A stretch of 64,000 nucleotides of DNA from Nitrospinaceae bacterium (GTDB lineage Bacteria > Nitrospinota > Nitrospinia > Nitrospinales > Nitrospinaceae): positions 1 through 64,000 of the forward strand of contig JAHELC010000002.1 of assembly GCA_024644405.1 (NCBI GenBank), in the 5' to 3' direction. The notes below the pieces were generated by a model. The model worked only from the letters and a program-made list of their open reading frames with translations, was not told the DNA's origin and made no database searches. Both the position numbers and the translations under genes were made by a program. This document shows positions 1-64,000 of this stretch, one piece after another. Within the stretch, counting starts at the first letter, position 1. Every line of letters begins with the position of its first letter.

Positions 1-1288
1 TGAGACAATCGGAAAGTTTTTCCTGTTCGGGTTTGGATTTGGGTTCGATGGCCACGGAAATAACGGGTTGGGGGAAGGAGATGGCTTCCAGCACCACCGG
101 CTTGTCTTCCGGGCACAGCGTATCACCGGTAAAGGTCTTTTTAAAACCGATGGCCGCGGCGATATCTCCGGCGCTGACCGATTTGACCTCTTCGCGCTTG
201 TTGGAATGCATCCGCAGCAGGCGCCCGATACGTTCCCGCACGTTCTTGGTGGAGTTGTAAATATAGGAACCGCTCGTGAGCACTCCCGAATACACCCGGA
301 AAAACGCCAACTGCCCGACAAAGGGATCGGTCATGATCTTGAATGCCAGCGCGGACACCGGTTCCTTGTCATCGGCTTTACGGGTCACTTCTTCCTGCGT
401 GTTGGGGTTGATACCGGTGATCGCCGGCACATCGAGCGGTGAAGGCAGATACGCGGGGACCGCATCCAGCAGTTGCTGAACGCCCTTGTTCTTGAAAGCG
501 GCTCCGCACAGAATCGGCGTGAACTTCAATTCAAGAGTTCCTTTACGGATCGCGGCTTTGATATCTTCGACAGACACTTCCTCTCCGCCCAAATATTTTT
601 CCATTATGCTTTCATTCATATCGGAAACGGCTTCCATCAGTTTTTCCCGGTATTCCGCCACTTCGTCCGCCATATCATCCGGAATAGGCGATTCTTTGAA
701 AATCTCCCCTTTGGGGTTGTCCTTCTCCGGATACACGTAGGCTTTCATTTCCACCAAATCCACCATTCCGACAAAATTATTTTCGGCGCCGATCGGCAAT
801 TGCAGGGGCACCGGATTGGCGCTCAACCGATCCTTCATCTGGTTAACGCAACCCAGGAAGTTGGCTCCCGACCGGTCCATTTTATTAACGAAACCGATGC
901 GCGGCACATGATATTTGGTGGCTTGACGCCAAACCGTTTCCGACTGGGGCTCCACTCCGCCGACCGCGCAGAACACACCGATAGCGCCGTCCAGGACGCG
1001 CAGGGAACGCTCCACTTCCGCGGTAAAATCCACATGGCCCGGGGTGTCGATGATGTTGACCTGGTGGTCGCTCCAGAAACAAGTAGTGGCGGCGGAGGTG
1101 ATGGTGATGCCCCGTTCCTGCTCCTGCTCCATCCAGTCCATGGTGGCGTTACCATCATGCACTTCGCCGATCTTGTGACTTTTCCCCGTGTAATACAAAA
1201 TCCGTTCGGTGGTTGTGGTTTTTCCGGCATCGATGTGCGCGATAATCCCAATGTTTCGAATTTTTTCCAGATTGATTTTTTTACTCAT
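1..1288 (-). CDS. fusA: Elongation factor G (3' part outside window)
   Basis: EF-G is the cytoplasmic GTPase that drives ribosomal translocation and, with RRF, ribosome recycling. The gene reads leftward off the window edge, so only the first 429 codons (G domain, domain II, start of domain III) are present. Seen from the ATG: P-loop AHIDAGKTT at residues 17-25, switch [10 protein letters not shown] at 81-88 and the guanine-specificity motif NKMD at 135-138. It starts 18 bp after rpsG and is the last visible gene of an rpsL-rpsG-fusA run, as in the classical str operon; tuf would be expected beyond the edge. Confidence 0.98.
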
Positions 1289-1306
1289 AGTTTCTCAGAC
1301 CAAAAA

Positions 1307-1780
1307 TTACCAGCGATAATGCGCAAACGCTTTGTTGGCCTCAGCCATGCGGTGCACGTCTTCTTTTTTACGAATAGCTCCCCCCGTATTGTTGTAAGCG
1401 TCGAGCAGTTCTCCGGTCAGCTTATCCGCCATCGTTCTGCCCGCACGCGCCTTGGCATGAGCGATCATCCAACGAATACTCAAAGCCTGGCGACGACTCC
1501 GGCTGACTTCCACCGGAACCTGGTAGGTGGCCCCACCGACACGGCGCGACCGGACCTCCAAAACGGGAGCCGCGTTATCGATCGCCTTTTTAAAGACATC
1601 CAACGCCGACTCGTCCTTGAGTTTCTCCCCGATATTGTCCAGCGCGGTGTACAGCACCCGTTCCGCCAGACTCTTTTTGCCTTTTTTCAGCAGATTGTTG
1701 ATGAACCGGGCCACCAGGATATCGTTAAATTTGGGGTCGGGTAAAATCTGCCGCTTATCCGCTTCTCGTCTTCGTGCCAT
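1307..1780 (-). CDS. rpsG: 30S ribosomal protein S7
   Basis: S7 is a primary 16S rRNA-binding protein that nucleates assembly of the 30S head and lines the E site. The 157-residue product has the normal bacterial length and starts [11 protein letters not shown], with the conserved KSLAERVLY-type segment near residue 37 and the Arg-rich segment [19 protein letters not shown] near residue 75. It lies 23 bp after rpsL and 18 bp before fusA, so the three are probably co-transcribed. In E. coli S7 is the translational repressor of the str operon; no dedicated target site was identified here. Confidence 0.98.
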
Positions 1781-1803
1781 AAATTACAACTTTCCCATCA
1801 ATT

Positions 1804-2175
1804 CTATTTAGGCTTTTTGGCCCCGTATTTGGAACGGGATTGCTTGCGATTGTCGACGCCCAGGGTATCCAGACTGCCGCGCACGACATGGTACCGGACC
1901 CCGGGAAGATCCTTCACCCGGCCACCGCGAATCAAAACGATGGAGTGCTCCTGAAGATTATGTCCCACTCCAGGGATATAGGTGGTCACTTCCATCCCGT
2001 TGGTCAAACGCACACGGGCGACCTTTCTCAGCGCCGAATTTGGCTTTTTGGGCGTAGAGGTATACACCCGGACACAGACCCCTCTTTTTTGAGGACACTG
2101 TTTCAAAGCCGGACTGGCCGTCTTCACTTCCGGGCTTTTACGGCCCGTTTTGACTAGCTGATTTATGGTCGGCAA
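1804..2175 (-). CDS. rpsL: 30S ribosomal protein S12 (TTG start)
   Basis: S12 sits at the decoding centre and controls translational accuracy. The 123-residue product has Lys43 in the TPKKPNSA segment and Lys88-Asp89 in the GGRVKDLPG segment, so the residues linked to streptomycin sensitivity are wild type, and Asp89 is the residue that RimO can methylthiolate. The only start that gives the invariant N-terminus MPTINQL is a TTG codon at 2175, preceded by GAGAGG at 7-8 bases. It is first in the rpsL-rpsG-fusA run, behind its own promoter candidate. Confidence 0.98.
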
Positions 2176-2289
2176 AATATACCTCTCTCATCAAGGGTTT
2201 CCCACCAAATACGGGAACCCCAAACCTACAAAACACATTGATTTTGTTGGCGTTTTTAGATTTTATTCCCAGCAAACGGAAAGCTTTGA

Positions 2290-2317
2290 ATTCTAACACT
2301 TTGCGTGCCGGAGTCAA
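2290..2317 (-). promoter_or_regulatory. Candidate sigma-70 promoter for rpsL-rpsG-fusA
   Basis: On the minus strand TTGACT (2312-2317) is followed after 16 bp by TAGAAT (2290-2295), close to the -35/-10 consensus. It lies in the 158-bp gap between the rpoC stop and rpsL and predicts a leader of about 110 bases, which contains a GGGTTCCC/GGGAAACCC stem about 30 bases before the start codon. This suggests the str genes can be transcribed independently of rpoBC. Confidence 0.5.
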
Positions 2318-2333
2318 GGGGAAATTTTTGATT

Positions 2334-5300
2334 TTATTCCACTGGCGCGGTCGCTTCCTCTTCCGGTTTCTTCTCTTCCACCTCTTCAATTTCCGGTTCT
2401 TCGATCCGGATGCCGCTGTAGGCCTGGCACCCGGTGCCTGCGGGAATCAATCGCCCCATAATGACATTTTCTTTCAATCCAACCAGCCGATCCTCCTTGC
2501 CACTGACCGCCACTTCGGTCAATACCCGGGTGGTCTCCTGGAACGACGCCGCGGAAATAAAGCTTTCCGTGCTGAGGGAGGATTTGGTGATGCCCAGCAG
2601 AACGGGCATTCCCTGGGCCGGTTTGGATTTGTTTTTTATCGCTTCCTGGTTCTTGGTGTTAAACACCTTCTTGGTGACCTGTTCGCCTACCAGGAGGTCG
2701 GTTTCTCCGGGATCTTCCACCTGCAGGTGCCGGAGCATCTGCCGGACAATGATCTCGATATGTTTGTCGTTGATAGAAACGCCCTGCAAGCGATACACTT
2801 CCTGAACTTCGTTGACCAGGTATTTCTGCAGTTCATTTTCACCCAGAATGCGGAGAATATCGTGCGGGTTGGAGGCACCGTCCATCAACGGTTCGCCGGC
2901 CAGCACATCGTCGCCCTCATGGACATTGATGTGCTTGCCCCGCGGGATAAGGTACTCCCGTTCTTCACCGCTGTCATTCACGACCACGACTTTGCGCATT
3001 CCTTTAACGAATCCGCCGAACTTGACCCTGCCGTCGATTTCGGTAATGGTGGCCTGTTCGTGAGGTTTCCGCGCCTCAAACAACTCCGCGACGCGGGGCA
3101 GACCGCCAGTGATGTCCTTGGTCTTGGCCGACTCACGCGGAATCTTGACAATGACGTCGCCGGCATTGATCTTGTCGCCTTCGTTGACATTGATATGGGC
3201 GCCTGCAGGCAGGATGTACCGTCGAAGGGTCTCGTCCTTGTCATCCTTGATCGAAATACGGGGCTGCTTTTTCTCGTCCCGATGACTGATGATGACCTTG
3301 GAGGACAGTCCGGTAATCTCGTCGAAATCCTCTTTCATGGTCAAACCCTCAACCACATCGCCGAACGCAATGGTGCCATCCACTTCCGTCAAAATGGAAT
3401 TGGTGTAAGGATCCCATTCCACCAGCGTCTGATTTTCCTGAACTTCCTGGCCATCCGCCACTTTGAGCTTGGCGGCATAAACGATTGAATATTTCTCTTT
3501 TTCACGGCCGTTCTCATCCTGAACCAGCAGATGTCCGTTACGATTCATAACGATGATTTCGCCGCGCTGGTTTTTGATGGTGCGCAAACCTGCGTATTTG
3601 ACTATGCCGCCTTTTTTAGTGCTCAGTGTCGTCTGCTCGACCACCCGGCTGGCGGTACCCCCGATATGGAAGGTCCGCATGGTCAGCTGGGTTCCGGGCT
3701 CACCGATGGATTGCGCGGCGATGACCCCAACCGGCTCGCCGATTTCGGCCCAGTCGTTGGTCGCCATGTTCCGACCGTAACATTTCGCACACAAACCCTG
3801 GTGGGATTCGCAGGTCAGGTTGGATCGAATCCGTACTTTTTCGATACCTGCATTTTCAATGATCTCGACCGCTTCTTCATCGATCATGGAATTGGCCTTG
3901 ATCAGCACGTTATCGGTGAACGGATCGACAATATCTTCCAACGCGGTCCGTCCCAGAATACGCTCAGACAAGGGCTGGATAATTTCTCCCGCTTCCACCA
4001 GGGAAAAAATATCAATACCGCGCAGGGTTCCACAATCGTCTTCCAGGATGATGATATCCTGCGCCACATCCACCAGTCTCCGCGTCAGGTAACCGGAGTT
4101 CGCGGTTTTAAGCGCAGTATCTGCCAATCCCTTCCGCGCACCATGCGTGGAGATGAAATACTGAATCACCGACAACCCTTCACGGAAGTTTGCGGTAATG
4201 GGGGTTTCGATAATTTCACCCGAGGGCTTGGCCATCAAACCCCGCATCCCGGCCAACTGCCGCAACTGCTGGGAGCTGCCGCGCGCGCCGGAATCGGCCA
4301 TGATGAAAATGGAGTTGAAATCCTTATGGTCTTGACCCTTGACGATCCGCTCGTCCTCGGTTTCCAGTTCCCGAAACATTTCTTCGGAAACTTTCTCGGT
4401 GACGTGCGCCCAAATGTCGATCACTTTGTTGTAGCGTTCGCCGTTGGTGATCAAGCCGTCGCGGTACTGCTTGTACACTCTCAACACTTCGTCCCCGGCT
4501 TTCTGGACCAGCGATTCTTTTTGTTTCGGAATCCGCATGTGATCGATGGAGATGGAAAGACCCGCCTCGGTGGCATACTTGAATCCCATTTCCTTGACGG
4601 CATCCAGAAGCGCAACCGTCTTTTCCCGGCCAACTTCCTTGTAGGAGGCGCCGATCAGTTCGGAAAGGGATTTTTTGTTCATCTCCTGGTTGATCAAAGA
4701 AAAAGGCAGTTCTTTCGGCGTCACCTCATAGAGCAGGATCCGGCCCGTGGTGGTCACTTCCAGTTGACCGTCCAACTGGATCATGATCCGGGCCTGCAGA
4801 TCCAATTCGTTATGGTCATACGCCATACGAACTTCCCGGAGTCCGGAAAAAACTCTTCCTTCCCCGCGCGCGCCGCCGCGGATTTTGGTCATGTAGTAAC
4901 CGCCCAGAACGATATCCTGACTGGGAACGGCGATGGGGCGGCCGTTGGCCGGTGACAATACATTGTTGTGCGCCATCATGAGCAGCTTGGCTTCGGTCTG
5001 CGCTTCCATGGACAACGGCACATGCACGGCCATCTGGTCGCCATCAAAGTCGGCGTTGAACGCGGTGCACACCAGCGGATGCACGCGGATGGCCTTGCCT
5101 TCGATCAGGATGGGCTCGAACGCCTGGATACCGAGACGATGCAGGGTGGGAGCGCGGTTCAGGAGTACGGGATGCTTCTGAATCACTTCCTCCAGCACTT
5201 CCCACACTTCGGAACGCTCCTGCTCCACCATCTTTTTGGCGGTTTTGATGGTCGCGGCGTAACCTTTTTGTTCCAGCCGGTTAAAGATGAACGGCTTGAA

Positions 5301-6425
5301 CAGTTCCAGTGCCATTTTCTTGGGCAATCCGCATTGATGCAGTTTCAATTCCGGACCCACCACAATGACGGAACGCCCGGAGTAATCCACGCGTTTCCCC
5401 AACAGGTTCTGCCGGAAACGGCCCTGCTTGCCTTTGAGCATGTCGCTCAGGGATTTCAAGGGACGCTTGTTGGTGCCGCGCAGTGTCCGACCGCGGCGGC
5501 CGTTGTCAAACAAAGCCGAAACGGCTTCCTGCAGCATGCGTTTTTCGTTGCGGATGATGATCTGCGGCGCTTTCAGTTCCTGCAGGCGTTTCAACCGGTT
5601 GTTGCGGTTGATGACGCGGCGGTACAAATCGTTGAGATCGGAGGTCGCAAAGCGGCCGCCGTCCAGGGGTACCAGGGGACGCAGTTCCGGCGGAATCACC
5701 GGGACGACCTGGAGGATCATCCATTCCGGTTTATTGCCGGATTTGCGGAACGCTTCGACAATTTTCAAGCGCTTCGAAAATTTACGTTTGTTGAGAACGG
5801 AGGCGGTCTTGAGCAGATCCTCCTGCAGTTTGGCCGCCAACGCATCGAGGTCCAGGTTCTTCAACAGCTCCATCACCGCTTCGGAACCGACCATGGTTTT
5901 CAATCCGTGCGGGAATTCGATTTCCGATTCCCGGAACTCGGCTTCCGTCAACAGTTGACCTTCTTTATAGTCGGACTCACCGGGATCGATCACCACATAG
6001 TTTTCAAAATAGATGATGCGTTCCAGCTCTTTCAGGCTGAGGTCGAGGATATGACCGATTCGGCTGGGCAGCCCCTTGAAAAACCAGATATGGGCGACCG
6101 GACTGGCGAGCTCGATATGGCCCAGCCGCTCGCGGCGCACTTTGGACAGGATGACTTCGACTCCGCATTTTTCGCAAATCACTCCCTTGTGTTTCATGCG
6201 CTTGTATTTGCCGCAGTTGCATTCCCAGTCCTTTACCGGACCAAAAATCTTGGCGCAGAACAACCCGTCCCGTTCCGGTTTGAAGGTCCGGTAATTGATG
6301 GTTTCGGGTTTCTTGACTTCCCCATAGGACCAGGACCGGATTTTTTCCGGAGAGGCCAGTCGGATGCGCATGGCATCAAACATTATCGGATTTTTGGGTT
6401 TCTCAAAAAAACTCAGGTTATCCAC
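2334..6425 (-). CDS. rpoC: RNA polymerase beta' subunit (GTG start)
   Basis: Catalytic beta' subunit of RNA polymerase, 1363 residues. The N-terminal zinc ribbon has Cys69, Cys71, Cys84 and Cys87; the active-site NADFDGD motif begins at residue 457 with the three Mg-binding Asp residues; the second zinc site is visible in the [15 protein letters not shown] segment. Start: GTG at 6425 with TTAGGAG about 8 bases upstream, giving the normal N-terminus just before the SFFEKPKNP segment. It follows rpoB after 75 bp. The C-terminus ends in an acidic tail rich in Glu and Pro. The length suggests no large gammaproteobacterial-type insertion in the trigger loop. Confidence 0.98.
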
Positions 6426-6500
6426 AAGCGTGGTCTCCTAATATAAAGTTTATAGAAATAAGACCCAATAAACTTGAGCCGCCCGCTAAGGCGTGATCGC

Positions 6501-10703
<4,203 letters not shown>

Positions 10704-10776
10704 AAGGTTTTAGATTCCCTTGGGTTGAATTAATAAACGCCTGCCAAAAACAAATGTAAATCCGCGTAAGACCGTA

Positions 10777-11151
10777 TTACTTGATCTCGACAGATCCACC
10801 CGCCGCTTCGATCTTTGCTTTGATCTCGTCGGCTTCTTCCTTTTTGACCCCCTCCTTGACTGCTTTCGGGGCACCCTCTACCAGGTCTTTGGCGTCTTTC
10901 AAGCCCAAGTTGGTGATTCCACGCACTTCCTTGATCACCTGAATCTTTTTGTCACCCACAGCGGTGAGAATAACGTCAAACTCGGTTTTCTCTTCGGCCA
11001 CGGCAGCTTCTCCACCCGGCGCGGCGGCCATCATGGTCGGCGCGGCCGCAGTGACCCCATACTTCTCTTCCAATTCCTTGACAAACTCAGACATCTCCAG
11101 AACCGACATACCGTCGATAAAAGAAACAACGTCGTCCTTGGTTACAGCCAT
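10777..11151 (-). CDS. rplL: 50S ribosomal protein L7/L12
   Basis: Stalk protein present as dimers on L10; recruits and activates the translational GTPases. The 124-residue product has the N-terminal dimerisation helices, an Ala/Gly/Pro-rich hinge around residues 38-52 ([11 protein letters not shown]) and the C-terminal domain with the conserved [14 protein letters not shown] segment. I chose ATG at 11151 (MAVTKDD) because AAGGAG lies 6 bases before it; a longer in-frame start 18 bp upstream has no comparable site. It follows rplJ after 78 bp. Confidence 0.97.
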
Positions 11152-11229
11152 CTCGAACTCCTTTCTCAACTTAAAATCAAAACAAAACGTTTATAAAATA
11201 TATCTCAGCCCTTCGACCGATCTATTCGG

Positions 11230-11757
11230 TCAACCCTGGGCTTTTTTATCCTTGATCGCATCCAGCGTCCCCACCAATTTGCGCAACAGCGCGCTGAACA
11301 CACCGACAAAATTGGTGGTGGGTCCGTTCATGACGGACAACATCTGGGAAATTAAAACTTCCTTCGAAGGCAGATCGGCCAGCGCCTTGACTTCGGCGGG
11401 CGTCACCTGTTTCCCCTCTACGATTCCGGCCACGACATCGGGGCTTTTCTCGACACCCGACTTGGCATAATCGGAAAGCGCCTTGGCGGGAGCCACTGCA
11501 TCGTCAAAACTCACCAAAAGAGAAACGGGGCCCTTAAATTCTTTTTCCAAAACCTCCAGAGGCGTGTTTTTCACCGCCTTCTGGGCCAGAGTATTTTTGA
11601 TCACCCGGAAGTCCACCGCGCGCTCCCTCATATGCGCGCGCAGGGCTGTCATATTCTCCGCCGAGATACCGTGATAGTGCGCCAGGAGCGCAGACTTGGC
11701 GCGGGTGAATACGTCGTTCAATTCATCAATGGTTTGCTGTTTCACAGGTGTAGGCAA
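11230..11757 (-). CDS. rplJ: 50S ribosomal protein L10 (TTG start)
   Basis: L10 anchors L7/L12 dimers to 23S rRNA and is the translational autoregulator of rplJL in E. coli. The 175-residue product has the expected N-terminal RNA-binding domain (AKSALLAHYHGIS segment) and a C-terminal helix for L7/L12. The start is a TTG at 11757, with AAAGG 9-10 bases upstream; the first ATG would remove the conserved N-terminus. Only 64 bp separate it from rplA, so any L10 leader structure must be compact. Confidence 0.97.
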   Translation of the reverse strand: MPTPVKQQTIDELNDVFTRAKSALLAHYHGISAENMTALRAHMRERAVDFRVIKNTLAQKAVKNTPLEVLEKEFKGPVSLLVSFDDAVAPAKALSDYAKSGVEKSPDVVAGIVEGKQVTPAEVKALADLPSKEVLISQMLSVMNGPTTNFVGVFSALLRKLVGTLDAIKDKKAQG

Positions 11758-11821
11758 AATCCCGATCCTTTCTTAACGAAATCCATAGCACTTAATATTT
11801 TTATTGTCTTCAAGGTGACGG

Positions 11822-12508
11822 CTACGCCGAAAAAGCCACCTTGATTCCCGGTCCCATAGTGGTGGATAACGAAACGTTCTTGATATAAATCCCCTTCGCG
11901 GTCGACGGTTTCATCTTGACCAGAGTGCCCATGAATTCCTTGAAATTCACGGCCAGATCTTCCACTGAAAAACTGGCTTTACCGACAGAGGCGTGAATGA
12001 TGCCGGCCTTGTCCACCCGGAAATCCACTTTACCCGCCTGGATCTGTTCGATGGCCTGCTTGACATCAAAAGTCACGGTTCCGGTTTTGGGATTGGGCAT
12101 CAGCCCCCTCGGTCCCAGTACCTTTCCGAGCTTGCCCACCGTTCCCATCATGTCCGGAGTCGCCACCACACGGTCGAAATCCGTCCAACCCTCCTGGATT
12201 TTCTTGACCAGATCGTCGCTGCCGACAAACTCCGCACCGGCATCCAACGCTTCTTTTTCTTTTTCACCCTTGGCGAACACCAGAATCCGGAATTTTTTTC
12301 CGGTTCCTTTGGGCAACACCACACTGCCGCGAATATTCTGGTCGGCTTTCCGGGGGTCCACGCCCAAATTCACCGCGACGTCCACAGACGAATCGAATTT
12401 CAGGGTCGCGCCTTCCTTAGCCAGACCGAGCGCTTCATTCAACTCGTAATTTTTGAGGCGGTCGATTTTTTCCGCCAGTGCCTTATATTTTTTCGCACGC
12501 TTTGCCAT
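11822..12508 (-). CDS. rplA: 50S ribosomal protein L1
   Basis: L1 forms the mobile stalk of the 50S subunit that guides tRNA out of the E site, and represses rplKA translation in many bacteria. The 228-residue product has the usual length, the [10 protein letters not shown] signature near residue 130 ([13 protein letters not shown]) and the N-terminus [14 protein letters not shown] at 12508, 20 bp after rplK. Confidence 0.98.
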
Positions 12509-12528
12509 CGTTCTTACCCTTCCTGAAA

Positions 12529-12954
12529 CTAACCTTCTACAGTGATTCCCATACTATGGGCGGAACCCTCAATAATCTTCATGGCGGCTTCAATGTTAAA
12601 GGCGTTCAAATCCGCTTTTTTGATTTCAGCGATTTCCTTGACTTGCTCGCGGGTCACCTTGCCCACGTTTTCCTTACTGGGATTGCCCGAACCCTTGGCA
12701 ATACCCGCGGCCCGCTTCAACAAAACCGAAGCCGGTGGAGACTTGGTGATAAAGGTAAAACTCTTGTCCTCAAAAACAGAGATCACCACGGGAATGATCA
12801 TCCCTTCCTGGCCCTGTGTCTCGGCATTAAACGCCTTGCAGAAATCCATGATGTTAACCCCGGCCTGACCCAGCGCCGGCCCGACGGGAGGCGAGGGCGT
12901 GGCCTGTCCTGCCGGAATCTGCAACTTAACCTGACCTGTAATTTTTTTTGCCAT
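12529..12954 (-). CDS. rplK: 50S ribosomal protein L11
   Basis: L11 binds the GTPase-associated centre of 23S rRNA and is needed for RelA activation. The 141-residue product has the Pro-rich N-terminal segment ([16 protein letters not shown]) with the target Pro residues of thiostrepton-type antibiotics, and the C-terminal rRNA-binding domain ending [13 protein letters not shown] at 12954, 32 bp after nusG. Confidence 0.98.
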
Positions 12955-12986
12955 GCTTCTCTACCCTTCCAAAACTGCTTTAAAAT

Positions 12987-13805
12987 TTACACGCGCTCGA
13001 TCTGCGGAAATTCCAATTCCACCGGGGTGGCCCGGCCGAAAATCGACACCATGACCTTGACCTTACCCTTGTCGGGATTGACTTCCTCCACCACGCCATT
13101 GAAATTCATGAACGGACCTTCGATTACCCGCACATTTTCCCCCTTTTCGAAAATAAATTTCGGTTTGGGAGTTTTCGCCTCGCCCTTGATCTGATCCATG
13201 ACATCCTTGACTTCGGCGGCTGACAAAGGCGCCGGCGTCGCTCCGCCGGGGAACCCGGTGACCTTGGACGTGTTTTTAATCAGATACCAGATGTCCTGAT
13301 CCATTTCGACGTTGATCAAAACATATCCCGGATAAAACTTGCGAGAGCTGATCTTTTTTTTACCGCCCCGGATCTCGACGACTTCTTCCGTGGGAATAAT
13401 AATATCCCCCAGCTTATCGGTTAAACCGGAATGAGCAAACCGCTCTTCCAGGCTCAGCTTGACCTTGTTTTCAAAGCCGGAGTACGTATGAATGACGTAC
13501 CATTGCTTGGCGGAATCCTGCTCAGCCGCCACAGTTTCTTCCTGGGCGCCGGCATTCTCTTCCGCGGTCACGCTGTTTTCTTCCTGGGGCGTTTCCTGGG
13601 TCGTCGTGGCTTCTTCTTCAACCACGGCGTTCTCTTCTTTAATCACTTCATCTTCTTTGATCAAATCATTGGCTTCTTGGGCCGCGGAACCTTCTTCTGT
13701 TTTTTTGTTTTCTTCTGGAGCCGCAGAATCCTCTTCCCTGGTCACTGCGTTTTCTTCATTGCCCAGGTCATTTTCTTCATTGGTCACATCACTCTCCATC
13801 ATCAA
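12987..13805 (-). CDS. nusG: Transcription elongation/antitermination factor NusG with acidic N-terminal extension
   Basis: NusG binds the RNA polymerase clamp and couples transcription to Rho and to the ribosome. The core is normal: NGN domain from about residue 99 (KQWYVIHTYSGFENKV) and KOW domain at about 219-272. The first 98 residues are unusual: a low-complexity acidic tract built from EEN, EEA and EED units, absent from the usual protein of about 175-180 residues. The start is the first of three consecutive ATG codons at 13805, overlapping the secE stop by 4 bp (ATGA), which suggests translational coupling. Reading frame and codon use run unbroken into the core. Confidence 0.96.
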   Translation of the reverse strand: MMMESDVTNEENDLGNEENAVTREEDSAAPEENKKTEEGSAAQEANDLIKEDEVIKEENAVVEEEATTTQETPQEENSVTAEENAGAQEETVAAEQDSAKQWYVIHTYSGFENKVKLSLEERFAHSGLTDKLGDIIIPTEEVVEIRGGKKKISSRKFYPGYVLINVEMDQDIWYLIKNTSKVTGFPGGATPAPLSAAEVKDVMDQIKGEAKTPKPKFIFEKGENVRVIEGPFMNFNGVVEEVNPDKGKVKVMVSIFGRATPVELEFPQIERV

Positions 13806-13990
13806 CTTGAAATTAATGCCTCTACAATTTTGGAAAGGAGCGTGTCAACGATCCCCAGAAAAATAGACATGATAATCACCACCACCACGACCACCAGGGT
13901 TCCCCCCATGGCTTCCTTGCGGGAAGGCCAGGTGACTTTCTTGACCTCGACCTTAACCTCACCTAAAAAATCTTTCGCTTTTCCCAGCAT
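13802..13990 (-). CDS. secE: Preprotein translocase subunit SecE
   Basis: Small essential SecYEG subunit. The 62-residue product is the short single-span form: an amphipathic helix with the conserved VKKVTWPSRKEA segment at residues 17-28, then one membrane span (TLVVVVVVIIMSIFLGIVD). The stop overlaps nusG by 4 bp and tRNA-Trp ends 23 bp upstream, the common tRNA-Trp/secE/nusG order. Confidence 0.97.
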   Translation of the reverse strand: MLGKAKDFLGEVKVEVKKVTWPSRKEAMGGTLVVVVVVIIMSIFLGIVDTLLSKIVEALISS

Positions 13991-14013
13991 GGCTCCCGCG
14001 CATCTAAAATATA

Positions 14014-14088
14014 CAGGCCAGGAGGGAGTCGAACCCCCAACATCCAGATTTGGAGTCTGGCGCTCTAACCAATTAGAGCTACTGGCCT
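14014..14088 (-). tRNA. tRNA-Trp (CCA anticodon)
   Basis: The minus strand folds into a complete cloverleaf: acceptor AGGCCAG/CTGGCCT, D arm CTCTAATTGGTTAGAG, anticodon stem CCAGA/TCTGG with loop CTCCAAA (anticodon CCA), T arm with GTTCGAC. Discriminator G. The 3' CCA is not encoded, unlike in the other three tRNAs of this cluster. Confidence 0.97.
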
Positions 14089-14191
14089 ATTGAACTGTTC
14101 ATAACAAGGCCAACTCAGGTTGGAAACTCCCGGCCAAAAAACGGCTCGCCTGATCCGTGGGCATCCAGCCAGATCGACAACCGTTGATCCA

Positions 14192-14341
14192 TTACTTGGT
14201 TTCTTTGTGAGGAGTGTGCTTCCGGCAGAAACGGCAATACTTTTTAAACTCCAGTCGGTCCGTAGTTTTTTTCTTGTTCTTCGTTGTGGAATAATTCCTA
14301 CGCTTGCACTCGCCGCATGCCAAATGAATAATGTCCCTCAT
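14192..14341 (-). CDS. rpmG: 50S ribosomal protein L33
   Basis: Small 23S rRNA-associated protein, 49 residues, starting [18 protein letters not shown]. Two CxxC pairs (CGEC at 9-12 and CRFC near 37-40) make this the zinc-binding C+ form. It sits between tRNA-Thr and tRNA-Trp upstream of secE, a frequent bacterial position. ATG at 14341. Confidence 0.96.
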
Positions 14342-14455
14342 CGCCCTACATCCGTTCCCGGCCTGCTCCAAACAGACCTGACATTACTTCCGTTAATCCA
14401 CCTAAGGCTATCCTGCTGCCTTGACTCAATTAATCCTTTAATCACTCTATCGATA

Positions 14456-14530
14456 TGGAGCCCACGATCGGGATTGAACCGATGACCTCTTCCTTACCAA
14501 GGAAGTGCTCCACCACTGAGCTACGTGGGC
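14456..14530 (-). tRNA. tRNA-Thr (GGT anticodon)
   Basis: Complete cloverleaf on the minus strand: acceptor GCCCACG/CGTGGGC, anticodon stem CTTCC/GGAAG with loop TTGGTAA (anticodon GGT), T loop TTCAATC. The 3' CCA is encoded at 14456-14458. Confidence 0.97.
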
Positions 14531-14582
14531 ATTTTAATGTCAACGACTCACCAATACCCCGAAACCAAAAGGGTTGTGCCTT

Positions 14583-14659
14583 TGGAGCGGGAAAAGGGAC
14601 TCGAACCCTCGACCCTCAGCTTGGAAGGCTGACGCTCTAGCCAACTGAGCTATTCCCGC
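14583..14659 (-). tRNA. tRNA-Gly (TCC anticodon)
   Basis: Complete cloverleaf on the minus strand: acceptor GCGGGAA/TTCCCGC, anticodon stem TCAGC/GCTGA with loop CTTCCAA (anticodon TCC), T arm GAGGGTTCGAGTCCCTT. CCA encoded at 14583-14585. Confidence 0.97.
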
Positions 14660-14679
14660 GTATTTTATTTATTAATTAA

Positions 14680-14764
14680 TGGTGGGGAGAGGAGGATTCG
14701 AACCTCCGAAGGCTGAGCCGACAGATTTACAGTCTGTTCCCTTTGGCCACTCGGGAATCTCCCC
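14680..14764 (-). tRNA. tRNA-Tyr (GTA anticodon)
   Basis: An 85-nt class II tRNA on the minus strand with long variable arm: acceptor GGGGAGA/TCTCCCC, anticodon stem CAGA/TCTG with loop CTGTAAA (anticodon GTA), variable-arm stem, T arm GGAGGTTCGAATCC. CCA encoded at 14680-14682. Confidence 0.97.
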
Positions 14765-14868
14765 AGCTTCTGGAGGTGTTTACCCCCTGCTATGTAAACT
14801 CGCTATAAAAAAAATCCTGATCCAACAGGTCGCACCCTAGCACCAACACCATATAAAATAAAAAAAGC

Positions 14869-14936
14869 TGGCATAGGGACATCAATCCCCGACCGGCTGA
14901 TTATAAATCGGCATCTCAATTCATTGAGTTATGCCC
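14869..14936 (-). pseudogene. Degenerate tRNA-like sequence (UAU-type loop)
   Basis: Just upstream of the tRNA cluster the minus strand has GGCATA/TATGCC acceptor pairing, a CTCA/TGAG D stem and an anticodon arm GCCGA/TCAGC (one C-A mismatch) with loop TTTATAA, which would read UAU (Ile). The T arm is broken: loop TTGATG instead of TTCRANY and only four stem pairs. No CCA is encoded. It looks like a decaying tRNA gene or a very divergent one. Confidence 0.5.
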
Positions 14937-15167
14937 GCCCGCGAATAAAATGAAAACGGGTATCTTACGTTTTGTTTACGAATTGTGCAATAAAAAAGAG
15001 AAATAAAATCTTTTGGCAAGAAGCCCCCAACTTTCCGCTACAATTGGCAGGTTACAATTTATCATGAAATCCAAAGGAAGGACAAGTTTTTTTAAGGGTT
15101 TATCCGTTATTTCCTCACTCTGCCTGTTTTTTATTCAAAACTACCTAACTCGCCTCAATAAAAGAGG

Positions 15168-16427
15168 TTATTGATTTTTCCCTTTATTATCGGACTTCTG
15201 AAAAATAACCTCGCCAGAGACCATCGAAAAATCGACTTGCCGCCGGTTGTCATCAAACGGAAGATCCCACCAATCTTCCCCGGTATTACGGTATCGGAAG
15301 CCGATCAGGTCCGCCGGCTGGCCGGGTTCAAGTCCCAGTTTTTCAATATTTAAAGCCTGACTTCCCCCCACTGTGGCCAGCCAGAGAATCTCCGAACGGT
15401 GCAATTCGGGCAGCATTTTTTCCGATATCCGAATTTCATTTAAAAAATTCAGTGAATCGGTGCTGGCCAGCGAGTCGGTTCCAAGTCCCACGGCAATTCC
15501 CCGGTCCAGCAGTTCCTTCACCGGCATCCAGGTTTTGCGGCCAAACCAGCGGGTGCTTCCAGGACAAAATACGGCGTGGGCATTATTTTCAGCCAGACGG
15601 TCCAAATCAGAGTTCTCCAAATAATTCAAATGGATAGCCACGATATCCTGCAACACCCCCAACTGCTCCAGATACCGGACAGGACCTACGCCGGGAGGTT
15701 CCCAGGTGGAATCATAGGCTTCCCGTTGGTTGAGTAGTTCAAGAAAATCGCCCTCTCCCTGACTCAAAAACCGGGTTTCCTCTGCCACTTCCGCCACATG
15801 GCACGAAACCCGGCAACCCATTTTATCTGCCAGTTTTTTCAATTCCTTAAACAGTACCGGCGAAACGGAATAAGGCGCATGCGGCGCTACCGCCAGCTGA
15901 ATGGATGCATTGACTCCCCCCGGATGCTCCTGCAGAAGGGATGCCACCGACCGGGCTTTTTCTTCCGCCAGGGCCACCTGAAACCCGATAGTTTCTAGAA
16001 ACAGCACCTGGCGAAATGGCAGAGCTTGAAATTCCACCAGCAGTTCCGGATGAGAAAAATAATCGCCCAGGGCGGTGACTCCGGATTCGATCAGAGTCCG
16101 TGCTTCCCGGTGCAGAGCCGCCACCCGGTCGCGCCAGGAAAGAGCCGCGTTTTCAGCCACCACCGATTCAATCCAATCGGTGAATCGTTCCTGACGCACC
16201 ACCTTGCCGTGCAATCCCGACAGCGATAAATGACAGTGGGCGTTGACGAAACCGGGAAGGATCAGGCAGTCCGACCAATCGAGCGTAATGCCTAAGAATG
16301 ACTCAGAGATCCCGGAGCGCACCACCACAATGCGGCCCTGTTCCATGACAAGTTCACCGTTTTCATAATCTTCCCCGCTCATACTCACGAGCTTTTGAAA
16401 TAAAATGCGGGTCAATGATTCGGACAT
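15168..16427 (-). CDS. Amidohydrolase of the Atz/Trz (MtaD/aminofutalosine-deaminase-like) group
   Basis: Metal-dependent hydrolase or deaminase, 419 residues. Visible metal and catalytic positions: HxH in NAHCHLSLSG (His64, His66), APHAPYSV (His183), CHVAE (His210) and GTDSLAS (Asp318), all in a TIM-barrel amidohydrolase order with a C-terminal beta-sandwich piece (PGQPADLIGF). Members of this group deaminate S-adenosylhomocysteine, methylthioadenosine or aminofutalosine; which substrate applies cannot be read from the sequence. It is the last gene of the lpxK run, 23 bp after the solenoid gene. The 230 bp between it and the tRNA cluster hold nothing I can name beyond a weak minus-strand promoter-like pair, TTGCAC/TAAGAT. 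Confidence 0.85.
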   Translation of the reverse strand: MSESLTRILFQKLVSMSGEDYENGELVMEQGRIVVVRSGISESFLGITLDWSDCLILPGFVNAHCHLSLSGLHGKVVRQERFTDWIESVVAENAALSWRDRVAALHREARTLIESGVTALGDYFSHPELLVEFQALPFRQVLFLETIGFQVALAEEKARSVASLLQEHPGGVNASIQLAVAPHAPYSVSPVLFKELKKLADKMGCRVSCHVAEVAEETRFLSQGEGDFLELLNQREAYDSTWEPPGVGPVRYLEQLGVLQDIVAIHLNYLENSDLDRLAENNAHAVFCPGSTRWFGRKTWMPVKELLDRGIAVGLGTDSLASTDSLNFLNEIRISEKMLPELHRSEILWLATVGGSQALNIEKLGLEPGQPADLIGFRYRNTGEDWWDLPFDDNRRQVDFSMVSGEVIFQKSDNKGKNQ

Positions 16428-16450
16428 AAAATCAAATCAAGTTGGAAAGG

Positions 16451-18889
16451 TTAAGGCAGGTCGGCCTGGATGCCCCATTGAGTGCGGAGGTCCACTGAGT
16501 TATTGTGTCCTCCCAGCGAGTAGCGGTCTTCGCCGCCGCCGGTATCGCACAGGATTCCGAAACTATCGAGTTGGCGAAACTCTTCCGTATTTCCGTGGCC
16601 CTGCCCTTCATCGTGCAGATAATATTCATCTGTGCCGCCGTTATCGTTGAGCACACCGAAACCATTGGCGTTGCCCGCTCCCTGGGACAAGGTGCCCGCC
16701 ACATAGCGATCGTTGCCGCCGTTGTCCAAAAGAAAACCGACTGCCAGATCATGCCCGCACCCTTGCGACACTCCATAGCGGGCGAGGTAGTGATCGTCTC
16801 CTGCCGTATCGTGTAACAGGCCGGCGGCGAGATGTATCCCCGCTCCCTGCGAGTACCGACCCGCCGCATAGAAATCGTGTCCGCCGGTGTCATTCAAAAT
16901 TCCAAGGCTGTACCAGTAACCGGCGCCCTGGGAAAAGTAATCACCGAAGTAGGTGTCGTTGCCCCGGGCGTCGTCGAGAATCCCGATGCCTCCTGAAGCC
17001 CCGGCGAGGGTTCCCCAGGGGCGAAGGCCAAACCCGAAACCCTGCGACATGGAAAGGTAGACCTTACCGGGTTCACGGTGATCCTGATAAAACCCGCCCG
17101 CAAAAAACCGGTCGTTGCCTTCGCCTTCGAGGATCAACCCCATGCCGCGGACAAATCCGAATCCCTGGGAATAGATCGCGGCGGAATACTGATCGTTGCC
17201 GCCGGATTCGGCGATCAGGCCGATACCCAGAAACCCCGCGCCCTGGCAAAAGGAATGGCACCGATAAACATCATCACCGCCCAAGTCGATCAGCATCCCC
17301 ATGCCCAGAACCCCGGCGCCCTGCCCGAAACTTTTGGCAAGATACTGGTCGTCGCCCCCCAGGTCGATCAAAAAACCGCCGCCCAAAATACCCGTGCCCT
17401 GTGCATTATCTTCGCTTGCCAGATAAACATCGTTGCCGGAAAAATCAATCACCATGCTGAAGGGGTATCCCTCCCGGCTGGCCCCCGCGCCATTCCGATA
17501 ACGATCGTTGCCGCCCAGGTCGACGATCAGCAGGGCTTCCTGATCGTAATCATTGTCGCCCGTCCCTCCGACAATCATCAAACCGTGCCGGGTGGTCACA
17601 TGGATCACGTCGCCCACTTCTTCCAGAATCCAACCTTCACGTAAAAGAGAAAACCGGCTCAGGTTCTGTTGCCACTCGACAAGAGTCTCCAGATTGATTT
17701 CCTGCGCGACCTTTAATCCGGCAGTGAGTAGGAGATGCGCATCAATTTTCAAAACGGTGTTGAGAAATTCAGTCATGGAAAGCGGATTCTCCCGGGTTTC
17801 GTCCGCAATCCAGTCACGAGGTTGCAGACCTTCAACCATCAAATGACGGATTCCCCGGCTCAGAAGGTCCCTTTCTTCCAAGGTCAGCGGTTGCAACGCC
17901 TGGTCGCTTGCGGAACCTGCGTTTGACAGTGCTTCCAGAATTCGATCCAGCAGATTTGTCAAATCGGTAGATCTTTTTAAGGGCGATGGCTTGGCCGCCT
18001 TGAAATCCAACGCCTGCATTGCGGAGTGGATGATGCCCCCGGTATTCAACCGGCCTCCAATAAAATTCCGGCGCAGGGTGGCGGTCAAATCCTGAGAAAC
18101 CCTCGGCAAATCCAACGGCTGATTGAGAATGGCATTCACTCGCTGCAGACGAAACGGGCTATAGGTTTTTCCTTTGACGGCGGTGGTGACCGCTTGCCGG
18201 GTGCGCTCGCGAATTTCCTCAACAACGGCGGAATAATCTTCCAACCGCTGGTGCTGACGCAGAACGCGATGCAAAAGAGATTCCTCGGTCGACCGGGCAG
18301 AGTCCTGCAATCGAGGCGGTTGCATCAACTCCGGAACGACCGGTTTGGGAAAAAGTTCCACCGGCAATTCCATCTCCTGGGAACCGCGTTTGATTTTCAA
18401 TACCAGAATATTTCCGGCACCCGCGTCCTGCACCCTGCGGTTGAAATTCATCATCAGTGAATTTTCGGCACCGATGGACAACTGCTGGCCATCGGTCGCC
18501 AGAATCGTATCGCCCGGCTGCAACCCGGCTCGATCCGCGGAGGAATCGGGGAAGACTCCCATGATTTGGAGGGTGGGGGAAAGATCATCGGCGCCATCCA
18601 AAAACAGGGGCGCCCCTTCCTGCATGGTGATGCCCAGCCATCCTTTTGGGGACCGCGGCGGGCGGACAGGCGCCTCCACCTCTTCCATCACATCCGGCGG
18701 CATAACGAACAATCGTTGAATCAGAGAAGGGTCCGCAACCCTTTCCTCACCCAAACCCCGGGTCGGCTTCTGCCAATACACGGAAGCATCCTCCGGTTCC
18801 GCCCGCAATGGAGAAGCTCCGGCAACAATCACCCATAAAATTACAACCGCTCCCCACCGGTATGATCGTTCAAGTCGATTGCGTCGCAT
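16451..18889 (-). CDS. Exported PDZ protein with twelve C-terminal solenoid-like repeats
   Basis: No named family recognised; 812 residues from the ATG. N-terminal signal-anchor sequence (to about residue 30), a PDZ-like domain around residues 85-180 (GWLGITMQ...SSADRAGLQPGDTIL), a helical middle part (about 195-430), then twelve repeats at about 453-792 (16514-17533). Each repeat of about 26-30 residues carries a GGxDxY unit followed by SQGAG or a variant and a G-x-G-(I/L)-L-x-D strand. This periodicity suggests a beta-solenoid, possibly with Asp-bound metal as in RTX repeats, but it is not the RTX nonapeptide. A GTG at 18904, overlapping the upstream stop, is an alternative start. Likely periplasmic or surface located; its operon includes lpxK. 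Confidence 0.8.
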   Translation of the reverse strand: MRRNRLERSYRWGAVVILWVIVAGASPLRAEPEDASVYWQKPTRGLGEERVADPSLIQRLFVMPPDVMEEVEAPVRPPRSPKGWLGITMQEGAPLFLDGADDLSPTLQIMGVFPDSSADRAGLQPGDTILATDGQQLSIGAENSLMMNFNRRVQDAGAGNILVLKIKRGSQEMELPVELFPKPVVPELMQPPRLQDSARSTEESLLHRVLRQHQRLEDYSAVVEEIRERTRQAVTTAVKGKTYSPFRLQRVNAILNQPLDLPRVSQDLTATLRRNFIGGRLNTGGIIHSAMQALDFKAAKPSPLKRSTDLTNLLDRILEALSNAGSASDQALQPLTLEERDLLSRGIRHLMVEGLQPRDWIADETRENPLSMTEFLNTVLKIDAHLLLTAGLKVAQEINLETLVEWQQNLSRFSLLREGWILEEVGDVIHVTTRHGLMIVGGTGDNDYDQEALLIVDLGGNDRYRNGAGASREGYPFSMVIDFSGNDVYLASEDNAQGTGILGGGFLIDLGGDDQYLAKSFGQGAGVLGMGMLIDLGGDDVYRCHSFCQGAGFLGIGLIAESGGNDQYSAAIYSQGFGFVRGMGLILEGEGNDRFFAGGFYQDHREPGKVYLSMSQGFGFGLRPWGTLAGASGGIGILDDARGNDTYFGDYFSQGAGYWYSLGILNDTGGHDFYAAGRYSQGAGIHLAAGLLHDTAGDDHYLARYGVSQGCGHDLAVGFLLDNGGNDRYVAGTLSQGAGNANGFGVLNDNGGTDEYYLHDEGQGHGNTEEFRQLDSFGILCDTGGGEDRYSLGGHNNSVDLRTQWGIQADLP

Positions 18890-18894
18890 GAATG

Positions 18895-19368
18895 CTAGAA
18901 CCACGTTTGTTGACGATAAGTTTGATACGAGTCACCGAATTTGTGCATAAGAGCTTTTTCTTCGAGACGCGAGCGAATGATATTTAAGGGCAAAACCACC
19001 ACGAAAAAATAAGTCATGCCCACCGTCGAACCCACTGCCAGGAACAGGCCGAATAACGTCATGTCGATTCCCAGGTACACCGGATGCCGTAGGTAACGGT
19101 ACACGCCCTGCGTCACCAGCCGTTCTCCCCCCGGGAGAACCGCCAACGATTTCCCCAGATGGACCATTGCCACAATCCACAAGGCGATACCGGACAACCC
19201 AACCGTCAGCCCCACGTACACCAAAGGGCGAATACCGAAACCGAAATGTTTGGGCGAGAACCAGGCGACGACCAACGCCAGCAAATACAATGACGGCACC
19301 AGTACCGTTACGAGGGCCGCTTTGGCCGGTGATAGCGATTCCCAATATTCAAGCTTGGTTTTCTTCAT
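18895..19368 (-). CDS. Isoprenylcysteine carboxyl methyltransferase (ICMT/PEMT)-family membrane protein
   Basis: Integral membrane methyltransferase-like protein of 157 residues with about four hydrophobic spans. The family signature RHPVYLGI is visible near residue 95 (YRYLRHPVYLG), followed by the C-terminal EEKALMHKFGDSYQTYRQQ segment typical of SAM-binding ICMT/PEMT relatives. Bacterial members methylate unknown lipids or lipid-linked groups. ATG at 19368 overlaps the lpxK stop by 4 bp, so translation is probably coupled; the next gene follows within a few bases. Confidence 0.85.
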   Translation of the reverse strand: MKKTKLEYWESLSPAKAALVTVLVPSLYLLALVVAWFSPKHFGFGIRPLVYVGLTVGLSGIALWIVAMVHLGKSLAVLPGGERLVTQGVYRYLRHPVYLGIDMTLFGLFLAVGSTVGMTYFFVVVLPLNIIRSRLEEKALMHKFGDSYQTYRQQTWF

Positions 19369-20444
19369 CTTTGTAGTGATAACAGGTGATCCCAGTCGGC
19401 CTGCCCCTCCATAATTTCCAGAGCGACCCGCACGGCGTACACCGGCAGGTCAAACGCATGGCCCTTCAGTTTAACCGCATCCTTTTCAGTCGTGACGATC
19501 ATTTTTGCCGCCGCCTGTTGCGCCCGGTTTTCTATCGCTTTTAAATCGTCGGCTGAATAATCGTGATGGTCCGGAAAAGTATTCTGTTTCGCAATGTGTA
19601 CCGGTACCTGTTCCAGAGATTGAAAGAAATCGCTGGGGTGGGCGATGCCACAAAACGCCGCGACCGGTTGGTGTTGGATGGTTTCAATCCCGGATTCCAC
19701 TCCCGAACTCAATGCAATCACCGACTGCACCCGCAACCCGGTTTGTATCACCGGCACCTGTTTGCGGTTAAATCCGTCGATTCGGTCGGTGGGATCGTTC
19801 CCGCGGCACCGGGTCAGGCAAATCAGGTCCGCACGGTCCATCGCTGTCAGGGGTTCCCGCAACTCGCCCGCCGGGAATACGACGCCATTCCCGAAAGGAC
19901 GGGTCGCATCACATAACAGAATGTTGAGGTCGCGATGCAGGGGCAGATGCTGATACCCGTCGTCCAGAATCAGGACATCGGCCCCCAACTGTTCGATGGC
20001 GTACTTTCCTGTTTCGTAACGGCTGCGCCCGGTCAGCACCGGAATATCTTTCAGCCGCCGGGCCATCATCACCGGTTCGTCCCCTGCCTGTTCGGGTAAG
20101 AGCAGGGTTTGTTGACCGTCGTTCACCACGTTGACGGATTTCCGGGATCGGCCACCGTAACCGCGACTCAGGATGGCCGGTTTGAAGCCCTGGCGGCGCA
20201 GGGTATCGGCCACCCTCATCACCGTTGGCGTTTTACCGGTTCCCCCAAGCGTCAGATTGCCGATACTGATCACCCGGCAGTTCAGGCGACGCGTCCGAAA
20301 AATTTTTCGGCGATACAACCCGGCGCGCACCCGCTGGCCCAACGCGTAAAAAACAGAAACCAGACGCAACAATCCGTACACCGGCGCCAGAAGCAAAGGG
20401 CGCTTGGGAGATATGACCTCATGGAAAAAGGATTCGAGGCTCAT
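19365..20444 (-). CDS. lpxK: Tetraacyldisaccharide 4'-kinase
   Basis: LpxK phosphorylates the 4' position of the lipid A disaccharide precursor at the inner membrane. The product (359 residues) has an N-terminal hydrophobic helix and the P-loop ISIGNLTLGGTGKTPTV near residues 59-75, and the DDGYQHLPLHRD segment with the catalytic-type DDG. I prefer ATG at 20444; a start 90 bp further upstream would run into the divergent Kdo-transferase gene. Divergent from waaA with 64 bp between start codons. Confidence 0.95.
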   Translation of the reverse strand: MSLESFFHEVISPKRPLLLAPVYGLLRLVSVFYALGQRVRAGLYRRKIFRTRRLNCRVISIGNLTLGGTGKTPTVMRVADTLRRQGFKPAILSRGYGGRSRKSVNVVNDGQQTLLLPEQAGDEPVMMARRLKDIPVLTGRSRYETGKYAIEQLGADVLILDDGYQHLPLHRDLNILLCDATRPFGNGVVFPAGELREPLTAMDRADLICLTRCRGNDPTDRIDGFNRKQVPVIQTGLRVQSVIALSSGVESGIETIQHQPVAAFCGIAHPSDFFQSLEQVPVHIAKQNTFPDHHDYSADDLKAIENRAQQAAAKMIVTTEKDAVKLKGHAFDLPVYAVRVALEIMEGQADWDHLLSLQR

Positions 20445-20508
20445 GGAATGTTTCCGTAGTCCTTTCTCTCCATGCAGATCATCCGTGTCTGGTTTATAAT
20501 CATTAACA

Positions 20509-21777
20509 ATGAAGTTCGCATACAATATTATCATAGCCGCCGCCCTCCTACTGACTTCTCCCTATTGGATCATCCGCATGGGGTTGGATCCGTCGTTCCG
20601 TAACGAGATCATTCAACGGATGCGGCAATGGAAATCCGTACCCCGGCAAACCGGATGCCTGTGGGTCCACGCGTCATCGGTGGGCGAAGTGCGCGTGGCG
20701 GAATTGCTGGTCCGGGCCTTACAAAAGCGATATCCCGACCGCACAGTCGTTTTATCCACCTACACGCAAACAGGATTTGATCTGGCAAAAGAGGCTTTGC
20801 AGTGCCCCGTGTTCCGGCTTCCGTTGGATCTGCCCTTTTTAATCCTTCCCCTGCTGAAGCGGCTCGATCCTGCAATCCTGATTTTAATCGAAGCCGAATA
20901 CTGGCCCAACCTGCTCCACTCCTGTTTACGGGGAAAAATCCCCGTTCTGCTGGCCAACGGACGCCTGTCCGCCAAATCCTTTGCGCGGTATCAAAAGCTG
21001 AAGCCCTGGTTTCTGTGGCTCACCGAGCCCATTTCCACATTTTCCATGCGCTCCCAGGCGGAAGCGGACCGGCTCCTTCAATTGGGCATCGATCCGGACC
21101 GGATCCAGGTCACGGGCAACATAAAATTCGACGGCCTCGCCACGAATGCAACCCGACCTCCTAAATCAGCACAAATAGGCGAAATTACAGTCGTTTTTGG
21201 TTCCACCCGGCCAGGCGAAGAACAGGCCGTGGCAAAAGCTGTTTCTCAATTAAGCCAAAACCCTTTAAACTGTAAATTCATCATCGCCCCCCGTCATCCC
21301 CAGCGATGCCGCGAGGTGGAGAGCATTTTAAGGGACGCGGGTTTATCTTTCACGCTCCATTCAGAGCGGAAGGATTCCACAGAAGGCTGGACGGGGTCGG
21401 TTTTGCTGGTGGATACTTTGGGGGTGTTGAACGATTACTACCGCCAGGGGCATGTGGCTTTTGTGGGTGGAGGATTCGACCCCAGACACGGGGGACACAA
21501 TATTCTCGAACCCGCGCTATTGGGGCTGCCGGTGATCTACGGCAAACACATGGGCAACTTCGAGGAAGAAGCCCGGTTGCTGGCCGAATCTGGTGGCGGC
21601 ATACCAATTGACCGTCCGGAAGACTTGACTCCGGTACTGGAAAAATTACTGAGTGACCCGGAAGAGATACAGAAACGGGGCACTCGGGCCGCCGAAGTGG
21701 TCCAGCGGCAAAAGGGAGCGGTTGACCGTACCCTGAACTTGATTCAATCACTGATTGCAAAAGGAAACCCAACTTGA
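20509..21777 (+). CDS. waaA: Kdo transferase (3-deoxy-D-manno-octulosonic acid transferase), GT30
   Basis: Membrane-associated enzyme that adds Kdo from CMP-Kdo to lipid A precursor. The 422-residue product has an N-terminal hydrophobic anchor, the catalytic Glu60 in HASSVGEVRVAE, and the C-terminal donor-site features FVGGGFDPRHGGHNILEPA (about 318-336). Divergent from lpxK; the next gene is a paralogue that overlaps its stop, so both are probably made together. Confidence 0.95.
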   Translation: MKFAYNIIIAAALLLTSPYWIIRMGLDPSFRNEIIQRMRQWKSVPRQTGCLWVHASSVGEVRVAELLVRALQKRYPDRTVVLSTYTQTGFDLAKEALQCPVFRLPLDLPFLILPLLKRLDPAILILIEAEYWPNLLHSCLRGKIPVLLANGRLSAKSFARYQKLKPWFLWLTEPISTFSMRSQAEADRLLQLGIDPDRIQVTGNIKFDGLATNATRPPKSAQIGEITVVFGSTRPGEEQAVAKAVSQLSQNPLNCKFIIAPRHPQRCREVESILRDAGLSFTLHSERKDSTEGWTGSVLLVDTLGVLNDYYRQGHVAFVGGGFDPRHGGHNILEPALLGLPVIYGKHMGNFEEEARLLAESGGGIPIDRPEDLTPVLEKLLSDPEEIQKRGTRAAEVVQRQKGAVDRTLNLIQSLIAKGNPT

Positions 21778-23141
21778 ACATGAACTCCCCAGCAAACCAA
21801 CCGGGAAACACCAGGAGAACCGGAGCTCCTGATCATACCAAGGGAGGCAAGGCCGGAAAAAAAATCACGTCCCTGAAAATTGTCTCCAAAATCGCTTCGC
21901 TGGTGATCATGCCGGCCTTCACGCTGTACTCCCTGTTCACCGGGAAAAAACGGCGAGGCCTCAAAGATCATTTCGGTTGGGTGCCGGTAACCGAGAAAAA
22001 ACCCGGGCAGAAATTGGTCTGGGTGCATGCCCTGTCGCTGGGAGAAGTCAACGGCGCCGCTCCGGTACTTAAAATCATCCGTGAAAAGCGGCCCAACATT
22101 GCCATCGTGGTCTCGGTCACCACAGACGCCGGCTATGATGCCGCCCACCGGATGCTCCCGTTCGTGGACCACATCTTTTTTCATCCCCTGGACTGCTGGC
22201 CGTTCATCAACCGGGCGCTGGACCGGATCAAACCGGATTTATACGTTCTCACCGATACCGGCTTCTGGCCCAGCATGCTGATGAGTTTGAAAGAGCGGCG
22301 CATTCCGCCCATGGTGTTCAACGGAAGAATTTCGGAAAAATCGCAGGCCCGCTACAAGCAGATTGCGACCATGGTCAAACCTCTGCTCCAATCGTTTGCG
22401 GTGATCTGCATGCAGAGCGAACGCGGACGCACCACCATTCAGGATTTGGGGGCGCCCTCCCAGCGCGTACGCATTGTCGGAGACACCAAATTCGACGCCT
22501 TGCAAATCGTTCCGGACTCCGAGCGGGTTCGCCTCCGCGAACGGTTCAGGTTTCCGCACGATGGGCAGGTATTGGTGGCGGGCAGTACCCATGAGGGCGA
22601 GGAAAAGGTTTGCGTCGAAGCGTATCTGAAACTGCGCCGGAAATACTCAAAACTCTCCATGGTCCTCGCTCCCCGGAGATTGGAACGCGTGGCGGAAATC
22701 GTCAAGTATCTTGTTAAAGAAAACGTTAAATTCGTGCTCCGGTCACAAATTGATCCCCGCTCCAAACCGGAAGCCAATATCGTCGTGCTCGATTCACTGG
22801 GTGAATTGTCAAAAGTGTATGCCCTCGCGGATGTCGCGTTTGTCGGCAGGAGTCTGAAGGCGCCGGGCGGCGGCCACAACCTGCTGGAGCCGGTGGCCCA
22901 GGGCAAGCCGGTCCTGCACGGACCTTATATTGAAAACAACCAGAAAATCGCAGGCGAGCTGAAAGCGCAAGGCCTGGCTTTTACGGTCGCGGATGATCAA
23001 ACCATGTTTTCGACGGTCAGAAGATTGTTAATACATGCGGATGAACTGCCCCGGCTTCGGCAAAAAGCCAACGCCTATGTTCAGAGCAAAAGAGGGTCCG
23101 CCCTCGAGATCGCCAAATATATTGTGGCGATCTTAAAATAA
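21774..23141 (+). CDS. Second Kdo-transferase-like GT30 protein
   Basis: Paralogue of the preceding waaA, 455 residues. It keeps the catalytic Glu (Glu91 in HALSLGEVNGAAP), the GDTKFDALQ segment and the donor-site FVGRSLKAPGGGHNLLEP segment, but differs strongly elsewhere and has a Lys-rich extension of about 30 residues before the membrane anchor. The TTG at 21774 has AAAGGA 8 bases upstream and overlaps the previous stop; ATG at 21780 is the alternative. It may add a second Kdo or a related sugar, or act on another acceptor. Convergent with the symporter gene, only 14 bp apart. Confidence 0.85.
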   Translation: MNMNSPANQPGNTRRTGAPDHTKGGKAGKKITSLKIVSKIASLVIMPAFTLYSLFTGKKRRGLKDHFGWVPVTEKKPGQKLVWVHALSLGEVNGAAPVLKIIREKRPNIAIVVSVTTDAGYDAAHRMLPFVDHIFFHPLDCWPFINRALDRIKPDLYVLTDTGFWPSMLMSLKERRIPPMVFNGRISEKSQARYKQIATMVKPLLQSFAVICMQSERGRTTIQDLGAPSQRVRIVGDTKFDALQIVPDSERVRLRERFRFPHDGQVLVAGSTHEGEEKVCVEAYLKLRRKYSKLSMVLAPRRLERVAEIVKYLVKENVKFVLRSQIDPRSKPEANIVVLDSLGELSKVYALADVAFVGRSLKAPGGGHNLLEPVAQGKPVLHGPYIENNQKIAGELKAQGLAFTVADDQTMFSTVRRLLIHADELPRLRQKANAYVQSKRGSALEIAKYIVAILK

Positions 23142-23155
23142 ACATCCCTTCCTAT

Positions 23156-24625
23156 TCATGAAGATGGATCGACTTCCTGGACTGCACCCGCAGTTTCCCC
23201 TGCTGATTCCGCGGTCCATCGGCTGACGCCCCACACCGCCAGTGACGCCAGCACAAACGCCGGTACCAGTTCATAAATCACCGTATCGGAAAGTCCTGTT
23301 ATCTTCCACACCAGTGTCGTGATAAAACCGGTGAGCATGCCGGCAATGGCGCCTTCCCGCGTCACGTTTTTGGAATACAGCGTGAACAGAATCACCGGAC
23401 CGAAACTCGCCCCCAGCCCCGACCACGCCAGCAACACAAACCAGAAAATAACTTTGACCTTCAACAAGGAAATGATCACCGCCCCGATGCCCAACAACAG
23501 AACGGACATGCGGCTGATCAGTATGATTTGTTTATGGGTCATGTCGCGGCTGATCATTTTGGTGTAGACGTCATGCGCCACAGCGGACGCGGCGACGATG
23601 ATCTGCGCCGATACGGTGGACATGATGGCCGCCAGTACGCCCGTCAGCACCACCGCCGACACCACAGTGGGCAGGAGCGCCTCCGCCGCTTTCGGGAACA
23701 GATGTTCGGGATCGCTCAGTCCGGGAAACAGGGCATGCCCGCACAATCCGAGCACAATCGCTGAACTGTAGACCAGAAGTCCCCAGCCCATGGCGATCCA
23801 GACTCCGTGGCGGATGGTTTGGGTATTTTTCGCGGCCATGTAACGGTTGAGTACGTGCGGCTGTCCGGGATAACCGAGGCCGATACCGAGCAGGCCGACC
23901 ATGAATCCGAAAAACGCGCCCACCGTGCGGCCACCCATCCAATCCAGGGTCTGCGGATGCGACTGGCCCAAAAACTCAACCATGCCACCGAACCCGCCGA
24001 GGCTCACCAGCGCAATGACCGACAACAGCACCAGGCCGAACACCATGATGAGGCCCTGCACGAAATCAGTCCACGCCACCGCCAGGAATCCGCCCATCAT
24101 CGTGTACAAAATGATAATCACCGCGCCGATCGGGATACTCACATGGTGCGGCACACCAAAGATGGCGTCGAAGGTTTTACCGATGGCGGCAAACTGGGCT
24201 CCGACGTAGGCCATCATGCAGGCAAAAATAATGACAACGGAGATCAGGCGAAGGATATTCGTCTTGTCATTGAAATGCGCTTCCAGGTAATCGGGAATCG
24301 TAATGGCGTGGGTTTCGTGCGAATGCTTGCGTAATCGTTCTGCCAGAACCAACCAGTTGACCGCGTATCCCATGAGGCATCCCGGCAGGAACCAGATGGC
24401 CGACAACCCTTCCTTATAGACCAGGCCCACCGTGCCCAGTACCGCCCAGGCGCTTTCCGAGGAGGCGGTGGAGGACACCGCCGTCACCCACGCCTTGAGT
24501 GACCGGTCCGCCAGGAAAAACTGGGACGGCGAGGTCGCCTTGCGCGACGTCACCCACCCGATCCCCAGCATCAGGATCACATATAATATGAAAACAACAC
24601 TGATGACACCGGATAATTCGGTCAT
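23156..24625 (-). CDS. Sodium/solute symporter (SSS family, proline-permease-like)
   Basis: Inner-membrane Na+-coupled transporter of about 489 residues with about 13 hydrophobic spans. Visible family features: ADRSLKAWVTAVSSTASSESAWAVLG near the N-terminus (the TM2 region that binds Na+ and substrate in PutP), and GYPGQPHVLNRYMAAKN near the middle, a strong PutP signature. I chose ATG at 24625 (MTELSG); ATG at 24643 is possible. Neither has a clear Shine-Dalgarno site. Proline is the likeliest substrate by family resemblance only. Divergent from leuS. Confidence 0.88.
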   Translation of the reverse strand: MTELSGVISVVFILYVILMLGIGWVTSRKATSPSQFFLADRSLKAWVTAVSSTASSESAWAVLGTVGLVYKEGLSAIWFLPGCLMGYAVNWLVLAERLRKHSHETHAITIPDYLEAHFNDKTNILRLISVVIIFACMMAYVGAQFAAIGKTFDAIFGVPHHVSIPIGAVIIILYTMMGGFLAVAWTDFVQGLIMVFGLVLLSVIALVSLGGFGGMVEFLGQSHPQTLDWMGGRTVGAFFGFMVGLLGIGLGYPGQPHVLNRYMAAKNTQTIRHGVWIAMGWGLLVYSSAIVLGLCGHALFPGLSDPEHLFPKAAEALLPTVVSAVVLTGVLAAIMSTVSAQIIVAASAVAHDVYTKMISRDMTHKQIILISRMSVLLLGIGAVIISLLKVKVIFWFVLLAWSGLGASFGPVILFTLYSKNVTREGAIAGMLTGFITTLVWKITGLSDTVIYELVPAFVLASLAVWGVSRWTAESAGETAGAVQEVDPSS

Positions 24626-24752
24626 ACAAATATTGTAAAGCATTGCCGGACAACGCCAAACCCTAACTTGAAGTCCTGTGGATTATTGGCCGGATTTTCG
24701 CTACACTACGGCGTTCTGACTGCACACGCCAACCCCTGAGGAATTCGCACCG

Positions 24753-27257
24753 ATGCCCGATTACGATCCCAAAACCATCGAAGCCAAGTGGCAACAACGC
24801 TGGGAGGAGGAGAAATCCTTCAAGGTGGAGGACGACCCCGCGAAGCCCAAATACTACCTGCTGGAGATGTTCCCCTACCCCTCCGGCCGCATCCACATGG
24901 GACACGTGCGCAATTACACCATTGGCGACGCGCTGGCACGTTTCAAGTGGATGAAAGGGTTCAACGTCCTGCATCCCATCGGGTGGGACTCGTTCGGCAT
25001 GCCCGCGGAAAACGCGGCGATCCAGAATAAATCACATCCCGACACCTGGACACACGCCAACATCAAAACCATGACCGAGCAGATCAAGCGCCTCGGCCTC
25101 AGTTACGACTGGGATCGCGAAATCGCCACCTGCGAACCGGAGTATTACCGGTGGAACCAGTGGAGCTTCCTGAAATTTCTGGAGCGCGGTCTCGTGTACC
25201 GCAAAAACTCCGAGGTCAACTGGTGCGAATCCTGCAACACCGTGCTGGCCAACGAGCAGGTGGTGGACGGCCTGTGCTGGCGGTGCGACAACGAGGTGGT
25301 CACCAAACTGCAGGAAGGCTGGTTCTTCAAAATCACCGACTACGCCGACCGTCTGCTGGAGGGTCTGCAGGATTTGGAGCAGGGCTGGCCGGAACAGGTA
25401 CGGACCATGCAGGCCAACTGGATCGGCAAGAGCACCGGTGCCGAGGTGGATTTCCAGATCAAAGACTCGAAAGAATCGATCAAAGTGTTCACGACGCGCC
25501 CCGACACTCTGTACGGCGCGACCTTCATGGTACTGGCGCCGGAGCATCCGTTGACGCATTCCCTGTCGCGCGGCACGCAACAGGAAACAGAGATTGATAC
25601 GTTCATCAAGAAAGTGAAAAGCCAGGACAAAATCGCCCGCACCAGCGAAGGCGGCGAAAAGCTCGGCGTCTTCACCGGCGTGCATGCCGTCAATCCTCTG
25701 AACGGCGAAACCATTCCGGTATGGACCGCCAACTTCGTGCTGATGGATTACGGTACCGGCGCCATCATGTCCGTGCCCGCGCACGATCACCGTGATTTCG
25801 AATTCGCCAGAAAATACAAATTGCCCATCCGCATCGTCATCCTCCCGCCCGACGGCAACACCAATGCCGATGACTTGCAGGAGGCCATGACCGAGTTGGG
25901 GCCGATGACTCAATCCGGTGCGTTCGACGGTCTGGCGGGGGACGAAGCCAGGCAGAAAGTCTGCGAGCATCTGCAATCGAAAAAGATCGGCCAGGCCACG
26001 GTGCAGTTTCGCCTGCGCGACTGGGGCGTCTCGCGGCAACGTTACTGGGGCACGCCGGTGCCGATTATTTTTTGCGGGAAATGCGGTACGGTGCCTGTGC
26101 CTTATAAAGACCTGCCGGTGCTCCTGCCGCTCGACGCGCAACTGGGGGACAAGGGGCAGTCGCCGCTCAAATCGCTCGATTCGTTTATCAATGTAAAATG
26201 CCCGAAATGCAAGGCTCCGGCGAAGCGCGAGACCGATACCCTCGACACCTTCATCTGCTCGTCGTGGTATTTCGACCGCTTCACCTCGCCGCACAACGAC
26301 CAGGAACCGTTTTCCAAAAAGAGTATCCGGTACTGGATGCCGGTGGACCAGTACATAGGCGGCATCGAGCACGCCATCCTGCATCTGTTGTACTCGCGTT
26401 TCTTCCATCAAGTGTTCCGCGACATGGGCCTGATCGATGCGAAGGAACCCTTCTCGCACCTGCTGACACAGGGCATGGTGATCAAGGACGGCGCCAAGAT
26501 GTCGAAGTCGAAGGGCAACGTTGTGGATCCGGACAACATCATCAAAAAATACGGCGCGGACACGGCGCGGCTGTTCATCCTGTTCGCCGCGCCGCCGACG
26601 AAACAACTGGAGTGGAGCGACCAGGGGGTGGAAGGCGGTTTTAAATTTTTGAAGCGGGTATGGCGGCTCTTTGAGGGTTCAAAAAATATCTTCGATTACA
26701 AGCCGGTAGGAGACGATACGGGGGCAGAATTTCAAATAAAATTGAAGGAACTGCAACGGATGATCCATGTCACTATAAAGCGCGTAACCGAGGACATTGA
26801 AAAGCGGATGCAATTCAACACCGCCATCGCCGGCATCATGGAATTCGTGAATCATCTGCAAAAATTTTTCGAATGGTGGATGAATCACACACACGACCCA
26901 TCCGCTAAGGGGCAAGCGATGTTCAAGGAAGCGATGGACACATTGATTCTACTGCTGTCTCCGTTCGCTCCCCATATCGCCGAGGAGATGTGGGAACAGA
27001 TGGGGCATCCGGGAACCACCCATCAAGCCGCCTGGCCGGAGTATAATGAAACGTTTTTAAAGGCCGACGAAATCGAGATCGTCGTACAGGTCAACGGCAA
27101 GGTGCGGCAGAAACTTTCGGTACCTGCCGGCATTGATGAGGAATCGTTGAAAGCACAAAGCCTGGAGGACCCGCGCATTCAGGAATGGACCAATGGTAAA
27201 GAGGTGAAGAAAGTCATCGTGGTTCCCAAAAAATTGATCAACATCGTGGTGAAATGA
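24753..27257 (+). CDS. leuS: Leucyl-tRNA synthetase
   Basis: Class I synthetase charging tRNA-Leu, 834 residues. HIGH-type motif HMGH at 48-51, a CP1 editing domain with the T-rich segment TTRPDTLYGATFM near residue 247, zinc-like CESCN/CWRC pairs in the insertion, and KMSKSKGN near residue 582. ATG at 24753 with GAGGA about 10 bases upstream. First gene of a plausible leuS-lptE-holA operon (10 and 11 bp gaps). Confidence 0.98.
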   Translation: MPDYDPKTIEAKWQQRWEEEKSFKVEDDPAKPKYYLLEMFPYPSGRIHMGHVRNYTIGDALARFKWMKGFNVLHPIGWDSFGMPAENAAIQNKSHPDTWTHANIKTMTEQIKRLGLSYDWDREIATCEPEYYRWNQWSFLKFLERGLVYRKNSEVNWCESCNTVLANEQVVDGLCWRCDNEVVTKLQEGWFFKITDYADRLLEGLQDLEQGWPEQVRTMQANWIGKSTGAEVDFQIKDSKESIKVFTTRPDTLYGATFMVLAPEHPLTHSLSRGTQQETEIDTFIKKVKSQDKIARTSEGGEKLGVFTGVHAVNPLNGETIPVWTANFVLMDYGTGAIMSVPAHDHRDFEFARKYKLPIRIVILPPDGNTNADDLQEAMTELGPMTQSGAFDGLAGDEARQKVCEHLQSKKIGQATVQFRLRDWGVSRQRYWGTPVPIIFCGKCGTVPVPYKDLPVLLPLDAQLGDKGQSPLKSLDSFINVKCPKCKAPAKRETDTLDTFICSSWYFDRFTSPHNDQEPFSKKSIRYWMPVDQYIGGIEHAILHLLYSRFFHQVFRDMGLIDAKEPFSHLLTQGMVIKDGAKMSKSKGNVVDPDNIIKKYGADTARLFILFAAPPTKQLEWSDQGVEGGFKFLKRVWRLFEGSKNIFDYKPVGDDTGAEFQIKLKELQRMIHVTIKRVTEDIEKRMQFNTAIAGIMEFVNHLQKFFEWWMNHTHDPSAKGQAMFKEAMDTLILLLSPFAPHIAEEMWEQMGHPGTTHQAAWPEYNETFLKADEIEIVVQVNGKVRQKLSVPAGIDEESLKAQSLEDPRIQEWTNGKEVKKVIVVPKKLINIVVK

Positions 27258-27267
27258 GGGAGAGTGC

Positions 27268-27789
27268 ATGAACGCCCATAGAAATATCTGGATTGGATTG
27301 CTGTTGTCGCTGACGTTGTGGGGGTGCGGTTATCAAATGGCCGGCCGGGGCACCACCCAGTTGCCCCCGCACCTGAAAACCATCGCCGTTCCCGTGTTCG
27401 ATAACAATTCCGGCGAACCGACGATCCAGCGTCCCTTCACCGAAGCGGTGCGGCGTGCGTTCATCACCGACGGACGGTTGCGGCTGGTGAACAATAAGGG
27501 CGACGCGGACCTGATGGTGACCGGGAACCTCACCAAATACTGGATTCGCGCCGTCGCGTTCAATAATCTGGATGTCGCCATTGAATACTGGGTGTACCTG
27601 GAGGCGGACATTCTGGTCCTAGACCAGGTGAAACACCAGACCTACCTCCAACAAAAATTAAAAACCCGCTGGGAGTACCTGGCGAATGACAGCGTCATCA
27701 CCTCGGAAGCTGCACGTCAGGAAGCCCTGACGCAAACCTACCGGGTGTTGTCGCAACGCCTGGTCAGCCTGGTCAACGATAAATTTTAA
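27268..27789 (+). CDS. lptE: LptE-type LPS-assembly lipoprotein
   Basis: Outer-membrane lipoprotein that plugs the LptD barrel during LPS insertion. The 173-residue product has a short signal peptide with lipobox LTLWGC (Cys20), followed by GYQMAGRG, and the typical segment KTIAVPVFDNNSGEPTIQRPFTEAVRRAF. Position between leuS and holA is the same as in many proteobacteria, which supports the assignment. GGGAGAG lies upstream of the ATG. Confidence 0.88.
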   Translation: MNAHRNIWIGLLLSLTLWGCGYQMAGRGTTQLPPHLKTIAVPVFDNNSGEPTIQRPFTEAVRRAFITDGRLRLVNNKGDADLMVTGNLTKYWIRAVAFNNLDVAIEYWVYLEADILVLDQVKHQTYLQQKLKTRWEYLANDSVITSEAARQEALTQTYRVLSQRLVSLVNDKF

Positions 27790-27800
27790 GAGAGTCGAAC

Positions 27801-28805
27801 GTGACGGCGCTGGAATTGATTCAACAACTCGAGTCGGGGACACCGCATCCCGTTTATTTTCTTTACGGGGAAGAGGATTTTTTCCAGAGAGAACTGATCG
27901 CGACCTTGACGCGGCGCTGGATCACTCCCGACAACCGGGATTTCAACCTGGAAACGTTCGAGGCGAAAGCCAGCACGGTCCACGAATGGATCGGCGCCTG
28001 CAAAACGCTTTCATTTTTTGGCGGAGAAAAGCTGGTGATCGTGCGCGGTCTGGACGAATTCAAATGGGATGACGCGAACGTTCCGCCACTACTCGATTAT
28101 GTGTCCGATCCGGTGCCGGACGCCTGTCTGGTGTTGACCGCCCGCAAGGCCGACCGCAAACGAAAAATCTATAAGGGCCTGACCAAAATAAAAGGCGCCG
28201 GAGAGTGCGCCGCGCCCCGCGAGGCGGCCCTGACCCCGTGGCTCAGAAACCGCGCAAAAGAATCAGGACGCACGTTGAGCGCGGGAGCGGCCCGGTTGAT
28301 GATCGAACGGGTAGGACCCAAGCCGGGCCTGTTGGCGGGCGAACTGGAAAAGGTCATCACCTTTGCCGGGAAAACCCCATCGATAGACGAGCAAACCGTC
28401 AGGGAAGTGGTCGGGGAAACGCGGTTGGAAAAAATTTTCGATCTGACCGATGCTTTAAAAATCAAAAATCCCTCCAAGGCGCTCCGTATTTTGCGCAACC
28501 ATTTGGAACACGGCGAGGAACCGGTCAAACTCCTGGGAATGATCGCCTGGCAGTTTCGTTTGATCTGGGAAGTGAAGCATCATCAAGCCACGGGCACGCC
28601 GCCTTCAAGAATCGCGCAGAAAATTGGAGTGGCGCCCTTCCAGGCCGAGCAGGCACTGCGGTACACGGGAAAATTCAGCGAGGGGCAATTGCGGGAGGGT
28701 TTCCGAAGTTTGTTCCGGGCGGACCGGGAACTGAAAGGCTCCGGCAAGGCACCGGAGGGGATTCTTGAGACGCTGGTCCTGAGGTTATGCTCAGCCGGCG
28801 GCTGA
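27801..28805 (+). CDS. holA: DNA polymerase III delta subunit (GTG start)
   Basis: Clamp-loader subunit that opens the beta sliding clamp. The 334-residue product begins TALELIQQLESGTPHPVYFLYGEEDFF, with the YLLYGxE-like N-terminal signature and the helical collar domain at the C-terminus. The start is GTG at 27801, 11 bp after lptE. Its last 15 bp overlap the 3' end of convergent rpsT, so no intergenic terminator separates them. Confidence 0.93.
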   Translation: MTALELIQQLESGTPHPVYFLYGEEDFFQRELIATLTRRWITPDNRDFNLETFEAKASTVHEWIGACKTLSFFGGEKLVIVRGLDEFKWDDANVPPLLDYVSDPVPDACLVLTARKADRKRKIYKGLTKIKGAGECAAPREAALTPWLRNRAKESGRTLSAGAARLMIERVGPKPGLLAGELEKVITFAGKTPSIDEQTVREVVGETRLEKIFDLTDALKIKNPSKALRILRNHLEHGEEPVKLLGMIAWQFRLIWEVKHHQATGTPPSRIAQKIGVAPFQAEQALRYTGKFSEGQLREGFRSLFRADRELKGSGKAPEGILETLVLRLCSAGG

Positions 28806-29063
28806 CAACTGATTAACCTTTTTAGAGAGACCGGAAATTTTCCGGGACGCGGCACGGGAATGAAGCACTCCCTTGCCGGCTACTTTTGCAATAACCGTTT
28901 CAGCTTCGCGCAAACTCTTCTGAGCTTCCTCTGTATTTTTCTCTTCTACGGCAGTCAGCACCTTCTTGATTTGGCTCTTGACCTGCGTGCGGAGACCCCG
29001 GTTGCGGACACTGCGTTTCTCGTTCTGCCGATTGCGCTTGATAGCGGACTTATGATTAGCCAA
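28791..29063 (-). CDS. rpsT: 30S ribosomal protein S20
   Basis: Primary 16S rRNA-binding protein, 90 residues: MANHKSAIKRNRQNEKRSVRN at the N-terminus and KGVLHSRAASRKISGLSKKVNQL at the C-terminus are diagnostic. Monocistronic, convergent with holA with a 15-bp coding overlap at the 3' ends. Confidence 0.97.
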   Translation of the reverse strand: MANHKSAIKRNRQNEKRSVRNRGLRTQVKSQIKKVLTAVEEKNTEEAQKSLREAETVIAKVAGKGVLHSRAASRKISGLSKKVNQLSAAG

Positions 29064-29227
29064 TTAAACCTCCATGACGGATAAACATTTCCAACGGAAG
29101 GGATTAGTGTATCCCATTCGCCTGGATTAGAACAGAGTTTAGTTTTTTACACTTTCCGGGAAGGGGTTGCAAGTATTTTCAAACCGCAGAGGCGGGAATA
29201 CCGAGTAAACCCTTTTATTAAAATAAG

Positions 29228-29926
29228 TTATGAGGGTGCCGCCGAACCACCAACCAAGCCTTTCAAATGGTTTTCCAACCGTTGGTACTCATAAAGCGTC
29301 TGGTCATACCAGAACAGAACATCGGGAACTTTTGCGGCGTCCGCGGCGTGCTCCAGATTCAAGGTAGCCAGGCGGAACGATTCCGCAGACAGATTCAAGG
29401 CTGACCCTTTCATCAAGTGACCGGACTCCATAACAGCTTTCCAATCCTTTGCTTCCATGCGCTGTGTCAGTTTCGCAATGCGCCCTGGACCGTCCTTGAG
29501 AAAAAGTCCCAATATTTCGCGCAACAGGTCCTCGTCCTCGTCGCAAATCTCCAGGGCCGCGTTGTAATCAAGGACCTCCGGTTCCGGTGGAACCCCGTGC
29601 AGACCCGGCAACACAACCACATCAATTTTATCAAAGGGTATTGGAAGAAAATGATCGATTCCAGCCGCTGCGTCCTGTTGAGCTCCCAACGCAACCACAA
29701 AAGGGGAGATTGCTTCTCCGAGCGATTGCTGCCATTCGGAAAACGATTTGAGGAGATCGCCGGATATCTGTTCCGGTCCCAGCACCAGGATCTGGCAAAC
29801 GGACCCATTCAGAAATTCTTTCACCTGATTCAAGGTCTCAACGGTCTGCACCAGATGGCCGTTAAGTTCCAAAGATTTCAGGGTACTGCACCGTTCTTTG
29901 TCGTTATCGATAACCAGAATTTTCAT
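29228..29926 (-). CDS. Degenerate receiver domain fused to HPt phosphotransfer domain
   Basis: Predicted phosphorelay protein, 232 residues from ATG 29926 (MKILVIDNDKER). The first 105 residues look like a CheY-type receiver with the acidic pair, but the strand that should end in the phospho-acceptor Asp reads QILVLGPEQISG, so no Asp is available around residue 50. The second half is an HPt domain with His170 in GHLMKGSALNL. It probably passes phosphate through the HPt His while the receiver serves as a binding module. No histidine kinase is nearby. The longer in-frame ORF upstream has no convincing start. Confidence 0.75.
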   Translation of the reverse strand: MKILVIDNDKERCSTLKSLELNGHLVQTVETLNQVKEFLNGSVCQILVLGPEQISGDLLKSFSEWQQSLGEAISPFVVALGAQQDAAAGIDHFLPIPFDKIDVVVLPGLHGVPPEPEVLDYNAALEICDEDEDLLREILGLFLKDGPGRIAKLTQRMEAKDWKAVMESGHLMKGSALNLSAESFRLATLNLEHAADAAKVPDVLFWYDQTLYEYQRLENHLKGLVGGSAAPS

Positions 29927-30165
29927 GGAGGGTAGAATGTATATGGAAAGTAGAAAGGGGGCAGGGAAGATGCCCCGGAATATTCCCGTGTTTTTGATTT
30001 GTATTGCGGGGCATCCGCAATTGCCGGAAAAACGCACGCCTGTTCATACCAAAATACTCTCCTCGGCACCGGGTAGCAAGTTTTTTATTGGATTTCGGAT
30101 ATAGTGCTGTCAGCGTTCTGATATGATGACCTTACCTATCTCTTCATTATATAGAGAACCTTCTC

Positions 30166-31131
30166 ATGGCCATTCGAAAATCAGATTCTAAAATCAAGGT
30201 CGGTGTCAGCAGTTGCCTGCTGGGAGAAAAGGTGCGCTGGAACGGGGACCACAAACAGAGTCTTTTCGTGAAGAACTTGTTGGGACAATTTTTCGAATGG
30301 GTGCCGACCTGTCCCGAGGTGGAAATCGGAATGGGTATTCCGCGCGAAACGGTGCAGTTGCAGGGAAACCCCAACGCACCACGGATGGTCGGTAATACCA
30401 CCGGAACCGACTGGACCGCACGCATGAACCGCTATTCCAAAAACCGTTCCGCCGAGTTGTCAAAAATGAATCTGTCCGGTTACATTTTTAAAAACCGATC
30501 GCCCTCCTGCGGCATCGCCCGCATCAAGGTATACGGAGATGACGGCAACCCCACGCCGAACGGACGCGGCCTGTTTGCGGAAGCGTTCATGCAACAATGC
30601 GCGGGGGTTCCGGTGGAAGACGAAGGCCGCCTGCAAGACGCCCGGATCCGCGAAAATTTTATCACCCGCGTGTTTGCCTATCACCGCCTGGCGCACCTGC
30701 TGAACGAACGCTTTTCACGCAAGATATTGGTGGAATTCCATACGGCACACAAGTTCCTGCTGTTGGCCCACAGCCGCAAACATTATGACGCGTTGGGAAA
30801 ACTGGTCGCCACCGCCAAACAACACTCGCCTTCGGAGCTCAAACGCCGTTACGCCGAAGCGTTCATGCAGACCCTGTCCTTCAAGACCACACCAAAGAAA
30901 AACGCCGATGTGCTGTATCACATGCTGGGATTTTTCAAGAAATTGCTGTCCGAAGAGGAGAAGCGGGATGTGATCGAAGCCATCGAGGATTACCGCAACG
31001 AACTGGTGCCGCTCATTGTTCCGGTCACGCTGATCAAGCATCACGTCCGCAGACACCAGGTCGCCTACCTGTCCGACCAGGTTTACCTCAACCCCCATCC
31101 GAAAGAGCTGATGCTCCGCAACCATGTGTAA
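30166..31131 (+). CDS. DUF523-DUF1722 protein (YbgA-like fusion)
   Basis: A 321-residue protein with two parts: DUF523 (residues about 10-145), containing VGVSSCLLGEKVRW, TCPEVEIGMGIPRE and FKNRSPSCGI with conserved Cys residues, and DUF1722 (about 155-315), the YbgA-like domain. The Cys arrangement suggests a metal or Fe-S site; the biochemical role is not established. Divergent from the HPt gene with 239 bp between starts. Confidence 0.88.
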   Translation: MAIRKSDSKIKVGVSSCLLGEKVRWNGDHKQSLFVKNLLGQFFEWVPTCPEVEIGMGIPRETVQLQGNPNAPRMVGNTTGTDWTARMNRYSKNRSAELSKMNLSGYIFKNRSPSCGIARIKVYGDDGNPTPNGRGLFAEAFMQQCAGVPVEDEGRLQDARIRENFITRVFAYHRLAHLLNERFSRKILVEFHTAHKFLLLAHSRKHYDALGKLVATAKQHSPSELKRRYAEAFMQTLSFKTTPKKNADVLYHMLGFFKKLLSEEEKRDVIEAIEDYRNELVPLIVPVTLIKHHVRRHQVAYLSDQVYLNPHPKELMLRNHV

Positions 31132-31226
31132 CTTTTTTGGACGGATGGGAATTCCGCTGAGAGTGTTGAAACCCCTATCGGGAAGCGGCGGGTGTGGAGT
31201 TGAGGAGGGGGTCTTTCCCTTCAGGA

Positions 31227-32168
31227 TTATTTATTTTGCTCAGGAGAGACTTGGTTTTGAATTTTGTTAAATACAGCCAAAGCCTGGGCTACCATAGATC
31301 CTATATCGCCGGTTTTTTCAGGCAATAACACGGTATTGGTTTCCTTGGCCAGATTTGAAAATGCGTCAATATACTGCTCGGCCAATCTCAGGGCCACGGC
31401 TTTTTCCCCGCCGGATTTTTGAATGGAAGAAGCGACAAGCTCAATACCTTCGGCCGTTGCTCTGGCCACAGCCAGTATGGCTTCAGCTTCACCCTTGGCA
31501 CGATTCACCTGATCCGTCATAGCCGCTTCAGATTGTAACACCACATCTCTTTTCCCGCCTTCGGCAACATTGATTTGCGATTGGCGCTTTCCTTCAGAAT
31601 CAAGAATTTCTGCTCGTTTCTGCCTTTCTGCCGCCACTTGAAGTTCCATCGCATGCCGAACATTCTCGGGCGGGGTTATATCCTTAATCTCATAACGCAA
31701 ACATTGGATACCCCATACATTGGACGCGTCATTGATGGATTGGACGATATTGGTGTTTAAGGTTTCCCTTTCTTCGAAAGTTTTATCCAAGGTCATCTTG
31801 CCCAACTCAGATCGCATGGTCGTTTGCGCCAGCTGACTGACCGCATATCGAGGATCACGCGCCCCATAAGAAGCTTGCTTGGGGTCGGTGATTTTCAAAT
31901 ACAAAATCCCGTCAATAATCAAAGTTACATTATCTCTGGTGATTGCCGTTTGGCTGGGAATATCAATGGCGTCTTCTTTTAAAGAATGGCGGTAGGCGAC
32001 TCTGTCAACGAAAGGTATGATGAAATGAAGGCCGGCCGTTAAGGTTTGATTGAATCGACCCAAGCGCTCTATAACCCAGGCTTTCTGTTGAGGTACCAGC
32101 TTAATACCGTTCCATGCCGTCAGGAAAACGATAAAAGCGATTGCAAGTGTAAATGCTGTTGTTTCCAT
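31227..32168 (-). CDS. SPFH/Band-7 (stomatin/paraslipin-like) membrane protein
   Basis: A 313-residue protein with one N-terminal membrane span, then the SPFH domain (residues about 25-185; QQKAWVIERLGRFNQTLTAGLHFIIPFVDRVAYRHSLKE) and a C-terminal coiled-coil rich in Ala, Glu and Lys with the SEAAMTDQVNRAKGEAEAI segment. Such proteins oligomerise into membrane microdomain scaffolds. It follows an NfeD gene by 34 bp, the standard partner arrangement. Confidence 0.93.
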   Translation of the reverse strand: METTAFTLAIAFIVFLTAWNGIKLVPQQKAWVIERLGRFNQTLTAGLHFIIPFVDRVAYRHSLKEDAIDIPSQTAITRDNVTLIIDGILYLKITDPKQASYGARDPRYAVSQLAQTTMRSELGKMTLDKTFEERETLNTNIVQSINDASNVWGIQCLRYEIKDITPPENVRHAMELQVAAERQKRAEILDSEGKRQSQINVAEGGKRDVVLQSEAAMTDQVNRAKGEAEAILAVARATAEGIELVASSIQKSGGEKAVALRLAEQYIDAFSNLAKETNTVLLPEKTGDIGSMVAQALAVFNKIQNQVSPEQNK

Positions 32169-32202
32169 AAGCTGCCCCTAAACTTTAGGATTTGAAAACT
32201 AC

Positions 32203-32679
32203 CTATCCCTCAGGTGATTTTTCCCGGATGATTAATATCCCCTTGGAAACTCCGGTGATGATCACTTCTGTCTCCGGGTCGATCATTTCCAGCCCTTCGG
32301 CTCCGGGATCCAACTGGCATTTCATGATGGTTCCGGACCACTTTACCTTTCCCATCTTTCCTTTCTCGATAGATTGGCCAAAGACGACTGCCGTATTTCC
32401 AACCATATCTTCAAACCCTGATTCTTTTCCCTCTATGAATTTCTTTAAGGGTTTCCATAATATTGCCGCCCAAAAAGCTGTCGCGAGGAAAAATAAAATA
32501 AACTGGGCAGACAAGCTATCTATCCAGCCGGCAATAAGACCTGCGCCCACGCTAAGGGCTCCCAAACCAGCAAAAAGAAAACCAATGCCTGGGAATAATG
32601 CTATTTCAAAAATAATCAGGAGTGCGCCGGCAATCAACCAAACGGAACTGGGATTGATTTCGGATAACAAATCATTCAT
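32203..32679 (-). CDS. NfeD-family membrane protein (short form)
   Basis: A 158-residue protein with three to four hydrophobic spans in the first 75 residues and a C-terminal OB-fold-like domain (about 92-155, GNTAVVFGQSIEKGKMGKVKWSG...EVIITGVSKGILIIR). This is the short NfeD type that partners with SPFH proteins; it lacks the ClpP-like protease domain of long NfeD. First gene of a two-gene operon. Confidence 0.9.
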   Translation of the reverse strand: MNDLLSEINPSSVWLIAGALLIIFEIALFPGIGFLFAGLGALSVGAGLIAGWIDSLSAQFILFFLATAFWAAILWKPLKKFIEGKESGFEDMVGNTAVVFGQSIEKGKMGKVKWSGTIMKCQLDPGAEGLEMIDPETEVIITGVSKGILIIREKSPEG

Positions 32680-32901
32680 CGGATTGGGTATCCATAGATT
32701 GACTGTTCATTGCGTATCTATTCGCAAAACCTTTCCAATTCTCCTATAATTCGGCCGACGATGCAAACCACCAACAACCGCTAACAGGAGTTTAGGGGCA
32801 TTTTATTGCAGAAGCTTTCCGCACCCATTTTAATCCCTGGGATACATTTACCATACAATATCGAAAAAAGCCCGTACCTTGCCTTGGGTCCTCGAAAAAA
32901 A

Positions 32902-32930
32902 GGTCGGGGGTTCGATTCCCAGCTCCGCCA
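32902..32930 (+). other. tRNA/tmRNA 3'-end-like relic
   Basis: A 29-bp segment that reads like a variable loop, T arm (GTTCGATTCCC) and acceptor end finishing in CAGCTCCGCCA, which resembles the 3' end of a tmRNA or tRNA. No matching 5' half exists nearby: the place where it should be is occupied by nfeD. It may mark an old integration scar. The surrounding 448-bp gap (32680-33127) otherwise holds a TATAAT at about 32745, a CCAGCG/CGCTGG palindrome (33030-33044) and the promoter listed next. Confidence 0.4.
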
Positions 32931-33066
32931 GCATCGACCAGATACCCTCGCCAGCCCTTTTCTGGACAGAAAATTTGCTGACGGCTTAATTACAAGAGAG
33001 CATCCCAGGGCGCAATTTTGAATTTAGGTCCAGCGTTACGCTGGCCCGCGGCGGGTTCACTGCCCG

Positions 33067-33095
33067 TTGACATAGGAGGCGAGGCAGGATATGTT
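33067..33095 (+). promoter_or_regulatory. Candidate sigma-70 promoter for the SpoIIAA-like gene
   Basis: TTGACA (33067-33072), 17-bp spacer, TATGTT (33090-33095), ending 32 bp before the ATG of the next gene. A full -35 box and optimal spacing make it one of the better promoter matches in the window. Confidence 0.55.
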
Positions 33096-33127
33096 TAAGA
33101 ATATAACCTTAGAATGAGGTAACGCCT

Positions 33128-33493
33128 ATGATTCAGCATGAAATGCACCCCGACACAGGAATTTTGATCGTAAAACCCCAGGGACCGCTGGCGGCCGAGG
33201 ATTTTGAGGCCATTGCCCGGGATGCCGACGGCTACATCGAGTCGCATGGCGCGCTGAACGGATTGGTGATCTGCGCAAAAAAATTTCCAGGTTATAAAAA
33301 TACACAGGGCCTGTTGTCTCATCTGCGGTTCGTTCGGGGCCATCACCGGAATATTAAAAAGGTGGCCTTCGTCAGCGACTCCCCTTTTTTCAAGGTTGCG
33401 TCGCGGTTGGTGGGACGCTGTGTTCAACCGAACGTGAAGCATTTCCGGTACAAGCACGAAGATTCGGCCATGAATTGGATCGGTTTATCCTAA
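33128..33493 (+). CDS. SpoIIAA-like (STAS-fold) protein
   Basis: A 121-residue soluble protein resembling the SpoIIAA-like family: an N-terminal strand pair (TGILIVKPQGPLAAEDFEAIA), a helix, and the central hydrophobic strand (KVAFVSDSPFFKVASRLVG). Members have a STAS fold and are often found singly; function is unknown. GAGGT lies 8 bases before the ATG. It may form a run with the next two genes. Confidence 0.8.
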   Translation: MIQHEMHPDTGILIVKPQGPLAAEDFEAIARDADGYIESHGALNGLVICAKKFPGYKNTQGLLSHLRFVRGHHRNIKKVAFVSDSPFFKVASRLVGRCVQPNVKHFRYKHEDSAMNWIGLS

Positions 33494-33550
33494 CCGATAC
33501 CCTCATCACAAATCTGGTCCCGCCGGCGATACCGGCAACCGCTTGAGAAT

Positions 33551-34177
33551 ATGAAAATACCTCACATGAATGTTAAACCTGTCTTTTTGTGCGGGCTCGC
33601 GATTCTTATCGGGCTTACTGCCTGCGGCGGCGAGTCCACCGGTCGCAACGGAATTCTGAGCGACTATTCCAAACTCCAGAAAAATCCCCGATTCGAGGGC
33701 TCGCGGATTTATGCCAATCCCGAGACACCTTTAAAAAATTATTCACGGTTTATCGTGAACCCGGTGCAAGTACGGTTGTCCTCCGTGGGAGCCTACCGGG
33801 GCGCCGACCCGACCCAACAGCAGGAGATGTCTCAATATGCTCATCAACAATTTGTCTCTGCGTTGCAAAAAGGCGGATACGAAGTGGTGACCAGTCCCGG
33901 ACCGGGAACCTTGATATTGCGGAGCGCCTTGACGGAAGTGGCGCCGAGCGAACTCAAGCCCCGTTCATTTCTGATGAATATCAGCCTCGGGGGCGCCTCC
34001 ATTGAAGCGGAGTTCGTCGATGCCCTGTCGGGTGAAGTCGTCGTGGCGGTTATGGAATCGCAAAGAGGCAAAAAAGTCGCGGCGGATTTAAACCAATTCG
34101 ATAATGCAAAAAACGTCATTGATCGCTGGGCCGAAAGACTGGTTCAACGCTTGGACGAAGAACACGGAAAAAAGTGA
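33551..34177 (+). CDS. DUF3313-like lipoprotein
   Basis: A 208-residue lipoprotein: signal peptide with lipobox LTAC (Cys25), then GGESTGRNGILSDYSKLQKNP, a typical DUF3313 opening, and a C-terminal part with alternating strands (LILRSALTEVAP...IEAEFVDALSGEVV) and helix ending in charged residues. Probably anchored to the outer membrane; no biochemical role is known. Six to nine bases separate it from the next gene. Confidence 0.8.
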   Translation: MKIPHMNVKPVFLCGLAILIGLTACGGESTGRNGILSDYSKLQKNPRFEGSRIYANPETPLKNYSRFIVNPVQVRLSSVGAYRGADPTQQQEMSQYAHQQFVSALQKGGYEVVTSPGPGTLILRSALTEVAPSELKPRSFLMNISLGGASIEAEFVDALSGEVVVAVMESQRGKKVAADLNQFDNAKNVIDRWAERLVQRLDEEHGKK

Positions 34178-34186
34178 GATCCATTG

Positions 34187-34750
34187 ATGACCGATGAAAT
34201 TATCAAGAACCTGGGGCCGCTGGCTCCGCTGGCGGGAATCTGGGAAGGCGTCAAAGGGGATGACACCGCGCCTTCCGACGACCGCGGAAAGGAAACCAAC
34301 AAATTCCGCGAGCGCCTGACATTCGAACCGATAGGACCGGTGGACAATCACGAGCAGAAGCTGTACGGCCTGCGCTATGCCACCATGGCCTGGCGCCTGG
34401 GCGAGGACAATCCCTTCCACGAAGAGCGGGGGTACTGGCTGTGGGATGCCCAAGCCAAGCAGGTGCTGCGTTGTTTCATCGTGCCGCGCGGGGTGGCAGT
34501 CATTGCGGGGGGCACCGTGGAGCCGGGCGCGAACACATTCGAGCTGGCAGCGGACGTCGGGTCAGAAACCTATGGCATCTGCTCCAATCAATTCCTCGAC
34601 AAGGAATTCAAAACCGTGCGCTATGAGTTGAAGGTCACGATCCACGACGATCAAAGCTTCAGTTACGAGGAAGACACCCAACTGCAAATCAAGGGCCGCA
34701 AAGACCTCTTCCACCACATTGACAAAAATACCTTGAAACGGTCCGCCTGA
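34187..34750 (+). CDS. Nitrobindin-like beta-barrel (FABP-like) protein
   Basis: A 187-residue protein with the nitrobindin-type opening LGPLAPLAGIWEGVKGDD and alternating strands matching a ten-stranded lipocalin/FABP-like barrel (LTFEPIGPV, LYGLRYATMAW, HEERGYWLWD, CFIVPRGVAVIAGG). Nitrobindins bind heme or other small hydrophobic ligands; the heme-ligand His could not be placed with certainty here. ATG at 34187 chosen over a TTG three bases upstream. Confidence 0.72.
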   Translation: MTDEIIKNLGPLAPLAGIWEGVKGDDTAPSDDRGKETNKFRERLTFEPIGPVDNHEQKLYGLRYATMAWRLGEDNPFHEERGYWLWDAQAKQVLRCFIVPRGVAVIAGGTVEPGANTFELAADVGSETYGICSNQFLDKEFKTVRYELKVTIHDDQSFSYEEDTQLQIKGRKDLFHHIDKNTLKRSA

Positions 34751-34752
34751 AA

Positions 34753-36840
34753 TCAGATCGCAAATAATTCCTTCAAGACTTCCAAACACCGGGGATCATA
34801 TAATCCGGTCTTGGTTTCTTTCTCAATTTCTCGGATCGCACTCTTGTATTCCCACGTTTCCGCATACAGACGTTTTGAGGTCATGGCGTCAAACGTATCC
34901 GCTACCGCCAGAATTCTTCCTCCGATGGGAATTTCCTCGCCTTTCAATCCATTGGGATACCCGGACCCGTTCCACCGTTCGTGGTGCGAGGCGACTATCT
35001 CCAACAGGGATTCAGACTGATACCCCATCTGTTTAATCAACCGGCAGCTTTCTGAAGGGTGCTTTTTGAAAATTTCATATTCTGCTGGAGTCAGCTTTCT
35101 ATTATTGTCCAGCAATTCCGAGGGAATAATGGCATTGCCGACATCGTGCAAAAATGCGGCTATCAGAAGGTTTTCTTTTTCTTCCAGAGACAATTCCATC
35201 ACATCCGCCATAGCGTAAGCAAGGGTCGCAACCATTTTTCCATGACCGATCCGCCCATCAATACTTTCAATGGGAAGGATCACTTCATCTGGAATATTTA
35301 TCTTAGCTGCAAACTCACTATATTTATCGTAAAAGATCTCAGGAATTTTAGATCGATTGAGTGCATTGTCAATTAACCCGATGACCCGGTATACCGCCAT
35401 GCGATCCTTTTTCCCTTTGATGGCAATCTTTTCAAATTCCTCTTTCTTTAAATTGGCATCTGCAAATCCCAACCTGGCTTTTGTGTTATCGGGATCCAGT
35501 TTCAAAACCTTTTGAAAACAATCAATGGCAGCGCTGGCCGCTTTCATTTCAAAATAGGCATTTCCCAGGGCATTCAGATTATCAATATTATCCGGGGTTT
35601 CAGCTAAATCAGTTTCCAACCTTTTGATTTTCTTTTCCAGGACTTCATCCGACGATCGCTGACCGGCAAAATTGTTGACCTGTGCGGCCAGGATATACGG
35701 TTTGACATCGGAATAGGTTTCTTCATCGATAAAGACTCCGCCGGGATCACAGATGTTTTCCAGCCGGGACGCCAGGTTGGCGGTATCTCCAATACATGAA
35801 TAACTTTTTCTTTTGGATCCAAACAAACCGATGACCGAAGGACCGGTAGCGATTCCAATCCGCATTTCCCAGTTGGTATTTAATTCCTTGAGACAACTCT
35901 GCATATTGAGCGCGGCTAGAACCGCCATCAAGGAATGCATCTGGTAATTGATGGGAGCCCCGAACTCAACCATTATTCCGTCACCCATGTATTTATCGAT
36001 GTGGCCAAAATATTTTATGATGCTTTCTTCCATTTTATTCAGGTAGGTATTCAATTCATCTACAACCTGTTCCGGAGGATGCGTGTCGGAATAAGAAGTA
36101 AAATCCTTGAGATCTGAAAAAAGAACTGAAATCCGCCTTTTCTCCGTGCGCAATTTTCCTTCAATCATCATGCGCGCTACATTCCCATCCATCACGGAAA
36201 ACAAGGTGTCCTCCACCTTGGTTTTCAGAGTTTCAATGGTCCTGTGGGAACGCTCCAATTCCTGGGTTCTCTCCGCAACCTGCATTTCCAACTGGTCGGT
36301 GTGCTTGTTCAATTCCTGATTGGAAATTTTCAGCAATGCCTTTTCTTTGGACAAATCGTTTTGCAGTTTTTTATTGTTTTTCAATTCCGATCTAAACCGT
36401 TCGGACAAGCTACCGACTCCCCAGGCGGACAGGATCAGAAAACCTCCCCAAACGATCAAATTGAAGTACAAATCGAATTCTCCGGTTTGCACCAGATAAT
36501 TTTCCTTATCCGCCAGGACAAATACCCAAATCATGAGAGTTGCAAAAAACGCACCCAGAACGGCTGTTTTTTTTCCAAGAAAGTACCCGGCTATCATTAT
36601 GGGAAGGAAGTAAAAATTCAGAAATGCGACTTTGGAATAAATAAAATAATTGATCAGACTGACACTGACCAGAATCAAGAGAATAAAAATACCCTCAAAA
36701 TTCCTGAAAATATAATCCCTGATAACACCCATCGAGCTGAAAGCATCGCTCTTTCTCAGAATCTCAATTTCAGTCTCTGCCTCGGAAGGATTGTTAACGG
36801 GTTGGACTTCCAGCTGTGTCTGCGATTCCTGGTCCATCAT
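34753..36840 (-). CDS. Membrane nucleotide cyclase - TPR - HD-GYP hybrid
   Basis: A 695-residue signalling protein. Order: four membrane spans (about 50-145), coiled coil (150-215), class III nucleotide cyclase domain (236-385) with metal Asp243 (FSDLKDF) and Asp287 (MGDGIM) and the ANLASRLE segment, a linker with TPR-like helices (405-475), and a C-terminal HD-GYP domain (about 520-690) with HD at 565-566 (FLHDVGN) and HHERWNGSGYP at 619-629. HD-GYP domains hydrolyse cyclic dinucleotides; the usual HDIGK Lys is Asn569 here. It could make cAMP/cGMP and degrade c-di-GMP in one chain. Follows a long GC-rich leader element. Confidence 0.9.
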   Translation of the reverse strand: MMDQESQTQLEVQPVNNPSEAETEIEILRKSDAFSSMGVIRDYIFRNFEGIFILLILVSVSLINYFIYSKVAFLNFYFLPIMIAGYFLGKKTAVLGAFFATLMIWVFVLADKENYLVQTGEFDLYFNLIVWGGFLILSAWGVGSLSERFRSELKNNKKLQNDLSKEKALLKISNQELNKHTDQLEMQVAERTQELERSHRTIETLKTKVEDTLFSVMDGNVARMMIEGKLRTEKRRISVLFSDLKDFTSYSDTHPPEQVVDELNTYLNKMEESIIKYFGHIDKYMGDGIMVEFGAPINYQMHSLMAVLAALNMQSCLKELNTNWEMRIGIATGPSVIGLFGSKRKSYSCIGDTANLASRLENICDPGGVFIDEETYSDVKPYILAAQVNNFAGQRSSDEVLEKKIKRLETDLAETPDNIDNLNALGNAYFEMKAASAAIDCFQKVLKLDPDNTKARLGFADANLKKEEFEKIAIKGKKDRMAVYRVIGLIDNALNRSKIPEIFYDKYSEFAAKINIPDEVILPIESIDGRIGHGKMVATLAYAMADVMELSLEEKENLLIAAFLHDVGNAIIPSELLDNNRKLTPAEYEIFKKHPSESCRLIKQMGYQSESLLEIVASHHERWNGSGYPNGLKGEEIPIGGRILAVADTFDAMTSKRLYAETWEYKSAIREIEKETKTGLYDPRCLEVLKELFAI

Positions 36841-36944
36841 TCCAAAGTTTCCTATTTAGTTCGCTGATATTTATCGGGGTCTATAGATTTTTAGTATAAA
36901 GGCATAAATCAAAAATAAAACCCGGGGTGTAAAATTTTTAGCTT

Positions 36945-37033
36945 GGGGCGGCAAGCCAGTTGTGGGCAGTGGCCTGGAGTCGGCTGCCCTCAGGAACCGG
37001 GTCCGGGGGTATTCCCGCGGGTCCCACAGCCCC
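36945..37033. ncRNA. GC-rich structured element between the cyclase gene and selO
   Basis: An 89-bp GC-rich island in AT-rich flanks. On the minus strand it can form GGGGC/GCCCC and TGTGGG/CCCACA outer helices, a hairpin CCGCGGG-AATA-CCCCCGG and a second CCTGAG/CTCCAGG hairpin. It lies 104 bp upstream of the cyclase/HD-GYP start (same strand) and 164 bp upstream of selO (opposite strand). It does not match any tRNA, tmRNA, SRP or c-di-GMP riboswitch consensus I can recall. A 5'-UTR element or a separate RNA are both possible. The rest of gap 36841-37197 shows nothing clear. Confidence 0.35.
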
Positions 37034-37197
37034 TTATAAAATAATGAGATACCTCCAGAGGGTTTGATCTTCGGTCCCTCTTTCGGGTGCATCTTCGTTT
37101 TGCGGATAAACTGCTTCATTATTAGAACCTTTAAGCCGGGTTCACCATCTTATTTCCTTAATACTTATCTGGAACTCACCCGGATGGATTGCTTTGC

Positions 37198-38682
37198 ATG
37201 AACACATTGGAACATTTCGATTGGAATCATTCCTTTTTTGATCTGGGGCCGGATTATTACCAGGCGAAATCGCCTGATCCCGTAGCCGCTCCTTATCTCA
37301 TTGACGGCAACCCGGAAGCGGCGGCGCTGATCGGACTGGATTCTGCAGAGTTTGCACGCAAAGAATTTGTTGAATATTTTTCCGGCAACCTTCCCCTCCC
37401 GGGAGCGCAACCGCTGGCAATGGATTACTCCGGGCATCAATTCGGTATGTACAATCCGCGTTTGGGAGATGGACGGGGACTCTTGCTGGGCGCCGCCGGA
37501 AACGGATCGGGACGCCCCTGGGATGTCTACCTGAAAGGTTGCGGTCCAACGCGATTCGCCCGCGGATTCGACGGCCGTGCCACTCTGCGCGCCTCCATCC
37601 GGGAATACCTGGGCGGCGAGGCGGTGCATGGACTCGGCATCCCGACGACACGTTCACTGGCGGTGATCGGCATCGGTGAACTGGTGTACCGGGAGACGCC
37701 GCAACCGGGCGCCCTGCTGGTGCGGTTGAGCGACACGCATGTCCGGTTCGGAAGTTTCGAAAATTTTCACTACACCAACCGCCCGGAAGCGGTCACCCGG
37801 CTGGCCGACTTCGTGATCCAGCATCATTACCCCGAACTTGCAAACGAAGCCAACAACTATCAACTGCTGTTCCGCAGCGTAATGCTGAAGACAGCACTGT
37901 TGATCGCCCACTGGCAGTCGGTGGGCTTCATCCACGGCGTGATGAATACCGACAACATGACCCTCACCGGCGCGACGTTCGATTACGGTCCTTTCGGATT
38001 CATGGACCGGTTCAATCCCGACTTCACCCCGAATCATACCGACGGGCGAGGCCGCTATGCATTCGGGCGGCAGGCGGAGATCGGCCACTGGAATCTCGCC
38101 AAGCTGGGTGAAACGCTGACGCATTTGATCGCACCGGAAGTCATCACCGAAGAACTGGAACAATACCAGCCGGCGTTCAATCGAATTTACAATGAGCTCA
38201 TGGGCCAAAAGCTGGGTCTCGAGATTCTGGACTCGGAGTTCACCACCCTGGTGGGTATCCTGTTTCATATCCTGTATCAAAACCAGGTGGACTACACCCT
38301 GTTCTTTCGCAACCTGTCCGCTTTTCCGGAGGAAGTGCCTGCGGCCCTGCGCCAGGGGTTCGACAATCCCAAGGACCTCGACTCCTGGCTCGACATGTAT
38401 CGCAAGTTGATCGAACGGGAGGACCCCGACCTCGATGAAAGAACGGACGCCATGAACCGGGTCAACCCCAGGTTCATCCTGAGGAATTACCTGCTGGAAC
38501 GCGCCATCGACAAAGCGTTGAAACAAACCGATTATTCGGAAGTGGAACGCCTGCGCATTCTTCTGCAGGATCCCTATAACGACCGGCCCGAAATTTTCAG
38601 CCGGTACGGCATCGATCCCGAAGTGTATGCCGCCGCAACCCCGGAATCGCACATCGAGATGCGTCTCAGCTGTTCCGCCTGA
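37198..38682 (+). CDS. selO: SelO/YdiU-family protein AMPylator (Cys form)
   Basis: Pseudokinase-fold enzyme that transfers AMP to protein Ser/Thr/Tyr residues in known members. The 494-residue product has the N-terminal signature MDYSGHQFGMYNPRLGDGR (about 80-98), the DxGRATLRASIREYL segment, the nucleotide-site FIHGVMNTDNM and DYGPFGFMD. It ends SCSA, so Cys occupies the site where eukaryotic SelO has selenocysteine. I chose ATG at 37198 over a TTG nine bases upstream. Confidence 0.95.
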   Translation: MNTLEHFDWNHSFFDLGPDYYQAKSPDPVAAPYLIDGNPEAAALIGLDSAEFARKEFVEYFSGNLPLPGAQPLAMDYSGHQFGMYNPRLGDGRGLLLGAAGNGSGRPWDVYLKGCGPTRFARGFDGRATLRASIREYLGGEAVHGLGIPTTRSLAVIGIGELVYRETPQPGALLVRLSDTHVRFGSFENFHYTNRPEAVTRLADFVIQHHYPELANEANNYQLLFRSVMLKTALLIAHWQSVGFIHGVMNTDNMTLTGATFDYGPFGFMDRFNPDFTPNHTDGRGRYAFGRQAEIGHWNLAKLGETLTHLIAPEVITEELEQYQPAFNRIYNELMGQKLGLEILDSEFTTLVGILFHILYQNQVDYTLFFRNLSAFPEEVPAALRQGFDNPKDLDSWLDMYRKLIEREDPDLDERTDAMNRVNPRFILRNYLLERAIDKALKQTDYSEVERLRILLQDPYNDRPEIFSRYGIDPEVYAAATPESHIEMRLSCSA

Positions 38683-38837
38683 CCGGACTACGTCCGGAGG
38701 AAATTTCGCTGGGGCGTTGCTACGCGATCCGGAAGTTATCTTCGCCAAGTACGACTTTTAAGTTTTCTGTTGAAGGAGGCATCCTGATTTAGAATAATGG
38801 GATGGATTTCATCCGGAGCTTTGCAGGCAAAATCAAC

Positions 38838-39494
38838 ATGAACGAAAATTTCAATCCATCACGCAGGCACTTTGTCAAAAGCAGTCTTGTTCTGGGGACT
38901 TGGGTGGCCGCAGAAATTCTTAAACCCGCATCGGTCATCGCGGCGTGTGCCCCAACACCACCGGAAACCGAGGGTCCTTTTTATCCCGTAAACTTTCCAG
39001 TAGACAATGACAACGATCTCACATTCGTCGAGAATCAATCCCAAAAAGCGCAAGGCGAAGTCATATGGGTCCAGGGCCAGGTGCAGGATGAAGCCTGCCG
39101 ACCGGTTCCCGGAGCTTTAGTGGAAATCTGGCAGGCGTGCACCACGGGACGCTATAATCATCCCGGCGACACCAATCCCGCGAAACTGGACCCAAACTTT
39201 CAATACTGGGGTAAGGCCGTTACCAATGGCAAGGGAGAGTATGGATTTAAAACCATCAAGCCGGGTTCCTATCCGGCCAGCTGGTTCTGGACCCGTCCGC
39301 CCCACATCCATTTTACGGTTCACTCACGCAGTCACTCCTCCCTGACCACACAGATGTATTTCGCCGGGGAACCGCTCAATCACAAAGACCGGCTGTTCCG
39401 GGCCCACCCCCCGGAAGAACAGGCCCAATGTCTCGTGGCTTTTCGCAAGGTGAAAAACGTTCTTGCCGGAAACTTCAATCTGACTTTGAAGTGA
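38838..39494 (+). CDS. Tat-exported intradiol ring-cleavage dioxygenase-like protein
   Basis: A 218-residue protein from ATG 38838: a Tat signal with SRRHFVK (about residues 8-14), then the intradiol dioxygenase core PTPPETEGPFYPVNFP, VQGQVQDEACRPVPGALVEIWQ, GRYNHPGD (Tyr ligand candidate), and PPHIHFTV with two His ligands. These Fe(III) enzymes open catechol rings with O2. Export as a folded Tat substrate suggests a periplasmic or surface role such as aromatic breakdown outside the cytoplasm. A start 36 bp upstream is possible but adds residues before the Tat motif. Confidence 0.85.
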   Translation: MNENFNPSRRHFVKSSLVLGTWVAAEILKPASVIAACAPTPPETEGPFYPVNFPVDNDNDLTFVENQSQKAQGEVIWVQGQVQDEACRPVPGALVEIWQACTTGRYNHPGDTNPAKLDPNFQYWGKAVTNGKGEYGFKTIKPGSYPASWFWTRPPHIHFTVHSRSHSSLTTQMYFAGEPLNHKDRLFRAHPPEEQAQCLVAFRKVKNVLAGNFNLTLK

Positions 39495-39581
39495 TCCGCG
39501 GAAAGAGAGAAGCAGGCAAACCGCAACCGGTAAAATTGAAACCCTGAAATGCGCCCATTGACTCTCGCTAACCACAAACCG

Positions 39582-40103
39582 TTAGCCAGTGCCCCCTCCG
39601 GGTAGGAGATCTTCGAGGAAGAAAGCAGCGAGTTCGGAGCGGCTGGCCAAGCCGGTTTTCTGGTAAATGGACTGCGACTGCTGTTGCACGGTTTTCAACC
39701 GGGTCTGGCGGATATCCGCAATCTCTTTGAGAGTGATTCCTTTGAGCAGAAGAAACCCGACTTCCTGTTCCGCCGGGGTCAGTTTCCATAAATTGAACTG
39801 GTCTTCGATTTTCTGTGAGAGGCCCACCAGCAATTGGTGCGTTTCTTTCTTCCACTGTTCCTTTTCATTTCGAACGCGGTCGAGGTCGCTCTTGAGCACC
39901 GTGACTTCCTGCCGGGCGTGGGTCAATTGCCGCACCCCCATCACGAACACCCCGCCGCTGATGGCAAAGAGAATACCTTCCAGAATAAGATGGCGACCGG
40001 TACTGCCGCTCTGGTAATCGTTGACCAGGTCCATCGCCACCAGCACGGCGAAGATGCCGGACCACACCAGCATCATCCATATCGCTTTTCGGGAATCCTC
40101 CAT
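39582..40103 (-). CDS. Membrane-bound LuxR-type HTH regulator
   Basis: A 173-residue protein with two N-terminal membrane spans (about 8-27 and 39-58), a coiled-coil linker (62-105) and a C-terminal LuxR-type helix-turn-helix (LTPAEQEVGFLLLKGITLKEIADIRQTRLKTVQQQSQSIYQKTGL). No receiver or ligand domain is present, so the signal would come from the membrane part. Divergent from the DUF2231 gene (133 bp between starts). Confidence 0.85.
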   Translation of the reverse strand: MEDSRKAIWMMLVWSGIFAVLVAMDLVNDYQSGSTGRHLILEGILFAISGGVFVMGVRQLTHARQEVTVLKSDLDRVRNEKEQWKKETHQLLVGLSQKIEDQFNLWKLTPAEQEVGFLLLKGITLKEIADIRQTRLKTVQQQSQSIYQKTGLASRSELAAFFLEDLLPGGGTG

Positions 40104-40236
40104 TTGGCCTATGGCTCCACGGATCGCTTTATATTATTAGAGGTTACCTATCCACCAAAGTCCGGATGGTGATTTTCAACCATTTGCCTAAAACTAGACA
40201 TGTCAGTTACGAATAATTTTGAAACAGGAGAATAGC

Positions 40237-40791
40237 ATGTTTGATTTGCCGTTACATCCCATCGTTGTACATTTCCCCATCGTGCTCGGCTCCCTGCTCC
40301 CCCTGCTGGCGATCGGATTGTGGTGGGCCATCAAAAAATGGCAGTGGACGCCGAAAGTCTGGGCGCTGGTCAGCGCCGTGGCTCTGATTTACACGCTGGC
40401 CGCCGCGACCGCAGTGCAACTGGGCGAAGAGGATGAAGAGAAAGTTGAAAAAGTGATCTCCGAAAAAGTGATCGAGGAACATGAAGAAGCCGGGGAATTG
40501 ATCCCGTGGCTTGCGGGCACTCTGTTTCTGGTATCGCTGGGCGGCTTTACCGTGAAGTATGCGAAACGGGCTCACCTGGCAATGATCGTGCTCAGCCTGG
40601 TCGCGCTGGTTCCGTTGATCAATGCCGGACATACGGGGGGGGAGCTGGTTTATGAACACGGTGCGGCGTTTGCCCACCTGTCACCGGAACACAAAGCCGC
40701 GATCCAATCCGGCACCATTCTGCAACTCCATGAAAAGGGGGATCACGATCACGATAAGGATGAGAAGGACGATCATGACAAAGACGATTGA
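40237..40791 (+). CDS. DUF2231 membrane protein with His/Asp-rich tail
   Basis: A 184-residue protein with three to four membrane spans; the opening MFDLPLHPIVVHFPIVLGSL matches DUF2231, including the HPxxVHFP motif. An acidic loop (EEDEEKVEKVISEK) follows the second span and the C-terminus is a His/Asp/Lys tract (GDHDHDKDEKDDHDKDD) that could bind metal. AGGAG lies 6 bases before ATG 40237. Function of the family is unknown. Confidence 0.85.
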   Translation: MFDLPLHPIVVHFPIVLGSLLPLLAIGLWWAIKKWQWTPKVWALVSAVALIYTLAAATAVQLGEEDEEKVEKVISEKVIEEHEEAGELIPWLAGTLFLVSLGGFTVKYAKRAHLAMIVLSLVALVPLINAGHTGGELVYEHGAAFAHLSPEHKAAIQSGTILQLHEKGDHDHDKDEKDDHDKDD

Positions 40792-40859
40792 GGACAACTT
40801 ATCGTGTAAGCGGGTGGGTTGCGGACCAACGCCTTAAACTTCCCCGCCACAGGTGAGTT

Positions 40860-41405
40860 TTATTTAAACGAGGTTTTGAACAGATCGGCGATGGCTTTTT
40901 TGCCGGCGTCGTTGAGGAAACGGGTGCCGGTGCCGGCGATGTGCCGTTTCTGGATTTTGGGATTGCCTTTCTCCCACTTCTCCCCGTTCCACCAGTGCCA
41001 CTGCTTTTGTTCCTGATCGAACACATGCAGGGATTTGTTGCAGAGCTTGGCAAATTCCGCGCCCCAGCCGGTGCCGCCCTTGACGGTGCCGTCGTCCAGA
41101 ATCTTACCCACCACAAACACCTCCTCGGCGCTGTTGATCTGGTGCCAGATACACTGCAGAACTTTCCTCAGGAGCGGACCCTGGGTGTAGGACCGGTTCA
41201 TCATTTTGGAAACGTAAGACAGGCTGACATCGCCCTGCAATAATTCCTCCTGAGTGAGTCGGCGCAGGCCGCGCTGGCGGGCGTCCTGGTGCCCCTCGAA
41301 GGTGAAATTGATTTCTTCCATCCCGGCCTTTTCGGCCGCCGCGCCGAATTCCGCCTCGGCCCCCCGGGCTCCGCCGCTGAACAACGTACACTCTTTCGCT
41401 TTCAT
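40860..41405 (-). CDS. SLOG-like nucleotide-binding Rossmann-fold protein
   Basis: A 181-residue protein with a Rossmann-type opening LFSGGARGAEAEFGAAAEKAG (residues about 8-28) and a second half with EEVFVVGKILDDGTVKGGTGWGAEFAKLCNKSLHVFDQEQKQWHWW, an arrangement seen in SLOG-superfamily proteins found in phage and bacterial genomes that bind nucleotides or cofactors. Trp-rich C-terminal segment and basic tail. GAGGAG lies before the ATG. It stands alone between the DUF2231 gene and the Fur-box region; no partner gene was identified. Confidence 0.65.
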   Translation of the reverse strand: MKAKECTLFSGGARGAEAEFGAAAEKAGMEEINFTFEGHQDARQRGLRRLTQEELLQGDVSLSYVSKMMNRSYTQGPLLRKVLQCIWHQINSAEEVFVVGKILDDGTVKGGTGWGAEFAKLCNKSLHVFDQEQKQWHWWNGEKWEKGNPKIQKRHIAGTGTRFLNDAGKKAIADLFKTSFK

Positions 41406-41580
41406 GCCTGTCTCCTCATTGTTCCTGTCAAGTCTGCCGGTTGTAACCGATGAGCGCGCTCACCTCAAGTAAAAATCTATGAAGATCAACAAATTAGGAA
41501 CCCTCCACCGTATCAGCACCATTATAAAATATTGATTTTATTTAATTTTTAATGATTCTAGTTTTTTGTGGAAAAATTGA

Positions 41581-41614
41581 TTGACATCTTATTTTAATAA
41601 TGATAATCATTATC
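41581..41614 (+). promoter_or_regulatory. Fur box overlapping a promoter
   Basis: The 19-bp palindrome AATAATGATAATCATTATC (41596-41614) matches the Fur consensus at 18 of 19 positions. A TTGACA -35 (41581-41586) precedes it and GATAAT/TAATCA inside the box could serve as -10, so bound Fur would block RNA polymerase. The bacterioferritin-like genes follow on the plus strand after a 260-bp leader that contains a GCGGGCTC/GAGCCCGC stem-loop (41779-41797). Nothing else is clear in the gap 41406-41874. Confidence 0.85.
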
Positions 41615-41874
41615 AATAAGGTGCTGCTGGTTTGATGTTGCGTCCATTTGCCAGTCAGAACCTCCCTTAGGATTCCCACCTGAGTTTTTTCAATTCCCCG
41701 AAAGAACTCAAAAAGTTGTGTTTTTTCTGCGATCTCCTTCAGCGGGATCGTTTTGCTTGCAGCCAAGACAGGTTTCAAGCGGGCTCATGGAGCCCGCTCC
41801 CCTGCTCCCCAGTTTTTTACAAAAACTATACGAGCGAACGGATTTTACGGGTTAGTCAACACAGGAGAATATTT

Positions 41875-42432
41875 ATGAAAAGCGATCATCAGATTTTAAA
41901 AGGGTTGTCCAACGTTTTAACTGCGCTGTTATCTATAAACAATATGTATTTTCTACACTACCGGATGCAGGAATATTGGGGTTATCAGGAATTGGCTTTC
42001 CAGGCGCGGGAGTCTTCCATGACGGCTTTGAAGAATTCCCTTCTGGTGATGGAGCGAATCCTTTTTCTGGACAATCACCCTAATGTTGTCCATTGCGATG
42101 AAATCAAGATGGGCCGCACCTGTGAAGAGCAATTGAGCTATCAATACAAAAACGAACTGGATTTTTCCGGACTTTTGCGGGAAACGATTGTTTTTTGCAT
42201 CGATCAAAAGGATTGCGCTTCCAAGGAGCTTCTAGACAAAATGTATCAATCCAATCAAAAACGAATAGACTGGCTGGAAACCCAGTTCCGCAAAATAAGT
42301 GATTTCGGGATGCTTAAATATTTGTCGGATCAATTGGAATTCCCGCTCCGCCGGGCAAATGACACCGGCGTCAACAGCTCGCTCCCGCGCCTAAGCCGGA
42401 CTGCAAAGGGACCGCTCGCTTTCTCTGGATAG
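41875..42432 (+). CDS. Bacterioferritin paralogue 1, ferroxidase centre lost
   Basis: Bacterioferritin-fold protein, 185 residues, alignable without gaps to E. coli Bfr over residues 1-135. The fold motifs are kept (MYFLHYRM, ERILFLDN, RIDWLET), but the ferroxidase ligands are replaced: E18L, E51A, H54N, E127N, H130R; only E94 remains. The heme ligand Met52 is Leu. A C-terminal extension of about 27 residues follows the last helix. ATG 41875 with AGGAG 8 bases upstream. Lies downstream of the Fur box; likely acts as a shell subunit or in another role, not as a ferroxidase by itself. Confidence 0.88.
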   Translation: MKSDHQILKGLSNVLTALLSINNMYFLHYRMQEYWGYQELAFQARESSMTALKNSLLVMERILFLDNHPNVVHCDEIKMGRTCEEQLSYQYKNELDFSGLLRETIVFCIDQKDCASKELLDKMYQSNQKRIDWLETQFRKISDFGMLKYLSDQLEFPLRRANDTGVNSSLPRLSRTAKGPLAFSG

Positions 42433-42461
42433 GCTCTTAACTTGAATCGGAGGAGGAAATT

Positions 42462-42932
42462 ATAAAAGGCGACAAAACCATCATGGATATGCTGGACAAA
42501 ACATTGACTGACCAACTGACGGCGCATCGACTGTATTTTATCCACTATCAGATATCAAACAACTGGGGATACAAACACCTGTCCCAGCGTTTCAAGGAGG
42601 AGACCGAATTGAGCCTCCACCACGCCGAATCGATTATTCAACGCATTTTGTATTTTGAAAATTTTCCCAACATCAACCAAATGCACATGGTCCAAAATGG
42701 GGAAACCTGCAGACAACAACTCCAGCTCCAGCACGATTTTGAGACAAAACACATTAAGAACTTAAAAAATCATATTCCATTGTGTGTCGACCAAAGCGAT
42801 TTGGAAACCAGAGAACTGCTGGATGAAATCCTGAAAACATCCGAACAACAGATCGACTGGATGGAAACCCAGTGCCAGAGAATCCGGGATATCGGGGTTG
42901 AATCCTACTTGCTGGAATACAGCCACGCATAA
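42462..42932 (+). CDS. Bacterioferritin paralogue 2, ferroxidase mostly lost, non-AUG start
   Basis: Second bacterioferritin-fold protein, 156 residues if it starts at 42462, the normal Bfr length. Compared with E. coli Bfr: E18Q, E51S, E127S, H130Q, Met52 to Leu; H54 and E94 are kept. The homology begins KGDKTI, upstream of the first ATG (42483); the codon at the Bfr Met1 position is ATA, preceded at 5 bases by the strong site GGAGGAGG (42449-42456). ATT at 42459 is the other option. Separated by 29 bp from paralogue 1; the two probably form one Fur-controlled operon and may co-assemble. Confidence 0.82.
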   Translation: MKGDKTIMDMLDKTLTDQLTAHRLYFIHYQISNNWGYKHLSQRFKEETELSLHHAESIIQRILYFENFPNINQMHMVQNGETCRQQLQLQHDFETKHIKNLKNHIPLCVDQSDLETRELLDEILKTSEQQIDWMETQCQRIRDIGVESYLLEYSHA

Positions 42933-43084
42933 ATCAGCACTCGACCGGAGGGACAACGTACATACTTCCGCTTTCATTCTTTCTGCTCATACCGGCGGAG
43001 TCCCCGCCAAAATTTTTAATTAAGAAGGTCGTGAAGTAGAAAAAAGTCCCGCCAAATCAAGCAAAAGAATAGGGTTTTGGCCCA

Positions 43085-43423
43085 TTAATCCTTTTCCGCG
43101 CAGGGGACGCAGAGGGTGGCTTCGGGCATAAGCAATATGCGGCCGGGCGGGATGGGACTGTCGCAACCCACGCAGATGCCGAAATCGGGTTGATCTACTT
43201 TGCCGAGCGCCGTTTCCAGCCGCGCCAACTTGTGGCGGGCGGCGTTGAGCGAGGCTTCGCTGACAGCGCGGTCATTCAACGCTTCCATGCGGGACAACCG
43301 GCCGATGGCGTTGTCCGGCGCCACCGGTTTCGAGGTTTCGGACAAGCTGGCGATCAGTATCCTTTGCGCTTCGATCTCTTCCTTAATCTTCCGTTTCAAT
43401 TCCCGTTTTTCTTCCATATTCAT
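43085..43423 (-). CDS. DksA/TraR-family zinc-finger protein
   Basis: A 112-residue protein: an N-terminal coiled coil (residues about 1-75, containing GRLSRMEALND) and a C-terminal C4 zinc finger CVGC...CVPC (about 86-109). Such proteins enter the RNA polymerase secondary channel and modulate transcription; the usual DxxDxA tip is not obvious here, so it may be closer to TraR-type relatives. MNMEEKRELKR gives the start at 43423. Confidence 0.85.
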   Translation of the reverse strand: MNMEEKRELKRKIKEEIEAQRILIASLSETSKPVAPDNAIGRLSRMEALNDRAVSEASLNAARHKLARLETALGKVDQPDFGICVGCDSPIPPGRILLMPEATLCVPCAEKD

Positions 43424-43534
43424 GGTTCATCATACCACTATCACTCATCCGGCCTGAAAAGATATCCCCGTTGCGAAAAAACAGGGCCGCCCTTACACTG
43501 ATTAAATAATCCTATGATTTTTAAGAGGTGTGCT

Positions 43535-44068
43535 ATGAGAATTTGGCAGATTTGTAGCCTGACCGCGTTGTTGATCCTTTCTGGATGCGCTCTCAAACCG
43601 TCCATCCGCACCAGCATGGAACCGAACTCGTCATTGATTGTCGGTTATTTTGACATGTCGGAAAGCCCGTATGAATTGTCCTGCGTCACGATGACTCAGG
43701 ACGAACGGTCGGGAATTGTTTACCGCCAATCCTGCATGACGACTTTACCCAGCGGATTGTTTTACATGGAAAACGTCCCGCCGATGAAATATCACATTCC
43801 CTTTTTCAATGCCGGGGGTAAACTGCACATGATCTCATCCAGCGAACGGGATTTGATCGATGTACCGCCTGAGTCGATGGTGTTTATTGGTCCGTATAAA
43901 TACAAGTTACATGATAAAAACCTGGCGCAAGTGCTCAAGATCACATCGGAAAAATACGGCCTGGAGCCGGTAAAATCTCCCAGCAAAAAGGAAGTGCTGA
44001 ACATGCTGTTGAAGGAGGTCAAAGACCCCCGCTGGAAACAGAGAATCCAACAAGCCCTTTCAAAATAA
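43535..44068 (+). CDS. Uncharacterised lipoprotein
   Basis: No family recognised. A 177-residue protein from ATG 43535 (AAGAGG 7 bases upstream) with a signal peptide and lipobox ILSGC, then ALKPSIRTSM. The body has several strand-rich segments with conserved-looking Cys pairs (CVTMTQDERSG...SCMTTLPSG) and an amphipathic C-terminal helix (LNMLLKEVKDPRWKQRIQQAL). Likely outer- or inner-membrane anchored. Confidence 0.7.
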   Translation: MRIWQICSLTALLILSGCALKPSIRTSMEPNSSLIVGYFDMSESPYELSCVTMTQDERSGIVYRQSCMTTLPSGLFYMENVPPMKYHIPFFNAGGKLHMISSSERDLIDVPPESMVFIGPYKYKLHDKNLAQVLKITSEKYGLEPVKSPSKKEVLNMLLKEVKDPRWKQRIQQALSK

Positions 44069-44114
44069 AGGGGTGAAGACTTTTTGAAACCGGTCGGGTG
44101 GAACAACGGGGAAG

Positions 44115-44945
44115 CTATCTGCGCCCAGGTGAAAGCAAATCCACGGGCTCCTCTTCAGGTGGTATGCCATACTCACTACCGGGAGAAGGAGTGGGCGAAG
44201 CCATGGCTTCGTGGGCGTGGGAATGGTTGTCTTCCGGAAATCCGAACTCGTCGGGACTTACCGTGTGCAGATAGCCGTGCATCTGCATCAGGAACAGAAG
44301 CAAACCCGCCACGATCAATCCGTTGTTGGAGACGTTGCTGATTTGCATGAAGGATTGAGTGCGCCGAAATTTGAACAACAATGCCACCATAAGACACAAA
44401 GCCCCCACTTGCCCCAGTTCGATCCCTACATTGAAGGAAAGAATCCGCCAGATCAAACCGTCGTCTCCCAGCGGGAGTTGCTGCAGGCGCGTGGACAGCC
44501 CGAAACCGTGAATGAACCCGAACAGAAAAACGGCGAGCAGAAGATTCGGGGATTTTTCGAAATATTTGCGGAAGCCGCCGGTATTTTCAAAACCGATATA
44601 GCATACGCTGAGCGCGATCACCGCGTCGATCAGATAATAATTGGCGGTGACGCCCATGAGGGTGGCGGCAATCAGGGTGATGCTGTGGCCGACGGTGAAC
44701 GCGGTGATGTATTTGACCACGTCCATAAACGTGGTCAGGAAAAATACGATACCGAACACGAACAGCAGGTGATCGTACCCCGTCAACATATGGGTCGCGC
44801 CCAGCCACATATACTGGAGATAACCACCGTCCAGCATGGCCTGCTGGTCGGCCTCCGACATGCCGTGGGCCAACGCTTCGTGCGCCACCAGCACAAACAA
44901 GGATATTCCGGACAGTTTTAATAAAATCTTCATTTTTCGATTCAT
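44115..44945 (-). CDS. HupE/UreJ-like membrane protein
   Basis: A 276-residue membrane protein with a signal peptide (ALAHGMSEAD) and about six spans. The GYDHLLFVFGIVFFL segment and conserved HGFGLSTRL place it in the HupE/UreJ-like group, some of which are associated with nickel or cobalt handling. The C-terminal tail is rich in His, Glu and Pro (EDNHSHAHEAMASPTPSP), possibly metal binding. No hydrogenase or urease gene is nearby, so the substrate is open. Confidence 0.8.
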   Translation of the reverse strand: MNRKMKILLKLSGISLFVLVAHEALAHGMSEADQQAMLDGGYLQYMWLGATHMLTGYDHLLFVFGIVFFLTTFMDVVKYITAFTVGHSITLIAATLMGVTANYYLIDAVIALSVCYIGFENTGGFRKYFEKSPNLLLAVFLFGFIHGFGLSTRLQQLPLGDDGLIWRILSFNVGIELGQVGALCLMVALLFKFRRTQSFMQISNVSNNGLIVAGLLLFLMQMHGYLHTVSPDEFGFPEDNHSHAHEAMASPTPSPGSEYGIPPEEEPVDLLSPGRR

Positions 44946-45109
44946 TTCCTAACTCCCGGGCAGTTTCGATTCCGGTCTTAATAGGATAAAGTATAACTTT
45001 CCCTCGATCCCGTTATTTTTCCGTTCAACGGAATATTTTGCGGAATCCGGCGGTCTTTAGGGTATAGACTGTATAAAATTCAGATCATCTGTTCATAAAG
45101 GAGAATCCC

Positions 45110-45580
45110 ATGTTTTTACGCCAATTGATTGTCCCAGGTATTTTCTTGATTTTTACCGTAGCGCTGAACGGTTGTGCGCTGTTCTCCAAAGAGGTGAAGT
45201 TGGAGGACGTGCCTTCGGCGGCGCAGGCGGTGATCCAGTCCTACACCTCCGGCGGTACGATTGAGAAAATCACCTGTGAAAAGGAAGAAGGAGAACATTT
45301 TTACAAGGTCGAATATATAAAAAACGGCCGGGAGTTTGAACTTGAGGTCGACGAAAAAGGCAACGTCATGGAAACGGAGGAGATTCTTTCGATGGAAGAT
45401 TTACCTCCCGCAGTGCAGGCAACCGTGAAAACCGAAAGCGCGGGCGGCAAGATCAAGGAACTGGCCCTGGAAACCGAAGATGGTAAAACCTTTTACGAAG
45501 TGGAATTTGAAAAAGACGGCAAGGAACACGAGGTCAAAATCGCGGAGGACGGCACCGTTCTGGAACGCGAAACGGAATAA
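45110..45580 (+). CDS. Lipoprotein with two PepSY-like repeats
   Basis: A 156-residue lipoprotein: signal peptide with lipobox ALNGC (Cys22), then two repeats of about 60 residues that share the pattern LEDVPSAAQAVIQSYTSGGTIEKI / MEDLPPAVQATVKTESAGGKIKEL followed by FYKVEY / FYEVEFEKDGKEHEVKI. These resemble PepSY-like domains that may bind peptides or act as protease inhibitors. Very acidic. Twenty-three bp upstream of the VOC gene. Confidence 0.8.
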   Translation: MFLRQLIVPGIFLIFTVALNGCALFSKEVKLEDVPSAAQAVIQSYTSGGTIEKITCEKEEGEHFYKVEYIKNGREFELEVDEKGNVMETEEILSMEDLPPAVQATVKTESAGGKIKELALETEDGKTFYEVEFEKDGKEHEVKIAEDGTVLERETE

Positions 45581-45603
45581 ACCGTCATAGGGGATAATTT
45601 AGC

Positions 45604-46017
45604 ATGCAGCTTGATGGAGTGCACCACATCGGTCTCAACGTGCGCGACCTTAATCGTGCCGAGGTGTTCTACACCCAAGTGCTGGGGTTCGAAGTCACCG
45701 AACGTTACGCGGAGAACATCCGCCATCTCATGCTGGCCTCGCCCGGAGAACCTTCGGGAGCCGCCAAGGTTCACCTGTTCGAAGCCAAAGACCTGGACAT
45801 GCAGGACGCCCTCACCACTCTGAGCGGAAAAGGGTACGCTCATATTGCGTTCGGTACCACGCGCGAACGGTTTCCAAAAATTATCGATGAGTTAAAAAAG
45901 AAGAAGATCGATTTCAAAGGACCCCTGGTGATGGGCCAGGGCGAATCCGTCCACTTCACCGACCCCGACGGCAATTCCCTTGAAATCCGCTGTCCCGCAG
46001 AGAAAACCGGCAGGTGA
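45604..46017 (+). CDS. VOC-superfamily (glyoxalase/dioxygenase-like) protein
   Basis: A 137-residue two-module VOC protein: HHIGLNVRDLNRAEVFYTQVLGFEV at residues 6-30 and the second module ending ESVHFTDPDGNSLEIRCP, where His, Asp and Glu form the metal-site pattern (His7 or His8, His117, Glu128). Members include glyoxalases, ring dioxygenases and fosfomycin-resistance enzymes; the substrate cannot be named. GGGG-rich Shine-Dalgarno site lies upstream. Confidence 0.85.
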   Translation: MQLDGVHHIGLNVRDLNRAEVFYTQVLGFEVTERYAENIRHLMLASPGEPSGAAKVHLFEAKDLDMQDALTTLSGKGYAHIAFGTTRERFPKIIDELKKKKIDFKGPLVMGQGESVHFTDPDGNSLEIRCPAEKTGR

Positions 46018-46102
46018 TGCTAATTATTCCAATACCCTTTTAACGAACCGGGATTTCCCCTTATAATAGTTGTCAGGGTTCGTTTCTCAAAAAGGAGGTT
46101 GC

Positions 46103-46567
46103 ATGAATTACCTGAAAAAATTTTTTCATACGGACGATTCGACCACTCACCTGATCATTCGTGTCACCCTGGGTCTGGTGATTTTATACCACGGCGCGCA
46201 AAAACTACTGGGCATGTTCGGCGGTTACGGGTTCGACGGCACCATGGGATTTTTTACTGAAAAAATGGGCATCCCGGCCCTGATCGCTTTTCTGGTCATA
46301 ATCGGCGAGTCCTTCGGGGCATTGGGGCTGATCACCGGTTTCCTGACCCGGCTGAGTGCCGCCGGCGTGGCTTGCATCATGCTGGGCGCCATTGCCCTGG
46401 TCCATTGGAATATTGGATTCCCCATGAACTGGGCGGGCCAGCAGGCCGGCGAAGGATTTGAATACCACTTGCTGGCGCTCGGCTTGGCGATTCCATTGAT
46501 TTTATACGGCGGCGGCAAATTCTCATTAGACCAAATCGTTGAGAAAAAGTTCCTCAATACCGCCTGA
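46103..46567 (+). CDS. DoxX-family membrane protein
   Basis: A 154-residue protein from ATG 46103 (AGGAGG 6 bases upstream) with four membrane spans; RVTLGLVILYHGAQKLLGMFGG is the DoxX signature and GLITGFLTRLSAAG and NIGFPMNW fit the later helices. DoxX proteins are linked to redox or thiosulfate metabolism in some species. An inverted repeat follows the stop. Confidence 0.88.
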   Translation: MNYLKKFFHTDDSTTHLIIRVTLGLVILYHGAQKLLGMFGGYGFDGTMGFFTEKMGIPALIAFLVIIGESFGALGLITGFLTRLSAAGVACIMLGAIALVHWNIGFPMNWAGQQAGEGFEYHLLALGLAIPLILYGGGKFSLDQIVEKKFLNTA

Positions 46568-46590
46568 TTATTTTAAAATAACTGAATTAT

Positions 46591-46625
46591 AGCCGTAATA
46601 GGGGCAAACCACCCCTATTATGGCT
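46591..46625 (+). terminator. Strong stem-loop after the DoxX gene
   Basis: A 14-bp stem AGCCGTAATAGGGG/CCCCTATTATGGCT with one G-T pair and a 7-nt loop, starting 23 bases after the DoxX stop. No T-run follows, so it may act as an mRNA 3' stabiliser or weak terminator. The gap 46568-46922 also holds a TATAAT at 46640-46645, the terminator at 46781 and the csp leader. Confidence 0.5.
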
Positions 46626-46780
46626 TTGACGTGTCCTATTATAATTTGTTATTTGTGTGGACTTTGTCCATTTATGTGCTATGGTGGGGATGAAAGTAGG
46701 GTTGTTAGAAGTCATTGAGTAGCGGATCATTGTGACCCCTGTCTAGGGATAAGATTACAAGCGATTTTTTTTGACGGACC

Positions 46781-46807
46781 AGCCAACCTTATGGTTGGTT
46801 TTTTTTT
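46781..46807 (+). terminator. Rho-independent terminator upstream of csp
   Basis: Stem AGCCAACC/GGTTGGTT with TTAT loop followed by a run of nine T residues, a textbook intrinsic terminator on the plus strand. It ends 116 bp before the csp start and 156 bp after a perfect TATAAT, so a short transcript, possibly a small RNA, may end here. Confidence 0.75.
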
Positions 46808-46860
46808 GCCTTCATGTGGCCTGCAGAAACCCTCCCAAGGACACAACCCCTGTTAAAACC

Positions 46861-46898
46861 GGTAAGGTACCTCCGGAAAAGTTCGGACACGCCTTACC
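46861..46898 (+). promoter_or_regulatory. Stem-loop in the leader of the cold-shock gene
   Basis: GGTAAGG (46861-46867) pairs with CCTTACC (46892-46898), with an inner CCG/CGG hairpin, 24 bp before the csp ATG. Cold-shock mRNAs of the CspA type are often controlled by 5'-UTR structure that changes with temperature; this one is a candidate. Confidence 0.45.
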
Positions 46899-46922
46899 AA
46901 TTGTTACAAATGGAGTATTTTT

Positions 46923-47123
46923 ATGTCAGTAGGTAAAGTAAAGTGGTTTAATGAAAGCAAAGGTTATGGTTTTATTGAATCCGAAAATGGGCAGGACTTG
47001 TTCGTTCATTTCTCGGAAATTCAAGGTGAGGGTTTTAAAACCCTGCACGAGGGCCAGACCGTTGAATTTCAGGAATCCATGGGCCAAAAGGGTCCGCAGG
47101 CCTCCAAGGTCATACCTCAGTAA
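46923..47123 (+). CDS. CspA-family cold-shock protein
   Basis: A 66-residue single cold-shock domain protein with RNP1 KGYGFIE (residues 14-20) and RNP2 LFVHFS (26-31). It acts as an RNA chaperone or binds single-stranded nucleic acid. Leader structure and terminator are listed separately. Confidence 0.96.
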
Positions 47124-47141
47124 GCGATTGTTGAATCGTGA

Positions 47142-47173
47142 TCCGGCAGGGCACCTGCCCTGCCGGAGTTTTT
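47142..47173 (+). terminator. Rho-independent terminator of csp
   Basis: Stem TCCGGCAGGG/CCCTGCCGGA, extended by C-A/T-G pairs, then GTTTTT, starting 18 bases after the csp stop. A good intrinsic terminator that separates csp from the next small ORF. Confidence 0.8.
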
Positions 47174-47218
47174 AATTAACATCGGGTGGCACCAGACGCC
47201 GGAAAGAGAAGAGATACC

Positions 47219-47398
47219 ATGCATGAAGTTCGGGTTTACGACAGTTCGGGTGCCTTGAAAAAAGTCATTTCCGAGAAAACCTTGAAAGCAAGAGCCGACC
47301 GGCAAATCCTTTTCCCAGGCGGTTACGCCAAAGGCAGAAAAAAAGCCAAACCTCAGACCATCCCCAACAAAAAAAGCAAACAGGCCAAATTGGCCTGA
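47219..47398 (+). CDS. Small basic hypothetical protein
   Basis: A 59-residue product (MHEVRVYDSSGALKK...) rich in Lys and Arg in its C-terminal half (KGRKKAKPQTIPNKKSKQAK). The first 20 residues could form a beta-hairpin. ATG 47219 is preceded by GAGAAG 9-10 bases upstream. No family recognised; a nucleic-acid-binding role would fit the charge, but nothing proves it. Confidence 0.5.
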   Translation: MHEVRVYDSSGALKKVISEKTLKARADRQILFPGGYAKGRKKAKPQTIPNKKSKQAKLA

Positions 47399-47515
47399 CT
47401 CACTTCATCCAATGACCGCGGGATTACCCCCAGCGTGACGCTGGCCGGGCAAGGCCCGGAGCTAATTTAATCCAAGTAAAGCAGAGGCATCCCGCCGCGC
47501 GGTCACCGGTCATAA

Positions 47516-47704
47516 TCAACAACAACTAGAAACTTCAGTCCCGCAGAATTCCTTGCAGGCTTTCATCATATCCTGAAAGGCTTTCTTCTTGTCCGGATCT
47601 TTCGGCACCACTTCGATGCGGATACCCTTCTCCGTCTCTTCGACTTTGTATTCCAGTTTGTCTTTCATGAACTCACTCGAACTTGAGCAACAACAATCAA
47701 ACAT
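47516..47704 (-). CDS. Cys-rich mini-protein
   Basis: A 62-residue protein with Cys triplet at residues 4-6 (MFDCCCSSSSEF), two more Cys at about 50 and 54 and a final CC. The centre is charged and helix-prone (EETEKGIRIEVVPKDPDKKKAFQDMMKA). AAAGGAG lies 6 bases before the ATG. It follows the secreted EF-hand-like gene by 40 bp behind an ArsR-type operator, so a metal- or thiol-related role is likely. No known family recognised. Confidence 0.72.
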   Translation of the reverse strand: MFDCCCSSSSEFMKDKLEYKVEETEKGIRIEVVPKDPDKKKAFQDMMKACKEFCGTEVSSCC

Positions 47705-47744
47705 GACGATCTCCTTTAATTAAAGGTTGATGGTAAATCCGGAT

Positions 47745-48206
47745 TCAGCCGACCGGCAAAGCGTCGAACTCTCCGGACGGGCTGTCGTGAAACACTTCGT
47801 TACCATTCACGCCGTCTTCCAGAACATCCTTGTACAGGACATCCCAGACACCGTCTTCGTTCACGTCGAATGCATAGAACGGCGGATACCGCGCGGCGAT
47901 GTAATAGAATCCCTCAGCGCCGTAGTCGACCCGGAATACCCGGTGACCCGGATTGTAGCGGGCGACCGTTTCGATCGGCTCCGTTGAAATGTATTTATCC
48001 AACACGATGCGGACCGTGAAGAAATCCGGCCGTCCGTTGTGGTTGAGGTCGTATCCGACAGTCAGCATACTGCTCGGCTCGAGGTTCCAGCCGACCCTTG
48101 TATTCATCGCCGGCTCGGCCTGCAGCATTTCGCTCCCCGCCCAGGCGGGAGAACCGAGAGTCAGCAGTGTGACCAGGAAAACGATGGAGAATACGATGCG
48201 TTTCAT
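47745..48206 (-). CDS. Secreted protein with two EF-hand-like loops
   Basis: A 153-residue exported protein (signal peptide ending SPAWAG). Two loops resemble calcium-binding repeats: DLNHNGRPDF at about 54 and DVNEDGVWDV at about 114. The remaining sequence has no family I recognise. It is preceded by a 24-bp palindrome and lies next to arsR on the same strand, so it probably belongs to the ArsR regulon. AGGAGG lies before the ATG. Confidence 0.72.
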   Translation of the reverse strand: MKRIVFSIVFLVTLLTLGSPAWAGSEMLQAEPAMNTRVGWNLEPSSMLTVGYDLNHNGRPDFFTVRIVLDKYISTEPIETVARYNPGHRVFRVDYGAEGFYYIAARYPPFYAFDVNEDGVWDVLYKDVLEDGVNGNEVFHDSPSGEFDALPVG

Positions 48207-48224
48207 GACATCCTCCTTTATTTT

Positions 48225-48248
48225 AAAGTTCGATAACTATCGAACTTT
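48225..48248. promoter_or_regulatory. Palindromic operator, probable ArsR-family site
   Basis: A 24-bp sequence with perfect 11-bp arms, AAAGTTCGATA and TATCGAACTTT, around AC. It lies between the arsR stop (48263) and the start of the secreted EF-hand-like gene (48206). A weaker version (AGTTCGATTGTTCTATAACT) lies at 48603-48622, next to the arsR promoter. Confidence 0.7.
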
Positions 48249-48262
48249 ATGGGTAAATTTTT

Positions 48263-48577
48263 TTAGTTCAGGAAGCTCCTTACCGCCTCCACGGACTCCT
48301 TGTTCACCTGGCACATGAAGGTTTGCCCCTGGCGCGTGCAGGTGATGAGTCCGGCATTCTGCAACTCCTTGAAATGATGGGAGATGGTGGACCGCGACAG
48401 ATCGAGGCATCCGCAAGCCTTGGTGAATGCCTTTTCGATGCCCTCGCAGCACCCTTTCCCTGCCTTTTGCGCCCGGCTCTCCTCCAGCTGGCATTGACTA
48501 TAAATCAGCTGAAACAGTTCGAGCCGGTGCTCATTCGATAAAGCCTTGAAAACTTTAGCCAAATTAGTGGCCTTCAT
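48263..48577 (-). CDS. ArsR-family metalloregulator
   Basis: A 104-residue winged-helix repressor starting MKATNLAKVFKALSNEHRLELFQLIY, the standard ArsR opening. The recognition helix DLSRSTISHHFKELQNAGLI is preceded by ACGC, equivalent to the Cys-x-Cys of the ArsR ELCVC motif, and an extra CC pair lies at about 43-44 (GKGCCEGIEKA). The Cys set suggests a thiophilic metal(loid) sensor such as arsenite. Probably binds the two palindromes and represses itself and the downstream pair. Confidence 0.88.
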   Translation of the reverse strand: MKATNLAKVFKALSNEHRLELFQLIYSQCQLEESRAQKAGKGCCEGIEKAFTKACGCLDLSRSTISHHFKELQNAGLITCTRQGQTFMCQVNKESVEAVRSFLN

Positions 48578-48624
48578 GACAAATCTACCGCCTTGATTAG
48601 AGAGTTCGATTGTTCTATAACTAT

Positions 48625-48653
48625 AATATAGTATTGCGATCCTCAAATGTCAA
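48625..48653 (-). promoter_or_regulatory. Sigma-70 promoter of arsR
   Basis: TTGACA (48648-48653), 17-bp spacer, TATATT (48625-48630) on the minus strand, followed directly by the degenerate operator at 48603-48622. Repressor binding there would cover the start site. Confidence 0.75.
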
Positions 48654-48672
48654 GGCCGGGCCTAAAATCGAA

Positions 48673-49374
48673 TTAACCGCTTTGCGCCGGTGTGAGCACC
48701 AGGAAATTCTGACGCGGCAGGAACCCGTGTTGCTGGTCCAGGGTAAACCCGGCGGCCTTGAACTCCTCGAGCAGTGTCTGCAGTTTGGTGAAATGGCGGA
48801 ACGCGCCTTCCCGGAAGTCGATGATCGCCACCCGTCCGCCGGGCTTGAGGTACCGCGCGGCATTTTTGAAATAGGCGGCGCGGTCTTTCAGGTGGTGATA
48901 GGCGTTGACCGAAAAAATGAGATCCACCTGCTCCGGAATCAGCGGGTCGTGCGCCACCGCCAGAACGGTCTTCACGTTTTCCATCTGCTTGGCCACTGCC
49001 TGTTTATCAATACTGGCGTTCATCTCTGCGTCGATGTCGATCGCGAATACCTTGCCGGAGGTACCCACCGCTTCCGCCAGCCGGAAGGTGAAGTAACCGG
49101 TGCCGGCGCCGAGGTCCGCCACCTTCATGCCCGATTCCAACTTGAGAGCCTTGATCACCCGCTCCGGATACTGCCAGGTGTAGCGGTCCGGATCCTGGTA
49201 ACGGAGGTGAGTGCCCTCCTCCGCGCCGATATGTTTGTGCGAGTGGCCCACCGAATGGGCGGGGGGCCCGTCGAACATGCCGCATCCCGCAACCGCCAAT
49301 GTCCACAGTAACAAGAGCGCGCTTACGCGGCAAGACCCATACCTGTTGAACGAGTGTTTGCGTAGTGTCATCAT
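48673..49374 (-). CDS. Lipoprotein-like class I SAM methyltransferase
   Basis: A 233-residue protein with a signal peptide and lipobox LAVAGC (Cys31), then a His-rich stretch (HSVGHSHKHIG) and a class I methyltransferase core with motif I VADLGAGTGYF (about 85-95), acidic motif II DIDAEM and the YHHLKDRAAYFKNAARYLKPGGRVAIIDF segment. Because SAM is cytoplasmic, the lipobox is odd; the protein may stay inner-membrane anchored or be exported with another role. The start is the double ATG at 49374. Confidence 0.85.
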   Translation of the reverse strand: MMTLRKHSFNRYGSCRVSALLLLWTLAVAGCGMFDGPPAHSVGHSHKHIGAEEGTHLRYQDPDRYTWQYPERVIKALKLESGMKVADLGAGTGYFTFRLAEAVGTSGKVFAIDIDAEMNASIDKQAVAKQMENVKTVLAVAHDPLIPEQVDLIFSVNAYHHLKDRAAYFKNAARYLKPGGRVAIIDFREGAFRHFTKLQTLLEEFKAAGFTLDQQHGFLPRQNFLVLTPAQSG

Positions 49375-49519
49375 TGCATTTCCTTAATTGATGATTGATC
49401 GGATTCTAGTCGAAATGCCTGCTATCTACTGTAAGGGGGACACGGGATAACTTGACTCCTCTTCACGCCCGGAAAATTTTCTCATAGAAACGGGAGGAAT
49501 CACAATCAGAAAACACGGG

Positions 49520-49711
49520 TCAATTGACGCCGTAGTTTTTGGGATAGTAGGCAGGCTGTTTCAGATAATATTGTTGTTCGAGATATTCAAAATAAAACTG
49601 GATAACGCCGTTCTGGAACGTTGGAAACGAGGTCCACCCGCCGTGGCCGAGGGCGAATCCCAGAAACATGAAATAGCGGACTATGCGATTCGGAATCATA
49701 ATCGCTACCAT
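49520..49711 (-). CDS. Possible small membrane protein
   Basis: A 63-residue reading frame with one hydrophobic segment (RIVRYFMFLGFALGHGG) and a Tyr/Gln-rich C-terminal half (YFEYLEQQYYLKQPAYYPKNY). No Shine-Dalgarno site is clear. It lies in the 431-bp gap 49375-49805, where I see nothing else. Confidence 0.35.
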   Translation of the reverse strand: MVAIMIPNRIVRYFMFLGFALGHGGWTSFPTFQNGVIQFYFEYLEQQYYLKQPAYYPKNYGVN

Positions 49712-49805
49712 AACATACTTGGAGGGACGCCGAATTCATTTTATCAAGGGGCGGCTCCCGCAACAATCCGAACCCCGTCCCAATGCCTTGCCGGGTTCAA
49801 CCCGC

Positions 49806-51323
49806 TCAGAACGGTGCCGAATCGACATAACGCTTCACGGTCCTGCGGTCCAACTTGGTCCTGCGGGCCACTTCCTCATACGTTCCGAACTGCTTGAAAA
49901 GGAGGGCACAATAACGGCTTAACAGCTCCCGGGCTTCGAGTGTGCCCGACTGGATTTTTTGAATCAATTCCTCTTCCCAGTTGAGCCCGAGGGTCATGGA
50001 ATCGCCTTCATAATGCCGGGTCAGCAGGATGCGCCGTACGGCCTGCTCCAATTCCCTCACATTGCCAGGCCAGGTGTATTCTGGAGGAAGATCCCGCTTC
50101 AGAATTTCAAGTATCATTCCGGTCAAATGTGGACTTTCTTTACCCGTCATCCGCAGCACCAACGAATTGACCAGCAATTCCAGTTCCGAGGGCAACTCCG
50201 CGATGCGTTGACGCAAGGTGGGAACGGTAATGACGTCCGAACACAAACGGTAGAAGAAATCATCCCGGAAACGACCCTGTTTGCGCAGGTTGTGGATGGA
50301 ACGATTGGTGGCAACGATCACCCGGCCGTCAAACCGTTTTTTCTCGTGACTGCCCACCGGAGTGAAAACGCGCTCCTGCAACACCTGGAGTAATTTGATC
50401 TGGATGGGAACGGACAGGTCACCGATTTCGTCCAGAAACAGAGAACCATGCGCGTCACACAATTCGATAATACCTTCATGGTCCTCCATCGCCCCGGTAA
50501 AAGATCCCTTTTTATGTCCAAACAACTCGGATTCGATTAAACTCTCGGAAAACTGGGAAAGGTTGATCGGCAGAAACAGGTCGTTGAAATTGTTTGAAAA
50601 CTGACCCCTTTTCGGATCAAAGGGAATAAAACCCGAGCGGCCAATCGCACGCGCCGCCGAACCCTTACCGGTTCCGGTTTCTCCCAGGATCAGGGTGGAA
50701 AAATCCTCCATGCGGTTCATCAGGTATTGATTGTAATTGCGGACATCAAAGGTAAAAACACTTTGCCACAATTTATGCCGTAGTCTTTGCATGCATGAGC
50801 TGTAACCCAGCAGGGATTGATCAATAAAAAAGTAAGCCCGCCGCAATTGAAAAAATAATGCAAAATTACTGAGACTTGCCTCCTCCGTGAACCCCCGCTT
50901 CTGGAGCTGGTTGACTACTGCTTTTCCGAAAGGAACCTCCACGGATTTCCCTCCGTTCGCCAGCTGATCCTGCACCAGATTATCTATATCAGGCACAAAT
51001 TGCAGATAGGTTTGGAGCAGGAAAACATTTTCCATCAGGGTCCGGTCCTCGCCTCGAACCGACTGGATCCGAAAAAACCCTTTATTGTCCAGCCGTGCCA
51101 AATACTCGTTGAGCGGCGATCGCAGGGTCCATAGAAAATGCTCCTTGCGAAATTGCTCTCGCGAAAAACCGGAAACCAGATTCTGGAGGAGACCCAGATT
51201 CTCCTCAAAGGGATTCAAAAACATGGCCTGGGTGATTTTATTCAGGAAATCACGATCCCCTGCAGTCAACCGGTGGGAACTGCTGGATTTGGAAACTTTC
51301 GCCTTGGCTTTTTCCATAATCAT
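49806..51323 (-). CDS. Sigma-54-dependent transcriptional activator (AAA+, no receiver)
   Basis: A 505-residue enhancer-binding protein. The N-terminal 190 residues are a sensory part I do not recognise. The AAA+ domain has Walker A GETGTGKG (214-221), the sigma-54 contact loop GSFTGA (273-278, a variant of GAFTGA), Walker B SLFLDEIGD (294-302), the arginine-finger region RDDFFYRL and WPGNVRELEQA. A C-terminal HTH (YEEVARRTKLDRRTVKRYVDS) binds DNA. ATG 51323 has no clear Shine-Dalgarno site. Divergent from the dehydratase/activase operon, which has a -24/-12 promoter. Confidence 0.93.
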   Translation of the reverse strand: MIMEKAKAKVSKSSSSHRLTAGDRDFLNKITQAMFLNPFEENLGLLQNLVSGFSREQFRKEHFLWTLRSPLNEYLARLDNKGFFRIQSVRGEDRTLMENVFLLQTYLQFVPDIDNLVQDQLANGGKSVEVPFGKAVVNQLQKRGFTEEASLSNFALFFQLRRAYFFIDQSLLGYSSCMQRLRHKLWQSVFTFDVRNYNQYLMNRMEDFSTLILGETGTGKGSAARAIGRSGFIPFDPKRGQFSNNFNDLFLPINLSQFSESLIESELFGHKKGSFTGAMEDHEGIIELCDAHGSLFLDEIGDLSVPIQIKLLQVLQERVFTPVGSHEKKRFDGRVIVATNRSIHNLRKQGRFRDDFFYRLCSDVITVPTLRQRIAELPSELELLVNSLVLRMTGKESPHLTGMILEILKRDLPPEYTWPGNVRELEQAVRRILLTRHYEGDSMTLGLNWEEELIQKIQSGTLEARELLSRYCALLFKQFGTYEEVARRTKLDRRTVKRYVDSAPF

Positions 51324-51338
51324 AAATTGTACTATTTA

Positions 51339-51355
51339 TATACATTAAATGTATA
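51339..51355. promoter_or_regulatory. Palindrome, candidate enhancer site of the sigma-54 activator
   Basis: TATACATT and AATGTATA, perfect 8-bp arms around one A. The centre lies about 120 bp upstream of the start site predicted from the -24/-12 promoter, a usual distance for enhancer sites, and 16 bp before the activator gene, which would allow autoregulation. Confidence 0.55.
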
Positions 51356-51441
51356 AAATTATTAATATCTGATGACGAATAATTTCCCCGAACCTGGCTA
51401 AATACAATCAATATATACCTTAATTAGATTCATCCATTTTA

Positions 51442-51457
51442 GGCATCAATTTTGCTT
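51442..51457 (+). promoter_or_regulatory. Sigma-54 (-24/-12) promoter
   Basis: AGGCAT-CAATT-TTGCT: GG at 51443-51444 and GC at 51455-51456 are separated by exactly 10 bp, with a full TTGCT -12 element. It points toward the dehydratase/activase operon, predicting a start near 51469 and a leader of about 310 bases. That leader contains a TTGCCGG/CCGGCAA stem-loop (51731-51759) directly before the ribosome-binding site. Confidence 0.7.
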
Positions 51458-51780
51458 TTATAGTTATAGGAAAGTCATACAACCAAGAAACGATGCCGGA
51501 ATCGAGGGGTCGTCCAGGCATCTCAGGCTAGAACTATAGTGTTCAATTCCACTCGAACCACATATAAAACTTTGCAGTTTATTTAATTTTCAAGGTATCG
51601 CATTCCCTGGAACCTTTAAGGATGGAGACAGCCATTATTCGATTTTAATAAATAATATTTTGAATATTTAATAATTATCGATGAGCCATAAATGTACTGC
51701 AGGCTTGAAATTAAACAATACGGAAATCTATTGCCGGCTTTCAGGGTTCGAACCGGCAAGTTTAAGGGAGGGATAAATTC

Positions 51781-53490
51781 ATGGAAGCGACCACAATAAC
51801 TAGTACTAACGGTATTGGAGATCCAGTTACTTGTTTGCCGGAGACATCAATGGTCGAAGAGATTTCTCCATCGTCCAACGGTAAAAATGATCCCAGCCGG
51901 GTAACTCTTCTATTCAACGGCGCGACCTGGAAACATGACTATTTAATTGAAGGGATGTTCCAGAGTCTGGGCTATCAGTGCCAGGCTCTTCCGACGCCTA
52001 CCGTTGATTCGTTTCAATTGGGAAAGGAATTCGGAAACAACGGCCAGTGCAATCCTACCTATTTCACCGTAGGCAACCTGGTCAAATATTTAAAGGAACT
52101 TGAATCCCAGGGCATGTCCCGCAAGGAAATCACCGACCAGTACGCGTTCTTTACTTTTGGAGCCAACGGTCCCTGCCGTTTCGGCATGTATGTGGAAGAG
52201 TACCGGCTGGCTTTACGCAATGCGGGTTTTCCCGATTTTCGCATTGAAATCGTGGACCGCGATGCAGGCCTCAACCAGGAGGAAAGCAACGCTCTGGTCG
52301 ATTGCAACATGGATGTGGTGTTCGGTCTGCTCAACTCGTTCAATATAGGAGACATCATCACCAGCATCGGCTATCAGATCCGCCCTTTTGAAATCAATCC
52401 CGGAGAAACCGATCAAGTCGTCAAGGAGTGCATGGATCACCTGTACCAATACATGAAAAACCGTCCGCCTTATGAGATGAAACATTTCCCGGGATTTTTG
52501 AAAAACAGCTTTCCCGGAATGTACGAAGGGATTCGTTACCTGCGCAAATTCCTGCATCAAATCGGGGACAAGGGATTCAAGCGGGCACTGGAACATTGCC
52601 GCGACCGGTTCAACTCGATTCCCGTCGACCGCACCCGCGCCAAGCCGATCGTTAAAGTGACCGGAGAGTTTTGGGCGCAAACCACGGAAGGTGACGGCAA
52701 TTTTAATATGTTTGCCTTTCTCGAGAGAGAAGGGTCCCAATGCATCGTGGAACCGGTAGCCACGTGGGTGCCTTATCTGCTGCTGCTGGCGCGTCAGAAT
52801 GCGGAAGCGGCCCGCACCGCCCATGGATTGCCCAACGAAACGTGGGTTCAGGGACTGAAACGAAAAACCCGTCAGCAGTGGGATTATTTGATGGCCGCCA
52901 TCCAATTGAAGCTGGGTCTCAAAATTTTCCTGCGGGAATACGATCGTCTGGCGACGGTCTTCGGCGATTTACCAACGCATCTGCTGGATCAGGACAAACT
53001 GGCCGACCTGGGCGGAAAGTTTTACAACACTCACGCCGACGGCGGCGAAGGGCATCTCGAAATCGCCAAAGCCATATACTACAGCACCCAGGACAAAGCA
53101 CATATGATCCTGTCCGTCAAACCTTTCGGATGCATGCCCAGCACCCAGTCCGACGGCGCGATGACTCAGGTGATGTCCAAGTACAAGGATATGATCTTTC
53201 TGCCCATTGAAACTTCCGGCGAAGGAGAAGTCAATGCCCACAGCCGTGTGCAGATGGCACTGGGCGAAGCCAAACATAAAACCAAGGCCGAGTTTGCCCA
53301 AACTCTGGAGAAATCCGGTTACACCCTGGAACAGATCCGCACTTATGTCGCGGACCATCCGGAATTGAAAACCCCCATGTATCCGGTACCCCATCACAAG
53401 GGTTTGGTGGGAACTGCCGCCAATTTTGTCCGGCACGTGTCCGAACGCATGCAACAGGAAGGCGTCCGGAATCAGGAGGTGGCGGCATGA
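51781..53490 (+). CDS. HgdB/DUF2229-type dehydratase-like Fe-S protein
   Basis: A 569-residue protein of the 2-hydroxyacyl-CoA dehydratase / benzoyl-CoA-reductase-type superfamily, in the form usually fused to the activase. Candidate cluster ligands: Cys90 (NNGQCNP), Cys132 (ANGPCRFGMY) and Cys451 (KPFGCMPSTQSDG). Family members accept single electrons from an ATP-driven activase and perform radical reductions or dehydrations; some hold a double-cubane [8Fe-9S] cluster. Substrate unknown. AAGGGAGGG precedes the ATG; the stop overlaps the next gene by 4 bp. Confidence 0.82.
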   Translation: MEATTITSTNGIGDPVTCLPETSMVEEISPSSNGKNDPSRVTLLFNGATWKHDYLIEGMFQSLGYQCQALPTPTVDSFQLGKEFGNNGQCNPTYFTVGNLVKYLKELESQGMSRKEITDQYAFFTFGANGPCRFGMYVEEYRLALRNAGFPDFRIEIVDRDAGLNQEESNALVDCNMDVVFGLLNSFNIGDIITSIGYQIRPFEINPGETDQVVKECMDHLYQYMKNRPPYEMKHFPGFLKNSFPGMYEGIRYLRKFLHQIGDKGFKRALEHCRDRFNSIPVDRTRAKPIVKVTGEFWAQTTEGDGNFNMFAFLEREGSQCIVEPVATWVPYLLLLARQNAEAARTAHGLPNETWVQGLKRKTRQQWDYLMAAIQLKLGLKIFLREYDRLATVFGDLPTHLLDQDKLADLGGKFYNTHADGGEGHLEIAKAIYYSTQDKAHMILSVKPFGCMPSTQSDGAMTQVMSKYKDMIFLPIETSGEGEVNAHSRVQMALGEAKHKTKAEFAQTLEKSGYTLEQIRTYVADHPELKTPMYPVPHHKGLVGTAANFVRHVSERMQQEGVRNQEVAA

Positions 53491-56400
53491 ACATGTCCAA
53501 TGATGAAAAACAGTTGATGTTGGGAATCGATGTCGGGTCCACCACGGTCAAATCCGTCCTGGTGGATGCCGGCAATGACGAGGTGCTCTGGCAGGATTAC
53601 CAGCGGCACGATACCCGGCAGGCCGAAAAGGTTCTCGAATTTCTCCAATTGCTGGAGAAGGATTACCAGATCAACTCCAGCAACTGCCGCCTGTTTTTGA
53701 CGGGCAGCGGGGCCAGTCCGCTCACCGAATTCATCGGCGGAAAATTCGTTCAGGAAGTGAACGCCGTTTCCATGGCCATCGAGAAGTTCCACCCGGAAGC
53801 CGGATCCGTGGTGGAGTTGGGGGGGCAGGATGCCAAAATCCTGATCTACAAGGAAGTGCTGGAAGACGGCCGCAAGAAAAAGATTTTTTCAATGAATGAC
53901 AAGTGCGCCGGGGGAACCGGAGCGGTGATTGATAAAATCAGCGCCAAGCTCAACATCCCCGCCGAAGAACTGAGCCAGCAACGGTATACCGGGTTTAAAA
54001 TTCATCCGGTCGCTGGCAAGTGCGGCGTGTTTGCCGAAACGGATATCAACGGGCTGCAGAAAGTCGGCGTTCCCCAGGATGAATTGATGGCTTCCCTGTT
54101 CGAGGCGATTGTGGAACAGAATCTGTCGGTTCTGACACGCGGCAACACCCTCCGTCCGCACGTCCTGTTGCTGGGAGGTCCCAACACGTTCATTCAGGGA
54201 ATGCACGAGTGCTGGCGCACTGCGATCACCCGCTTGTGGAAGGAGCGCAAGTTCCCGATGGACGAGTATGACGTGCCTCCTGAAGAGCTGGTCCGGGTTC
54301 CCGACAATGGACAGTATTTCGCCGCCCGCGGCGCTGTCGAATTCGGTAAAACGGAAGATCTGGATGTCGGGATCTATCAGGGACTGGAACCCCTGGTGCA
54401 TTACCTCGAAGTGGGACGTATCGAAAAAATGAAAGAAACCAGCAACGCCCAGAAAGGTCTGGTCGACAACGAGGAAGAGCTGGCGACGTTCAGCGAGGCC
54501 TACCGGGTCCCATCCTTTGATATGCCCGTATTCCCGCAGGGCCAGCAGGTCCGGGGATATATCGGGATTGACGGCGGATCCACCTCCACCAAAGCGGTCT
54601 TGATGGATACCGACTCCAAGATCATCGCGCTGGCCTACCAGCTTTCCAAAGGCAACCCCATCAGCGACACCATCGAAGTGCTGGAAAAACTTCGCCAGCA
54701 GGTGGAAGGCGATGGCGCACGCCTGGAAGTCCTGGGACTGGGCACCACCGGTTACGCCAAAGATATTCTCGCCGACGTGCTGAAAGCGGACGTGGCCATC
54801 GTGGAAACCGTTGCTCATTCTAAATCCGCTCTTCATTATTATGACGATGTCGATGTCATCTGTGATGTCGGCGGACAGGATATTAAAATAATGATGCTGA
54901 AGAACGGCGCCGTGAAGGATTTCAAGATCAACACCCAGTGTTCGGCCGGCAACGGATATTTCCTGCATTCCACGGCCGAGACGTTCAATATCGATCTCAA
55001 GGAATATGCCGACAAGGCGTTTTCCGCCAAAGTCATGCCGTCCTTTGGGTACGGGTGTGCGGTGTTCATGCAGACGGATATCGTAAACTTCCAGAGACAG
55101 GGCTGGCGGGCGGAAGAAATTCTGGCGGGTCTGGCCGACGTGCTGCCTAAAAATATCTGGCTGTATGTCGCCCAAATTCCCAATATTCCCAAACTGGGAA
55201 CCAAATTCATCCTGCAGGGTGGAACCCAGCGCAACCTGGCGGCCGTTAAATCGCAGGTGGATTTTATCCGCTCGCGGTTTGCAGGCCTGGAAGAGGAACC
55301 CGAAGTGACGGTGCACAAATTCTGCGGGGAAAGCGGAGCCATCGGCGCCGCCCTGGAAGCCACCCGGCTCGGGCAAAATGGGAAGCATACCTCTTTCATC
55401 GGTTTCGAAGCGGTCAAGGACATCACCTTTGTGACCCACCGCAACGAAAACACCCGCTGTCATTTCTGCAAAAATCTGTGCCTGCGCAGTTTTATCGATG
55501 TCACCATTCCGGGCAGCAAAGAGAAGGCGGAACCCTCCGGGTATGAGAGCAAGATTCCCCTGGCGCCGGATGCCCAGCGGTTGATCGTCAGCAACTCCTG
55601 CGAACGCGGGCTGGTGGAAGACGAAGAACAGATGCTGGTGATCCAGGCGGGGGTAACTCAGATCAAGTCGCAGAATCCCAACCTGGTGGAGCTGGCCTCG
55701 AAAGCGGCGTTCTGGCCCTACAAACCTCCTTTGGTTGCCGACTCGCCGATACGGTTTCCCGTGCTTCCCAGGCAAAAGAAACGCCAGGCACTGATGGATC
55801 ATAGGAAGAACATCAAGATCGGCATTCCACGGGTGCTCAACATGTATTCCTGCAATCCGTTTTTCTCGGGTTATTTTGAGTCCCTGGGCGTGAATCCGAA
55901 AAACCTGGTTTATAGCGATTACACCAGCGAGCAATTATACAAGGAAGGCAACAAACGCGGTTCCGTGGATCCCTGTTTCCCCAGCAAAGTCTCATTGGCC
56001 CATATACACAACCTGTTGTTCGTCAAACACCGGAAGTCGCCACTGGACTTCATCTTTTTTCCGATGATCGCCACCCTGCCTCACAGCGAGTTGGAAGGGG
56101 CCATCGGTCATTGCGCCTGCCCGACGGTAACCACCACGCCGGAATCGGCAAAATCGGGATTCACCAACGAGACGGATTTGTTCACAGATAATGGCGTGCG
56201 TTTTCTCAACACGTATGTGTCGTTGGATGACCCGGGCCGGTTGAAGGACCAGATGTACAAGGAGTTCGAAAGTATTTTCGGGTTGTCTCGCAGTGAAAAC
56301 AATCGCGCTGTCGAAGCAGGGTTCAAAGCCCTGGATGTGTTCGTAGAAAGGAAACTCAGGGATCCGGCCCGGCAGTTGCTGAAACAACTCGAAAAGGAAC

Positions 56401-56924
56401 AAAAGTTGGGTATTGTGCTTTTGGGCCGTCCTTATCATAACGACCCGGGGCTCAATCACGGCATCCTGGAAGAATTCCAGAAACGGGGTTACCCCATCTT
56501 CACCCAATACTCACTGCCAACCGAACCGGAAATCCTGGATAAACTTTTCGCGAAGGATATCGCTGAAGGCACAATGGCGCACCCGACGGATATTTCCGAC
56601 GTCTGGCAGGTTTCCTACAGTGAGAACTCCAGTCATAAGATCTGGATTGCGAAATACGTGGCCCGGCATCCCAACCTGGTGGGACTGGACCTGTCCAGTT
56701 TCAAGTGCGGTCATGACGCGCCCATTTATTCGGTGGTGGAAGAAATCCTGGAAAACTCGGGCACGCCTTATTTCTCGTTCAAGGATATCGATGAAAACAA
56801 ACCTACCGGTTCGATCAAGCTCCGGGTAGAAACCATCGATTATTTCCTGCGCCGCTACCGGGAGGATCAATTTGAATTGAGCCCCAAGAAGGAACCCCGG
56901 GAAACCGCTCTGGTAACCGAATGA
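53487..56924 (+). CDS. Tandem BadF-type ATPase activase fused to DUF2229 domain
   Basis: A 1145-residue ATP-dependent electron-transfer protein. Two BadF/BcrD ATPase modules: residues about 10-290 (GIDVGSTT phosphate loop, Cys140 in NDKCAGGTG, Cys179 in AGKCGVF) and about 357-630 (GIDGGSTS, Cys485 in NTQCSAG, Cys524 in GYGCAVF). In single-module activases two Cys per monomer hold one [4Fe-4S] cluster between subunits; here four Cys in one chain could do this internally. Then a CHFCKNLC motif (658-665) and a DUF2229/HgdB-like part with Cys789, 830, 876, 878 and 1074. ATG overlaps the previous stop by 4 bp. It should power the partner protein with electrons. Confidence 0.88.
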   Translation: MNMSNDEKQLMLGIDVGSTTVKSVLVDAGNDEVLWQDYQRHDTRQAEKVLEFLQLLEKDYQINSSNCRLFLTGSGASPLTEFIGGKFVQEVNAVSMAIEKFHPEAGSVVELGGQDAKILIYKEVLEDGRKKKIFSMNDKCAGGTGAVIDKISAKLNIPAEELSQQRYTGFKIHPVAGKCGVFAETDINGLQKVGVPQDELMASLFEAIVEQNLSVLTRGNTLRPHVLLLGGPNTFIQGMHECWRTAITRLWKERKFPMDEYDVPPEELVRVPDNGQYFAARGAVEFGKTEDLDVGIYQGLEPLVHYLEVGRIEKMKETSNAQKGLVDNEEELATFSEAYRVPSFDMPVFPQGQQVRGYIGIDGGSTSTKAVLMDTDSKIIALAYQLSKGNPISDTIEVLEKLRQQVEGDGARLEVLGLGTTGYAKDILADVLKADVAIVETVAHSKSALHYYDDVDVICDVGGQDIKIMMLKNGAVKDFKINTQCSAGNGYFLHSTAETFNIDLKEYADKAFSAKVMPSFGYGCAVFMQTDIVNFQRQGWRAEEILAGLADVLPKNIWLYVAQIPNIPKLGTKFILQGGTQRNLAAVKSQVDFIRSRFAGLEEEPEVTVHKFCGESGAIGAALEATRLGQNGKHTSFIGFEAVKDITFVTHRNENTRCHFCKNLCLRSFIDVTIPGSKEKAEPSGYESKIPLAPDAQRLIVSNSCERGLVEDEEQMLVIQAGVTQIKSQNPNLVELASKAAFWPYKPPLVADSPIRFPVLPRQKKRQALMDHRKNIKIGIPRVLNMYSCNPFFSGYFESLGVNPKNLVYSDYTSEQLYKEGNKRGSVDPCFPSKVSLAHIHNLLFVKHRKSPLDFIFFPMIATLPHSELEGAIGHCACPTVTTTPESAKSGFTNETDLFTDNGVRFLNTYVSLDDPGRLKDQMYKEFESIFGLSRSENNRAVEAGFKALDVFVERKLRDPARQLLKQLEKEQKLGIVLLGRPYHNDPGLNHGILEEFQKRGYPIFTQYSLPTEPEILDKLFAKDIAEGTMAHPTDISDVWQVSYSENSSHKIWIAKYVARHPNLVGLDLSSFKCGHDAPIYSVVEEILENSGTPYFSFKDIDENKPTGSIKLRVETIDYFLRRYREDQFELSPKKEPRETALVTE

Positions 56925-57023
56925 CCGGAGCAGACAGCCTGTTTTTCAGGATGCGAAAAACCCACGATGACCCACATCCGGGGTAGTCAAATTTTCCACC
57001 CATTTTCTCCCTTGGGCTGAAAA

Positions 57024-57059
57024 ATCCCTCGGGGGGAGTATTTACTCCCCCTGCGGGAT
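57024..57059. terminator. Long stem-loop after the activase operon
   Basis: A 9-bp stem GGGGGAGTA/TACTCCCCC extended by an ATCCC/GGGAT outer stem. It lies 100 bp after the activase stop and 118 bp before the next ORF. No T-run follows, so it is an mRNA-end structure or a leader element of the following gene. Nothing else is clear in 56925-57176. Confidence 0.45.
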
Positions 57060-57176
57060 AATCCTGTAAACCTTGACATTTAATGGCCTTCAGCGATCCG
57101 TTACCGGACCTTCCCGGCGTGGCACGAGTATTGCTATATTTTTCAGTACTTTATAGACCAACTGGGGGATCAAGGC

Positions 57177-57407
57177 ATGGCTGATTTAAGGCTGAAACGC
57201 GAAACAGCTGATTATGGCGACATGAGCGAGCATCTGGACCAACAGTCCAAACTGTATGAACGGAATCTGCACATCAAAAATTCCCTGCGCATGCAGGAGC
57301 TGTTGAACGTGGAGTCGTTCCGCAAATGGAAAAAATTGCGCTTCGGGGGGCAGAATCCACCGGCGGATTTGGAACCGTCGGATCAGTTCAACAATGAACG
57401 TCCCTGA
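57177..57407 (+). CDS. Small hypothetical protein
   Basis: A 76-residue charged, helix-rich protein (ADYGDMSEHLDQQSKLYERNLHIKNSLRMQELLNVE). GGGGATCAAGG precedes the ATG. No family recognised; no membrane span or Cys. It stands alone after the activase operon and converges with the next gene. Confidence 0.5.
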   Translation: MADLRLKRETADYGDMSEHLDQQSKLYERNLHIKNSLRMQELLNVESFRKWKKLRFGGQNPPADLEPSDQFNNERP

Positions 57408-57422
57408 GGGGTACAGCAAGCC

Positions 57423-57617
57423 TTATTGATTCAACAAATGGATGAGACTGCTGACGGCCCAAAGGGCGACCAGGGCCCAGAAGCCGGACACGGCGATCTT
57501 GAAAAAAATATTTTCCCATTGCTTGCTGAACCGGGAAGCAACGAAAGCCATGACGAACAGGACAAACAACCCGGTGGTAATCAGGTAATAGGGAATGTTC
57601 CATCCGAACAGCGACAT
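57423..57617 (-). CDS. Small two-span membrane protein
   Basis: A 64-residue protein with two hydrophobic segments (YYLITTGLFVLFVMAFVAS and IAVSGFWALVALWAVSSLI) separated by a short basic loop (RFSKQWENIFFK). It follows the YchJ gene by 3 bp, so it is likely co-expressed. Function unknown. Confidence 0.6.
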   Translation of the reverse strand: MSLFGWNIPYYLITTGLFVLFVMAFVASRFSKQWENIFFKIAVSGFWALVALWAVSSLIHLLNQ

Positions 57618-57620
57618 GGC

Positions 57621-58133
57621 CTATTTTCCACAGCATTTCTTAAACTTCTTGCCACTGCCACACGGGCAGGGATCGTTGCGGCCCACTTTGGGTCCTTCGC
57701 GTACCATTGGTTGTTGGGGTTCCTCATGAACTTTTTTATGGATAGTAGACTGCTTTTCGCTGTAAGTCCACCGGCCGTTCTCTTTCAGGAATTTTGACGA
57801 TTCGCGGAGGGAATGCTCTTCATCCTCCTCCTTATAAAATGCAGCGAACGTCACCTCCCCTTCGTCATCCTGCAAACCCCCTTTTTTTGAGCCCAACACT
57901 TCCAGCTTGAGCCACTCCACGCCCTTGCCCCATTTTTCAAATGTTTTCCGGGTTTTTTCGGAGCGTTCGCTGGAGTGCGTCGTCTGGATCAGGTAATCCC
58001 AGTTTCTCAGCGTGTAAGCGGTGTAACGCGAGCGCATTAAATCTTCCGCGGTGTCCGCATAGCCGGTGCCGCGGATCAAGGGACCGCAACAATCGGCATA
58101 AGGCGACTGCAACCCGCATGGGCAATCCTTCAT
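57621..58133 (-). CDS. YchJ-family protein with SEC-C zinc motif
   Basis: A 170-residue protein with Cys-rich N-terminus ([17 protein letters not shown]), a NTF2-like central domain ([23 protein letters not shown]) and a C-terminal SEC-C motif [20 protein letters not shown]. Family function is unknown; SEC-C motifs bind zinc and contact SecB or ribosome-associated proteins in SecA. Confidence 0.92.
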
Positions 58134-58281
58134 TTCTCATTCACCTGAAAAATTTTCAATATAGAACATCAACGGGAACCGCACTGAAACCGATCTGATT
58201 AAGCCAATGCGCTTTGGGCTTGCGTGGGAAGTATACAATCAAGAGATGGTCCTGGGGAGAGAAAACCGGCGTAGCGAACCA

Positions 58282-59130
58282 TCAATCGGAGAAAAGACTG
58301 ACCGCTTCATCCACCTGGTCGCGGACATAGTCCTGAATCTCCGTCAAAAATGAACGGGTAAGACCGGTCCGCTGGATGGCGGCAGGATCCAGTACCGGTA
58401 TGTTGGGCTCGCCTCCGGTCCCCAATTCCATCTCATAGGCAATGATATCGGCCAAATGAACGATGGCTGGAAACAACGGGTGGTCCTTGGCTTCGGAGGG
58501 ACGATGATGAAACTGCACCGCTTCGATCAGACTTCTGGGAAGCCCCCATTTTGTGAATACAACGGCACCCACCTCGGCATGCGTAAACCCCAGAACCTCT
58601 TCCTCCACGGCGGACAGCGACAAGCCTTCGGATCTGCAGCGGGTCAGAATCTCCCGGGCTTTGTCGGGAACTTCCTTATACAGGATCAGGCTGCCTATAT
58701 CGTGAAGCATGCCGGAGGTATAATAAGGTTCCACATGCCGCTCCCCAATATTATCGGCAATGGTTCGTGCGGCCAAACCGCAACCGATACTATGCATCCA
58801 AAAGGAGTGCATGTTGATCAGGTCCTTGTCGATCCCTTTAAACTGGTTGACCATGATGGTGGCCAGAACCAATTCGGTCAACTGATCGATACCGACAATG
58901 CCCAAAGCGTGGACAATGGTTTCCACTTTGGAGCCCCGTCCGTAAAACGGGCTGTTGGCAATTCGCAGCAGGCGCGCCGCCAGACTGGGATCGGCACTGA
59001 TGATTTCGCTGAAATCACCAAAGGATGCATCCGGGTTCTGCATGGCTTGATGAAGTTTATGATAAACCGGAGGCGGCGAACCGATCCAATCCGCTACCAC
59101 ATCATCAAATACAACTTTCGCCTTATCCAT
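58282..59130 (-). CDS. HDOD-domain signalling protein
   Basis: A 282-residue protein with one HDOD domain (about 15-215): ISADPSLAARLLRIANSPFYG, IVHALGIVGIDQLTELVLA and MLHDIGSLILYKEVPD with the HD pair. HDOD proteins lack nucleotide-hydrolase activity and act as regulators in signalling and motility. No output partner is adjacent. Confidence 0.9.
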   Translation of the reverse strand: MDKAKVVFDDVVADWIGSPPPVYHKLHQAMQNPDASFGDFSEIISADPSLAARLLRIANSPFYGRGSKVETIVHALGIVGIDQLTELVLATIMVNQFKGIDKDLINMHSFWMHSIGCGLAARTIADNIGERHVEPYYTSGMLHDIGSLILYKEVPDKAREILTRCRSEGLSLSAVEEEVLGFTHAEVGAVVFTKWGLPRSLIEAVQFHHRPSEAKDHPLFPAIVHLADIIAYEMELGTGGEPNIPVLDPAAIQRTGLTRSFLTEIQDYVRDQVDEAVSLFSD

Positions 59131-59185
59131 ATCTCAAGAAACTCCCAATGTCCGTACACGATTAACGGCACCCGCGAACCCGTCC

Positions 59186-60178
59186 TCAAGGAAGGGTATG
59201 GTGGCGCAGGTATATGGCCACGCCCAATATCAGTAAAGACACCACCCAGAATACAATGTAGGTGGTCATGGATTGCCGGGCTTTTTGCTTCTCCAATCCG
59301 GTGCGCGGTTTGATGCCCCGGGCGAGAAACGTCACTTTTGCAGACAGGTTGACGCACACCACGTTGACCGCCAGCAACAACGCCGCTCCCATCGCTGATT
59401 CCATTTTCCCCGCCCCCAGCATCAGTCCCATGGTCGCGGTGGGGGGAAGCAGAGCCACCGCCACCATCACTCCCACCAGGACACTGGGCAGGCCGGTGGA
59501 CAGGGACAAGACCGCCGCGGCTCCGGAAGCCAGCGCCAGCGCCATTGAGTCCAATCCGACATCCGTCCGCGCCAGCAGTTCCTGACTGTCAAAATTAAGA
59601 TGCCATAATTTTCCGATCAGTATGGAGAGCCCCAACGCTACAAACAGCCCGACCGCTCCCGTTTTGAGTGATTTCCAGATGAGTTCCGTGTCCCCCATCG
59701 CAGTGGCCAGGGCGAGGGCGATGTTGGGTCCCAACAGGGGGGCGATGACCATCGCGCCGATCACCACCGCGACGTTGTCCGCCAGCAGACCGATCGCCAC
59801 GACGATGGTCGACAGCACCACAAGGATCACATAGGTGCTGTTCAACCGTGCGCCTTTTTCAATGTTGTTGTAAAGCTCTTCGCGCGTGGTGGTCCCGGCA
59901 GCAGTCTGCACGGATGGCTTGTCGCCATTGATTTCCACACGGGGTAAAACCGCTTCGGCGGCCATGACCACGATCTTCGCTTTGGCGCTGTTCCCCAGTG
60001 CGCCCTGGAGCGCATCCAATACTTCCTGTCTTTTTTTATCGCCGAGAATCAGACGGATCATCCGGCGTCCATCCTCCCCTTTCGGTCCCATCCAGCAGTC
60101 CCGCACGTCATGCTGGTCGGCAATGGTGGTGATGATATCCTGGTAGCTGACGTCGGCAATAACTTCAATTATTTTCAT
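59186..60178 (-). CDS. DUF389 (TIGR00341) membrane protein
   Basis: A 330-residue protein with a soluble N-terminal part of about 110 residues (ferredoxin-like fold expected; MKIIEVIADVSYQDIITTIADQHDVRDCW) and about six membrane spans containing VVIGAMVIAPLLGPNIALALATAMGD, the DUF389 signature, and a second SGAAAVLSLSTGLPSVLVGVMVAVALLPP. Function unknown. The following 269 bp to the RND gene contain no clear feature. Confidence 0.88.
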   Translation of the reverse strand: MKIIEVIADVSYQDIITTIADQHDVRDCWMGPKGEDGRRMIRLILGDKKRQEVLDALQGALGNSAKAKIVVMAAEAVLPRVEINGDKPSVQTAAGTTTREELYNNIEKGARLNSTYVILVVLSTIVVAIGLLADNVAVVIGAMVIAPLLGPNIALALATAMGDTELIWKSLKTGAVGLFVALGLSILIGKLWHLNFDSQELLARTDVGLDSMALALASGAAAVLSLSTGLPSVLVGVMVAVALLPPTATMGLMLGAGKMESAMGAALLLAVNVVCVNLSAKVTFLARGIKPRTGLEKQKARQSMTTYIVFWVVSLLILGVAIYLRHHTLP

Positions 60179-60447
60179 TATTATTTATACAGGCCAGTGG
60201 GTTTGGGGGAAATTTCATAATTATCATTGGTTTTGTCGATCATTATGAATATAAACATTGTAAGGACGGCGATGATAAATTGAAAGGATGAATTTTGGAG
60301 ACTGCCCCAAAACGGTTTCACCGCATATACGGTTTCCAAATTCCCTCTTTACGTAATCCAAGTATGTTATACACTTCAAACTGGGCTTGAGAATGTGAAC
60401 CTGCCAAATTGGAATAAATTGAAGTTTCAGCGGTCTAGTAAGTAGTC

Positions 60448-63066
60448 ATGACAAATTCGGGCTCCTCCAAATCCTCAATCGTAAATTTCTCCATCAACCA
60501 TCCCTGGACCATAGTAGTTGCCGTACTGGTTCTCACTCTCGGCCTCGGCCTCCAGATTCCCAACATTCAAATAGACACCGATCCGGAAAACATGCTTTCC
60601 GAACAGGAGTTCGTTCGCGTTTTTCACAACCAGGTCAAAAAGGAATTTGTGCTTTACGACATGATCGTGCTGGGGGTGGTCAATGAGGAGCATGCAGAAG
60701 GGGTTTTCAATCCCGATACCCTGGAAAAGGTATTTCACCTGACACGGTATATTGAAACCCTGGAAGGCGTGATTGAGTTTGATTTGCTGGCACCTTCCAA
60801 AGTCGACGATATCCAGCAGGCGGGCCTGGGCTCGGTGCGTTTCGAATGGCTCATGCCTTCGCCCCCGAAAAACCGGCAGGAGGCTTTGCGCATCCGCGAC
60901 CGGGCACGGGAGAATCCCATGTTGTACGGCACCCTGTTGTCCGAAGACGGCAAAGCGCTGTGCCTGTACATTCCCATCCGATCGAAAACGCTGAGCTATC
61001 GCATTGCCTCTCAAATCCAGGACAACCTGAGTGATCTAGAGGGACCGGAGCGGTATTACATCACCGGCCTGCCGGTGGCGGAGGATACTTTCGGCATCGA
61101 AATGTTCAGGCAGATGGCGATATCCGCCCCGCTGGCGGGGTTGATTATTTTCATTCTCATGTGGGTTTTCTTCCGCAGCTTCCTGCTGGTGGTATCGGCG
61201 ATGGTCGTGGCGGGCGTCACGGTGATCTGCACGATGGGCCTTCTGATCAGCATGGGATATACGGTTCATATCATGAGTTCCATGATCCCCATTTTTCTGA
61301 TGCCCATCGCGGTGGTGGATTCCATTCATATCCTGAGCGAATTCTTCGACCGCTACCAGGTGTACAAGAACCGGCGGGAAACCATCGTCCACGTCATGCG
61401 GGAACTGTTCCGTCCCATGTTGTACACCAGCCTGACCTCGGCGGCGGGATTCGCTTCCCTGGCGCTCACGCCCAACCCGCCGGTCAAGGTGTTTGGGGCT
61501 TTTGTAACGGTGGGTATTCTCTTCGCCTGGTTGTTGACCATTCTGTTCATCCCGGCGTTCATCATGTTGCTCAAGGAATCCTCCCTGAAATCGTTCGGCC
61601 TCAACCCGGCCTCCTCCAACAAGCCTTCCATACTGGAACGTCTGCTGAAACCGATGGCAGGGTGGACCTACAAACGCTACCGCGGTATTGCCGGATGGTC
61701 CGTTCTGGCGCTGGTGATTTCGGCGATAGGCATCAGCCTGATTGTGATCAATGACAATCCCGTCAAATGGTTTGAGAAAAAACATCCCATCCGCATCGCA
61801 GACAAGGTGCTGAACGCGCATTTCGGAGGCACCTACATGGCGTATCTCGTCCTCGAAGAAGTCCGGGATGCGAAAGGCTTTCTGCAGTCAGTTAACGCCA
61901 TCCAAAAGGAACTGGCCCTGCGCATCGATGACCTGCAGGAGGATATCCCCCAGCTGTTAAATATTAAAAGCGAGGCTTTGAAACAGGTTCGGGTTTTTGC
62001 CGATCAACACAAATCCTCAGAAAATTTTTCCGTGGTGGACTTGCTGCAGGCATTGGAGAACCGGGCGACGCAACAGACCCAAACCGCCGGGACCGATGCG
62101 GAAGCCTGGGATGAAGTCAGTTTGTTTTTCAACGAACAGAAAGTCAATTACCAGCCTTTTAAAAATCCTGAAACGCTGCAAACCCTGGAGCATCTGGAAG
62201 AAGCGTTGATGAGTTCCGGCGCCGTTGGCAAGGTCAACTCCGTTGTCGATGTGATCAAGAAAGTGCATTATGAACTCATGGAAGGCAACCGGGAGTACAA
62301 CATCATTCCCAAAACGTCCGCGGCGGTGGCGCAGACTCTGCTTTCGTACCAGAACAGCCACGATCCGGACGACCTCTGGCATCTGGTGACTCCGGACTAC
62401 CAAAAGGCTAATCTATGGATACAACTGAAGAGCGGCGACAACAAGGATATGGAACCGGTCCTGAATACCGTGACCGAGTTTTTCAAAAATAATAACGACG
62501 GCAGACCTCTGTTAGCGCAATGGGCCGGCCTGACCTATCTGAATGTGGTGTGGCAGGACAAAATGGTGCACGGCATGTTAAAGTCCCTGCTGGGAAGTTT
62601 TGTCATGGTGTTTCTGATGGCCGCATTGTTATTCCGGTCTCCGCTGTGGGGTATCCTCTGCATGGTGCCGCTTACCGTCACCATCACTTTGATTTACGGA
62701 CTGATCGGTTTTATCGGAAAAGATTACGATATGCCGGTGGCGGTGCTGTCCGCCATGACGCTGGGGCTTTCGGTGGACTTTGCCATTCACTTTCTGCAAC
62801 GGTCGCGCTCGGTATATCCGCGGGCCGGCTGCAACTGGCTGAAAACTTCGGAAACCATGTACGGCGAACCGGCGCGGGCCATCTCGCGGAACATCCTGGT
62901 CATTGCCGTGGGATTCACACCCCTGCTCATTTCGCCGCTGGTGCCCTACCAGACCGTAGGGTTTCTGTTGGCCAGCATCATGGTCGTGTCGGGCATCGCA
63001 ACGCTTCTGATTCTTCCGGCATTGATTCGCATGACAGAACCCTGGTTGTTCAAAAAAACGGAATAG
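60448..63066 (+). CDS. RND/MMPL-type exporter
   Basis: An 872-residue transporter with two six-helix halves, each starting with a long periplasmic loop. NHPWTIVVAVLVLTLGLGLQIPN forms the first span and PIFLMPIAVVDSIHILSEFFDRY is a typical RND sterol-sensing-like segment; the second half has the equivalent VAVLSAMTLGLSVDFAIHFLQRS. It belongs to the HpnN/MMPL-like group that moves lipids. The downstream LolA-like gene supports a lipid or lipoprotein transport role. Confidence 0.9.
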   Translation: MTNSGSSKSSIVNFSINHPWTIVVAVLVLTLGLGLQIPNIQIDTDPENMLSEQEFVRVFHNQVKKEFVLYDMIVLGVVNEEHAEGVFNPDTLEKVFHLTRYIETLEGVIEFDLLAPSKVDDIQQAGLGSVRFEWLMPSPPKNRQEALRIRDRARENPMLYGTLLSEDGKALCLYIPIRSKTLSYRIASQIQDNLSDLEGPERYYITGLPVAEDTFGIEMFRQMAISAPLAGLIIFILMWVFFRSFLLVVSAMVVAGVTVICTMGLLISMGYTVHIMSSMIPIFLMPIAVVDSIHILSEFFDRYQVYKNRRETIVHVMRELFRPMLYTSLTSAAGFASLALTPNPPVKVFGAFVTVGILFAWLLTILFIPAFIMLLKESSLKSFGLNPASSNKPSILERLLKPMAGWTYKRYRGIAGWSVLALVISAIGISLIVINDNPVKWFEKKHPIRIADKVLNAHFGGTYMAYLVLEEVRDAKGFLQSVNAIQKELALRIDDLQEDIPQLLNIKSEALKQVRVFADQHKSSENFSVVDLLQALENRATQQTQTAGTDAEAWDEVSLFFNEQKVNYQPFKNPETLQTLEHLEEALMSSGAVGKVNSVVDVIKKVHYELMEGNREYNIIPKTSAAVAQTLLSYQNSHDPDDLWHLVTPDYQKANLWIQLKSGDNKDMEPVLNTVTEFFKNNNDGRPLLAQWAGLTYLNVVWQDKMVHGMLKSLLGSFVMVFLMAALLFRSPLWGILCMVPLTVTITLIYGLIGFIGKDYDMPVAVLSAMTLGLSVDFAIHFLQRSRSVYPRAGCNWLKTSETMYGEPARAISRNILVIAVGFTPLLISPLVPYQTVGFLLASIMVVSGIATLLILPALIRMTEPWLFKKTE

Positions 63067-63111
63067 AAGAATACAAACGCCTACCATCGAACTTTTATAA
63101 GGAATTTCTTT

Positions 63112-63918
63112 ATGCGTAAACTATTTTTAATACTGGGATGGATGACACTTGGATGGATCGGAGGGCAGGCGGCGGAAAGCCCGGCTGGGGAACAATCGCT
63201 TTCGGTGCAGGAAATCGTCGATCGATCCAACCTGGCGGCGTACTACGAAGGCAAGGACGGACGGTCGCACGTCAACATGACCATTACCGATTCGCAGGGA
63301 CGCACCCGCGAACGCCGTTTTATCATTTTGCGGCGCGACGACAAAGACGGCGGCGAGCAGAAATTTTACGTCAACTTCTCAAGGCCGTCGGATGTCCGCA
63401 ATACGGTGTTCATGGTGTGGAAACATATCGGCAAAAATGACGACCGGTGGCTGTATCTGCCCGCCCTCGACCTGGTGAAGCGGATCGCCGCCAGCGACAA
63501 GCGCACCAGTTTTGTCGGGTCCCATTTCTTTTATGAGGATGTCTCCGGAAGAAATCCTGCGGACGATACACATGAGTTGACCGAAACCACCGCCCAGTAT
63601 TATGTTCTCAAGAACACCCCAAAAAATCCGGATGAAGTGGAGTTTGCCTATTACATGCTGTGGATCGACAAAACCCACTTTCTTCCGATCAAGGCGGAAT
63701 ACTACGACAACAATAAAAACAAATACCGCATGGTGGAGGCATTGGAAGTGAAGACGATTCAAGGCCACCCGACCGTGACCCAGGCGCGGGTGACGGATCT
63801 CAAATCCGGAGGCCATACGGTGAGCGTCTTTTCCAAAATCCAATACGACCTGGAAATCCCGGAGTCCATTTTCACAGAGCGTTATCTGAGACGTGCCCCC
63901 AGGAGATGGCTCAAGTGA
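63112..63918 (+). CDS. LolA-like outer-membrane lipoprotein-sorting protein
   Basis: A 268-residue exported protein: signal peptide, then a LolA-like fold (ESPAGEQSLSVQEIVDRSNLAAYYEGKDGRSHVNMTITDSQG) and repeated strands with Trp/Tyr residues (DDRWLYLPALDLVKRIAASDKRTSFVGSHFFYEDV). Such proteins are commonly encoded beside RND exporters. The stop overlaps the next start by a GTGA junction. Confidence 0.85.
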   Translation: MRKLFLILGWMTLGWIGGQAAESPAGEQSLSVQEIVDRSNLAAYYEGKDGRSHVNMTITDSQGRTRERRFIILRRDDKDGGEQKFYVNFSRPSDVRNTVFMVWKHIGKNDDRWLYLPALDLVKRIAASDKRTSFVGSHFFYEDVSGRNPADDTHELTETTAQYYVLKNTPKNPDEVEFAYYMLWIDKTHFLPIKAEYYDNNKNKYRMVEALEVKTIQGHPTVTQARVTDLKSGGHTVSVFSKIQYDLEIPESIFTERYLRRAPRRWLK

Positions 63919-64000
63919 GGAAAATTGTTTTTGTATTGTGCCTTCTTTTTACAACTGCGGTTGAATCCCATGCGAAGGATTGGCGGGACGGCCTGCCGTT
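63915..64000 (+). CDS. Exported protein, 5' end only
   Basis: Only 28 codons are inside the window. GTG at 63915 has AGGAG 9 bases upstream and overlaps the previous stop, giving MRKIVFVLCLLFTTAVESHA|KDWRDGLP, a clean signal peptide. An ATG at 63906 is possible but sits directly on the Shine-Dalgarno site. Third gene of the RND/LolA-like operon, perhaps an outer-membrane component. Confidence 0.6.
   Translation, partial: MRKIVFVLCLLFTTAVESHAKDWRDGLP

Follow-up and report, generated by a model that had tools for sequence, protein, structure and literature searches.

A putative sigma-54-controlled, split Ger/PlsA-like glycerol-ester reductase encoded by an acquired cassette in a Nitrospinaceae bacterium

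A cassette of three genes, comprising a sigma-54 enhancer-binding activator and a divergently transcribed two-gene operon (p2 and p3), occupies a site in the genome of a Nitrospinaceae bacterium that is empty in three congeners. Its operon is predicted, with good support from sequence for the activase half and from fold for both lobes, to encode an ATP-driven reductase of the BCR/HAD type. The interpretation of the cassette as a sigma-54-controlled, split relative of the glycerol-ester reductases Ger and PlsA is offered tentatively, at nearly even chances. The kind of enzyme is known, while the split form, the predicted sigma-54 control and the acquisition are new. The cassette bears on the means and timing of ether-lipid formation in bacteria, where the conditions regulating PlsA/Ger homologues are, according to PMC13274423, still to be found.

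Results and Discussion

Gene content and acquisition of the cassette

The window analysed is a stretch of 64 kb, and the features of the cassette within it are listed in Table 1. All three open reading frames are present, and the genes, promoter and palindrome described in the initial annotation of this DNA are real and lie where it had placed them or at most 1-2 bases away.

Table 1. Coordinates of the predicted features of the cassette in the window
Feature	Position	Strand	Evidence or remark
Acquired cassette	49700..56943	.	Whole interval missing in three congeners (empty site)
Sigma-54 enhancer-binding activator, 505 aa	49806..51323	-	PF00158 E=8e-45, AAA_lid_14
Putative N-terminal sensory domain, residues 1-200	50724..51323	-	No Pfam match
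Sigma-70-like activator promoter, TATACA-18-TACAAT	51326..51355	-	Overlaps the palindrome; same spacing in G016
17-bp palindrome TATACATTAAATGTATA, probable activator operator/upstream activating site	51339..51355	.	Centre ~ -120 from predicted +1
-24/-12 sigma-54 promoter TAGGCATCAATTTTGCT	51440..51456	+	13.5 bits, P ~0.001
Predicted untranslated leader, 314 nt	51467..51780	+	No Rfam match, z=-0.5
p2, BCR/HAD-fold lobe, 569 aa	51781..53490	+	AlphaFold pLDDT 80, Foldseek
ATGA overlap, translational coupling of p2/p3	53487..53490	+	p3 start on p2 stop
p3, two fused activase domains and BCR/HAD-fold lobe, 1145 aa	53487..56924	+	2x PF01869, TIGR00241, DUF2229
p3 activase domain 1, ~ residues 5-298	53499..54380	+	PF01869/TIGR00241; cluster cysteines C140, C179
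p3 activase domain 2, residues 359-625	54561..55361	+	PF01869; cluster cysteines C485, C524
p3 C-terminal BCR/HAD-fold lobe, residues 626-1145	55362..56924	+	AlphaFold pLDDT 79; Foldseek top 4 DCCP, HadBC

Comparison of the window with the congeners G001, G002 and G003 by blastn revealed syntenic flanks of 74-86% identity and an empty site, at which window positions 49699-49703 join 56943, 56969 or 57120. p2 was found in none of the 60 other genomes of the same order; more distant members of the phylum carry relatives only as fused proteins of ~1420 aa (~30% identity), and the nearest copies (56% identity for p2, 63% for p3) occur outside the phylum, in G163 and G400. The sole copy returned by a single scan of the genome contigs was a distant one from Aquificota. 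The empty site in three congeners and the absence of p2 from the 60 genomes thus identify the three genes as one acquired unit and, since the 285-kb contig extends past both junctions and the G+C content of the cassette is that of its flanks, the activator and the operon were most likely acquired jointly by a single insertion. Mobile-element ends were rejected, as the junctions lack direct or inverted repeats of at least 9 bp and no integrase lies within the cassette; a plasmid origin was rejected because a close plasmid relative was not found. The O2-using enzymes previously noted in the genome are borne out by a match to COX1 of the haem-copper oxidases (E=8e-67), which indicates O2 respiration by the host. 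Elsewhere in the window, four tRNA genes are clustered at 14014-14764 (-).

The p2 and p3 proteins

The two-gene operon with coupled translation proposed earlier is evident in the overlap of the p2 and p3 reading frames, with an AGGAGG ribosome site just 5' of the p3 start. Both activase domains of p3 are BcrAD/BadFG-type ASKHA domains with an invariant pair of cluster cysteines, as in the activases of the BCR I/HAD family; among activases of solved structure, HadI, HgdC and MbdQ come closest. The C-terminal lobe carries seven invariant cysteines (C658, C661, C665, C705, C830, C878 and C1074).

No match to p2 was obtained by sequence in Pfam or the PDB, even with a profile of 18 sequences, and a direct sequence link was therefore given up; the fold search succeeded. 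The top eight Foldseek matches of the p2 model are all DCCP, BzdNO, HadBC and MbdONPQ. For p2 and the p3 lobe, the matches with probability near 1 all belong to one family, BCR/HAD, with E-values near 1e-3 and low global TM-scores (0.3-0.37). A profile-profile alignment between p2 and the p3 lobe is weak (E=0.19, with C90 aligned with C830) and is not counted as proof. Three cysteines of p2 (C90, C132 and C451) are invariant in 18 homologues. The catalytic-cluster cysteines number three in BzdO (Cys95/128/380) and likewise in HadB (PMC11971306), and p2 shows a single three-cysteine pattern of this kind, which would by analogy hold a [4Fe-4S] cluster. The DCCP/BzdN pattern of six cysteines per monomer for an [8Fe-9S] cluster (PMC11971306) is not matched, p2 having three invariant cysteines and the p3 lobe seven of ambiguous assignment. 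The Foldseek matches and the invariant cysteines together give p2 and the p3 lobe the double alpha/beta fold and the three or more cluster cysteines of a BCR I/HAD catalytic lobe. The ATP-driven dehydratase/reductase superfamily recognised in the initial annotation is thus upheld as the BCR/HAD type, by sequence for the activase half and by fold for both lobes.

The activator and the intergenic region

The activator contains an AAA+ domain (~ residues 172-440) and a C-terminal HTH, with the motifs GETGTGKG, LDEIGD and GSFTGA, and its start is probably the second ATG (51317). The GSFTGA motif and the HTH are conserved in six homologues, and the closest solved AAA+ domains are those of NtrC/FleQ. 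GSFTGA in place of GAFTGA is a listed variant compatible with sigma-54 activation (PMC4641369, PMC6615313). With its AAA+ domain, Walker motifs, GAFTGA-type loop and HTH, and with rpoN encoded in the genome (G000:C28:5605-6084, E=2e-56), the protein has the features of a sigma-54 enhancer-binding protein, in support of the sigma-54 activator with a divergent promoter proposed before. Its identification as the RNA repair activator RtcR was rejected, the score being 184.9 bits against an NCBIfam equivalog cut-off of 650 and confined to the AAA+ region. The N-terminal domain, which the first reading had not recognised, gave no Pfam match in a profile search with residues 1-200; homologues of this domain occur in 6 of the 385 genomes at 29-38% identity, full-length relatives of the activator being 44-60% identical. 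The activator family thus appears rare and would define a new sensor family of enhancer-binding proteins.

The GG-N10-GC promoter placed earlier at 51442-51457 is present, with the predicted dinucleotides GG at 51442-51443 and GC at 51454-51455. A count with the plain consensus (two mismatches to TGGCAC-N5-TTGCW) gave 26 sites in the window against 31 expected, which is not above chance, and a weighted matrix with shuffles was therefore used instead, the weights being our approximation of the published consensus. With this matrix the promoter ranks second among the sigma-54 sites of the window, and when the 457-bp intergenic region was shuffled 1000 times with its dinucleotides preserved, a single shuffle scored as high, so that GG-N10-GC with its flanking consensus matches better than expected from regional chance. 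No sigma-70-like site facing p2 was found across the intergenic region. A riboswitch or structured leader was rejected on the Rfam and structure results of Table 1. The top sigma-54 site of the window lies just beyond the cassette, at 57119-57135 (+) (GTGGCACGAGTATTGCT, 17.3 bits), and precedes an ORF of 76 aa (57177-57407); both are kept in three congeners, the ORF at 75-87% identity.

The palindrome, formerly placed near -122, has the core ATACATNNNATGTAT (ATACAT-N3-ATGTAT), which occurs once in its own genome of 2.98 Mb. The core also occurs once in G016, of the same order, at the promoter of an activator of 60% identity, and once in G051, on a different contig from the activator of that genome; no copies were found in the congeners G001 and G002 or in G013. 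As in the present genome, the copy in G016 overlaps a TATACA-18-TACAAT promoter of the activator there. Since the palindrome overlaps the -35 box of the activator's own promoter, the activator probably represses itself.

Activator homologues in G051 and G013 diverge from -24/-12 sites of 15.4 and 14.5 bits, respectively (P<0.001 each). The targets at these loci are an MFS-acyltransferase-AMP-ligase (acyltransferase/acyl-ACP-synthetase-like) fusion, ceramidase-like membrane proteins with 40% mutual identity and a lipase-like gene, which supports, at the level of sequence, a divergent sigma-54 layout as well as a probable membrane-lipid theme. At L084 9307-9323 (-) and L085 10614-10630 (+), which represent two further genera of this order, strong -24/-12 sites divergent from activator homologues precede membrane-lipid genes, with ceramidase-like proteins among the products.

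Many genomes have the p2/p3 pair but lack this activator, which in turn is found elsewhere apart from the pair and is not its conserved neighbour; their pairing here therefore rests on the divergent arrangement of the genes, the one operator, the promoter and the joint insertion at one site. These elements of the complete sigma-54 circuit claimed initially stand, while the activator as the operon's regulator is not established by them, the two being separate elsewhere; a sigma-54 circuit formed by the activator and the operon is nevertheless considered probable.

Relationship to ether-lipid enzymes

p3 and p2, taken in that order, are collinear with fused proteins of 1410-1445 aa that have the PlsA/Ger architecture of two PF01869 domains and both HAD lobes, with identities of ~24-30% for p3 and 20-25% for p2. 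The 14 cysteines of p2 and p3 are conserved without exception across 12 split proteins and 11 fused ones. The architecture with two PF01869 domains has been reported for the glycerol ester reductase Ger, whose activity in E. coli grown anaerobically yields alkyl ethers (PMC13274423, PMC11150832). Ger is similar to PlsA, and the plsA-plsR operon of C. perfringens comprises two genes (PMC13274423, PMC11150832, PMC8788747). Thermotoga maritima, the host of Ger, has a DUF2229 protein.

The search for nearby substrate genes in relatives, suggested in the initial annotation, was productive in G163 and G400, which belong to one genus. Here a tetraether-synthase homologue (E=1e-63 to 7tol, a tetraether-lipid synthase; PMC9433317), a radical SAM gene, p2 and p3 follow one another on one strand. 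This neighbour is confined to the one genus, the other split loci having TetR genes, NFACT or nothing telling. The enzyme architecture, the neighbours of the nearest relatives and the targets of the regulator's relatives thus provide three independent leads to an ether-lipid role, none decisive. For the substrate, earlier given as unknown, the foremost candidate is now a glycerol ester of the membrane; by analogy, the odds that p2/p3 act on such a membrane lipid are put at even or marginally better.

Several other arrangements of these genes were observed. Outside the phylum, at L059 5968-14850 and at L058, p2 and p3 lie in one array with a tetraether-lipid-synthase homologue and a second radical SAM gene, all on the same strand. 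At L063 4208-11043 a radical SAM gene, with a weak tetraether synthase match (E=1.6e-4), lies between split p2 and p3, and at L075 10263-17263 the split pair adjoins a different sigma-54 activator, of the response-regulator type, and a -24/-12 site of 11.3 bits lies 163 bases 5' of p3. In L069, L070, L074 and L028 (small genomes, Aquificota MAG) a p2 homologue of 410-481 aa is present without an adjoining activase gene.

In the proposed mechanism, the two activase domains in the single p3 chain would form an internal pseudo-dimer in which C140, C179, C485 and C524 bind one [4Fe-4S] cluster, and p2 would supply the second lobe with its three-cysteine catalytic [4Fe-4S] cluster. The activase half would hydrolyse ATP to drive low-potential electrons into the lobes, where an unactivated carbonyl, most likely a membrane phospholipid acyl ester, would undergo ketyl-type reduction to an alkyl or alkenyl ether, as with Ger and PlsA. 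The operon would remain silent until the divergently encoded activator senses a signal, probably membrane- or redox-related, and binds the palindrome at -120 to open the sigma-54 promoter.

A broader and more speculative possibility is that an O2-respiring lineage gained an oxygen-sensitive ether-lipid reductase and its dedicated sigma-54 activator, of a regulator family facing membrane-lipid genes in relatives, in one 7.2-kb step, as an enhancer-controlled on/off switch for membrane ether lipids with a new class of sensory domain. A reductase with its own single-operator activator would offer a simple genetic handle on ether-lipid regulation, and with the split clade the range of possible ether-lipid enzymes would no longer be limited to the fused proteins, a point relevant to the question of which organisms produce ether-lipid biomarkers.

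Alternative interpretations

The same ATP-driven reductase and circuit could serve a CoA thioester, by dehydrating a 2-hydroxyacyl-CoA or reducing an aromatic or enoyl-CoA, or some other soluble acyl compound, in keeping with HadI, HgdC and MbdQ as nearest solved activases and with HadBC and BzdNO among the nearest folds. Such a substrate is, however, unlikely: the same folds include DCCP, an enzyme without CoA specificity; a fusion of two activase domains is typical of Ger/PlsA; and neither the cassette nor the neighbourhood of its nearest relatives contains a gene for a CoA ligase, a thioesterase or a CoA pathway. A role of p2/p3 in electron delivery or repair, such as reductive activation of a metalloenzyme or DCCP-like reduction of a small molecule, instead of a lipid, is quite unlikely: p2 has three invariant cysteines rather than six, unlike a double-cubane subunit, even though DCCP heads the fold matches, such roles are known for activase homologues, and some split loci have radical SAM and B12-type genes close by.

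Transcription of the operon from a sigma-70 promoter, with the activator governing something else or itself alone, would accord with the overlap of palindrome and activator promoter, the separation of pair and activator in other genomes and the long leader of 314 nt. It is nonetheless decidedly improbable, as the intergenic region offers a 13.5-bit -24/-12 site and no sigma-70-like site toward p2, the operator is found nowhere else in the genome, activator and operon lie in one insertion, and the divergent sigma-54 layout recurs at homologue loci. The genome is a draft of 40 contigs with a contamination estimate of 3.5%, and the cassette is missing in every sampled congener; an assembly artefact or contaminating DNA is nevertheless extremely improbable, given junctions well placed inside one contig, flanks syntenic to three congeners and matching G+C content.

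Comparison with known systems

The candidate split glycerol-ester reductase shares with Ger (Thermotoga maritima, Desulfatibacillum alkenivorans) and PlsA/PlsR (Clostridium perfringens) the order of two BcrAD/BadFG domains, a DUF2229-type lobe and a second HAD lobe, and its 14 cysteines are common to fused proteins of ~1420 aa that are classed with these by architecture. A two-gene form is known also in PlsA/PlsR, whereas p2/p3 differ from these systems in the split between the two HAD lobes, the order p2-p3, the predicted sigma-54 control and an identity of ~24-30% to the fused proteins. The BCR I/HAD family (HgdAB/HgdC, HadBC/HadI, BzdNOPQ, DCCP/DCCP-R) is alike in activase fold, cluster cysteines and lobe folds (DCCP, BzdNO, HadBC), but p3 fuses the activase pair with one lobe, p2 lacks a sequence match in Pfam or the PDB, and CoA-pathway neighbours are absent. 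The activator resembles NtrC-class enhancer-binding proteins, among which RtcR is the best NCBIfam model, in its AAA+ domain, GAFTGA-type loop (GSFTGA), C-terminal HTH and divergent target, and departs from them in its RtcR score (185 against the cut-off of 650) and in an N-terminal domain that no Pfam domain matches.
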